From: Oscillospiraceae bacterium
GTDB lineage: Bacteria; Bacillota; Clostridia; Oscillospirales; CAG-272
Reading direction: 5' to 3'
Length of the DNA stretch: 39,776 nucleotides
Assembly (NCBI GenBank): GCA_015063895.1
Contig: SVTG01000016.1
Span: 1 to 39,776 of the forward strand
A program made the position numbers and the translations under genes. The notes below the pieces were generated by a model that saw only the letters and a program-made list of their open reading frames with translations, ran no database searches and was not told where the DNA came from. Positions 1-39,776 of this stretch are shown here, piece after piece; the stretch's first letter is position 1, and each line of letters begins with the position of its first letter.

Positions 1-907
1 TGGGGAAATCGGTCACGTGCGTGCTTTCGGTATCGGTCAGCAGGCGCGTAAAGTCGGCGGGCAGTGCCACCAGCATCTCACCGTCGGACTCGTAGACCGA
101 ATCGCGCACCACCTCACGGAAATACTTTAAGGATTTGACGATCATGCCGTCATTCAGGCCGGGGAGGACGATCTTGCCGTTTTTGACCGAAACACCGTAC
201 TCCACCACCGACATCACGGCGTTGAGCTCCCTTGCCGCATCGCGGTTGGCAAGGCCCACCACGATCTCCTTGTCACGGCTTTCCGTGTCGGGCTGCACCA
301 CCATCGAGGAGGCACGCAGATCGGCAAATTTATCGATCAGCTTTTTGGTCTCCTGGATCTCTACGTTGATCTGATCGAAGGAGCCCTCAAGAGTAGAGTC
401 ATGAATAAACGACCACTTATTGTCAAGCTCCAGCATCTCCATCTTGCTTTGCTTTTCGGTGGCGATCTTCATCGTCACGGACTCTTCACCGCCAAGATAG
501 GTCTCGGTGAAATAGTCAAGGGCCATGAGGGTGAGAAGATTGGTGGTGCCTGCCACCACGACCTTGCTGCCGATCACGGTCACGATATAACCGTGACCCT
601 TGACCTTCTTCAGGGCCTTGGCAGTCTCGGGGCGGTTGGTGTTACCGACAAGGATCTCAAGCTCGTCGCCCTCATCGGTATCGCCCGTGGGATTGACCTT
701 TTTCATGCCGATCTTCTCGCCCGTCTTTTTAGAAAGTGCGTCGGCAAAGGTCTGCACCTCGGCGGCTGCCGGGTCGGAAAGATCGTTACCGTAAACAAGA
801 CGGTAATCGGTAAAGTCGACCTCCTTCGCGCCGCCGCACGAGGAAAACAGTACGGCGACCGAGGCCAGCATGACAATGCAAAGTAATAAACTGAGCGTTC
901 TTTTCAT
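1..907 (-). CDS. Lipoprotein, N-terminal part, paralogue of its upstream neighbour (runs off the left edge)
   Basis: Reading from 907 to the edge gives about 302 open codons. The protein starts MKRTLSLLLC and has a lipoprotein signal ending in FSSC (Cys24), so it is probably an exported, lipid-anchored surface protein. It carries the segment LVGNTNRPETAKALKKVKG and then VVVAGTTNLLTLMALDYF, matching the same region of the 807-residue neighbour. The visible end (THVTDFP) aligns with the neighbour just before its middle domain, so the missing part probably also holds a metallo-beta-lactamase-fold domain; that is inference. A ribosome site AGAGGA lies 8 bases upstream. Only 15 bp separate it from the upstream gene, so the two form an operon. 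Function unknown. Confidence 0.85.
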   Translation of the reverse strand, partial: MKRTLSLLLCIVMLASVAVLFSSCGGAKEVDFTDYRLVYGNDLSDPAAAEVQTFADALSKKTGEKIGMKKVNPTGDTDEGDELEILVGNTNRPETAKALKKVKGHGYIVTVIGSKVVVAGTTNLLTLMALDYFTETYLGGEESVTMKIATEKQSKMEMLELDNKWSFIHDSTLEGSFDQINVEIQETKKLIDKFADLRASSMVVQPDTESRDKEIVVGLANRDAARELNAVMSVVEYGVSVKNGKIVLPGLNDGMIVKSLKYFREVVRDSVYESDGEMLVALPADFTRLLTDTESTHVTDFP

Positions 908-922
908 GTTGTGCGTCCTCTC

Positions 923-3346
923 TTAGTCAAAAGCAGTGTAATTGAGTGTCAGGATATACGCCTTATTGACACTCGTCATAGAGCCGAGCTTATTGCTGTT
1001 ATTCAACTGATACGTTGACACCAGCGTAGCCTCTGCAATATTGCGCACGCCCTTGGGATTGGCGGTGGCATCATAGGGGGAGTAGTTGGCGCCGTTTGCC
1101 GTGATCGTCATATTGTAGTTGCACATATCACTCAAAAGAATGCACTGCGCATTGGGCAGACTAAAGCTGATATTGTAGTCTACCTTCTGGTAGGTGCTGC
1201 CGTTTTTCTTCACCATGACTTTGTACTGGCTCAGTGCGTGCGGCCACCATACGACCGTCGGATCAATGAGCTCATACAGATCCCACTCACAGCCATTGCC
1301 GCCGTGGTGTGCCACCTGCACCATATCGCTCTTCAACGCGGGCCCATAGGTAGCACGCGTCCACTGGCTGGCATCTGTCTGCGCGTCGCCGAGCCAGACC
1401 ATCGAGGAGGTCGGCTCGCTTGCCGTCACCTGTCCGTTTACGGTATGGTAGAAGTTCATGCGAATGATCGTGGAGGAGTCGTTGTAGACGTGCAGCTGCT
1501 CGGGATACATATCCTCGTGCGTGTACAGCACCTCAAACTGCGTGCTGGCAAGCCAGAAGGTCTGACCCGTATGCACCTTGATATATTCAAATCCTGCCTG
1601 CTCACCGGGCGCGTCCTTGATATAAGCGGAAAATTCCGCCATTCTGTCACGCACCGTGCGGTTATACTGCGTGACGCTATTCCCTGCCTCGGAGTTGTAA
1701 TGCTCCTCATCGGAGGCAAAGTTGGCGATCAGGCGGTCCACGGTAATCGCATTGGTATTATAATCGGCACAATAAGTCTTCATAAATTGCACCATAGAGC
1801 CGTAATGGTCACCGTGACCGTGCGTGAGATACCACGCCGCAATGCGAATGGGGTTATTGGGCGTGGGGTTGTTACCGCCGTGCCCTTCCTTATAAAGGGC
1901 CTTGAGGATATCGTAAATACGCTTGGCATCGGTCGTGGTGCTCGTACCGCCGTCAAGCACCACAAAGCTGCCGTCCTCAAGGGTAACGATATAGATCATA
2001 CCGAAAATTCTCGCAGCGCCGTTCTCCTGCTCGGCGGCCGACGGGAAGGCATAGCTGATCTTTACTGCCGTCACGGACGCATCCTGCTTTTTGTTAAAGA
2101 CCTGCGGACTCAGCATTTCAGTGGGCAGCTGACGCGTAGCGGCAAGCGGAGCCGCCACGATGCGGATCGCCACGGGATATTTGGTGACCTCCTCCTGTGC
2201 CGCGTGCTTGAACGCGTTGAAGGCCACGTAAAGCGTAATATTTTTGCTCTCATTGTTGTAGATGCGGAAAATACTGTCCTCGATCTCACGCCCCTGATAC
2301 AGCGTGTAGCCTGCCGCGGTCAGCTTCTGGCAGTAGGCCTCGTAGTTGGCGGCAGTTGCACCCTCGCCCGCATAATAATACTCCATGGCGTTGTGCACGT
2401 CGATCGCACCCGAAAGCGCCACGCCGTCAGGACGCGGAAAATCCGTAACGACCGATTTGTTGGTGTTATCGCTGTAAATACGAGAAAGCGTGGCAGGCAG
2501 CATGACCTGTGTTTCTTCCCCATCGTCAGCCTTGCACACCGAGTCGGCCAGCATATCCTTCAATAAGGTAAAGGCCTTTGCCTGCATCGTATCGTTGAAG
2601 GCCGTGGCGATCAGCTTGCCGTTTTGCACGCCCACACCGTAGGAATTGACGTCCATCGCGGACATAAAGGTTCTTGTTTCGTCACGGTCAACAAGACCGA
2701 TCAACACCTCGGGGAAAGGATTCTTTTCGGTGTCGGGGATCATTGCCATGGCGGAGCCGTGAATGCCGCATACCGTGCTCAGCTTACTCTTGAGATCGGT
2801 GATCTTGGAGTTGATCAGATCGCGCTCACCGTCAAGACGGTTGGAGTACACAAAGGTCCACTTCTTACTGAACTCGACCATCTCCATCTCGTCCACTACG
2901 GTTTTGGCGACCTCTACCGTGCTGCTGCCGTCGCTCAGCATCTCATCAATGAAATACTCCAGCGCCATCGTGGTCAGCAGCGTGGTCGTACCGGCAATGA
3001 CCAGCTTGCCCTTCACCACAGTGATCACGTATCCGTGCCCCTTCAGCTTACCGAGAGCCTTGGCAGTTTCGGGGCGATTGGTGTTACCGATCAGTATCTC
3101 GTTTTTGGCTTCCCCGTCAATGGCATCGTCAGCCTTGACCTTCACCGTATCAAACGCACAGTCGGTCTTTTTCTCCATGCTGTCAACGGCCTCGCGGAAA
3201 TGATCCGCCGTTGTCGCGGAAACGTTGCTGTCGATCACCACACTGTAACCGTCAAGCTCAAGCTTCTTGGTGCCGCACGAGGCAAAGCACACGGTAAGCG
3301 AGGCAAGCATACATACGCACAGCAAAAGACTTATGATTCGTTTCAT
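923..3346 (-). CDS. Lipoprotein with C-terminal metallo-beta-lactamase-fold (ComEC-like) domain
   Basis: 807 residues. It begins MKRIISLLLC with a lipoprotein signal ending FASC (Cys24), so it should be a membrane-anchored extracellular protein. Residues ~80-150 hold a domain with ILIGNTNRPETAKALGKL and LVIAGTT. Residues ~440-720 form a metallo-beta-lactamase-like domain: FVVLDGG, then the metal site THGHGDHYG (~507), then VWLGDAQTD and VAHHGGNG (~679). The order resembles the ComEC/Rec2-type beta-lactamase domain. Substrate unknown; hydrolysis of a phosphodiester or similar bond is only inferred from the fold. The start is set by GGAGG 8 bases upstream. It is first in an operon with the paralogue at the left edge and has a strong promoter at 3403-3431. 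The giant protein at 30090-35558 shares both domains. Confidence 0.88.
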   Translation of the reverse strand: MKRIISLLLCVCMLASLTVCFASCGTKKLELDGYSVVIDSNVSATTADHFREAVDSMEKKTDCAFDTVKVKADDAIDGEAKNEILIGNTNRPETAKALGKLKGHGYVITVVKGKLVIAGTTTLLTTMALEYFIDEMLSDGSSTVEVAKTVVDEMEMVEFSKKWTFVYSNRLDGERDLINSKITDLKSKLSTVCGIHGSAMAMIPDTEKNPFPEVLIGLVDRDETRTFMSAMDVNSYGVGVQNGKLIATAFNDTMQAKAFTLLKDMLADSVCKADDGEETQVMLPATLSRIYSDNTNKSVVTDFPRPDGVALSGAIDVHNAMEYYYAGEGATAANYEAYCQKLTAAGYTLYQGREIEDSIFRIYNNESKNITLYVAFNAFKHAAQEEVTKYPVAIRIVAAPLAATRQLPTEMLSPQVFNKKQDASVTAVKISYAFPSAAEQENGAARIFGMIYIVTLEDGSFVVLDGGTSTTTDAKRIYDILKALYKEGHGGNNPTPNNPIRIAAWYLTHGHGDHYGSMVQFMKTYCADYNTNAITVDRLIANFASDEEHYNSEAGNSVTQYNRTVRDRMAEFSAYIKDAPGEQAGFEYIKVHTGQTFWLASTQFEVLYTHEDMYPEQLHVYNDSSTIIRMNFYHTVNGQVTASEPTSSMVWLGDAQTDASQWTRATYGPALKSDMVQVAHHGGNGCEWDLYELIDPTVVWWPHALSQYKVMVKKNGSTYQKVDYNISFSLPNAQCILLSDMCNYNMTITANGANYSPYDATANPKGVRNIAEATLVSTYQLNNSNKLGSMTSVNKAYILTLNYTAFD

Positions 3347-3402
3347 CGTCTGAACCTCCGTTCATGCGCACGCAGGCGCAAAAGTGTACTTTTAATCATC
3401 TT

Positions 3403-3431
3403 ATTATAGCATTGCATCACATTCATTGCAA
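3403..3431 (-). promoter_or_regulatory. SigA-type promoter of the lipoprotein operon
   Basis: On the minus strand TTGCAA (3431-3426), a 17-bp spacer ending TGC, and TATAAT (3408-3403). It is an extended -10 promoter about 57 bp upstream of the lipoprotein start. Confidence 0.8.
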
Positions 3432-3574
3432 GTAAGCGACAAAATCTTTCACATTCCCATCAAAATTTTCATCACAATCAACAAATTTGAATGACACATT
3501 TTGAAACTTCTGCCTACTAAAATTTACCTTATCGCAACATTTAAATTTTTATCTTACAAATACGCACCGCACAC

Positions 3575-3603
3575 TTGACGAAAACGCAAAAGAATGCTAT
3601 AAT
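3575..3603 (+). promoter_or_regulatory. SigA-type promoter of alaS
   Basis: TTGACG (3575-3580), 17-bp spacer, TATAAT (3598-3603). Transcription should start near 3610, leaving a leader of about 29 nt that contains only the ribosome site AGAAAGG (3624-3630). There is no room for a T-box riboswitch downstream of this promoter. Confidence 0.85.
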
Positions 3604-3638
3604 ATTCTCATCATTTTTTACTCAGAAAGGTCTTTGCT

Positions 3639-6284
3639 ATGAAATGGACTTCTCTTAACGAGCTACGCGAAAAATATCTTGCTTTCTTTGAAAGCAAGGG
3701 CCATTTGCGTCTGCCCTCTTACCCCTTAGTTCCCATCAACGACAAGTCGCTGTTGCTTATCAACTCGGGCATGGCACCCATGAAAAAGTTTTTCACCGGT
3801 GAAGAAGAGCCCCCCCGCAACCGCGTGACCACCTGCCAGAAGTGCATTCGCACCCCCGACCTTGACCGCGTGGGTCACACGGCGCGCCACGGCACCTTCT
3901 TTGAGATGCTTGGCAACTTCTCCTTTGGCGATTACTTCAAGGAGGAGGCGATCCCGTGGGCGTGGGAGTTTCTAACCGAAACGCTGGAGATCCCCGGTGA
4001 GCTGCTTTGGCCCTCGATCTATGAAAACGACGAGGAGGCCTTCCATATCTGGCACGACAAGATCGGTGTGCCTGCCGAGCGCATCACCCGCCTTGGCAAG
4101 GCCGACAACTTCTGGGAGCACGGCTCAGGCCCCTGCGGTCCCTGCTCCGAGATCTACTTTGACCGCGGCGAAAAATACGGCTGCGGCAGCCCGAATTGCC
4201 GCCCCGGATGCGATTGCGACCGTTATATGGAGATCTGGAACAACGTGTTCTCCCAGTTCAACAACGACGGGCACGGCAACTACACCGAGCTCACGCAAAA
4301 GAACATTGACACAGGCATGGGTCTTGAGCGTCTGGCGTGCGTGATGCAGGGCGTTGACAATATGTTTGAGGTAGACAGCATTCGCAAGATCCTTGATACG
4401 GTCTGCGAGATCGCAGGCAAGACCTACGGCGCCGACAAGGACAACGATATTTCGATCCGTGTGTGCACCGACCATATCAAGAGCGCTATGTTCATGATTG
4501 CAGACGGTGTCATTCCCTCCAACGAGGGGCGCGGCTACGTGCTGCGCCGCATCATTCGCCGCGCCTGCCGCCACGGCAAGCTCCTTGGCATCAACCACGC
4601 CTTCCTTTGCGACCTGTGCCGCGTAGCCATCGGTGAGAACCGTGACGCATACCCTGAGCTTAGTGAAAAATCCGACTATATTCTCAAGGTCATCTCCATG
4701 GAGGAGGAGCGCTTTGACGCCACCATCGACGCCGGCCTTTCTATTCTCTCCTCTTACGTTGAGGACGCTAAGAAGAACGGCAAGACCGAGGTTGCGGGTG
4801 AGGACGTCTTCAAGCTCTACGACACCTACGGCTTCCCGCTTGACCTCACCAAGGAGATCCTTGCTGAAAACGGTCTTACCACCAACGACGATACCTTCGC
4901 CGCCCTGATGAAGGCACAGCGTGAGCGCGCACGCGCCGCACGCGGCAATATCAGCGGCTGGGATAACGCCACCAAAAATCTCATTTCCGACCTGCCTGCC
5001 ACCAACTTCCGTGGCTACGACAGCTTCCGCACCGACGATGCCAAGGTCCTTGCCATTCTCGTTGAGGGCGAGGACGGTACCGAATCCGTGCAGGAGCTCA
5101 GTGAGGGCGATTGTACCGTTGTACTCGACAAAACCGTATTTTACGGCGAGGGCGGCGGTCAGATCGGTGACTGCGGCACGCTGACCTCCAAGGACGCGAC
5201 CGTGACCGTCAACGACACCAAGAAGACCGACGGTGTTTACCTGCACCTTTGCACGGTTGCAGGCGGTGTGCTGCGCGTCGGCGATGCCGTTTGCGCGCGC
5301 ATTGACGAGGCCAAGCGTCTGGCAACCGCACGCAACCACTCGGTAGCCCATCTGTTGCAGGCCGCACTGCGCGTTGTGCTCGGCAATCACGTAGAGCAAG
5401 CAGGCTCGCTTGTTGACAATGAAAAATGCCGCTTTGACTTTACCCACTTCGCAGCCCTCACCGCCGAGGAGATCGCTAAGGTTGAGGAGATCGTCAACAG
5501 CTACATTTTTGCAGGCGTACCGATCTCCATGACCGAAATGCTGCTGGAGGACGCCAAGAAGCTTGGCGCCACCGCCCTGTTCGGTGAGAAATACGGTAAG
5601 ATCGTGCGCGTGGTGCGCATGGGCACGTTCTCGATTGAATTCTGCGGCGGCACGCACCTCAATAATACCGCACGCATCGGCTTATTCAAGATCACCTCCG
5701 AGAGCTCGGTTGCCGCCGGCGTTCGCCGTATCGAGGCAGTCACGGGCAACGGTGTGCTCTCGCTCCTGGCCGCACGCGAAAAGCTGCTGGCCGATACTGC
5801 CGACACCCTGAAGGCACAAAATCCGCTTGACGTTGCCAAGCGCGCACACGCCGTACAGGACGAGGTCAAGGAGCTGCGCCGTGAGCTGGATTCGCTGAAC
5901 CAGAAGCTTGCCTCCTCCAAGATCGACGAGGTGCTTGCCTCCTCGGTTGCCGTTGGCGACCTCAAGCTTGCCGTAGCACGCCTTGACGGCATGCAGCAGG
6001 ACGTGGCGCGCAGCCTTGCCGACGATATCAAGGCTAAGAGCGACGACACCGTGGCCGTGCTTGCCCTCACCGACGGTGCACGCATCACCTTTATGGCTGT
6101 GGCGGGCAAGAACGCCGTAGCCAAGGGTGCACACGCAGGTAAGCTGGTTGGCGCCGTAGCTGCCGTAACGGGCGGTAAGGGCGGCGGTCGCCCCGACAAC
6201 GCCATGGCAGGCGGTAAGGACGCAGCGCTGATCGATCAGGCACTTGCCACCGCCAAGGACGTACTGGCAGGTCAGCTGAAATAA
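3639..6284 (+). CDS. alaS: Alanyl-tRNA synthetase
   Basis: 881 residues, full length for bacterial AlaRS. It charges tRNA-Ala with alanine in the cytoplasm. The N-terminal class II catalytic core is clear (motif 1 FFESKGH, then RTPDLDRVGHTARHGTFFEM). The editing domain holds the zinc-binding pair HSVAH (~567) and CGGTH (~669), and the C-terminal coiled/dimerisation region ends GGGRPDNAMAGG, all typical of AlaRS. The start is fixed by AGAAAGG eight bases upstream and a consensus promoter at 3575-3603. It stands alone, divergent from the lipoprotein operon and convergent with ftsZ, and is followed by a strong hairpin terminator. Confidence 0.98.
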   Translation: MKWTSLNELREKYLAFFESKGHLRLPSYPLVPINDKSLLLINSGMAPMKKFFTGEEEPPRNRVTTCQKCIRTPDLDRVGHTARHGTFFEMLGNFSFGDYFKEEAIPWAWEFLTETLEIPGELLWPSIYENDEEAFHIWHDKIGVPAERITRLGKADNFWEHGSGPCGPCSEIYFDRGEKYGCGSPNCRPGCDCDRYMEIWNNVFSQFNNDGHGNYTELTQKNIDTGMGLERLACVMQGVDNMFEVDSIRKILDTVCEIAGKTYGADKDNDISIRVCTDHIKSAMFMIADGVIPSNEGRGYVLRRIIRRACRHGKLLGINHAFLCDLCRVAIGENRDAYPELSEKSDYILKVISMEEERFDATIDAGLSILSSYVEDAKKNGKTEVAGEDVFKLYDTYGFPLDLTKEILAENGLTTNDDTFAALMKAQRERARAARGNISGWDNATKNLISDLPATNFRGYDSFRTDDAKVLAILVEGEDGTESVQELSEGDCTVVLDKTVFYGEGGGQIGDCGTLTSKDATVTVNDTKKTDGVYLHLCTVAGGVLRVGDAVCARIDEAKRLATARNHSVAHLLQAALRVVLGNHVEQAGSLVDNEKCRFDFTHFAALTAEEIAKVEEIVNSYIFAGVPISMTEMLLEDAKKLGATALFGEKYGKIVRVVRMGTFSIEFCGGTHLNNTARIGLFKITSESSVAAGVRRIEAVTGNGVLSLLAAREKLLADTADTLKAQNPLDVAKRAHAVQDEVKELRRELDSLNQKLASSKIDEVLASSVAVGDLKLAVARLDGMQQDVARSLADDIKAKSDDTVAVLALTDGARITFMAVAGKNAVAKGAHAGKLVGAVAAVTGGKGGGRPDNAMAGGKDAALIDQALATAKDVLAGQLK

Positions 6285-6301
6285 GATGACGAAATACCGA
6301 T

Positions 6302-6345
6302 AAAACAGCCGTCCGCACAGGCTCCTGTGCGGACGGCTGTTTGTT
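6302..6345 (+). terminator. Rho-independent terminator of alaS
   Basis: A near-perfect 17-18 bp stem (6303-6320 with 6325-6342) with loop GCTC, followed by TTGTTATTTA. It begins 18 bp after the alaS stop. Confidence 0.9.
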
Positions 6346-6366
6346 ATTTAACCCCGAAACGGTATT

Positions 6367-6403
6367 AAAAAAGGCACAGCTGCATGGCAGCTGTGCCTTT
6401 TTT
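6367..6403 (-). terminator. Bidirectional terminator between alaS and ftsZ
   Basis: Perfect stem GGCACAGCTGC / GCAGCTGTGCC with loop ATG, flanked by A6 on the left and T6 on the right, so it works on both strands. On the minus strand it starts 12 bp after the ftsZ stop. Confidence 0.92.
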
Positions 6404-6414
6404 GCCGCTCGGGA

Positions 6415-7629
6415 TCATTCGCGGTTTCTGCGGCCGCGATTGCGGAAAATACTCATAATATTATCAAAGTCGTCATCAGAGATCGAGGAGTCCTCCCCGG
6501 CTGCATCGTAGCGGGGGGCATGCTGCTCGGGGGCGGGTGCCTGCGACGCTACGGGCGCTTGCTGCGCGACGGGCGCGACAGGGGCGGCAGGTGCCTCAAC
6601 GACGGGCTGTGCTGTGGGTACTGCGGGTGCCACCTCGGGCTGTACCACAGGTGCCGGGGCAGCAAGCTGCTCCTGGTTTTCAAAGCCCGTGGCGATGATC
6701 GTCACACGCATCTCGTCATCCAGCGACTCGTCAAATGCAAGACCCCAGATCACGTTTGCATCGGGATGTGCCTCGCGCGAGATCATAGAGGAAGCAAGAT
6801 CGACCTCCTCAAGCCCCACGTCGTGAGAGGCGGTAATGCTAATAAGAATACCGCGTGCACCGTGGATAGAGGTTTCAAGCAGCGGGCTGGAGATCGCGGC
6901 GCGTGCGGCAAGCTCAGCCTTATCGGCGCCCTGCGCACCGCCAACGCCCATGTGTGCGTAGCCTGCGTTTTTCATAACGGACGTCACGTCCGCAAAGTCA
7001 AGGTTGATAAAGCCGGGGACGTTGATGAGCTCAGAAATGCTCTGCACGCCGCGACGAAGCACGTCGTCGGCAATTTCAAAGGCGTTGCCGAGCGTGATGC
7101 GCGTATCCGAAACCTGCTTGAGCTTTTCGTTGGGGATAACCACCAAAGAGTCCACGTACTCACGCAGCTCCTTGATGCCCTGCTCTGCCTGCTCCTGACG
7201 GCGCTTGCCCTCAAAGCTGAAGGGCTTGGTCACGATACCGATCGTCAGGATCCCCATCTCGTGTGCCAGACGTGCCACAATGGGGGCCGCACCCGTACCC
7301 GTACCGCCGCCCATGCCTGCGGTCACGAAGACCATGTCGGCACCGGCGAGCATCTTTTTGATATCGTCGATCGACTCCTCGGCTGCGCGTGCGCCGATCT
7401 CGGGGTTGGCACCTGCACCAAAGCCCTTGGTGATCTTTTCGCCGATCACCATCTGGGTGGGCGCCTCGGAGTTGCGCAGGGCTTGTCTGTCGGTATTGAC
7501 AGAGACAAACTCCACGCCGCGAATATTGGCAGCGATCATACGGTTCACGGCATTGTTACCGCCGCCACCTACACCGATCACTCGAATTACGACACCGCTA
7601 TCGCTGGTGATGTCACGTTCAAACGTCAT
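6415..7629 (-). CDS. ftsZ: Cell division protein FtsZ
   Basis: 404 residues. FtsZ is the tubulin-like GTPase that polymerises into the division ring. The tubulin signature GGGTGTG is present (residues ~104-110), preceded by IRVIGVGGGGNNAVNRM and followed by a GTPase domain ending near residue 315. Then comes a low-complexity linker rich in Ala, Pro, Val and Gln, and a C-terminal tail FDNIMSIFRNRGRR that stands where the FtsA/SepF-binding peptide normally lies. I chose the ATG at 7629 because GGAGG sits 8 bases before it; an in-frame GTG five codons upstream overlaps that site. It has its own promoter and terminators on both sides, so it is transcribed apart from the dcw genes. ftsA is not adjacent. 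Confidence 0.97.
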   Translation of the reverse strand: MTFERDITSDSGVVIRVIGVGGGGNNAVNRMIAANIRGVEFVSVNTDRQALRNSEAPTQMVIGEKITKGFGAGANPEIGARAAEESIDDIKKMLAGADMVFVTAGMGGGTGTGAAPIVARLAHEMGILTIGIVTKPFSFEGKRRQEQAEQGIKELREYVDSLVVIPNEKLKQVSDTRITLGNAFEIADDVLRRGVQSISELINVPGFINLDFADVTSVMKNAGYAHMGVGGAQGADKAELAARAAISSPLLETSIHGARGILISITASHDVGLEEVDLASSMISREAHPDANVIWGLAFDESLDDEMRVTIIATGFENQEQLAAPAPVVQPEVAPAVPTAQPVVEAPAAPVAPVAQQAPVASQAPAPEQHAPRYDAAGEDSSISDDDFDNIMSIFRNRGRRNRE

Positions 7630-7696
7630 ATATGTATCCTCCACTTCTTACTGCGTGCAAGCACACGATTTTATACGGAAAACTATTATCTTATAT

Positions 7697-7725
7697 ATTT
7701 TAATATATTTTTATGCTTTTTGCAA
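7697..7725 (-). promoter_or_regulatory. Probable promoter of ftsZ
   Basis: Minus strand: TTGCAA (7725-7720), 17-bp AT-rich spacer, TAAAAT (7702-7697). The TTGCAAAAA block is repeated 15 bp further upstream. The leader is about 60 nt. Confidence 0.6.
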
Positions 7726-7755
7726 GATGTTTTTGCAAGAATTTTCAAAAAAGAA

Positions 7756-7798
7756 AAGACAAGACGCGGCAAAATCCCCCCGTCTTGTCCTTTTTTCA
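7756..7798 (-). terminator. Terminator at the end of the dcw operon (after murG)
   Basis: Stem GACAAGACG (7758-7766) with CGTCTTGTC (7781-7789) around a 14-nt loop. On the minus strand it is followed by TTTTCTTTTTT, and on the plus strand by T6. It starts only 6 bp after the murG stop, so it separates the cluster from ftsZ. Confidence 0.85.
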
Positions 7799-8896
7799 TT
7801 TTTTTGCGCGCGTTAAGTGCAGAATATCCTCAAAAATCAGGCGTGTGGCATCGGGGCGGTGATGACGTGCGATGGACACCTCCATCCTGGCGCGCAACGC
7901 ATCGTCGCGCAGCAGCTGCGTTACCGCCCCCGCAAGGCCGCCGCGCAGCAGCTCCTTTTCCTCTACCACAAGCGCAGCACCCGCCTGTGCCATCGCTTTT
8001 GCATTTTTCAGCTGATGATTCCCCGTGACGTTCGGTGAGGGCACCAGAACAGCCGCCCTGCCACTCGCTGCCAGCTCACTCAGCGTCATAGCCCCCGCAC
8101 GCGCGATCACCACATCAGCCTCACGCATACGGCGCGGCATATCCGAAATAAAGGGCAATATCTCAAAGCGTGCATCACCTGCCAGGGTGCTGGCGGCAAA
8201 GCGTGCCGAAAACTCCTCCCATTCGCGCTTACCCGTCGCGTGCACAAAGCGCACGTCGGCATAGGCGCGCATGGTGAGCATCAGATCAAAAACACCGTTA
8301 TTGATGGCGCGTGCTCCTAAGCTGCCACCGAAGGAAAGCACCGTCTTTTGCTGCTTTTTTGCAAGGATCTCTCCCCTGCACGCATAAAAATCGCGCGGTA
8401 AGGGATTGCCCACCACCAGTGTGCGCGCACGGTGCGGCAAATGCTTTGCCGCCGCCTCAAATCCGAGCCAGACGCGTGACATACGCGCGGCAAGGAGCCT
8501 GACGGCAAGCCCCGGCACGGCGTTAGACTCGTGCACGGCTGTGGGGATCCTGCGTGCCGCCGCGGCGGCCAACGCAGGATAACAGGCATAGCTCCCCGTT
8601 CCTATCACGATATCGGGGGCAAGTGTATCAAGGAGCTTCCCCGCCTGCACCTCACAGGCGCGCAGCTGCCGCAGCGCCTGCCATGCGTCACTTGGGTGAC
8701 GGCGCGACACACCCTTCACGGGTAAGGGATAGATCGGATATCCCGCCGCTGTCACAAGCGCGTTTTCCATACCGCCCTCTGTGCCGATAAAACGGATATC
8801 GGCACGCGGCAGATTCGCCGCTACCGCATCGGCGATCGCGAGCGCCGGTGTAATATGTCCGCCGGTGCCGCCACAGGTGATCACTACGTTCATCAT
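7796..8896 (-). CDS. murG: MurG, UDP-GlcNAc:lipid I N-acetylglucosaminyltransferase
   Basis: 366 residues. It adds GlcNAc to lipid I to make lipid II at the cytoplasmic face of the membrane. The N-terminus has the GT28 motif CGGTGGHITPALAIADA, and the C-terminal domain has LSFGGSLGARAIN, HATGKREW and the donor-binding stretch VIARAGAMTLSELAASG. Its start ATG overlaps the ftsW stop by 4 bp (ATGA), so translation is coupled. A second Met codon follows directly. It is the last gene of the mraZ operon and is followed at once by a terminator. Confidence 0.96.
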   Translation of the reverse strand: MMNVVITCGGTGGHITPALAIADAVAANLPRADIRFIGTEGGMENALVTAAGYPIYPLPVKGVSRRHPSDAWQALRQLRACEVQAGKLLDTLAPDIVIGTGSYACYPALAAAAARRIPTAVHESNAVPGLAVRLLAARMSRVWLGFEAAAKHLPHRARTLVVGNPLPRDFYACRGEILAKKQQKTVLSFGGSLGARAINNGVFDLMLTMRAYADVRFVHATGKREWEEFSARFAASTLAGDARFEILPFISDMPRRMREADVVIARAGAMTLSELAASGRAAVLVPSPNVTGNHQLKNAKAMAQAGAALVVEEKELLRGGLAGAVTQLLRDDALRARMEVSIARHHRPDATRLIFEDILHLTRAKK

Positions 8897-10059
8897 TTTT
8901 TCCCCGTGCTGTACCGCGAGACGGAAAGCACGATCCCCATTTCAAAAATTTGTATGGCAAGAAAGGTGCCGCCCGAGCTGAAAAACGGCAAGGAAACACC
9001 CGTATTGGGCATGGAATTTGTCACGACCGCCATATTGAGCGCCGCTTGCAGCGCAAGCTTTAAGGAAATACCGAGCACAACGAGGGCTGAAAATCTGTCG
9101 GGCGCACGTGCGGCGATCTGAAAGCCGCGCACCACCACAAGCGCAAACAGCAGCACCACGAGAAAGGCACCGACAAACCCCAGCTCCTCACAAATGACCG
9201 TAAAAATAAAATCGTTTTGCGGCTGTGATACGTACCCGTGCTTTTGCAGTCCCTTACCAAGCCCCTTACCGAAAAGTCCGCCCGAGCCGATGGCATACAG
9301 CCCTTGCAGGGTCTGCCACGCCGCCCCCAAGGGGTCTACCTCCTCGATATGTAGCCAGGTATTGACGCGCACCTGCGCGTACGAGGACACCAGCACCAAA
9401 AACACACCTGCTGCCCCCACAGCCGCCGCCATCATACCAAGATATTTCAAGCGCGTTCCGCCAAGAAACATCATGGCTACCCCCAGCATACCGATGATCA
9501 GAAGCCCCGATATATGCTTTTCTGCCGCCACCAGTGCCCCCACCGCAAGCAGCAAAGCCCCCGGCAGGAGCACGCCGTAGGAAAAGCTGCCGCCGCGCGG
9601 TCTTTTGGAGGTGATCTTATCCTCGTATTTCGTCATCACCAGCGCCAGCATCAAGACAAGCGCGGGCTTTGCCAGCTCTGAGGGCTGTATCGTCAAGGGT
9701 CCGAGCACCAGCCAGCGCTGTGCACCTCCCCCCACCGTTCCAATGAGCAGGACCAGCACCAGAAGCATCAGGGAGAGTGCGTACAAGAACACGGCAAAAT
9801 AGCGCCAGAAATGCGGCGTAGCCCAAAAAACGAACGGAGCGCTCACGGCAATCGACAATAAGGCAAAGGCGACGTATCTTTTGAAAAAATAAAAGCTGTC
9901 GCCGTAAAAGGTTGCGCCATAGACCGCGCTGGCGCTGTACGACATGACCGTTCCAAACACCAACAAAGCAAAGACCAGCAGTAAAAAGTAATGATCGATA
10001 CGCCCACGCCCCACGGCAGCCCTCACAGGATCATCTTGTCGCCATTTGTGCCATATCAT
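8893..10059 (-). CDS. ftsW: FtsW/SpoVE-type SEDS peptidoglycan polymerase
   Basis: 388 residues with about ten membrane segments. SEDS proteins polymerise glycan strands from lipid II together with a class B PBP. Typical features are VMSYSASAV in the first membrane segment, the loop around WLVLGPLTIQPSELAKPALV, the stretch VDPLGAAWQTLQGLYAIGSG and, near the C-terminus, NTGVSLPFFSSGGT. In a spore former the family member in this position may be SpoVE, working with the adjacent SpoVD-like PBP in spore cortex synthesis; sequence alone does not separate FtsW from SpoVE. The gap to mraY upstream is 3 bp, and it overlaps murG by 4 bp. murD, often found between mraY and ftsW, is missing here. Confidence 0.93.
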   Translation of the reverse strand: MIWHKWRQDDPVRAAVGRGRIDHYFLLLVFALLVFGTVMSYSASAVYGATFYGDSFYFFKRYVAFALLSIAVSAPFVFWATPHFWRYFAVFLYALSLMLLVLVLLIGTVGGGAQRWLVLGPLTIQPSELAKPALVLMLALVMTKYEDKITSKRPRGGSFSYGVLLPGALLLAVGALVAAEKHISGLLIIGMLGVAMMFLGGTRLKYLGMMAAAVGAAGVFLVLVSSYAQVRVNTWLHIEEVDPLGAAWQTLQGLYAIGSGGLFGKGLGKGLQKHGYVSQPQNDFIFTVICEELGFVGAFLVVLLFALVVVRGFQIAARAPDRFSALVVLGISLKLALQAALNMAVVTNSMPNTGVSLPFFSSGGTFLAIQIFEMGIVLSVSRYSTGKK

Positions 10060-10062
10060 ACC

Positions 10063-11058
10063 CTATCTCCCCCACAAAAATACCGCGCAAAGCAATGCCG
10101 TGCAGGACACAAAAAGCAATACGACAGTATTTTCCGTAAATCCCTTTTTTTCAAAGTGGTGATGCAACGGCGCCATCAGAAACAGCCGCTTGCCGCCCGT
10201 AATTTTAAAATAGATCACCTGCAGTAAAACGCTGGCCGCCTCAATGACAAAGACGCCACCGCCCCCAAGCACGGAAAGGGGCCTGGCGCTCAGGAGCCCA
10301 AGCGCGCCCACCATACCACCCAGAAACAGCGACCCCGTATCGCCCATAAAAACCTTGGCAGGGTGGTGATTAAACACGAGAAAGCCAAGGCACGCCCCCA
10401 GTAAAAGCGCCCCGAACAGCGAAAAGATCCCCTGCCCCACGGCGTTACCGTACAAGAGAAAAAACGCGGCAAGCACCGCCACCGTCCCACCAAGCAGACC
10501 GTCCACCCCGTCGGTGAGATTCAGGGCGTTTACCACACCCGTTAAAAAAAGCAGTGCCAAGGGATAATACCAAGCCCCGAGCTCCAGTCTTTCGGCGGTA
10601 AAGGGCAAAAGGATCGCCGTATCAAGCACACCAAGCGACTTAGCAGCCACCAGCAGCAAAAGCGCCAGCAGCAGCTGTAAAAAATATTTTTCACCGGCAC
10701 CAAGCCCCTTGTTTTCGCGCTTGACAAGCTTGCGGTAATCGTCAAAAAAGCCGATAGCCCCCGACAAAACGGCATACAGCACCACCAAGGCAGCCACCGT
10801 CAGGCTCGCTTGCTCACCGCGCCATAAAAGGCACGCGGCAAACAAGAGAAAAACCGCCAGCACCGCCACGATAAAGGCAAGCCCGCCCATGGTCGGCGTG
10901 CCCGATTTTGACAGGTGCCACGAGGGGCCGATCTTCAGGATCGGCTGCGCCGCGCGCAGCCGCCTTAGCGTCGGAATCAGCACAGCCTCCAGCACGACCG
11001 TCAGAACAAGCGTCAGTAAAAAGAGCACAGCATAGGTAAAGATCCCTTCATTTTTCAT
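10063..11058 (-). CDS. mraY: MraY, phospho-N-acetylmuramoyl-pentapeptide transferase
   Basis: 331 residues, a normal length, with about ten membrane segments. It transfers phospho-MurNAc-pentapeptide to undecaprenyl phosphate, making lipid I. The catalytic motifs are all visible: GFFDDYRKLVKRENKGL, NLTDGVDGLLGG (Asp triad region), VFMGDTGSLFLGG and MAPLHHHFEKKG with the diagnostic HHH. The start ATG overlaps the murF stop as ATGA, with GGAGAGGA as ribosome site inside murF. It lies between murF and ftsW in the operon. Confidence 0.97.
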   Translation of the reverse strand: MKNEGIFTYAVLFLLTLVLTVVLEAVLIPTLRRLRAAQPILKIGPSWHLSKSGTPTMGGLAFIVAVLAVFLLFAACLLWRGEQASLTVAALVVLYAVLSGAIGFFDDYRKLVKRENKGLGAGEKYFLQLLLALLLLVAAKSLGVLDTAILLPFTAERLELGAWYYPLALLFLTGVVNALNLTDGVDGLLGGTVAVLAAFFLLYGNAVGQGIFSLFGALLLGACLGFLVFNHHPAKVFMGDTGSLFLGGMVGALGLLSARPLSVLGGGGVFVIEAASVLLQVIYFKITGGKRLFLMAPLHHHFEKKGFTENTVVLLFVSCTALLCAVFLWGR

Positions 11059-12443
11059 CGTATCCTCTCCATTTGCGAAATCACACGCTCCAGCCTCATC
11101 TCTCGGCTGGCCTTACACAAAATATAAGCGCCGCGCGGCATTGTCTCCAGAATAGCGGCGGCAAGACCCTTTTCCTCGCCCACGGCAAAGCAATGCACAC
11201 GTCTTGGCGAAAGACCGCCAAACAGCGCCCCCTCACAAAGCTCCCCCGCATATCTGCCGTATAAAAACAAATGTGAAAGCCCCGCCCCCGCGGCCGCCGC
11301 CCCCACCTCACGGTGAAGCGACGCCGAAAAACCGCCCAGCTCCCCCATATCCCCAAGGACCGCCGCACGCGGCGCGCCCTCGCCGAGATAGCAAAGTGCC
11401 TCCAGCGCTGCGATCATGGCCTCGGGTGAGGCGTTGTAGGTATCGTCGATCACGTATCTGCCGTCTATGATCCGCCGCTTCATACGCGGCACCTTGCTCT
11501 GCGCTTGCCTCAGTCCTTGCCTGATCGCTTCGCCGTCCAGTCCGAAATAAAGCCCAACGGCACCGCCAAGCGAAAGGCAGGAAAGGCCGACCGTGCCCGG
11601 CATATGCCAGGAGAGGCCCCCGAGCGTGCGCCCACAGCCCGCTATATCTGCCACCACACCCGTTTTGCCGTGCTGTATCCCCGTCACGCAGAAATCAGCC
11701 GTCGCACGCATCCCGAAGGTCAGCACGCGCGTGGTGTCCTTTGCAGAGTGGGCAAGTCCCTCGGGCAATAGCAGGTGACCGTCTGCCGTCAGACCGCTTG
11801 CCAGCTGCATTTTTTCGGCAAGCAGCGCTTGTCTGCTGCCAAATAAGCCGATATGCGCGCTGCCAACGCCCGTAAGCACGGCAAGCCGGGGCGAGAGCGC
11901 CCGTGAAAGGGGTGCCATTTCTCCGCGGTGGTTGATGCCGATCTCCAGCACGTGATACTCACTGCCGTGCATGGCGAGCAAGGAAAGCGGCATACCGAGC
12001 GTGCTGTTAAAATTCCCCGCGCTTTTTTCAACGCTCCCCGCCATGGATAAAACCGCGGCAAGCAGCTCCTTGACGGTAGTCTTGCCCGTGCTGCCGCTCA
12101 CAGCAATAAATTTCCCCCGCAGCTGCCGCCGCCACGCGGCGGCAGCCCTTAAAAGCGCCCCCTCGACCGATAAGACCTCTAAAAGAGGCAGCTTCTCAAG
12201 GCGCGGTGCGGCACCCGTGTCGCAAAGCATTGCCACCGCCCCCTTTTGGGCGGCTTCCCCTGCAAAAGCCACACCGTTGCAATGCATACCCCGCAATGCC
12301 ACAAAAAGATCACCGCGCTGCACCTCGCGCGAATCGGTGGCAATGCCCGAAAAGCAAAGTGTGGACGGGTCGGTACCCTTGCACCCCAAAAGCGAGCTAA
12401 GAGCCCCCGCAGCACAAAGCGGAGTCGGCAGATCGATTCTCAT
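11055..12443 (-). CDS. murF: MurF, UDP-MurNAc-tripeptide:D-Ala-D-Ala ligase
   Basis: 462 residues. It adds D-Ala-D-Ala to UDP-MurNAc-tripeptide, completing the soluble pentapeptide precursor. The ATP-binding loop is VSGSTGKTTVKELLA; the middle domain has GNFNSTLGMPL and LEIGINHRGEM, and the C-terminal domain has DDTYNASPEAMIAALE and VLGDMGELGG, which are MurF markers. Four-bp ATGA overlaps join it to murE upstream and mraY downstream. Ribosome site GGGAGG lies inside the end of murE. Confidence 0.96.
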   Translation of the reverse strand: MRIDLPTPLCAAGALSSLLGCKGTDPSTLCFSGIATDSREVQRGDLFVALRGMHCNGVAFAGEAAQKGAVAMLCDTGAAPRLEKLPLLEVLSVEGALLRAAAAWRRQLRGKFIAVSGSTGKTTVKELLAAVLSMAGSVEKSAGNFNSTLGMPLSLLAMHGSEYHVLEIGINHRGEMAPLSRALSPRLAVLTGVGSAHIGLFGSRQALLAEKMQLASGLTADGHLLLPEGLAHSAKDTTRVLTFGMRATADFCVTGIQHGKTGVVADIAGCGRTLGGLSWHMPGTVGLSCLSLGGAVGLYFGLDGEAIRQGLRQAQSKVPRMKRRIIDGRYVIDDTYNASPEAMIAALEALCYLGEGAPRAAVLGDMGELGGFSASLHREVGAAAAGAGLSHLFLYGRYAGELCEGALFGGLSPRRVHCFAVGEEKGLAAAILETMPRGAYILCKASREMRLERVISQMERIR

Positions 12444-13909
12444 ACCGTTCCCTCCCCAAAGCGTGCAGCAAGGCAGGCGGCAACGATCTCGCGCTCGGAA
12501 AAACGAAGTCGCTCACGCCCCTTTATTTCATATTCCTCATGTCCCTTACCTGCCAAAATGACGATATCACCGTCGCGCGCCGTGTCAATGGCATAAGCGA
12601 TCGCTTCTTTTCTGTCAGGAATTATTGTGTGCGGCTTTTCTTTATCTATACCCTTGACGATATCGGCAATGATCGCAAGCGGCTCCTCTGAGCGTGCATT
12701 ATCCGAGGTAATGACCGTGAGGTCAGCGAGGCGCGTCGCCACTCGGCCCATTTTTCGCCGCTTGGTGCGGTCGCGGTCACCGCCGCACCCAAACACCAGG
12801 ATCACGCGCTGCCCGTCGGCGCGAAAGCGCCGCACCGCTAATAAAAGCTTTTCGATGGCATCCGGCGTATGTGCATAATCAATAAATACCGATAAGGGCA
12901 CCCGATCGCCACTCACACGCTCCATGCGCCCCACCACACCGCCAAAGCCGGCAAGTGCCTCCTTCACCGTCGCGGCAGACACGCCGAGCGTGCAGGCGGT
13001 CAGCGCCGCCAGTGCGGCGTTCTCTACGCTGAAATCCCCCGGAACGGGTAAAGAAATATCGATATTTTCCCCCTCGTGACACAGCCTGAAGGAAACGCCC
13101 TGCACGCCGTTTGCAACCACCCTTGTCACGTTGCCGCGTCCTACGGTGAAAAAAGGAACGTCAAGACTGTCAGCGAGCATTTGCCCGTACGGTGCAAAGG
13201 TGGAGATCACGCCCATCTCACACTGCAAAAACAAGCGCCGCTTTTCAGCAAAATACGTATCCATATCACCGTGCAGATCAAGGTGCTCGGGCGAGAGGTT
13301 GGTAAAGAGCGCACGCTTAAAGTAAAGGGGTGCTACCTTTTCAAAAAAGAGCGCGTGTGAGGTGACCTCCATTACCACGGTATCAGCCCCGTGTGCCTTC
13401 ATTTGTGCAAGCAATCGGTAAAGCTGTGCGGGGTCGGGGGTGGTGAGATTTGCCAAGCGGTTCTGATGCTCCGCCACCAGCACCTCGCCACAGCAGGTGG
13501 CGTTTACCGTTCCGATCACACCGACGCGCCGCCCTGCGGCCTCCAAAATAGACGCCAGCATCGCCGCCGTGGAGGTCTTGCCGTTGGTACCCGTAATGCC
13601 GATCATGCAAAGCCCCCTTGCAGGGTGCCCATACCACGCGTCAAACAGGCGCGCCAGCGCCACGCGCGTGCTTTCGACCACCAAAACAGGCGCACCCGAC
13701 ATGTGCCGCTCCGATACGATCAGCACAGCGCCCCTTGAAAGCGCCTCCCCCACGTGCAAATGCCCATCGTGAGAAAGACCCGAGAGCGCCACAAAGATCT
13801 CCCCCTGCCGCACACGCCGTGAATCGGTGCAGATCCCGACCGTTTCACGCTGACCCAGCGCCTCCTCCACGCGGTATCCCGCACTTTTTAAAAGCTCATT
13901 TACCAGCAT
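12440..13909 (-). CDS. murE: MurE, UDP-MurNAc-dipeptide ligase (probably meso-DAP-adding)
   Basis: 489 residues. It adds the third residue of the stem peptide. ATP loop GITGTNGKTSTAAML, then NLTTPDPAQL, MEVTSHAL, FIDYAHTPDAIEKLL and VFGCGGDRDRTKR. The substrate loop reads SDNARSEEP. Meso-DAP enzymes carry DNPR; the Arg is kept and Pro is replaced by Ala, so DAP specificity is likely but not certain. The start is supported by AAAGGAG 6 bases upstream. The gap to spoVD is 3 bp and it overlaps murF by 4 bp. Confidence 0.96.
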   Translation of the reverse strand: MLVNELLKSAGYRVEEALGQRETVGICTDSRRVRQGEIFVALSGLSHDGHLHVGEALSRGAVLIVSERHMSGAPVLVVESTRVALARLFDAWYGHPARGLCMIGITGTNGKTSTAAMLASILEAAGRRVGVIGTVNATCCGEVLVAEHQNRLANLTTPDPAQLYRLLAQMKAHGADTVVMEVTSHALFFEKVAPLYFKRALFTNLSPEHLDLHGDMDTYFAEKRRLFLQCEMGVISTFAPYGQMLADSLDVPFFTVGRGNVTRVVANGVQGVSFRLCHEGENIDISLPVPGDFSVENAALAALTACTLGVSAATVKEALAGFGGVVGRMERVSGDRVPLSVFIDYAHTPDAIEKLLLAVRRFRADGQRVILVFGCGGDRDRTKRRKMGRVATRLADLTVITSDNARSEEPLAIIADIVKGIDKEKPHTIIPDRKEAIAYAIDTARDGDIVILAGKGHEEYEIKGRERLRFSEREIVAACLAARFGEGTV

Positions 13910-13912
13910 ATC

Positions 13913-16147
13913 CTACTCCTTTATTGCATCATACGAAAAATAAATACAAACCGATCCCCCCGAAGGCAGGGGCGTGCCTGCCGCAGGCAACTGATCTATA
14001 ACGGTCTTATCGACCTTATAATAGTCCTTTGCCCCACAGACCGTGATATTCAAGCCACTATCCTGCAAAAGACGGTTGGCAGCAGCTGCGGATAGCCCCA
14101 CGACGTTTGGCACCGTAAGCGTTTGCTCGGGCGCGTTACTGCCAAGGGTCAGCACGATCTTGCCGCCCTTTTTTAAAATCTGCGTTCCTGCCGCAGGGCT
14201 TTGCGCACTGACGAGCGCACCCTCCCCCAACGCTGTAGCCTCTACCCCGATCCTTTCAAGCAGAGCTGTTGCCGCACTTGGCGAAAGTCCCACAAGGTCG
14301 GGCACCGTGAATGTCAGATTTTCAAGCTCCTCATCGGTATAGACCGCCTCCACACCGAGATAAGGCAACACAGCTTCAAAAATATTCGCTACGTACGGCG
14401 CCGCCACCACACTACCGTATTTGATGCCGTCGGTTGGCTCATCTACCACCACGATCACGGCAATTTGGGGGTCATCGGCGGGTGCAAACCCAACGCACGA
14501 GGCGATGCGCGCATTGCGATCGTCACCGATCTTCTCGGAGGTGCCTGTTTTCGCCGCTACACGGTAGCCCGCCACGTAGGCGTTTTTGGCACCGCCGTTC
14601 CCTGCCACGCCTTCGGCTAAGATCCTCGATACGGTCTTGGCAGTCTCTTCGCTGATGACCTGACGCTTTACAACAGTTTCATGGCTGTAAACGGTCTTAC
14701 CTGCCGCGTTGGTAATGCTTTGCACCAGATAGGGCTCTAACAGCTTGCCGCCGTTGGCGATGGCAGAGATCGCGGTGATCATTTGCAGCACCGACACCTT
14801 GAAATTTTGTCCAAAGGAGGCCGTGGCAAGATCAAGCTCGGTAAAGCTTGACTGTGCGTGGAAAATAGAGCTCCCCTCCCCGGGCAGATCAATGCCTGTT
14901 TTTTCAAGCATACCAAAGCCCGAAACGTAGCTGTAAAAGCAGTCGGTGCCAAGGCGTGCGGCGATCGTCATCATCACGGGATTGCAGGAATTTTGCAGCC
15001 CCTCGGCAAACGTGAGGCTCCCGTGGCCACCCACCTTGTGGCAATGAATGAGGCGGTCGGCAACGGCAAGCGCACCGCTGCAAAAAAAGCGCTCCTCAAG
15101 GCTCCTCACAGCCTCCTCCTCGATCACGGCCGAGCAGGTAATGGCCTTAAAGGTCGAGCCGGGCATATAAATTTCGGTGGCGGCCTTGTTTGACCAGCTT
15201 TTGAGCAAAAGCGTGTTTTTGGTTTCCTTATAAAGATCGCTGTCGGCTCCCACCCCCAGCGACGCCAGCTCGCGTGCGGCGTATTCGTTTAATGTAAAGG
15301 GCTCGTTTAAATCAAAGGTCGGCACAGTGGCCATCGCCAGCACCGCGCCCGTTTGCACGTCCATCACGATCCCGCACGCGCGGTTGGCGGCTCCGCTTTC
15401 GATCATCGTGGTTTCTAACTGTTCCTCAAGCACCGCCTGCACAAAGGCATCCAGCGTGGTTTGCAGCGTGCAGCCGTCCGTAGCGGGCACTAAGGCCTCG
15501 TAACGGTTTGGCAGGCGGTTCCCCGTAGAATCGCGCGCGGTGATATACGCCCCCGGCACGCCCGAAAGCAACGTATTATATTGCAATTCAAGCCCGTAGA
15601 GCCCCTGCCCGTCGCTGCCCGTGAACCCCAACACCTGGGCGGCCAGGCCGCCGTTTGGATAATAGCGGTCGGGCACCGCCTCCACGGCGATCAGGTCACC
15701 AAGCCCCTTTTCGGCTATCAGTGACAGCACCGCCTCGGCAACGGCGCTGTCGGTTTCACGTACCACCGTACGGGAAAGCTCGCGTGTATGCGACAAATGC
15801 TCCCTTAGCGTATCGGACGGGAGCCCTGTGATCTCGGCAAGCCCCGCTACGATCTCGTCGGCTGTGCCACTCGGCGCCTTAGCGATCAGCGAGGGAAAGA
15901 CCGATATGCGATACACCGTGCGTGTGGTCGCAAGCACACGTCCTGCAGCGTCGAGGATCTCCCCCCTTGCCGCACGCACGGGCGAGCTGGTTGTCAGCTG
16001 ATCCATCACCTTTTGCTGATAACGCTCAAAATCAAAAAACTGAATAAAAAAGAGTCGCGTCAGTAAAAAGGAAAAAATAAGCAATAGAGCCATTACAGCC
16101 ACCAATCCGCGGCGCACTGTATGAACCGTGTGTTCTTGTCCCCTCAT
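13913..16147 (-). CDS. spoVD: SpoVD/PbpB-type class B penicillin-binding protein with two PASTA domains
   Basis: 744 residues. A transpeptidase that cross-links peptidoglycan. One N-terminal membrane segment (~12-36) is followed by the PBP dimerisation domain (~55-220) and the transpeptidase domain: STFK (~331, nucleophile Ser), SCN in NSCNPVMM, and KTGTSEK (~534). Two PASTA domains close the protein (about 610-680 and 680-740), starting VPDLVGLS and VPNVVGLS. In spore formers this architecture at this locus is usually SpoVD (cortex synthesis), though a vegetative PbpB role is possible. Ribosome site AAGGGGC precedes the ATG. A 123-bp gap with an elaborate inverted repeat separates it from the upstream gene, unlike the rest of the operon. 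Confidence 0.93.
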   Translation of the reverse strand: MRGQEHTVHTVRRGLVAVMALLLIFSFLLTRLFFIQFFDFERYQQKVMDQLTTSSPVRAARGEILDAAGRVLATTRTVYRISVFPSLIAKAPSGTADEIVAGLAEITGLPSDTLREHLSHTRELSRTVVRETDSAVAEAVLSLIAEKGLGDLIAVEAVPDRYYPNGGLAAQVLGFTGSDGQGLYGLELQYNTLLSGVPGAYITARDSTGNRLPNRYEALVPATDGCTLQTTLDAFVQAVLEEQLETTMIESGAANRACGIVMDVQTGAVLAMATVPTFDLNEPFTLNEYAARELASLGVGADSDLYKETKNTLLLKSWSNKAATEIYMPGSTFKAITCSAVIEEEAVRSLEERFFCSGALAVADRLIHCHKVGGHGSLTFAEGLQNSCNPVMMTIAARLGTDCFYSYVSGFGMLEKTGIDLPGEGSSIFHAQSSFTELDLATASFGQNFKVSVLQMITAISAIANGGKLLEPYLVQSITNAAGKTVYSHETVVKRQVISEETAKTVSRILAEGVAGNGGAKNAYVAGYRVAAKTGTSEKIGDDRNARIASCVGFAPADDPQIAVIVVVDEPTDGIKYGSVVAAPYVANIFEAVLPYLGVEAVYTDEELENLTFTVPDLVGLSPSAATALLERIGVEATALGEGALVSAQSPAAGTQILKKGGKIVLTLGSNAPEQTLTVPNVVGLSAAAANRLLQDSGLNITVCGAKDYYKVDKTVIDQLPAAGTPLPSGGSVCIYFSYDAIKE

Positions 16148-16160
16148 AAAAGCCCCTTAC

Positions 16161-16260
16161 AAAAATAACGAGAATAGAATAGGGCGGCGAGCTCCAAACG
16201 GAGTCGCCGCCCAAGATGGCGACAGGTGCCGCGCATCCTTATTCTATTCTCGTTTTTGTT
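16161..16260. repeat. Nested inverted repeat between the ftsL-position gene and spoVD
   Basis: Outer arms CGAGAATAGAATA (16169-16181) and its complement (16240-16252) continue outward as an A-rich arm and a T-rich arm. Inside lies a GC-rich hairpin GGGCGGCGA-GCTCC / GGAG-TCGCCGCCC (16182-16212) with loop AAAC, plus a second arm of 27 nt. The RNA would fold as a junction closed by the outer stem and followed by a U-rich run. It resembles a small inserted repeat; it may act as an attenuator or mRNA-processing site within the operon. Neither role is shown. Confidence 0.75.
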
Positions 16261-16270
16261 GTTTTAGACC

Positions 16271-16945
16271 TTACCAAAGATATTCAAGTGCGCAACGCAG
16301 GGCCTCAAGGCCGCTTTTTTCTTCCTTTGCGCCAAATACCTCGGTTTGGTTTTCGGCAGGACAGTCAAGGTAAGCACCCGACACACCCTCGTCAGCCACC
16401 GTATACATGGTAGCTGTTTCACAAACCTGTAACTCCCCTGCTGCCTCGGTCGCGCTCATCAGCTCAGCCTCGCTGTGCTCCAGCATGATACCCGAAGCAC
16501 CGAGAAGCCCTACGGAAAGCACGAAAAGCAGCACGAATGCCGCGTGGGCAAAGAAGGTGTGTGCGCGGGAAAAGCGCGTACGGCAAGAGATGGTGCTCCC
16601 CTCGGATTTTGCGCGCTCGCTCTTTTGAATTTTAACGTATTCGCGGCTCTTTTCGGCCTTTTGCTCGGCATTTGCCAGCGATGCACGCATGGCGCCGATG
16701 CGGTCCTTGCCGCCGTAACGGCGATTAAAGTATTCAACGAAATCTCCCGATGAGATCGTGACGCCTCCATCGGGCTCATCGTGCAGATAAATGATGGTGG
16801 TGGCGTTGGGTACGGGTTTATGGTCAACGGCTCGCTTTGCAAGAGCCTTTTGCGTGCGATCGTGGTAACGGCTGCGTAACGCATCAAATTGCTGTTTGTA
16901 GTCGTCTTGAAAATACACGCGGTCATACACTTCTGTTTGGGACAT
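16271..16945 (-). CDS. Single-pass membrane protein in the ftsL position of the dcw cluster
   Basis: 224 residues, not recognised by sequence. It stands between rsmH and spoVD, exactly where ftsL lies in Firmicutes. Visible layout: a long cytoplasmic N-terminal part (~1-130) with a tyrosine/arginine-rich start, a segment TTIIYLHDEPDGGVTIS and a charged helical stretch ~90-120; one membrane segment (~133-155, AAFVLLFVLSVGLLGASGI); and a short acidic extracellular tail (~156-224). Canonical FtsL is about half this size, with a short N-terminus and an extracellular coiled coil. The tail here begins with a short helical stretch (HSEAELMSATEAAGELQ) but has no long leucine zipper. It may be a diverged FtsL or a replacement. 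AAGGAGG 8 bases upstream fixes the start. Confidence 0.8.
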   Translation of the reverse strand: MSQTEVYDRVYFQDDYKQQFDALRSRYHDRTQKALAKRAVDHKPVPNATTIIYLHDEPDGGVTISSGDFVEYFNRRYGGKDRIGAMRASLANAEQKAEKSREYVKIQKSERAKSEGSTISCRTRFSRAHTFFAHAAFVLLFVLSVGLLGASGIMLEHSEAELMSATEAAGELQVCETATMYTVADEGVSGAYLDCPAENQTEVFGAKEEKSGLEALRCALEYLW

Positions 16946-16980
16946 GATGGCAGCCTCCTTGTTCTTATTTGAGTAGAATT

Positions 16981-17919
16981 TTACAGCTTTTCTGCCACAC
17001 GAAGCTTGGCACTGCGTGAGCGAGGATTTTCCTCAAGCTCCACAGCACTTGGCAAAATGGGCTTTCTTGTGATAATTTTTGCCACGGGCTTATGGCCGCA
17101 CACACAGATCGGCAGGGATTTGGGGCAGGTGCACCCCTCGGCCATTTCGGCAAAGGCCTGCTTTACGATGCGATCCTCAAGCGAATGGAAGGTGATCACC
17201 GCGAGGCGCCCCCCGCGATTCAAGCGTGCCATAGCACCCTTCAGGGCAGGCACGATGGCGTCAAGCTCTCCGTTGACCTCAATGCGGATCGCCTGGAACG
17301 AGCGCTTGGCAGGGTGATGCCCTCCCTCACGTGCCGCCGCAGGCATGGCACTTTTAATAAGATCGGAAAGCTCCTTGGTGGTGGCAATGGGGGCTATTTC
17401 CCTTGCCTGCACGATCTTGCGTGCGATGCGCGCTGAAAATTTTTCTTCACCGTAGGTAAAGAGAATATTTTTCAACGCCTCCTCCGAATAGGTATTGACG
17501 ACCGTATACGCGGTTTTTTCGTTACGGCGGTCCATACGCATATCAAGCGGTGCATCAGCCTGGTAGGAAAAGCCGCGCTCGGCCGTGTCAAGCTGATAGG
17601 AGGAAACACCAAGGTCAAGCAGCATGCCGTCGATGGTGTCGATCCCAAGATCGTCAAGCACGTGCGAAACCTCTGAAAAGTTACTGCGGTAAACCGTTGC
17701 GCGCTCTGAAAAGGGGGAAAGTCGCGCGGTAGCAGCGGCAATGGCCGCTTCATCACGGTCGATCGCGATCAAGCGCCCCGTAGTCAAGCGCTCTGCGATA
17801 TGATAGGAGTGTCCGCCACCGCCTGCGGTGCCGTCAACGTAGACACCCTCGGGCTTGATGGCAAGGCCCTCTATACATTCATCAAGTAAAACGGAACGGT
17901 GAGAGAAGACTGCGGCCAT
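16981..17919 (-). CDS. rsmH: RsmH, 16S rRNA (cytosine-1402-N4) methyltransferase
   Basis: 312 residues, the family's normal size. It methylates C1402 of 16S rRNA using SAM. The SAM site is [14 protein letters not shown], with [10 protein letters not shown] and [14 protein letters not shown] following, then [10 protein letters not shown] and the C-terminal [20 protein letters not shown], all family hallmarks. The reading frame extends 37 codons upstream into mraZ, but homology begins at [12 protein letters not shown] (ATG at 17919), which lies one base after the mraZ stop, so that start is chosen; translation is probably coupled. Confidence 0.96.
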
Positions 17920-17920
17920 A

Positions 17921-18367
17921 TCACAGCCCACTTTCTTCCAGTGCGCGGCGAATAGCCTCCACGTCGATCGAGGCCACGCGTGCCTCGTAGTTCTCCTCTG
18001 ACCAGATCTCACCAAAGTCGCCGCAACCAACGATCACAAGACTGCGGTTGGTGCCCTCGTCAGCCTTAGGCGTGATGCCTGCAAATTCAAGCAAGCCGTT
18101 GGGGAGCAGCACGCGCCCCAAGGAATCGGGCGTGACCTGCGCGGCGTCGCGGTAAAGGAACCAAAAGGTCTCCTCAGAAAATTTACGGGGCATATTCTTC
18201 AAGGGCTCGATATATGCCTTCCAGGCCTGTGCGGAATAAAAGCGCAGGCAGTTGCCGCGGATACTGCGCACGATCATAAAATCCTCGCCCAGCTCCTCAC
18301 GCAGCTTTGAAGGAATGGAAACGCGATTTTTGGCATCCAGAGAATGACGGTATTCACCCGACAGCAT
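17921..18367 (-). CDS. mraZ: MraZ, transcriptional repressor of the dcw cluster
   Basis: 148 residues, the normal size. MraZ is an AbrB-fold ring-forming DNA-binding protein that controls its own operon. The two-fold repeated signature is plain: [13 protein letters not shown] near the start and [12 protein letters not shown] in the second half. Strong ribosome site AAGGAGG 8 bases before the ATG. It is the first gene of the cluster, with promoter 18447-18476 and tandem decamers at 18401-18440 that are the likely operator. Confidence 0.97.
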
Positions 18368-18400
18368 ATAGCGTTCCTCCTTCCCTTTTTCTGAAATGGG

Positions 18401-18440
18401 CTTAACATTTTATAACATTTTGCCCCATTTCTTACCACTT
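18401..18440 (-). promoter_or_regulatory. Probable MraZ operator: four tandem 10-bp repeats
   Basis: Minus strand, in exact 10-bp register: AAGTGGTAAG, AAATGGGGCA, AAATGTTATA, AAATGTTAAG. They lie just downstream of the -10, across the expected start of transcription. MraZ proteins are known to bind tandem ~10-bp repeats upstream of mraZ (AAAGTG-type boxes in Mollicutes, TGGG-type in E. coli). Binding here is inferred. Confidence 0.7.
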
Positions 18441-18446
18441 ACGTAT

Positions 18447-18476
18447 ATTATATGACGAAATCGGTCTGTTTGTCAA
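18447..18476 (-). promoter_or_regulatory. Promoter of the mraZ-murG operon
   Basis: Minus strand TTGACA (18476-18471), 18-bp spacer, TATAAT (18452-18447). Both hexamers are consensus. Leader about 75 nt, containing the decamer operator. Confidence 0.88.
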
Positions 18477-18587
18477 CCCCAAATTTAAAAATTTTTTCAC
18501 AATTTTCGCGTTTTTTTGAAAAATTTTCCCCTTTTATATATAAATCAGGCAAAAGTACGCATCGGTGGGAAATTTTTTAAAAAGAAA

Positions 18588-18618
18588 AAAGCCGCGCGGG
18601 CAATGCCCGCACGGCTTT
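18588..18618 (-). terminator. Terminator of the lipoprotein gene at 18654
   Basis: Stem AAAGCCGTGCGGGC / GCCCGCGCGGCTTT (minus strand, one G-T pair) with loop ATT, followed by T6 C T5. It insulates the mraZ promoter from upstream reading. Confidence 0.88.
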
Positions 18619-18653
18619 GGGTTCAATATTCAATTTTAGTGTGAGCCGTGAGG

Positions 18654-19724
18654 TTATTCAAAGCACACGCGCATATACATGTACGCATAAAGCGAAGTTA
18701 GCTCGGGGGGATACGAGCGGTGGCGGTTGTAGCTTCCCCACCAATCATATTTCCCATCCTTCATATAAACAATATGGCAATCGCTCTCGTGCGTTTCGTC
18801 GGAGCCGCACACGTTAAAGCCCAGCAAAAGCGACTCATACGTGAGGGTGGCAACAGAGTTGCCAAAGGGAGTTTCCTCAATCGTATCGGCCACGTATTTT
18901 TGCGGTTTGTTATAACGCAGCTCCACAAACACGCGCTCCTTTACAATTTCCAACGCGGGAATAGAAGAAGCGCTTTGTGACACAAACGTATCGGCACCGG
19001 CGCGCACCTCTTTGGCAAGCAGTGAGGATATCATTTCAAAAACCATCACCTTTTCCATATCCGACAGCACAACCGAATTTCCATCCACGTAAAGCACGAT
19101 GCTATCGGGGATAGCCGGAAAGACATTGGAAATCACAGGCTCGTCATCACTCACACTCGGCGGCATAAGGCCGATGATGCTTTCGGCCATCTTGCGTTCA
19201 AACAAACCGCTAAAATTATCGTTCACCACGAAATCGCAATGGCGCAAGGCGGCGGCGCTTTCAAACATATATAACTCACCGTCAAGATAATACTCAAGAA
19301 AAAGGCCGTTAACCTGATGAAGCAAAATCTTTATTTCGTCAAATTCAAAAGCCTCGCTTACATTAAATTTCTCGGCTTCAAGATCTTGCGAGATCTTACG
19401 CGGTGTCTGAAAACGAAAGCTTAACACCGCGCAATTTCTTCTGACCAACTTGCGTTTCGATTCGCTGTCAAAGGTATGGGGCTCAAATTTGTTTTCATCT
19501 AAATCAAATTGCTCTACAAGCAACTCATACAGTTCCCCGGCCTCATTCCCTGAAAGCGCATAAGAGCCGTACACGATCTCGTCGGGGCAAGGCAGCAATC
19601 GGTCAGCTTTTATGCTGTCCAAAAGCACGTATTTATTATTGCAAGCAATGCAAGCAACACAAATCAGCCCCAAAAGCAAAATACCGATCAAAATGCCAAT
19701 TCTTTTTCTTGTAAATAATTTCAA
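18654..19724 (-). CDS. Predicted lipoprotein of unknown function
   Basis: About 356 residues; family not recognised. The N-terminus is basic (KLFTRKR), followed by a hydrophobic stretch and a possible lipobox ending CIAC, so it is probably anchored outside the membrane; a plain N-terminal membrane anchor is the alternative. The rest is acidic and mixed alpha/beta with no catalytic motif that I can see. The start is likely the TTG at 19724: AAAGGAGG ends 6 bases before it, while the in-frame TTG two codons earlier touches that site. Base composition is more AT-rich than the dcw genes. A copy of the dispersed repeat lies in its leader (19780-19916), and a strong terminator follows. It may be co-transcribed from the promoter at 20720. 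Confidence 0.75.
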   Translation of the reverse strand: MKLFTRKRIGILIGILLLGLICVACIACNNKYVLLDSIKADRLLPCPDEIVYGSYALSGNEAGELYELLVEQFDLDENKFEPHTFDSESKRKLVRRNCAVLSFRFQTPRKISQDLEAEKFNVSEAFEFDEIKILLHQVNGLFLEYYLDGELYMFESAAALRHCDFVVNDNFSGLFERKMAESIIGLMPPSVSDDEPVISNVFPAIPDSIVLYVDGNSVVLSDMEKVMVFEMISSLLAKEVRAGADTFVSQSASSIPALEIVKERVFVELRYNKPQKYVADTIEETPFGNSVATLTYESLLLGFNVCGSDETHESDCHIVYMKDGKYDWWGSYNRHRSYPPELTSLYAYMYMRVCFE

Positions 19725-19779
19725 AGCCAACCTCCTTTGACGAAATACACATTGTCAATTTTTGTTTAGCCGCACCTGT

Positions 19780-19916
19780 TCAAGCCTTCCTCCGAGAGGA
19801 AGGTGGCACGCGGATGCGTGACGAAAGGAGCCTGCGCATATAGCGCCTTTTGCGCTTACCTTGTAGCAACTGCTGCACTAACGTTTCGCGGGCTCCTCCA
19901 CCCGCTGCGCGGGAGC
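19780..19916. repeat. Dispersed structured repeat, copy 1
   Basis: Shares its sequence from TCAAGCCTTCCTCC through GGGCTCCTCCACCCG with copy 2 at 20534-20666, with differences only in a short middle stretch and at the right end. It contains small hairpins CCTTCCTC-CGA-GAGGAAGG and CACGC-GGAT-GCGTG, and long-range pairing GGAGCC / GGCTCC. It lies 56 bp upstream of the start at 19724. Beyond the shared part, 19900-19935 adds hairpins of CCCGC-TGC-GCGGG and CCTCC-CGGAGG type. Confidence 0.85.
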
Positions 19917-19956
19917 CCCCTCCCGGAGGGAGCCCTGGGCAAACGAGTTTCCTACG

Positions 19957-20472
19957 TTAAACATCGATCTGCTCACAATTTAAGGTTTCGCTGTATCTAT
20001 GCCAAAGTTCATTCACCGCCGGTGAGCGCCCTTTTGACAATACGTACATCCTCCTTAAATTTTTAGCAGTTATCGAAATAAAAGCACGGTTTTTTCTGCT
20101 GACACGAAGGAAGGAGCCCTCAAAAGGAAGGCCAAAGCAAATAATAGAATCTAAAGGTCTATCAAGATCAGGTATTATTCTCCATTTGTATGAGTAAATA
20201 GGCTCTATCGTATATTCCGTAAGTTCTTCCCACTTCCAATTAGCATGCCTATTGTGTATCCCATTTTCGTCAATGGTTATAATGCAAAATGCGTTATATG
20301 ACCATAAATACATAACGATACCCGGATATAGGAGTGCTATAATGCAGAAGATAGGAATCGATTGCCACATATTAGCTAGCGTTCCAACACCCGTAAAAAA
20401 AGTAATAAGGAACAAATACTTCAATACACAGCTCCGTGCCAATGACGGACTTGCAAAAACGCGGTATTTCAT
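19957..20472 (-). CDS. Small membrane protein of unknown function (possible PH-like domain)
   Basis: 171 residues. Two membrane segments near the N-terminus (~17-36 and ~40-62) are followed by a soluble domain containing CIITIDENGIHNRHANWKW and later IDEN-, WRIIP- and VSRKNRAFISIT-type strands. The pattern (two TM, then ITIDENGI...W.EL) resembles small bacterial PH-like domain proteins; this is only a shape match. Ribosome site AAGGGGAG lies 5 bases before the ATG. The gene is clearly more AT-rich than its neighbours and sits between two copies of the dispersed repeat, which suggests an acquired or mobile patch. Confidence 0.7.
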   Translation of the reverse strand: MKYRVFASPSLARSCVLKYLFLITFFTGVGTLANMWQSIPIFCIIALLYPGIVMYLWSYNAFCIITIDENGIHNRHANWKWEELTEYTIEPIYSYKWRIIPDLDRPLDSIICFGLPFEGSFLRVSRKNRAFISITAKNLRRMYVLSKGRSPAVNELWHRYSETLNCEQIDV

Positions 20473-20533
20473 AAAAGCTCCCCTTTTTTAACCACTTGGT
20501 GTTTTTTTCGGTAAAAGCACTTAGCTCTCGCGA

Positions 20534-20666
20534 TCAAGCCTTCCTCCGAGAGGAAGGTGGCACGCGGATGCGTGACGAAAGGAGCCTGCGTGTATCAGCC
20601 CCTTGCACTTACCTTGTAGCAACTGCTGCACTAACGTTTCGCGGGCTCCTCCACCCGATGGGAGCC
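20534..20666. repeat. Dispersed structured repeat, copy 2
   Basis: Same orientation as copy 1 and near-identical over about 130 bp. It starts 62 bp upstream of the start at 20472. On its right side CCGATGGG (20655-20662) pairs with CCCATCGG (20685-20692), closing a hairpin not present in copy 1. Confidence 0.85.
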
Positions 20667-20719
20667 TTTTGGCAGAATACAGCGCCCATCGGCAATAGTT
20701 GATGCGCTCCTACAATTAT

Positions 20720-20748
20720 ATTTTACCACAATTTGTTACGTTTGTCAA
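20720..20748 (-). promoter_or_regulatory. Promoter upstream of the small membrane protein gene
   Basis: Minus strand TTGACA (20748-20743), 17-bp spacer, TAAAAT (20725-20720). The transcript would carry a ~240-nt leader that contains the whole of repeat copy 2. Confidence 0.7.
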
Positions 20749-20955
20749 TTTAACGCAAGGCACCGCCCCCGATATTAGTGTGTAGCAGTAATAAGCAACG
20801 CGAGAAAACCGCACCAAGCATCGAAAAAGGCTATTTTTCTCGTTTTTACTACTCTTTTTCTGCTCTTTAATTGTATAAACGGAAAAAGTGGCAAAAATGA
20901 TTCACTTTTTTGAAAATTTTACAAAAAATTTTTTAACCGCCTAAAATTTTAGAGG
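20749..20955. other. Non-coding stretch with hairpins
   Basis: No gene seen. AT-rich, with CGAGAAAA / TTTTCTCG (20801-20808 with 20835-20842) followed by T5 on the plus strand, and AAAAAGTG / CACTTTTT (20883-20890 with 20903-20910) flanked by A and T runs. Both look like terminators or their remains. Confidence 0.5.
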
Positions 20956-20959
20956 TTAA
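20933..20959 (-). terminator. Terminator overlapping the stop of the radical SAM gene
   Basis: TTAACC / GGTTAA around an inner CTAAAATTTTAG palindrome. On the minus strand it is followed by A6T6. The stem includes the stop codon. A second hairpin at 20883-20910 lies further downstream. Confidence 0.6.
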
Positions 20960-21975
20960 CGTAACAAATTTTCCCTAGCCGCAGGGCTTATGGGTTCAAC
21001 TCCCCAGGCAGTATAAAGCCTACCCTGCCAGGTGTTGTGCTCAAACAGATACGTGTCGATACGGTTGAGCACGTCTATCTTATAGCGGCTCCACAGGGGG
21101 GCCAGCAGCTGGCCCGCGGGCGCGTCGCCCGTCAGGCGCCCGATGACGGTATCGGGCGGCAGCAATTCAAGGGCCTTTGCCACCACACGCACGTAATCGT
21201 CAAGCTCCATCGGCTGATACGCGCCGTTTAAATAAAGGTCAGCCATCGGGGTGTTCAGCAGCACGTAAAGCAAATGAATTTTCACCTCGTCGGGCCTTAA
21301 TGCCGCCACCTGCCGCACGGTTTCCAGCATCATTTCCTCGGTTTCGTCGGGAAGCCCGAAAATCAGATGCACGCCAATGCGCGCACGGGGCGCCGCCTCG
21401 CGCAAGCGCTGATAGCCCCTGAGGAACGCCGCAAAATCATGGCCGCGATTGATGGCCTCGGCGGTCTGATCATGCACGCTCTGAAGCCCCAGCTCCACCG
21501 TCAGGCACGTGCGCTCGGATAATTCGGCAAGGTAACAAACCACGTCATCGGCAAGGCAATCGGCGCGTGTGGCAATATTGAGCCCGACCGCATCGGGCTC
21601 CAACAATGCCTGCTCATAAAGCTCGCGCAGCGTTTCAAGCGGCGCATAGGTGCCCGTATGTGCTTGAAAATACGGAATGACGCGCGAAAACCGCCACTTG
21701 CCCGACAGCGCACCTTTTTGCTTTGCCATCTGCTCGGCGATCGGCAGAGTGGCAGGGGCTGTAAAATCGCCGCTGCCCCGCCCCGAGCAGTAAATACAGC
21801 CGCCCGTGCCACAGCGCCCGTCCATATTCGGGCACGTAAAGCCACCATCCAGCGCCAGCTTTGCCACACGCCCACCGAAGGTTTTACGCAGATAATATTC
21901 ATACGCGTAATAGCGCTTGTTGCTGTCACTGTTGGGAAAGGGATTTGTTTTCGCTTGGGTGTTCTCTTTTGCCAT
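20956..21975 (-). CDS. Radical SAM protein, TIGR01212/YhcC-YtqA type
   Basis: 339 residues. Radical SAM enzymes use a [4Fe-4S] cluster and SAM for radical chemistry; the substrate of this family is not established to my knowledge. The start RYYAYEYYLRKTFGGRVAKL and the cysteine region CPNMDGRCGTGGCIYC match the family. Then come YFQAHTGTYAP, GLNIATRADCL, VELGLQSVHDQT, RGHDF, GVHLIFGLPDET and VKIHLLYVL. AGGAG five bases before the ATG supports the start. It lies downstream of the aminotransferase with a hairpin terminator between, so its promoter may lie in the 93-bp gap. Confidence 0.9.
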   Translation of the reverse strand: MAKENTQAKTNPFPNSDSNKRYYAYEYYLRKTFGGRVAKLALDGGFTCPNMDGRCGTGGCIYCSGRGSGDFTAPATLPIAEQMAKQKGALSGKWRFSRVIPYFQAHTGTYAPLETLRELYEQALLEPDAVGLNIATRADCLADDVVCYLAELSERTCLTVELGLQSVHDQTAEAINRGHDFAAFLRGYQRLREAAPRARIGVHLIFGLPDETEEMMLETVRQVAALRPDEVKIHLLYVLLNTPMADLYLNGAYQPMELDDYVRVVAKALELLPPDTVIGRLTGDAPAGQLLAPLWSRYKIDVLNRIDTYLFEHNTWQGRLYTAWGVEPISPAARENLLR

Positions 21976-22025
21976 GGTTGCTCCTATCAGTATCTATCCT
22001 TGTAAGCTCGTTGGTCTTGGTATAA

Positions 22026-22054
22026 CAAACGGGTTGCCGTGGGCAACCCGTTTG
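22026..22054 (-). terminator. Terminator of the aminotransferase gene
   Basis: Perfect 12-13 bp stem CAAACGGGTTGCC / GGCAACCCGTTTG with a 3-nt loop. T content after it is modest (TTTGTTAT on the minus strand). Confidence 0.75.
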
Positions 22055-22068
22055 TATCATATCATAGC

Positions 22069-23349
22069 TTAAGCCAGCAGCTTTTCTACTGCGGCGATCT
22101 TGACGCACAGCGTCAGCACGTGCATCGCAGCCTCCAGATCCTCGTCGCTGGGATAGGTGGGGGCGATGCGGATATTGCTGTCGTCGGGGTCGATGCCGTA
22201 GGGGTAGGTCGCACCGACGGTCGTCAGCGTCACACCTGCCTGCTTGCAAAGGGCATACGCGCGCTTGGCGCACCCGTTCATCGTGTAAAGGCTGATGAAG
22301 TAGCCGCCGCGCGGCGAGGTCCAGGTAGCCGTACCCGTGCCGCCAAGATCCTCGTTGAGGATACGGTCAACCGTCTCAAACTTGGGGCGAATGATATCGG
22401 CCAGCACCTTCATGTGTGCCATCATATTTTCAGCCGTCTTGAAGTAGCGTACGTGACGGATCTGATTGAGCTTATCAAAGCCGATGGTCTGCGAGCCCAT
22501 AATGCCCTTGATCTGCTTGATATTTGCCTCAGATGCGGCGATCATGGCAAGACCTGCACCGGGGAAGGAGATCTTGGAGGTAGAAGCGAAGTAGAACACG
22601 CGATCCTCTGTACCTGCCTCGCGACAAGCGGCAAAGATATCGTAAAGCGTATCCATGCCCTCGGCCTTGTAAAGGTCGTGCACCACGTAAGCGTTATCCC
22701 AGAAAATGCGGAAGTCGGGGGCACCCGTCTTCATAGAAGCAAGGCGCTTGACGGTTTCATCGGAGTAGGTGATGCCGTCGGGGTTCGAATACTTGGGGTT
22801 GCACCAGATGCCCTTTACGGCAGGGTCCTTCGCAAGTGCCTCCACAGCGTCCATATCGGGGCCCGTGGGGGTCATCTTGACGTTGATCATCTCAATGCCG
22901 AGCGACTGGCAAACGCCAAAGTGACGGTCATAGCCGGGCACAGGGCAGATAAACTTGACCTTTTCCTCCTTGACCCAGGGGCGCTCACTGCCCACCACGC
23001 CGTAAAGCATGGCGCGGGCCATTGCATCATACATGAGATTCAGGGAGGAGTTACCGCCAACGATGATGTTGGCAACGGGAATATCCAACAGATCGGAAAA
23101 CAGCTTTTTAGCCTCGGGGATACCGTCAAGCACACCGTAGTTACGGTTATCAAAGCCGTTGGCGGATTTGCAATCCTCGGGGGTCTTCAGGCAGGTCAGC
23201 ATATCCATGAGAAGGTCGATCTGCTTCGCGCCGGGCTTACCGCGCGACAGATCAAGCGAAAGTCCCTTTTTGCAGTAAGCGTCGTATTGCTCCTGCAGGG
23301 CTGCAAGCTCCTTTTTGAGGTCGGCTGCGCTCATCATCGTGTAATTCAT
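22069..23349 (-). CDS. PLP-dependent aminotransferase (class I, PF12897-like)
   Basis: 426 residues. A fold-type I aminotransferase, probably using aspartate or alanine type substrates with 2-oxoglutarate; exact substrates cannot be told. Landmarks: [16 protein letters not shown] at the N-terminus, [64 protein letters not shown] and the PLP lysine in [17 protein letters not shown] and the long loop before it are typical of the PF12897 group. The frame is open 21 codons further upstream, but GAAGGAGC lies 7 bases before the ATG at 23349, so that start is chosen. Confidence 0.9.
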
Positions 23350-23433
23350 GTTCAAAGCTCCTTCATAGTTGAATTTGGGTGATTTCGCAAACAAAATCTT
23401 GAAAAGTTGCAAATTTCACCAACACCGCTAAGC

Positions 23434-23462
23434 ATTATAGCATATTTTCGCAAGAATTGCAA
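23434..23462 (-). promoter_or_regulatory. Promoter of the aminotransferase gene
   Basis: Minus strand TTGCAA (23462-23457), 17-bp spacer ending ATGC, TATAAT (23439-23434). Same extended -10 design as the lipoprotein promoter at 3403. Confidence 0.82.
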
Positions 23463-23500
23463 GTGGAAATTGCATTTTTTAAAAAATTATTATCGTTTTT

Positions 23501-25912
23501 TCAGCGCTTTTTGCGCCAGAATTCCGTCACGCGGTGCGCCAGCGATGCGGCGTCCCCCGCGGCGGTGATGCCCTGCCAGTGCGGCGGATACAAATGCAAG
23601 TACGGCTCCTCGGCATAGCGACTGTCGATCAGCACCACCACACCGCAGTCCTCCTCGCGGCGAATCACGCGTCCTGCCGCCTGTAATACACGGTTCATAC
23701 CGGGATAGGTATAGGCATAGTCGTAGCCGCGCTCACACGCGTGCTCGTAATAATCGCGCAAAATATTGCGCTCGTTTGAAAGCCCCGGGATCCCCACGCC
23801 CACAATGATCGAGCCGATGAGGCGACTGCCGGGCAGATCCACGCCCTCGGAAAAGCTGCCGCCCAGCACGCAAAACCCAACACGCAAATGCCCCCGGTCA
23901 GCCTTGAAGGCAGCCAAAAAGCCCTCGCGCTCGGCATAGCTCATGCCGGGGTGCTGTACCACACACGAAACGTCTGGATACCGTGCAGCAAAGCGCTCGT
24001 ACACAGCATTCAGATATTCGTACGAGGGAAAATACACCATATAATTCCCCGCCCTCGCACTGACTGCCGCCGCAATATAGGTCGCCACGCGCTTATAGGA
24101 CCTCGCACGCTCCTCCATTTTGGTGCTGATCACGGGCACTGCCGTCACGCAAAGATTGTCGGGATCATAGGGTGAGGGTAAGGAAAGCGTGGTGGCCTGC
24201 TTGCCGCCACCCAGCACGTCAACAAAGTATTCAAGGGGTGTCAGGGTTGCCGAAAAGAAGACGACCGCACGCGCCCGTGCCGCAGCGGTGTTCAGCACGC
24301 CCGACGGATCAAGACAATACAGCTGTATCTGAAATGCACCGTGCAGGAGCTCGGCAAACGTCAGAAACCGCCCGTCGTAATATTCCGCAATGCTACCAAA
24401 TCGCCTGAGTGCCGCCGAAAGGCCCGAAAGGTCATCCGCCAACGGGTGCAGGGGCTCCGCCTTGCAAAAGGCATCCAGTGCACGCCGACATTGCAGGGCG
24501 GCATCCATAAGGGAGAGCGATAGCTCAGCGTTAAGATAATACCCGCTTTCGGTGCCGTCCTCGTGCTTTTGCCTGTTTTCGGTGCAAAGCGCCGACATAC
24601 GCGTAAGGCACGTCACAAATCCCCCCAGCGCCTCCACAAGCTTCGTATCGGCCACAGGGTCAACGCGTGAAAGCGCCTCCGTAAAGGGGGCGGCGTTCAG
24701 CGTGGCCGAATACATATCGCGCGCACGGTCGGGGAGATTGTGCGCCTCGTCCACCAAAAAGACGTACTCGCCGCGCTCACCCTCGTTTTCGTCAAAAAAG
24801 CGGCGCAGGTAGACCGCGGGGTCAAACACGTAATTATAATCGCAAATGATCAGCTCGCAGTATAGGGCAAGATCAAGTGAGAGCTCATAGGGGCAAAGAC
24901 GGTGCTTGGCCGCCACCTCGGCGATCAGCGTACGCGGATAGCCGTTTGCACGCGTCAATAGCTCCTCAAGCGCCGTATCCACACGATCGTAATAGCCGCG
25001 CGCAAAGGGACACTCGTCCGGATTACAGCGCGATTGATTGCCGCGCTTGCAGCCTCCCTCGTTGGAGCACATCTGCTCCTTCGCGTGCAGCACCACGCAG
25101 CGGATCTTAGCACCCGATTCAAAAAGCTTAGCGGCAGCAGCATAGGCCTCACGCCGCACGCTGGCCTTGGCAGTGAGATAAAAAATACGCTCACAGTACC
25201 CTGCCCCAAGCGCCTTGACGGCGGGATAGAGCGTAGACATGGTCTTACCGATACCCGTGGGAGCCTGTGCAAAAAGACGCTTACCGCGCCGCACGGTGCG
25301 AAAGACCTCCTCGGCAAGCTCACTCTGCCCCTCACGCGGATTCTCATACGGAAAACGCACCGCCTCGATCTCCGGCAGACAAACAGACCTGCGCGTCACC
25401 TCAAGCCTTGCAAAAAAGGCCACGCGCGCAAGCAGTCCCTCGTAAAACACGCGCAGCTCGGCCGCCGTCATTTCGCTGTTGGTATCGTGTACGGTATCCC
25501 TTTCGGGGTCGTAGAGGCGCATACGCAGACGAATGCTTGCAAGGTGGCGGCTTTCACAAATAAAATGTGCATAACAGCGCAGCTGCGAATAGGCGTCGTC
25601 ACGCGCGCCATACCCACCCTGGCGGAGCTTGATCTCCTCTACGGTCACGCGCCCGTTTTCCTCGATCACGCCATCGGCACGCCCCGAAACGGTAAAATAA
25701 ATGCCCTCGTACAGGGTGGTGTTCTGCACGGGGACCTCGGCCTGGTAGCTCTTGCCCTGCCTTGCTTGCAGACGGCGGTGTGCCTCGCTCCCCTTTTGCA
25801 TGGCGGCGATGCGCGAGGGGCGCCGCGCGTCAATACTGCCGCTTTTATGCGCCATTTGGCAAAGCTCACGCACCGACATCTCGATCGCCGCACACGCGGT
25901 ATTGTATCGCAC
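23501..25912 (-). CDS. XPD/DinG-type DNA helicase with N-terminal PD-(D/E)XK nuclease-like domain
   Basis: About 803 residues. N-terminal region (~1-180) has GSEAHRRLQ, GRADGVIEENGR and VEEIKL, which fits a RecB/Cas4-type nuclease fold (Asp and E-x-K). Superfamily 2 helicase follows: Walker A QAPTGIGKT (~225), iron-sulphur cluster cysteines in MCSNEGGC...RCNPDEC, DEAH box VDEAHNL, and C-terminal motifs FSATLTPLEYF, VLGGSFSEGVDLPG and QAAGRVIRRE. It should unwind DNA 5' to 3' in repair or recombination; that comes from the family. I prefer the GTG at 25912, with AAGGGGGTG five bases upstream, over the ATG six codons earlier, which overlaps that site. No clear terminator separates it from the aminotransferase promoter. 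Confidence 0.88.
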   Translation of the reverse strand: MRYNTACAAIEMSVRELCQMAHKSGSIDARRPSRIAAMQKGSEAHRRLQARQGKSYQAEVPVQNTTLYEGIYFTVSGRADGVIEENGRVTVEEIKLRQGGYGARDDAYSQLRCYAHFICESRHLASIRLRMRLYDPERDTVHDTNSEMTAAELRVFYEGLLARVAFFARLEVTRRSVCLPEIEAVRFPYENPREGQSELAEEVFRTVRRGKRLFAQAPTGIGKTMSTLYPAVKALGAGYCERIFYLTAKASVRREAYAAAAKLFESGAKIRCVVLHAKEQMCSNEGGCKRGNQSRCNPDECPFARGYYDRVDTALEELLTRANGYPRTLIAEVAAKHRLCPYELSLDLALYCELIICDYNYVFDPAVYLRRFFDENEGERGEYVFLVDEAHNLPDRARDMYSATLNAAPFTEALSRVDPVADTKLVEALGGFVTCLTRMSALCTENRQKHEDGTESGYYLNAELSLSLMDAALQCRRALDAFCKAEPLHPLADDLSGLSAALRRFGSIAEYYDGRFLTFAELLHGAFQIQLYCLDPSGVLNTAAARARAVVFFSATLTPLEYFVDVLGGGKQATTLSLPSPYDPDNLCVTAVPVISTKMEERARSYKRVATYIAAAVSARAGNYMVYFPSYEYLNAVYERFAARYPDVSCVVQHPGMSYAEREGFLAAFKADRGHLRVGFCVLGGSFSEGVDLPGSRLIGSIIVGVGIPGLSNERNILRDYYEHACERGYDYAYTYPGMNRVLQAAGRVIRREEDCGVVVLIDSRYAEEPYLHLYPPHWQGITAAGDAASLAHRVTEFWRKKR

Positions 25913-25951
25913 GGTCACACCCCCTTTCATAAACTTTATTTGTATAAATAT

Positions 25952-25980
25952 ATTTTAACACAGCCCCCGCGCAAAGTCAA
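25952..25980 (-). promoter_or_regulatory. Promoter of the helicase gene
   Basis: Minus strand TTGACT (25980-25975), 17-bp spacer, TAAAAT (25957-25952). Leader about 35 nt. Confidence 0.7.
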
Positions 25981-25982
25981 CG

Positions 25983-26020
25983 GCGCCACGCCAAAATTAC
26001 CATTATTTTAGGGGTGGCGC
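25983..26020. promoter_or_regulatory. Imperfect palindrome between the helicase and mecA promoters
   Basis: GCGCCAC-G-CC (25983-25992) pairs with GG-G-GTGGCGC (26011-26020), with A/T-rich arms inside. It sits directly upstream of the helicase -35 and over the -35 region of the divergent gene, where a shared operator would be expected. A transcript hairpin is the alternative. Confidence 0.45.
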
Positions 26021-26037
26021 AACGGGCCCTTTTCACT

Positions 26038-26043
26038 TATAAT
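26038..26043 (+). promoter_or_regulatory. Possible -10 element of the mecA-like gene
   Basis: TATAAT 31 bp before the start codon. The expected -35 position (TGGCGC) is poor and lies inside the palindrome, so activity may depend on a regulator. Weak call. Confidence 0.35.
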
Positions 26044-26073
26044 AGTAGTATGAAGGATAAGGCGGTGAGAGAA

Positions 26074-26661
26074 ATGGATTTTATACGGATCGGTACCAAC
26101 AAATTAAAGATCATGCTCACGCGTGAGGACGCCGCGCACTATGCCCTTTGCCCTGACACCGCTGACAACACCGACACCAAAACGCGCCGCGCCTTTCGCG
26201 CGATCTTAACCGATATCAAGGCGAGAACCGACTTTGATGCGGCCGAAGACAAGGTCTACATACAAATATTCCCCTCGCGCGAGGGCGGGTGCGAGCTGTT
26301 TGTGACCAAAATGGGCGTGTCACTCTCCCCTAAGCAAGCGACAACAGGCAAAGCCGAGCGCACTCCCAAAAAGCGGCGAGAGCTGATATTTTATTTTACA
26401 AGCCTTGAGGGGCTGGTCGCTGCCTGCCGCCGTCTGTTTTTGGCCAAATTCAAGGGGGAGAGCCGCGTGTGGCTGGACGACCTCGGGCGATATTGGCTCC
26501 ATCTCCTTGAGGAGGGCGACCCCTTAACGGCGCGCCACGATCACGCGTGTCTGTTAGAATACGGCTACATGGAGAACCGCGACAACGCGGCCCTCATGCT
26601 CCCCGAGCACGGCAAAATGCTTGCTTGCGGCAACGCGGTGCAGGTTTTCAGCCAATTATAA
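26074..26661 (+). CDS. mecA: MecA-like adaptor protein
   Basis: 195 residues. MecA proteins hand substrates to the ClpCP protease; in Bacillus they control competence. The N-terminal domain MDFIRIGTNKLKIMLTRED has the MecA start pattern, a charged linker follows (~95-115), and the C-terminal domain runs ELIFYFTSLEGLVAACRRLF, WLHLLEEGD, LLEYGYM- and ends VQVFSQL, in the order seen in MecA. I start at 26074 because homology begins there and GGTGAGAG precedes it; in-frame ATGs at 26014 and 26050 add unrelated residues. Which protein it delivers is unknown. It stands alone, divergent from the helicase. Confidence 0.78.
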   Translation: MDFIRIGTNKLKIMLTREDAAHYALCPDTADNTDTKTRRAFRAILTDIKARTDFDAAEDKVYIQIFPSREGGCELFVTKMGVSLSPKQATTGKAERTPKKRRELIFYFTSLEGLVAACRRLFLAKFKGESRVWLDDLGRYWLHLLEEGDPLTARHDHACLLEYGYMENRDNAALMLPEHGKMLACGNAVQVFSQL

Positions 26662-26667
26662 AACGAT

Positions 26668-26767
26668 CCCTCCGTCAGACGGGGGGTATCCTTATCGGAG
26701 AATTAAAAAAACAACTATAAGTGCGAGCATCGCATTTGTTCGGACAAATACAGTATGGGCTAAGCCC
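26668..26767. repeat. Leading part of the hairpin tract: four short palindromes
   Basis: CCCTCCG/CGGGGGG (26668-26686), AAGTGCGA/TCGCATTT (26719-26737, one G-T pair), ATTTGT-TCGG-ACAAAT (26734-26749) and GGGC-TAA-GCCC (26757-26767). The second and third share bases and so are alternatives. No coding frame fits. Confidence 0.7.
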
Positions 26768-26785
26768 AAACCCCTTTACAAACAG

Positions 26786-26831
26786 AAAGAGATAACAAAT
26801 CGGTTCTTCGCCGAAATGTTATCTCTTTTTT
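26786..26831 (+). terminator. 43-bp hairpin with T-tract, copy 1
   Basis: Twelve-bp stem AAAGAGATAACA / TGTTATCTCTTT around 19 nt containing CGG...CCG, followed by six T. It works as a rho-independent terminator for the plus-strand mecA-like gene. An identical 43-bp copy in reverse lies at 29890-29932. Confidence 0.85.
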
Positions 26832-26842
26832 CTGTCTGTTTA

Positions 26843-27043
26843 ATGAAATCGTGGCTATGCCACGATGAAATCTTCGCTCCGCTCAGATGAAATCCAAGGA
26901 TAAACCTTGGATGAAATCAAATCCGTCTAAATGCAACCCTGCGAAGCAGGATTTCATCGCGAAAGCGATTTCATCCACCAAAGGTGGATTTCACCCGTCG
27001 AAGACGGATTTGACTGCGTGATACTCCGTTAAGAGTATCACGC
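26843..27043. repeat. Array of palindromes joined by GATGAAATC linkers in two inverted halves
   Basis: Left half: the linker ATGAAATC at 26843, 26865, 26887 and 26911, with palindromes between, such as ATCGTGGC-TAT-GCCACGAT (26848-26866) and ATCCAAGG-ATAAA-CCTTGGAT (26892-26912). Right half: the linker is inverted (GATTTCATC, GATTTCATC, GATTTCACC, GATTTGACT at 26950, 26967, 26987, 27007) after CCTGC-GAA-GCAGG (26938-26950), ATCGC-GAAA-GCGAT (26956-26969), ATCCACC-AAA-GGTGGAT (26973-26989) and CCGTC-GAA-GACGG (26995-27007). AAATCCGTC (26919) also pairs at a distance with GACGGATTT (27003). The last hairpin GCGTGATACTC/GAGTATCACGC (27016-27043) is the longest. No gene. Confidence 0.88.
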
Positions 27044-27084
27044 TATACGGGGGGATATTTATTATTTTGAAAGCGGCGCGGTAT

Positions 27085-28176
27085 TTATTGTTGCAGCGCC
27101 TTTTTGAGGTCGCGACCGATGCGTACGGCCATGCGCTGAAAGCCGAGATCATTGGGGTGCGTGCCGTCTACCGTACAGGCGTCCCAGTCCTCACCCTTAA
27201 AGAGCTGTGCACCGTCAATAAACCAAACCTTGTTATCCCCTGCCAGCAACGCGTTTTCATAGGTGCGACGAATGATCGCACGGCGCGCGGTAAAGCGTCC
27301 GTAGGAAAACCTTTCATCCCCCTTCAAAAGCACGTTGGGGGCCGAAACGATCACGATCGGCAGATCGGGATGTGCCGCGCGGATCACCTTAAAAAAGGGC
27401 TCGTGCGTGGCGGCCAGATGCTCCTCGTTATTGGTATTATGATCGTAATCCAGCACAAAGGCACTCATATCCAGCGTGGCGATATATTCCGCCATTTTGA
27501 TCTCACCCTTGGCACTGCCGGAAAAGCCAAGATTGATATGGTCAACACCGAGCTTGCGCGAGATGATCGCCTGATAGGCGTTACCGGGGCGCGAGGCGCA
27601 GCCGCCCTGCGTGATCGAGCTGCCGTAGTAGACCACGGGCTTCTCAATGGCATAGGGGGTGGGAGCCTCGAGCAGCGCCTCCTTTTTCAGTGCCACGTAG
27701 AGCTCCTTCACGCCGTCGTAAAGCGGAAAATTGATGGTATAATCATACACGTCACCGCTCTCAAGCCAATGAGCCGAGGCGTAGCCCTCGCTCATGCCGC
27801 GCGGCGGTACAAAGGTGCGATAATACGTGTCCTTGCCCTTTTTATCCACACGGTAAAGGTCAAAGCCGGATTGCCCCGTCAAGGGCATATGTACCATCGG
27901 CGCGCCGTTTTTCATCACCGCCTTGATGGCTATATAACGCGAATTGGTGCGAAAACGCACGCGTCCGCCTGCCGTGCAGCGATTGAGGCCCCCCGAAACG
28001 CCTGCCGAGATCTCGTTTGCGACCTCCTGGGGCATGCGCACAAAGCGGCCCTGTGCCTCGTCATAGCGCACGCCGTAAAGCACAAAAGGCGCCTCACGCA
28101 CGTCAAGCCACACAAGATCGGGCTCGGTAATCGTGGTTTCTACCACTAAATTCTTATCAATATCCTCAATTCTCAT
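27085..28176 (-). CDS. SGNH/GDSL hydrolase (probable carbohydrate esterase)
   Basis: 363 residues, no signal peptide seen, so probably cytoplasmic. N-terminal beta-rich domain (~1-165), then an SGNH hydrolase domain (~170-363). Block I VVYYGSSITQGGCA carries the nucleophile Ser; NLGFSGSAKGE is block II; DYDHN stands in the block III position; and DGTHPNDLGFQRMA holds the catalytic Asp and His (DxxH). Such two-domain enzymes usually remove acetyl or other acyl groups from sugars; the substrate here is unknown. The start is ATG 28176 with GGGAGGT 8 bases upstream; the frame is open 17 codons further. It has a sound promoter, is divergent from the glycosylase gene, and no classic terminator follows, only the hairpin array. 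Confidence 0.85.
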   Translation of the reverse strand: MRIEDIDKNLVVETTITEPDLVWLDVREAPFVLYGVRYDEAQGRFVRMPQEVANEISAGVSGGLNRCTAGGRVRFRTNSRYIAIKAVMKNGAPMVHMPLTGQSGFDLYRVDKKGKDTYYRTFVPPRGMSEGYASAHWLESGDVYDYTINFPLYDGVKELYVALKKEALLEAPTPYAIEKPVVYYGSSITQGGCASRPGNAYQAIISRKLGVDHINLGFSGSAKGEIKMAEYIATLDMSAFVLDYDHNTNNEEHLAATHEPFFKVIRAAHPDLPIVIVSAPNVLLKGDERFSYGRFTARRAIIRRTYENALLAGDNKVWFIDGAQLFKGEDWDACTVDGTHPNDLGFQRMAVRIGRDLKKALQQ

Positions 28177-28212
28177 TAAGCGATACCTCCCAAGGCAATA
28201 TTTACCGCTTTT

Positions 28213-28241
28213 ATTGTACCACACCAAACAAAAAATGTAAA
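28213..28241 (-). promoter_or_regulatory. Promoter of the SGNH hydrolase gene
   Basis: Minus strand TTTACA (28241-28236), 17-bp spacer, TACAAT (28218-28213). Confidence 0.7.
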
Positions 28242-28269
28242 CCTTTTTATAAAAATTAAACCCTATATG

Positions 28270-28298
28270 TTGCTTTTATATCATTCATTTGCTATAAT
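28270..28298 (+). promoter_or_regulatory. Promoter of the uracil-DNA glycosylase / AEC transporter pair
   Basis: TTGCTT (28270-28275), 17-bp spacer ending TTTGC, TATAAT (28293-28298), 38 bp before the start codon. Confidence 0.78.
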
Positions 28299-28336
28299 AA
28301 TGGCAATGAGTTGCGCGACTGAAAAGGAGTGACCGT

Positions 28337-28894
28337 ATGGATTGGCAAGCATTACTTGAAAATTGCAGCAGCTGCCACAAATGCGCCCTTGGCGACACGC
28401 GCACCAACGTGGTGTTCGGTGCAGGTCAAAAAAACGCCTCGCTTTTGTTTGTGGGGGAAGCCCCGGGCGAAGCCGAGGACTTATCGGGCGTACCCTTTGT
28501 GGGGCGTGCGGGACAGCTGCTGAACAGCTTTTTAGATGAGGCGGGCATCGCCCGTGACAAGGTATATATTGCCAACATTTTAAAATGCCGCCCACCCGAA
28601 AACCGCGATCCCTCCCCCGCCGAGGAGGAGGCCTGCCGCCCCTGGCTGGAGGCGCAGATCCGCCTCATTGACCCCCGCGTGATCGTCTGCCTTGGACGCA
28701 TTTCCGCCGCGCGCCTCATCAAGCCCGATTTCCGCATCACCAAGGAGCACGGCGTATGGTTTGAAAGGGAGGGGCGACTGATCACCGCCGTTTACCACCC
28801 CGCTTACCTCCTGCGAGATCCGCGCAAGCGCCCCGATTTTAAAGCGGATCTCAAGCGCATTTACGATCAATTACAGCAAACGGAGCAAAGTTAA
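28337..28894 (+). CDS. Family 4 uracil-DNA glycosylase (iron-sulphur type)
   Basis: 185 residues. It removes uracil from DNA at the start of base-excision repair. The start CSSCHKCALG supplies two of the four cluster cysteines (CxxC spacing); VGEAPGEAEDLSGVPFVGRAG is the family 4 active-site motif, and KCRPPENRDPSPAEEEAC gives the other two cysteines. The C-terminal motif AVYHPAYLLR follows. AAAAGGAG seven bases before the ATG supports the start. Its stop overlaps the next start (TAATG), so the pair is translated together. Confidence 0.95.
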   Translation: MDWQALLENCSSCHKCALGDTRTNVVFGAGQKNASLLFVGEAPGEAEDLSGVPFVGRAGQLLNSFLDEAGIARDKVYIANILKCRPPENRDPSPAEEEACRPWLEAQIRLIDPRVIVCLGRISAARLIKPDFRITKEHGVWFEREGRLITAVYHPAYLLRDPRKRPDFKADLKRIYDQLQQTEQS

Positions 28895-29859
28895 TGTCAA
28901 GCACTACGTTTTTTAATCTTTTGACCATCATCGGCGTGCTATTTCTCGTGATGGTTGCAGGCTTTTGGTGCCGTCGCCGCGGCATCATCAACGACGTGAC
29001 CTCAAACCGCATGTCAAAGCTCATTATTGAGGTGGGGCAACCGCTGCTCATCATCGGGTCGCTGATCAACAAGGAATTCAGCTGGGAGCTCCTAAAGGGG
29101 GGCCTGCTTTACTTCGGTATTGGCCTCGTCATTCACCCCGTTATGTGTCTGGTGGCCTTTCTCTTCGGTCACGCATTTACCGACCCCGACGAGAAAAAGC
29201 TGTCGCAATTTGCGCTGACCTTTACCAACTGCGCCTTTATCGGCTTTCCGATCCTGGCGGCGGTATTCCCCGAAACGGGCGTCTTTTACGGCTCGTTTTT
29301 CGTCATAGGCTTCCATATTTATATTTGGACCCTCGGCATTTATCTGCTCTCTCGCGGGCGTGAGGATATCAAGCTCACCCCCAAAAAGGCGATCCTCAAC
29401 TTCGGCACCGTGCCGTGTGCCATCGGCCTTGCCCTCTATTTACTGAAGGCTGTGCTGCCAATGCCCGCTGTTTTCATTGATTTCTCAGGCTATATGGGCA
29501 GCCTTTGTATGCCGATCTCAGTCTTGATCACGGGTTCCCTGCTTGCCACGCAAAAGCCGCACGATATCCTGTGCAGCCCACGCATTTATCTTTTTAACGC
29601 GATCAAGCTGATCGTTATGCCCCTGATCATCTGCCTGCTTGCAAAGCTGGTGACGCTGAGAGTTACCGACAGCTATGAGATCGTGATGTTCTGTACCGTG
29701 ATCGCCGCCCTTCCCTCGGCCGCCACCATTACAATGCTGGCCGAGCTTTACGGCATCAAGCCCGGCTACGCCGCACAAACCGTGGGCACCTCGTCCCTCT
29801 TATCCGTGGCGACTCTGCCCCTCTTATACTTCCTCGGTGACCTGATCGCCAGGCTTTGA
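28894..29859 (+). CDS. AEC-family (auxin efflux carrier/malate permease-like) transporter
   Basis: 321 residues with about ten membrane segments in two halves separated by a short charged loop (~155-168, SRGREDIKLTPKKA). AEC proteins move organic anions or amphipathic substrates across the cell membrane; the substrate cannot be told. Family features: FWCRRRGIINDVTSNRMSKL near the start, FALTFTNCAFIGFPI in the first half, LCMPISVLITGSLLA and ALPSAATITMLAELYG in the second. Coupled to the glycosylase by a 1-bp overlap (TAATG), a pairing with no obvious functional logic. Followed by the 43-bp hairpin, copy 2. Confidence 0.9.
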   Translation: MSSTTFFNLLTIIGVLFLVMVAGFWCRRRGIINDVTSNRMSKLIIEVGQPLLIIGSLINKEFSWELLKGGLLYFGIGLVIHPVMCLVAFLFGHAFTDPDEKKLSQFALTFTNCAFIGFPILAAVFPETGVFYGSFFVIGFHIYIWTLGIYLLSRGREDIKLTPKKAILNFGTVPCAIGLALYLLKAVLPMPAVFIDFSGYMGSLCMPISVLITGSLLATQKPHDILCSPRIYLFNAIKLIVMPLIICLLAKLVTLRVTDSYEIVMFCTVIAALPSAATITMLAELYGIKPGYAAQTVGTSSLLSVATLPLLYFLGDLIARL

Positions 29860-29889
29860 CCGATCGCATAAAAAACCAAAACCAACAAA

Positions 29890-29940
29890 AAAGAGATAAC
29901 ATTTCGGCGAAGAACCGATTTGTTATCTCTTTCGTTTTTA
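29890..29940. terminator. 43-bp hairpin, copy 2 (reverse orientation)
   Basis: 29890-29932 is the exact reverse complement of 26786-26828, and the run of six T on its minus-strand side also matches. On the plus strand it ends TTTCGTTTTTA, so it can terminate the AEC transporter transcript as well. Confidence 0.85.
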
Positions 29941-30081
29941 TAAATGAATTGGCTTTGGCATGATTTCTCGTCGGTGAGCCTTCTCCACAAATGGAATGGC
30001 AGCCAATCTGCCGTAATTTTCATTGCTGTCTCCTTTATTGAATGGAATACACCACCCAAGGCTGTAAAGCCTTGGGTGGTG
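29941..30081. repeat. Second hairpin tract, ending in a 14-bp perfect hairpin
   Basis: ATTGGCT (29948-29954) pairs with AGCCAAT (30001-30007); GGCAG-CCAAT-CTGCC (29998-30012) is an alternative; AATGGAAT is repeated at 29990 and 30040. The last hairpin is CACCACCCAAGGCT-GTAA-AGCCTTGGGTGGTG (30050-30081), 8 bp after the stop of the giant gene and lacking a T-tract. It follows the 43-bp hairpin as the array at 26843 follows copy 1. No gene. Confidence 0.65.
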
Positions 30082-30089
30082 CTCATAGC

Positions 30090-33000
30090 TTAAAATTCGA
30101 TCATATCGTCGCCAAGGATATCCTCTGCGGTATCATTGGTGGGATCGTCCTCGGGCAGCGGTACGGGGTCGGGCAGCTCGTAGGTCGAGTTGCCGCGCCA
30201 GAGGATCAGGCCCGCGTTGTTCGTGCCGCCCTCGTAGGTAATATCACCCGAGGCCGACTTGTGGTAAATACCCGTGCCCCAGCCGAAGGTCGTGCCCGCA
30301 GACCCGGGATACTCGTTGGTAAGGCCTGCAATAAACTGATCGGCATAGGTCTTAAGCTCTGCGTCACTCAGAGGCGTATCGCCCTCACAAACATTCAGCG
30401 GGAGGCCTGCAACACCGTCCTTTGTCAGCGTCATCGTGGGATTGTAGTGATACTTATTCCCTACAGTTTCATCCAGCGGCTGACCGGCAAAGATATACAG
30501 CCATCTGGTGTTCTTCAGCCACAAAATGTTCTGCATAATGTAGGAGGAGGTGCTGGTTTCGTTGGCAAGGCTCTGCACGTTGTTGGCAGAGTGCGACCAC
30601 AAAATGATCTGTGCATCGATGCGGTAATACGACGCCGCCTCAATGCCGTTGCCGCCGTGGTGCGAGGAAAGCACCATATCGGACTTGAGATAATCGCCCC
30701 AAAGCGCACGCATCTGCTGCGAGCCACGTGCCTGAAGGTCGCCGGGGTTCATCAGGCTGATGGCATTTTTACCGACGAGGATGTTGCCGTTACCGTCGGT
30801 TTCGTGCGCCGTCAGACGCAGGACCGTAGAGGTGTTATTGAAGTAAAGCATAGCCCAAGGATGAATATCCTCATGCGTATACATGACCTCAAATTCAAGG
30901 TTGCCGATAAAGAACTGCTGGCCCGTGTGCACCTTATAATACTGCACGTAGGTGCCGTCGTAATTCTTATACCAGTTATCCGACTCCAGGAGGTTCGCGA
31001 TCGTGGGATTGGGATCCATCGAGTTGTAGATCTCGTCGTTAGAGGGGGTGTTGGCAATGAGCCTTGTCACCTTAGCCTTGGGATTCCATAGGTTGGACGA
31101 ACCGCTCTGACAGTAGGTCTTAATGAACTTATCCATCATGCCGTAGTGGTCGCCGTGGCCGTGCGAAAGGAGCCATGTGATCTCAATGGGCTTCGAGTTC
31201 GTGGGTGCCGTGCCGCCGTGCGCGTCCTTGTAAAGATCGGTCAGAAGGTTGTAAAGACGCTCCGCATCGGTCGCGTTACAGCCACCGCCGCCGCCATCAA
31301 GCACCACGAAGGTACCGTCCTCCAGCGTATACACGTAGCAGAAGCCGAAGTTACGTTTGTTCTCGTCATTAAGATCGAAGGAAACCTCCATCGAGGTCAG
31401 CTTGGTCGTGGTCAGCTTGCCCGTAGCGGGTACGCGCAGCATGCTCTCGTCAAGCAGCTGATGGATATAGGACTTGTCGTTGGCGGTCCTTGCCGCGATC
31501 ACGCGCAGCGTGGGGGTAAACATCTTTTCAAGCGTTTCGGTATCGTTGAGCTGCTCAAGATCCGCATCGGCATAGGCGTGCAGCATCACGTGCAGCATAA
31601 TACCCGTGGTACTGTTTACGTAGGTAACGAAGTAATTACCCTTGATCGAGCGCTGAGTCATATACACGGTAAAGCCGCGAGACTCAAGGAGTCTGCAGTA
31701 GTTGTAGTAATCGCCGAAGCCCGCGTTCTTGTAATAATACTCGATCGCGTCGTTATCCACGTTCACAACGCCCGAAAGCTGAATGCCTGCGGGACGGGGG
31801 CAAAGCGTGGTATCGGTCACCAGCTTCTTGACTTCCTCGGCCACGTTCCCCGTGCCCGTAGCGCCCGTCACGCTGTCAAAGGCACCCGTAAAGCCGTCAA
31901 TGCCGTACTTCTCAAACTCATAGTCAACGGGCACGAAGTAGCCGTTGTCGGTTGCAAAATCGGCAAGGTCTGCTTCAAGCAGCGCCTTGGCAAGACGGAG
32001 GGTCGAATCGTCAAACGCGGTGATCACCACGTTACCGTCCTTGATGGTATAGCCGTAATAGCCTGCATCGCGTCCGACCAGCGCGGTCTGCATCGCGTAA
32101 TCGGTAAGACCGATCTGGATCGTGCCCACGTTCGTGGCAAGATTGTCAGGCAGATAGGTATAGTTCATGCCGCTGCCGTCCAGCTGATTGCCCAGCAGGA
32201 TCGCCGCTACCACGGGATAGTCAACGTAGAATTGCTCGTTGCCCTCCTGATTATACAGGTGCGTATAAGCGCCGTACATAAAGTAGATCTTAGAATAGTT
32301 CTTGTCACCGCCACCGGTATAGGGCTGCCAGATGTTGCCGTCACGGTGCCAGGAGAACACGAAGGGGGTGTCACTGTTCAGTGGCAGCATTTCCACATTG
32401 GAGGAAACGATCTCGCTGATAATGACCGTCTTATTGGCTTCCATATCGGCCAACACCGTATTGCTGAATACGGAAAGTGCCTGCATCGTCAAGGCATTCG
32501 TGGTACCGACGATCACGATCTTACCGTTGATCACGCCGATATAGTAGCCCTCACCCTCGATCTCGGAGAGCGCCTTCGCGGTTTCGGTCGTACCCGTGTT
32601 ACCCACGAGGATAGCCGCGCCCGAGGCGGTGTAGCCAAGAGAGGTGAGCTTGTTCTTCAGCGTGGTGTTAGCGGCCGTCTTGAGGTTAGCGCTGGCATCG
32701 CCGCCCACGGTGATCGTCGTGGAGGGCGTCACGGTCGACACGTCATAGGTGTGCTCGTAGCCGCAATAGCTCTTCAGGATCTCCTGCTCCGTCTCGTCAA
32801 AGGCACTGTAGCCGTTGTGATAGTAGAGCGAGGGGGACATATGCTCCTCATCGGGCAGAATCACGTAGGAGGTATAGGCCGCCTTGGTCACCGCTGCCAT
32901 AGAGTCGGTGTTGTAGGCTGCATCGTAATTGCTGTAGTAATAGGTGCTACCGACCTTCACGTAGGATACTGCGGCAAGCACGCGCGTATAGTTGGTGGTC

Positions 33001-35558
33001 TTGAGGTTGATCAGCGTGCCGCTGAAGGTAATACTGCCGTCGGGGAGCGTAAGAACGCTGTATTTTGCGGGAATATCCACGTAAGTGGTGCCGTAGGCAG
33101 GATTCTTCGAGGCAAGGGTGTTGAGCTTTGCATGTGTGAAGGCACCTGCAGCCGCCACGTAATCGGCGGGTGCGATCAGCGTACCGTAGGTAGCGCCCTC
33201 GGGCAAGGTCGCAGCGATCGCCGCAGAGATCACGGAGGTAAAGCGAATGCCCTCGTAATCCTCAGTCACCGAAACGCCTGCCTGCTCGTTCATCGTGGGC
33301 GAATACGTGGTGGTGGTATTGGCCTTGGCAAAATAGCAGTAATAATTCTCACCGCCGTATTGGCAAACGATGCTGTCCGCGCTCATACGCACGTCGTTCT
33401 CGGTGCCACCCGCATCAATAAAGTAGCCCTGCAGATAACGCGAGAGCAGCAGTGCACCGTTCACAGTCACGCGTGCCGAGCCCACGGTGGTATCGATCAT
33501 TTGCGTATTGCCTACGCGGTTATCGATAAAGGTACCGCCGTTCAGAGCGACCGTAGCCGAGGCGACCTGATACATCTCGGTGGGATCGTAATACTGCCCC
33601 GTGCCGGTCTGCGGAATGACCGCGACACCCGCACGAATGAGAGCACCGCCCTTTACCGCGTCGGAATCGTTGAGAATAAAGGTACCGTTGTTAACCGTCA
33701 GACTTCCCTGCCCCTCGGGGATCACGAAGTTGATAAGGCAAGCGGAATTCGCAGTATGCGTACCGCCGATAATGGTGACGTTACCCTTAGCAAGGCTAAA
33801 GCCGACGGCGTTGTCGTAGGTGGTCACGGTAGCCTTGCTGAAAAGTGTAAAGGAAAGCGTAGCAGTGGAAGCCGTCGTACGGAAGCCCGTCGCGCTGTTA
33901 TAGACCGAAAACGCACCGTTACTGACAGACATGCTGGCGCCTGCACTAAGATCAGCGATCGCAGCCGTATCGTACGCCGCAAAGGTACCTGCGGCAATCG
34001 TGATTTTCACGCCGTCAGCGTTGGCGCGGATCAACTGACCTGCACCGGTTTTAATAAAGGTCGCGCCCGTGCCGCTATACGAGGTGCCGTTCACGGACAG
34101 CGAGCCGCTCTTGATCTCCACGGTGCCGGCCGGGAGGTAATCAACGTGCATACCGATGATAGCACCCGTGCTGCTGGTGCCGCCCAGCTTGAACGTACCG
34201 CCGTAGATCACGGCCTTACCTGCTGCGTGGAAGTGAAGCACCGCACCCGCGCTGATATTTGCCGCCCCTACGTGCGTGCCGTCAAAATTACCGTCGAATA
34301 TGTAAGCAACGGCAGCCGCACTTTGAATATCAATGATCTTGGAATTGGCCTGGCCGGGGTTATGGTAGAAATTACCGCCCGTAAAGACCGTCGTGCCCGA
34401 AACCGTAACGGCACGGAAGCCGTAAAAGCTACCGCCCGAAATAACGGCGTCGGTACAGCTCGTACCCACCTTCAGCGCCTGATTACTGTGGCCGCCCATA
34501 AAGGTGCCGCCGCTGACACGCAGCGTGCCCTTGCCGTTATAGTAAGCGCCCACGCAGCACTCATAGCCATTCGAATTAGCATAGTAGCCCGTCGCAGCGA
34601 GATCGATCTCTGCCGCGCTGCTCAGCGTATCCACGTAGGTGAAGAAGCCGCCCGTGATCGTGAGATACGGCGCCGAATCTCCGTCGTTGACTGCATAGAT
34701 CGTATAGGCACTCTCGTGCAGCACGTAAAATTTACCGTCGTTGATGGTGATATTACCACCGTAGAAATGCGCGGCGTTGCAGGATTTCTTGCTCCCCGCC
34801 GTGAAAGTACCGCCGTTGATCGTGAGCACGCCGGTGGTGCTGTTACAATAGACCGCGTGGCCGCCATTAGCGTTGGTACACGTCGTGGAATCATACGTAA
34901 ACGTACCGCCGTTGACGGTCACCGTGGTGCAGTATCTGGCCAAGCGCAGCACGAAGGCAGTTTGCCCGGAGGCCAGCTTGGTGCCGTTTTTGAACGTACC
35001 GCCGTTGATAACGAGGCGTGAATGCAGCGACGGGGTACCGCCCGTTGAGCCCGAGCTGCTTTCATACGTACCGACCGAACCCGTAAAGCTACCGTTATCG
35101 ATCTGCAGATAGGCAGACCCGTCTACCGTCATCGCATTGGCCGCGCCCTGCGTGGTGCCCTCGGACAAAAACGTGCCGCTCTCAACGTACACCGCCGTAT
35201 TGGCACCCGACACCATCACGGCGTTGTTGGCCTGACCGTATACCTTGATCGTATTGATCGTCACGGTACCCGCATTGATACGGAGGCTACCGTCCGTCAA
35301 CGTCAGCGTCACAGAGGACGAGGAGGCCGTCAGCGTATACGTCTTATTGACGTCCAACACGATATCACCCGAAAACGTAGCGCTTTCGGTCATCGTGATC
35401 GTGCCCCCTGCACTGACAGCTGTCACCGCTTCGGGGAGCGTGGCATACGTATTGCCACCCGTGCTGAACGGGTTCGCGGCAGAGGCCGCTACGGCCGTGA
35501 CAACGAACAGGGCTGCCACCAAAACCGCAAAAAGCAATACACGCAAGTATTTTTTCAT
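30090..35558 (-). CDS. Giant secreted protein: beta-helix repeats plus C-terminal metallo-beta-lactamase-fold domain
   Basis: 1822 residues. Start ATG at 35558, with AGGAGA six bases upstream; the frame opens 31 codons earlier without support. Sec signal MKKYLRVLLFAVLV... with likely cleavage at ASA-A (~28), and no lipobox, so it should be released. Residues ~60-720 hold about 19 repeats of the type [LV]xINGGTF, a right-handed beta-helix pattern. Residues ~755-910 form a separate domain (EGIRFTSVISAA..., YGTLIAPADY). Residues ~960-1060 hold AILVGNTGTTETAKALSEIEG and IVIVGTTNALT, as in the lipoproteins at the left edge. Residues ~1390-1690 are metallo-beta-lactamase-like: FVVLDGGGGG, LSHGHGDHYG (~1464) and SSHHGGNGI. 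The tail is acidic with no sortase motif. Role unknown; surface polymer binding and cleavage is a guess. Confidence 0.85.
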   Translation of the reverse strand: MKKYLRVLLFAVLVAALFVVTAVAASAANPFSTGGNTYATLPEAVTAVSAGGTITMTESATFSGDIVLDVNKTYTLTASSSSVTLTLTDGSLRINAGTVTINTIKVYGQANNAVMVSGANTAVYVESGTFLSEGTTQGAANAMTVDGSAYLQIDNGSFTGSVGTYESSSGSTGGTPSLHSRLVINGGTFKNGTKLASGQTAFVLRLARYCTTVTVNGGTFTYDSTTCTNANGGHAVYCNSTTGVLTINGGTFTAGSKKSCNAAHFYGGNITINDGKFYVLHESAYTIYAVNDGDSAPYLTITGGFFTYVDTLSSAAEIDLAATGYYANSNGYECCVGAYYNGKGTLRVSGGTFMGGHSNQALKVGTSCTDAVISGGSFYGFRAVTVSGTTVFTGGNFYHNPGQANSKIIDIQSAAAVAYIFDGNFDGTHVGAANISAGAVLHFHAAGKAVIYGGTFKLGGTSSTGAIIGMHVDYLPAGTVEIKSGSLSVNGTSYSGTGATFIKTGAGQLIRANADGVKITIAAGTFAAYDTAAIADLSAGASMSVSNGAFSVYNSATGFRTTASTATLSFTLFSKATVTTYDNAVGFSLAKGNVTIIGGTHTANSACLINFVIPEGQGSLTVNNGTFILNDSDAVKGGALIRAGVAVIPQTGTGQYYDPTEMYQVASATVALNGGTFIDNRVGNTQMIDTTVGSARVTVNGALLLSRYLQGYFIDAGGTENDVRMSADSIVCQYGGENYYCYFAKANTTTTYSPTMNEQAGVSVTEDYEGIRFTSVISAAIAATLPEGATYGTLIAPADYVAAAGAFTHAKLNTLASKNPAYGTTYVDIPAKYSVLTLPDGSITFSGTLINLKTTNYTRVLAAVSYVKVGSTYYYSNYDAAYNTDSMAAVTKAAYTSYVILPDEEHMSPSLYYHNGYSAFDETEQEILKSYCGYEHTYDVSTVTPSTTITVGGDASANLKTAANTTLKNKLTSLGYTASGAAILVGNTGTTETAKALSEIEGEGYYIGVINGKIVIVGTTNALTMQALSVFSNTVLADMEANKTVIISEIVSSNVEMLPLNSDTPFVFSWHRDGNIWQPYTGGGDKNYSKIYFMYGAYTHLYNQEGNEQFYVDYPVVAAILLGNQLDGSGMNYTYLPDNLATNVGTIQIGLTDYAMQTALVGRDAGYYGYTIKDGNVVITAFDDSTLRLAKALLEADLADFATDNGYFVPVDYEFEKYGIDGFTGAFDSVTGATGTGNVAEEVKKLVTDTTLCPRPAGIQLSGVVNVDNDAIEYYYKNAGFGDYYNYCRLLESRGFTVYMTQRSIKGNYFVTYVNSTTGIMLHVMLHAYADADLEQLNDTETLEKMFTPTLRVIAARTANDKSYIHQLLDESMLRVPATGKLTTTKLTSMEVSFDLNDENKRNFGFCYVYTLEDGTFVVLDGGGGGCNATDAERLYNLLTDLYKDAHGGTAPTNSKPIEITWLLSHGHGDHYGMMDKFIKTYCQSGSSNLWNPKAKVTRLIANTPSNDEIYNSMDPNPTIANLLESDNWYKNYDGTYVQYYKVHTGQQFFIGNLEFEVMYTHEDIHPWAMLYFNNTSTVLRLTAHETDGNGNILVGKNAISLMNPGDLQARGSQQMRALWGDYLKSDMVLSSHHGGNGIEAASYYRIDAQIILWSHSANNVQSLANETSTSSYIMQNILWLKNTRWLYIFAGQPLDETVGNKYHYNPTMTLTKDGVAGLPLNVCEGDTPLSDAELKTYADQFIAGLTNEYPGSAGTTFGWGTGIYHKSASGDITYEGGTNNAGLILWRGNSTYELPDPVPLPEDDPTNDTAEDILGDDMIEF

Positions 35559-35612
35559 ATGTGTTCTCCTTCCGCACGCGCCACGCACGTGCATATAAAA
35601 ATATGCATGAAC

Positions 35613-35641
35613 AATATAAAATAGTAGAATTAAAAAGTCAA
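35613..35641 (-). promoter_or_regulatory. Promoter of the giant secreted protein gene
   Basis: Minus strand TTGACT (35641-35636), 17-bp spacer, TATATT (35618-35613). The leader holds GCATAT-TTTT-ATATGC and a GC-rich imperfect hairpin before the ribosome site. Confidence 0.65.
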
Positions 35642-35782
35642 GTATATACAATACAATTTCTCTATAATTACCAAAAAATTTGTTAGCCTATCCATACAAA
35701 TGCAAAAATATCTTGCCCGAGCGTGCAAAAGCCCGAAGAAAAATTTGGGCAATTTGACGGTTTTTTTGGCACCCCGTCTTAC

Positions 35783-35832
35783 AAAAAAAAAGCGGCGCTC
35801 GCAGCCAAAGCGTTGCGAGCGCCTCTTTTTTT
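35783..35832 (-). terminator. Terminator of the small membrane protein gene at 35834
   Basis: Perfect 10-bp stem GGCGCTCGCA / TGCGAGCGCC (35794-35803 with 35814-35823), flanked by A9 on the left and T7 on the right. It lies immediately after the stop and can act on both strands. Confidence 0.9.
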
Positions 35833-35833
35833 G

Positions 35834-36352
35834 TCATTCAGGCAAAGCCTGCACCGCCAGCAAGCCTGTCATATAGGCATACAGCGCGTCGTAAGCGCCA
35901 AGGTCCTTCGCCTCAAAGCAAAACGCGGTGCCATCGGCGTAAAAATAGACGTCACTCTCGGTAAAATACAGATCCGTGCGTGTACCGTCGGGCGCGCGCA
36001 GCTGGCACTTCATATCCCAGGCACCCCCGACACCGCTTTCGTTTTCCACGTTGCGAAAGCCACCATCTGCCACCCCCTGCAGCAGCACGCGCAGCTCTTT
36101 GATCTGCGCCTCACTCAGCATTACCTCAGCACCGCGGTCAAGCGGCGTTGCTGCGTTTTTATAGAGGGGATCGGAGATCACCACCCGTTCACAGTCGCTG
36201 TGAAGCAGGGTGTGAAGACGCTGTTCAAAAATGTGATTTTCGCGCACGTGCGGCACCGCAATGGTGACAAAAATGATACCAAGCGCCACACAAAGGATCA
36301 CGATCCCTGCCACAAGCGTGCCGCCCTGCCTTGTTTTTACCGTTTTTTGCAT
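35834..36352 (-). CDS. Small single-pass membrane protein of unknown function
   Basis: 172 residues; not recognised. One N-terminal membrane segment (~12-33, GTLVAGIVILCVALGIIFVTI) preceded by basic residues, then an extracellular or soluble domain with RVVISDPLYKN, a helix LSEAQIKELRVLLQGVADGGF and beta-rich sequence around TRTDLYFTESDVYFYADGTAFCFEA. It follows spoVAF by 63 bp but has its own SigA-type promoter at 36391-36419, so it need not be a sporulation gene. The ribosome site is weak (AGTGAG). A strong terminator follows. Confidence 0.75.
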   Translation of the reverse strand: MQKTVKTRQGGTLVAGIVILCVALGIIFVTIAVPHVRENHIFEQRLHTLLHSDCERVVISDPLYKNAATPLDRGAEVMLSEAQIKELRVLLQGVADGGFRNVENESGVGGAWDMKCQLRAPDGTRTDLYFTESDVYFYADGTAFCFEAKDLGAYDALYAYMTGLLAVQALPE

Positions 36353-36390
36353 ACCGTTTTCTCACTTACTGTCTTTTTTGCATTTTTTAT

Positions 36391-36419
36391 ATTATACCAA
36401 AAAGGGCGGGGTAAGTCAA
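36391..36419 (-). promoter_or_regulatory. Promoter of the small membrane protein gene, overlapping the spoVAF stop
   Basis: Minus strand TTGACT (36419-36414), 17-bp spacer ending TGG, TATAAT (36396-36391). The -35 covers the spoVAF stop codon, and no terminator lies between. Confidence 0.8.
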
Positions 36420-37816
36420 GATTGTTTTTTACGGCGCACAAAGAGCGAAAGCAGCGCCTTTGGCGCAAACGGAATCAAGGGATACAGATAGCTGTGCGTA
36501 CCGTTCAGCGTCCTGTTGGATACGATCAGCACGACGATCAGCAAAACGCCCGCAAGGAACCCCCACAAATTAAAGAAGGCTGTCAGGGTCAGCAGCAGGA
36601 TTCGCATAAATTTCAAGGCATAGCCAAGCTCAAAGCTGGTCTGCGTAAAGTTGGCGATCGCCACAAAGGCCATATATAAGATGACCTCGGGGATCAGCCA
36701 ACCGACCGAAACCGCAAAATCACCCAGTATGAGGCCCCCTACAACAGAAAGCGAATTTGCCAGCATATCGGGTGTGTTCATAGAGGCCATGCGCAGCCCG
36801 TCAATGACAAATTCAGTGAGCAGAAGCTGCAAATATATGGGTAGCTTTCCCGTTTCTGTGGGCAGCGCAAACGCCAGCCACCCGGGCACCATCTCGGGAT
36901 TCAGAACGCCGAGAAACCACAGGGGCGTTAAAAAGAGCGTCAGCCAGAACACCGCGTGGCGCACAAAGCGCAGATACGTGCCCGTGAGAGGCGGCAAGTA
37001 AAAATCGCTGCTCTCCTGCAAAAAATCAAAAATACCTGTGGGCAGGAGCATCGCGGAGGGCGAGTTATCGATCAGCACCACGACACTCCCCTCCAGCAAA
37101 TGGGCGGCCGCCACGTCAGGGCGCTCGGTATAACGGATCTTTGGAAAAGGGTTATACCAACGGCTTTTGATCAGTGTTTCCGCCAAGGATTCGTGCCCCA
37201 TGGTCAGCGCATCGGTCGTAGCGCTTGCCAGCTTGGCCTTCACGTGCTTGACGAGCCGCGCATCGGCTCTGCCCTGCATATAGCACAAAACGATATCGGT
37301 CTTCGAGGCCTTTCCCACCGTCACGTAATGCATCGTCAGGGCCGTGTCGCGAATACGGCGGCGGATCAACGCAGTGTTAAACACCAGCGTTTCCACAAAC
37401 CCGTCGCGCGGGCCGCGCATCACGCGGTCGTTTTCGGGCTCTGCCGTTTCACGCGCAGGATACGTACGTGCATCGATGACCACGCCCTCGACACCAAAGG
37501 TGCTGCCAAAGAGCACCGTCGCGCCCGAGAGCACCATTTGCATCAGCAGTGCCGCATCATCGCTGACCTCGCTCTCTACGTAAGGCATATTCGCCTCTAT
37601 AAAATCGGTCGCCGTGGGCGGCAGCTTTTTCAGCGACAGCAAATACATAAACAGCTTTTGCATCGCCCCGTCCTTGATGAGCCCATCGATATAAAAAAGC
37701 GTGATCTCATCTTCCCCGATGCGCAGCACCTTCTTTAAGACGTCAAAATTTTCACGCACGCGCAATGCCGCCGTAAATGCGGCCACGTTTTCGCTGTATT
37801 TTTCCCCTAATTGCAT
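36416..37816 (-). CDS. spoVAF: SpoVAF/GerA-family spore germination membrane protein
   Basis: 466 residues. GerA-family A subunits sit in the spore inner membrane and take part in germination; SpoVAF is the variant linked to the SpoVA dipicolinate channel. The N-terminal soluble domain (~1-270) has the family order VLRIGEDEITLFYIDGLIKDG, a VLFGS- strand, RTYPARETAEPENDRVMRGPR-type motif (GPRDGFVETL) and TDIVLCYMQGRAD. The membrane half has about five segments and ends with THSYLYPLIPFAP, a SpoVAF-like tail. I chose ATG 37816, with GGAGG six bases upstream; the frame is open 16 codons further. A SigG-type promoter precedes it, so expression should be in the forespore. No spoVA genes are next to it. 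Confidence 0.9.
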   Translation of the reverse strand: MQLGEKYSENVAAFTAALRVRENFDVLKKVLRIGEDEITLFYIDGLIKDGAMQKLFMYLLSLKKLPPTATDFIEANMPYVESEVSDDAALLMQMVLSGATVLFGSTFGVEGVVIDARTYPARETAEPENDRVMRGPRDGFVETLVFNTALIRRRIRDTALTMHYVTVGKASKTDIVLCYMQGRADARLVKHVKAKLASATTDALTMGHESLAETLIKSRWYNPFPKIRYTERPDVAAAHLLEGSVVVLIDNSPSAMLLPTGIFDFLQESSDFYLPPLTGTYLRFVRHAVFWLTLFLTPLWFLGVLNPEMVPGWLAFALPTETGKLPIYLQLLLTEFVIDGLRMASMNTPDMLANSLSVVGGLILGDFAVSVGWLIPEVILYMAFVAIANFTQTSFELGYALKFMRILLLTLTAFFNLWGFLAGVLLIVVLIVSNRTLNGTHSYLYPLIPFAPKALLSLFVRRKKQS

Positions 37817-37836
37817 ACCTATCCTCCGTTTTTTTG

Positions 37837-37866
37837 TAGTATGCGTCAAAAACGGGGGCAGCATAC
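37837..37866 (-). promoter_or_regulatory. SigG-type (forespore) promoter of spoVAF
   Basis: Minus strand GTATG (37866-37862), 18-bp spacer, CATACTA (37843-37837). This matches the Bacillus SigG consensus (GyATr, 17-18 bp, CATnhTA) at every defined base. The leader is about 14 nt and leads straight into GGAGG. Confidence 0.75.
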
Positions 37867-37924
37867 AAAAAGCCGTGCGATACGTATTTTCCGTTCAAAA
37901 CGGCACGCATCACACGGCTTTTTT
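37867..37924 (-). terminator. Terminator of the phosphofructokinase gene
   Basis: AAAAAGCCGTG (37867-37877) pairs with CACGGCTTTTT (37913-37923) around an inner imperfect hairpin; T-runs on both sides. Its left edge touches the SigG -35 of spoVAF. Confidence 0.85.
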
Positions 37925-37926
37925 AA

Positions 37927-39168
37927 TTATTCAATGACAAAAAACTGCGGCAGCCCGTCAACGTAAGCGGGTGTGCCCTCCCCTGCGATCAGGGGCAGCA
38001 GATATTCGGCGCAAGCCATCGTCACGTGGTTGGCACGCGCATTGATGAACTCGTCGGGCACGTGCTTGATCTGATTGGCGATCTTGGAAACGTCGCTGTG
38101 ATCCACGTGATACGCGTAGGGCTTGGTGCTGTCACGCACGATGATCATCATTTCACGCGTCACACCGTCGCTGGCGGCCTTCACGGCGGCGCGCCCGACA
38201 GTGACCGACTCAGCAAGGTCGGTAGCCGAGGCTAAGTGTGCGGCGCAGCGCTGCGGCAGATTCAGCTCGATCGAGCGCACCTTGCAGCCGATCTCAGCCT
38301 TGACGGCGTGCTCAAGTGCCTTACCCGTGCCCGACAGCTGCTTGTGGCCGAATGCGTCGGTGGAGGCAATGCCAAAGCCCTCGCAAACGTAGGTGCCGTC
38401 AGCAAAGCGAATACCCTCGGAAACAGCCACCACTACGTTGGGGTGCTTGGCAAGAGCCGCCTTCAGGTCGGCAAAAAATTCGTCTTTGTTAAACGCGCGC
38501 TCAGGCAGATAAATGAGGTCGGGCGCCACACCGTTTGCGGCAAGGCCGATGCCTGCGGCGGCGGTCAGCCACCCTGCATCGCGTCCCATAATTTCAACAA
38601 TAGTCACGGCAGGCACGGTATAAACGGCACAGTCGCGAATAATCTCCTGGATCGTCACAGCAATATACTTGGCCGCAGACCCGAAGCCGGGGGTATGGTC
38701 GGTCACGACGAGGTCGTTGTCAATGGTCTTCGGCACGCCCATAATGCACATCTCGTAATCGTGATCCTTGGTATAAGCCGAAAGCTTTGCCACGGTATCC
38801 ATCGAGTCGTTACCGCCGATATAGAAGAAGTAGCGAATATCGTATTTCTTGAAGATCGCCAAAAGCTTCTCGTAAACCGCATCGTTTTCACCGAGCCTCG
38901 GGAGCTTTTTGCGGCAGGAGCCAAGTGCCGCCGCAGGCGTATGCTCCAGCATGGTGATATTCTTTTCGTCTGCAAAGATCTCATTCAAGTTAACAAGGCG
39001 CTCCTCAAGCAGCCCCTCCACACCGTTTCGCATACCGTAAAGAGTCTTGATCGCACCGTCGCCCACGTTTTCAAGCACACCGCGCACCACGCCCGCCAAC
39101 GTTGCATTGATGGCGGCGGTAGGGCCGCCCGATTGACCGACGACCGCGTTGCCGATTAATTTTTTCAT
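37927..39168 (-). CDS. pfp: 6-phosphofructokinase, probably pyrophosphate-dependent
   Basis: 413 residues. It phosphorylates fructose 6-phosphate to fructose 1,6-bisphosphate in glycolysis. N-terminal VVGQSGGPTAAINATL, GGNDSMDTVAKLS and PKTIDND, then a C-terminal half with VEIMGRDAGWLTAAAG and GFGIASTDAFGHKQLSGTG. Asp in GGND (where ATP enzymes carry Gly, GGDG) and Lys in PKTIDND (ATP enzymes: PGTIDND) are the residue pair that marks pyrophosphate use, so PPi is the likely phosphoryl donor; the reaction would be reversible. Start ATG 39168 with GGAGGT upstream, and a fully consensus promoter, as expected for a highly expressed glycolytic gene. Confidence 0.92.
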   Translation of the reverse strand: MKKLIGNAVVGQSGGPTAAINATLAGVVRGVLENVGDGAIKTLYGMRNGVEGLLEERLVNLNEIFADEKNITMLEHTPAAALGSCRKKLPRLGENDAVYEKLLAIFKKYDIRYFFYIGGNDSMDTVAKLSAYTKDHDYEMCIMGVPKTIDNDLVVTDHTPGFGSAAKYIAVTIQEIIRDCAVYTVPAVTIVEIMGRDAGWLTAAAGIGLAANGVAPDLIYLPERAFNKDEFFADLKAALAKHPNVVVAVSEGIRFADGTYVCEGFGIASTDAFGHKQLSGTGKALEHAVKAEIGCKVRSIELNLPQRCAAHLASATDLAESVTVGRAAVKAASDGVTREMMIIVRDSTKPYAYHVDHSDVSKIANQIKHVPDEFINARANHVTMACAEYLLPLIAGEGTPAYVDGLPQFFVIE

Positions 39169-39205
39169 CAGAGAACCTCCGTTTGATTTTAAGTATTACA
39201 CAAAA

Positions 39206-39234
39206 ATTATAACAAAACCGCAGGTCTGTGTCAA
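39206..39234 (-). promoter_or_regulatory. Strong SigA promoter of pfp
   Basis: Minus strand TTGACA (39234-39229), 17-bp spacer ending TGT, TATAAT (39211-39206). Both hexamers perfect. Confidence 0.9.
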
Positions 39235-39325
39235 GACAAAAGGACAACTTCACTGCGAATTCGTTCAGTTTTTACGTTATTTTGGACAGGCGCGCCCACA
39301 TAAGGTATGGAGGAGGTGAAGATAT

Positions 39326-39670
39326 ATGCTATCTTATCTGATCTCGCTGATCGCGGGGGCGTTTCATTTACTGCTGGGGCTTGGAAATCCGGGCAAATTC
39401 CCCCCGCCCCTCACTGCCGCCGAGGAGCACGCCGCGTTTCTTGCCGCACGGCAGGGCGACAGCGCCGCACGCGAGCGCCTGATCCTGCACAATCTGCGCC
39501 TGGTCGCGCACATCGTACGCAAGTATTACGGCACGGCCAAAAACGCCGAGGATCTGGTGTCGATCGGCACCATTGGCCTCGTCAAGGCGACCGATACCTT
39601 TAACCCCACCAACGGCGCACGCTTTGCCACCTACGCCGCCAAATGCATTCAAAATGCTATCCTATCATAA
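39326..39670 (+). pseudogene. sigK: sigK N-terminal half (pro-sigma-K), interrupted by an intervening element
   Basis: 114 residues. Sigma-K is the late mother-cell sporulation sigma factor. The first ~20 residues are a hydrophobic pro-sequence (MLSYLISLIAGAFHLLLG), as in SpoIVCB, removed in known cases by SpoIVFB. Region 1.2/2 follows: HNLRLVAHIVRKYYG, NAEDLVSIGTIGLVKATDTF and FATYAAKCIQNAIL, the core-binding and -10-reading part. It then stops (S, TAA) in the segment equivalent to CIENEILM, where Bacillus and Clostridioides skin elements interrupt the gene. Regions 3-4 are absent. This is not ordinary decay: in known cases the halves are joined by excision in the mother cell. GGAGGTGA lies 7 bases before the ATG. 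Confidence 0.9.
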
Positions 39671-39776
39671 CGGACTTTTTTGGAGCATATGACGCAGATA
39701 AAGTTCCATATGATCAAAAATGGCGTGTATTCCAGCAATTAGGCGAGCAAACATACTTGATGGTACAAAACATATC
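39663..39776. mobile_element. Left end of a skin-type sigK intervening element (continues past the window)
   Basis: From just inside the last sigK codons the sequence becomes visibly more AT-rich (about 40% GC by eye) than the GC-rich sigK part. Two frames stay open to the edge: plus-strand GAYDADKVPYDQKWRVFQQL..., and a minus-strand frame ending HAIFDHMELYLRHMLQKS-PL with its stop at 39665. I recognise neither. Known skin elements carry a large serine recombinase (SpoIVCA/SpoIVCA-like) next to this junction, facing sigK; the minus-strand frame could be its end, which is a guess. Confidence 0.7.

Follow-up and report, generated by a model that had tools for sequence, protein, structure and literature searches.

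A skin-type element probably splits sigK in an Oscillospiraceae genome and has close relatives across genera

We place at about 0.8 the probability that the window analysed here, a 39,776-nucleotide contig of an Oscillospiraceae bacterium (SVTG01000016.1, assembly GCA_015063895.1), ends inside the attL of a skin-type element in sigK, that a recombinase drives excision of this element during sporulation, and that the element family moves between genera. The break in sigK is a real left border of such an element, and probably a functional one. Programmed rearrangement of sigK has been described for Bacillus and Clostridioides, and phages integrated in sigK for Clostridium and Alicyclobacillus (PMC6957869, PMC5025042, PMC13141910). 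The kind of element is known. What is new is a family that is small or probably conjugative, bears cargo, holds its recombinase at the other border and appears to spread between genera. In a literature search outside preprints and most subscription papers, no paper was found that joined Oscillospiraceae, sigK, sporulation and insertion, and no report of sigK-intervening elements in this family stood among the matches listed. A query on intervening element, sigK and metagenome returned C. difficile papers and none on Oscillospiraceae.

The sigK frame is left at codon 110

The 5′ part of sigK lies at 39326–39654 (+) and comprises codons 1–110, of which the last is represented by its first two bases. 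The ATG at 39326 and the ribosome binding site GGAGG at 39312–39316 (+) were read directly from the sequence. Residues 1–113 match positions 1–114 of the 227 positions of NCBIfam TIGR02846 (spore_sigmaK, E 1.9e-36), including the N-terminal pro-sequence region. The score of 125.8 bits is below the whole-protein cut-off of 298.65, as expected for half a protein. The frame ends as KCIQN-AILS-stop, with the stop codon at 39668–39670 (+) already within the element; sigK itself is left at the Asn110 codon (39653–39654, +), whose AA is the crossover dinucleotide deduced from attL and attR of relatives. The left end of the intervening element, which we call type A and which is shared with relatives, runs from 39655 to the contig end at 39776 (+). 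Behind the junction the G+C content is 37.4%, against 61.0% in the sigK part, and only 3.4% of 1974 stretches of the same size in the window are as low. The initial annotation had described sigK as intact, with ribosome site and pro-sequence, up to CIQNAIL and then AT-rich DNA, and this description stands. It had put the break at the contig end, which needs correction to 39653–39655, with 122 bp of the element present.

A possible sigK promoter at 39277–39306 (+) consists of TTATTTT, 15 bases and CATAAGGT. It is weak, since it agrees with the sigma-E consensus at 10 of 15 bases, a score reached by 40% of random stretches over a similar span. A SpoIIID-like TTGGACAGGC at 39282–39291 (+) overlaps it, and a second SpoIIID-like match lies at 39240. 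Both were scored with what we take to be the sigma-E and SpoIIID consensus sequences. In C. difficile, the TTA of sigK promoter P1 is placed 15 bp before the -10 box (PMC3789822).

We compared the window with 20 other genomes of its genus. A match to the N-terminal part of sigK was present in 18 of them and absent from G003 and G014. All 18 have a sigK open frame of at least 227 aa. The nearest relative, G004, has a whole sigK with 96% identity across the part common to both, and its sequence at this place is KCIQNEILMHFR.

The same junction recurs in relatives

When named genomes were scanned with the sigK 5′ half, by protein similarity, eight of the best 80 of 153 loci left sigK through CIQNAIL at the same codon (L080, L086, L088, L094, L098, L108, L114 and L123). 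In the other 72, sigK runs through. At the DNA level the left-junction pattern was found in 16 of 395 family genomes, belonging to 14 of 71 genera. The pattern of the uninterrupted site occurred in 284 of the 395 genomes and in none of these 16, and reversed-pattern controls gave zero. Incomplete drafts and variants are among the 111 genomes that lack the uninterrupted pattern. Three genomes (G109, G135 and G399) show the uninterrupted pattern twice each, as two copies or mixed bins. Relatives of the window's tail, at E 1e-5 or better, are present in 13 of 395 family genomes. The exact left-end tail pattern had no match in viral contigs, and the 44-aa tail frame gave only chance-level matches (best E about 1) in Pfam, PHROGs and phages.

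The contig end might instead be a chimeric join or a private accident in an organism whose sigK is whole. The contig does stop 122 bp past the junction, the sigK 3′ half is absent from its own assembly, and ten of 18 distinct motif-bearing genomes have contigs that stop 70–139 bp past the core. Against this, 16 of 395 genomes whose sigK sequences differ share exactly this junction and lack an uninterrupted site, the remaining eight motif-bearing loci continue for at least 650 bp into the element, and two elements are complete on one contig. We regard an artefact or accident as hardly credible. Chance truncation and chimeric joining were rejected on the recurrence in the 16 family genomes and in eight of the best 80 loci. 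The short contigs would be the usual break at DNA common to several co-assembled species. A repeat within the window's own genome was also considered as the cause of the contig end and rejected, the left-end DNA being single-copy there (other matches at E 0.2 or worse).

Relatives carry both junctions and a large serine recombinase

The initial annotation had called the break the left junction of an element within sigK, as the recurrent junction and the complete elements of relatives now support. It had proposed that a large serine recombinase, a sigK 3′ half in the same orientation and a short shared core would lie on the far side. All three were found in relatives; the window's own assembly holds neither the 3′ half nor a large recombinase. 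In six of the eight split-locus genomes (G021, G024, G025, G026, G027 and G028) the sigK 3′ half lies directly behind the end of the recombinase frame; in G021, G024 and G026 the contig holds only the last 106–121 bp of that frame. Two complete elements are each on a single contig: L123, from isolate SIG711 (7,266 bp), and L223, from G193 (6,135 bp). In both, sigK 5′, recombinase and sigK 3′ have one orientation, and the large serine recombinase runs into the right junction, with the sigK 3′ half next to it. When the flanks were joined at the AA common to both, the sigK frame was open through the joint in nine of nine genomes tried. The joined open stretches have 220–240 codons and start up to 115 codons before the joint; two joints came from one contig and seven from two contigs of the same genome. 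The type A right ends of G021, G024, G026 and G315 are near-identical and join to an open sigK 3′ half.

Further loci show other arrangements. G022 (G022:C5; L130, L193) has a split sigK and also a complete 236-aa sigK frame on another contig, from a second copy or a mixed bin. In G023 (G023:C49; L145, L194) the sigK 3′ part is only a 38-residue match in a 63-aa frame, owing to a mixed bin, a second copy or decay. Given these two genomes, some element copies may be dead or some bins mixed. In G014, of the window's genus, a related but diverged recombinase end runs into sigK 3′ at a contig start (L231, G014:C96:1-433); its last 103 bp are 67% identical to G315.

The recombinase has Resolvase, Recombinase and zinc-ribbon domains, which make it a large serine recombinase, and its best PHROGs match is the integrase family phrog_95. 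The sigK 3′ part directly follows the gene in 36 of 74 recombinase loci and not in 38; the 74 include repeats of the same places, and for 13 of the 38 the sequence past the gene is shorter than 330 bp. In a midpoint-rooted tree of 52 rows, 17 sigK-followed rows (14 distinct places) form one clade with support 100/100. Its sister (support 100/94) consists of L154 and L155, two viral contigs; L155 has no sigK behind the recombinase, and L154 ends there. Three IMG/VR contigs (L150, L151 and L153) carry recombinases of the sigK-adjoining clade next to sigK. Close to the sigK-abutting recombinase of G210, a frame at L240:2301-3101 (-) looks by eye like an IS3-type transposase.

The window's own genome

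The assembly to which the window belongs is a draft of 36 contigs and 1.86 Mb, 93.2% complete. No sigK 3′ half was found in it, the sole responders being frames that best match sigE and sigG, and no protein matched the large-recombinase family PF07508. The sole PF00239 match of this genome is a resolvase-domain protein in a 236-aa frame on contig C8 (G000:C8:35478-35918). The initial annotation had held that lack of a sigK C-terminal half anywhere in the genome would speak against a skin element, and taken literally this assembly lacks one. We ascribe the lack to the incomplete draft because six of eight left-junction relatives do have the C-terminal half behind the recombinase end. The genome of the window probably still has the right half. 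As its own assembly holds neither the sigK 3′ half nor a large recombinase, excision there is an inference.

The genome has frames whose best families are sigE, sigF and sigG, and the window encodes a spore-germination-type protein at 36419–37864; several sporulation-family matches are a little or well below curated cut-offs. By gene content the organism looks like a spore former. These observations bear on the reading that the insertion is real but dead, with sigK a pseudogene and late sporulation lost in the lineage. The missing recombinase and sigK 3′ half of the own assembly would fit such a loss, as would the 38 residues kept in G023. On the other side, the 5′ part of sigK is intact with its start and ribosome site, relatives of sigE, sigF, sigG and spore germination genes are kept, and in G021, G024, G026 and G315 an open sigK 3′ half adjoins the near-identical type A right end. 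We give a dead insertion a small chance of being right and continue with a functional element.

The recombination site

Among rows selected by motif, the sequence of attL is CARAATGCTAT and that of attR is GATAGC, R, AA and then Y-GAR; the split sites of the best 80 loci were not picked by motif. The base after AA in attR is the host's own, T in most genomes and C in G315, G025 and G200. In these three AAC hosts the host C stays in attR, and the element's T is in attL. Because the host base after AA is kept in attR, the exchanged dinucleotide is AA, with which the Asn codon begins. The core shared by both junctions in relatives is thus AA, or AATG in AAT hosts. The deduced attP has, by eye, the arms GGATAGC and GCTATCC around AA.

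The site in the window, AAT GA (Asn-Glu), fits the AATGA of B. subtilis, for which we assumed a position on the sigma-K protein. The B. subtilis skin recombines at AATGA (PMC10745906), and the skin elements of B. subtilis and C. difficile use different sigK regions (PMC6957869). The window's junction had been likened to the skin site of both species. The likeness holds for B. subtilis and fails for C. difficile (PMC6957869, PMC10745906).

Element ends, cargo and conjugation-type genes

Over the first 68 bp of the element, the window, L080, L086, L094, L098, L114 and L242 do not differ at all, and L108 matches at 62 of 68 positions. The sigK 5′ DNA of hosts with identical left ends is 59–75% identical; pairs were made among eight of 12 prepared loci. 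The last 105 bp are 99–100% identical among L132, L133, L134 and L236, where sigK 3′ is 59–65% identical. Since the element ends are near-identical while the host sigK DNA has diverged, these comparisons argue for recent horizontal transfer of the elements.

Several elements carry cargo, located to the element side of their junctions. L223 encodes a GH39-type glycosidase and a metallo-beta-lactamase-fold protein. L123 encodes a sialate O-acetylesterase-type protein, two GDSL-type proteins (one below the Pfam cut-off) and an 809-aa protein without a family. The element of G027, on two contigs (L088 and L192), has a partial carbohydrate phosphorylase, a 4-alpha-glucanotransferase, a PTS permease and an endonuclease/phosphatase-fold protein. 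The window itself contains, at 30090–35651 (-), a 1853-codon frame of a repetitive surface-protein type, the C-terminal part of which resembles, by eye, the metallo-beta-lactamase-fold protein of L223.

Type A, the type of the window, was read in G315. Its left end has an HTH frame, a small gene and a frame of no recognised kind. At its right end, beyond the recombinase, are a 346-aa gene, a 210-aa gene and a pilin-like gene, the product of which has no Pfam match. The same three genes stand in the same order in MT836543 (60, 48 and 64% identity), a 9.8 kb record that is unverified and in which the second and third genes flank one of AbiEii type. They do so too in the Vescimonas plasmid pMM35_02 (25, 29 and 50% identity), where the next genes encode a PrgI-family protein and a protein annotated as VirD4-like conjugal transfer protein. 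Because the three-gene order of G315 is that of MT836543 and pMM35_02, with conjugation-type genes then following, type A is probably a conjugative element. Against this, the contig of G315 ends before the position of the conjugation-type genes, the pilin-like product has no Pfam match, pMM35_02 is typed non-mobilizable, and a search of 17 genomes for a T4SS/conjugation-neighbour protein, which had no positive control, gave no match.

The initial annotation had expected a prophage-like element, which the genes read do not bear out: apart from cargo and genes of conjugation type, they comprise HTH regulators and a single DnaC-like fragment. No virion gene (capsid, terminase or tail) was found in the stretches scanned, type A interiors being unassembled, and the HTH gene and 346-aa gene had no relative in viral contigs. 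Type A could nevertheless be a prophage within a skin-type family. In the related element of G230, a fragment like the helicase loader DnaC lies close to the left end and suggests this, as do the IMG/VR contigs with the sigK-adjoining recombinase and the fact that earlier known gene-intervening elements mostly have phage genes (PMC5595907). The gene order shared with MT836543 and pMM35_02, and the lack of virion genes in the stretches read, argue the other way. We consider a prophage somewhat unlikely and a conjugative type A the better reading.

A small gene near attL

A small gene of about 56–66 codons lies near attL, on the strand opposite to sigK, in L242, L123, L088, L223 and L202. In L238 it is upstream of the recombinase. 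Homologues are found in L264 and in L154 and L155 of the sister recombinase group, and eight aligned proteins have invariant H, C and K at three columns. The copies scanned matched no Pfam, NCBIfam or PHROG family, there was no convincing sequence match in the PDB, and the phage collection held no relative. In viral contigs the L242 gene had no relative, the L155 gene matched only its own contig, and the L154 gene matched its own contig and L264. AlphaFold2, given five of the protein sequences with the copy from the L155 contig first, predicted two helices with a mean pLDDT of 90.6.

Start codons were placed by alignment. The gene seems to begin at ATT in L238:322 (-) and L223:2183 (-), with a good ribosome site ahead. 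Apparent starts behind a good ribosome site are ATC in L202:266 (+) and ATA in L123:5048 (-). L238 has an in-frame stop three codons upstream and no other start nearby; other possible starts exist in L202 and L123. The homologues start at ATG in L262 and L264 and at TTG in L263.

A sigma-E-like promoter lies 39–45 bases before the small-gene start in five of six elements. Its scores, out of 15, were 14 in L242 and L223, 13 in L202, 12 in L123 and 11 in L238; L088 scored 10 and has no such promoter. The consensus was again the one we take to be that of sigma-E. Among 20,000 random stretches a score of 14 or more occurred in 0.04%, 13 in 0.4%, 12 in 2.4%, 11 in 12.6% and 10 in 40%; before 1,708 other frames the same scores occurred in 0.35%, 0.76%, 6.0%, 22.9% and 59%. 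As L242, L202 and L223 are related copies, the scores are not independent; of the six -35/-10 matches, five either are imperfect or belong to related copies. In C. difficile, CD1234 has an ATA motif and is under sigma-E control (PMC3789822). The small gene is likely to encode a recombination directionality factor, for which its linkage to the sigK-adjoining recombinase clade and to the sister group also makes it a candidate, and its size, place and promoter liken it to CD1234 and Skr, whose counterpart it would be.

Recombinase and HTH frames at the deduced type A attP

The recombinase frame of type A and the HTH frame at its left end share one reading phase through the deduced attP. The window's open frame at 39655–39776 (+), CYPIITDFFGAYD...MVQNI, is identical to the start of this left-end frame, which has 211 codons in L197/L242. 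In G315 the frame continues as a protein with two HTH stretches, and HTH_3 and HTH_19 were found in a 176-aa part of it. L123, L088 and L223 are without the HTH part. The linker between the att site and the HTH part is open in all variants seen. It shows weak constraint, with 10, 10 and 21 changes at the first, second and third codon positions in two comparisons (window/L108 and L108/L202), a number too small to be decisive.

Integration would part the recombinase from the HTH frame, and the recombinase stop would then be supplied by the host, as the TGA of AAT GAR. In AAC hosts it would be moved downstream after integration. These features suggest an idea that we hold tentatively and think rather doubtful as a whole. 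In it, a family of conjugative elements passes from genus to genus among gut Oscillospiraceae, uses sigK as its attachment site and leaves in the doomed mother cell on a sigma-E signal, and the type A attP, within a recombinase-HTH fusion frame, is an integration-state switch. If true, integration would cut a two-HTH regulator off the recombinase and excision would rejoin them, so that the switch is written in a DNA joint, and the elements would park in a gene needed only in the doomed mother cell.

Discussion

In the reading that we prefer, site-specific recombination at the codons for Asn110 and Glu111 would have brought the element into sigK. The site would be recognised by the element's own large serine recombinase, whose gene would lie by the distant attR junction and point the same way as sigK. 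During growth, and also in the forespore, sigK would stay split and the element would be inherited. During sporulation the recombinase would join attL with attR, the element would leave as a circle, and a continuous pro-sigma-K frame would be made. The element family would move between genera, the type A branch probably as a conjugative element.

Compared with the B. subtilis skin, the split sigK with a pro-sequence, the large serine recombinase within the element (SpoIVCA) and recombination at AATGA are alike, and the directionality factor Skr (64 aa) has a candidate counterpart here (PMC6957869, PMC10745906). Unlike that skin, which has 48 kb and mostly phage genes, the elements are 6–7 kb in the two complete cases, with no virion genes seen (PMC6957869, PMC10745906). 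The recombinase is at the sigK 5′ fragment in the B. subtilis skin and in skinCd, whereas here it is at the 3′ fragment (PMC10745906, PMC5025042). The skinCd of C. difficile also pairs a large serine recombinase (CD1231) with a small gene of the element that sigma-E controls (CD1234, 72 aa; PMC5025042); the candidate gene here has a sigma-E-like promoter in five of six elements. In contrast, skinCd uses another sigK region (PMC6957869), and its host has a sigK without a pro-sequence (PMC5025042), while the pro-sequence region is present here.

The gin element in gerE of Bacillus cereus ATCC10987 similarly combines a serine recombinase and a directionality factor (GirC, GirX) with a lack of phage genes, but its target is gerE, it has 28.6 kb and it carries three recombinase genes (PMC5595907). 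Integration in sigK is shared with the phages of Alicyclobacillus (MMB025) and of C. perfringens (phiS63, as cited there); unlike MMB025, an infectious phage of 105 kb, the elements here show no virion genes in what was read (PMC13141910).

Split sigK is now seen in uncultured animal-gut Oscillospiraceae, in a small form that has no virion genes in the two complete cases; the elements bear sugar-metabolism cargo, and members of different genera share identical element ends. It becomes testable whether a split sigK is kept for the timing of sporulation or because selfish DNA can land there safely. The same holds for the way in which new pairs of recombinase and directionality factor come under sigma-E. 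The sigK-sited recombinase clade and its conserved small partner gene offer a ready site-specific integrase set for laboratory work.
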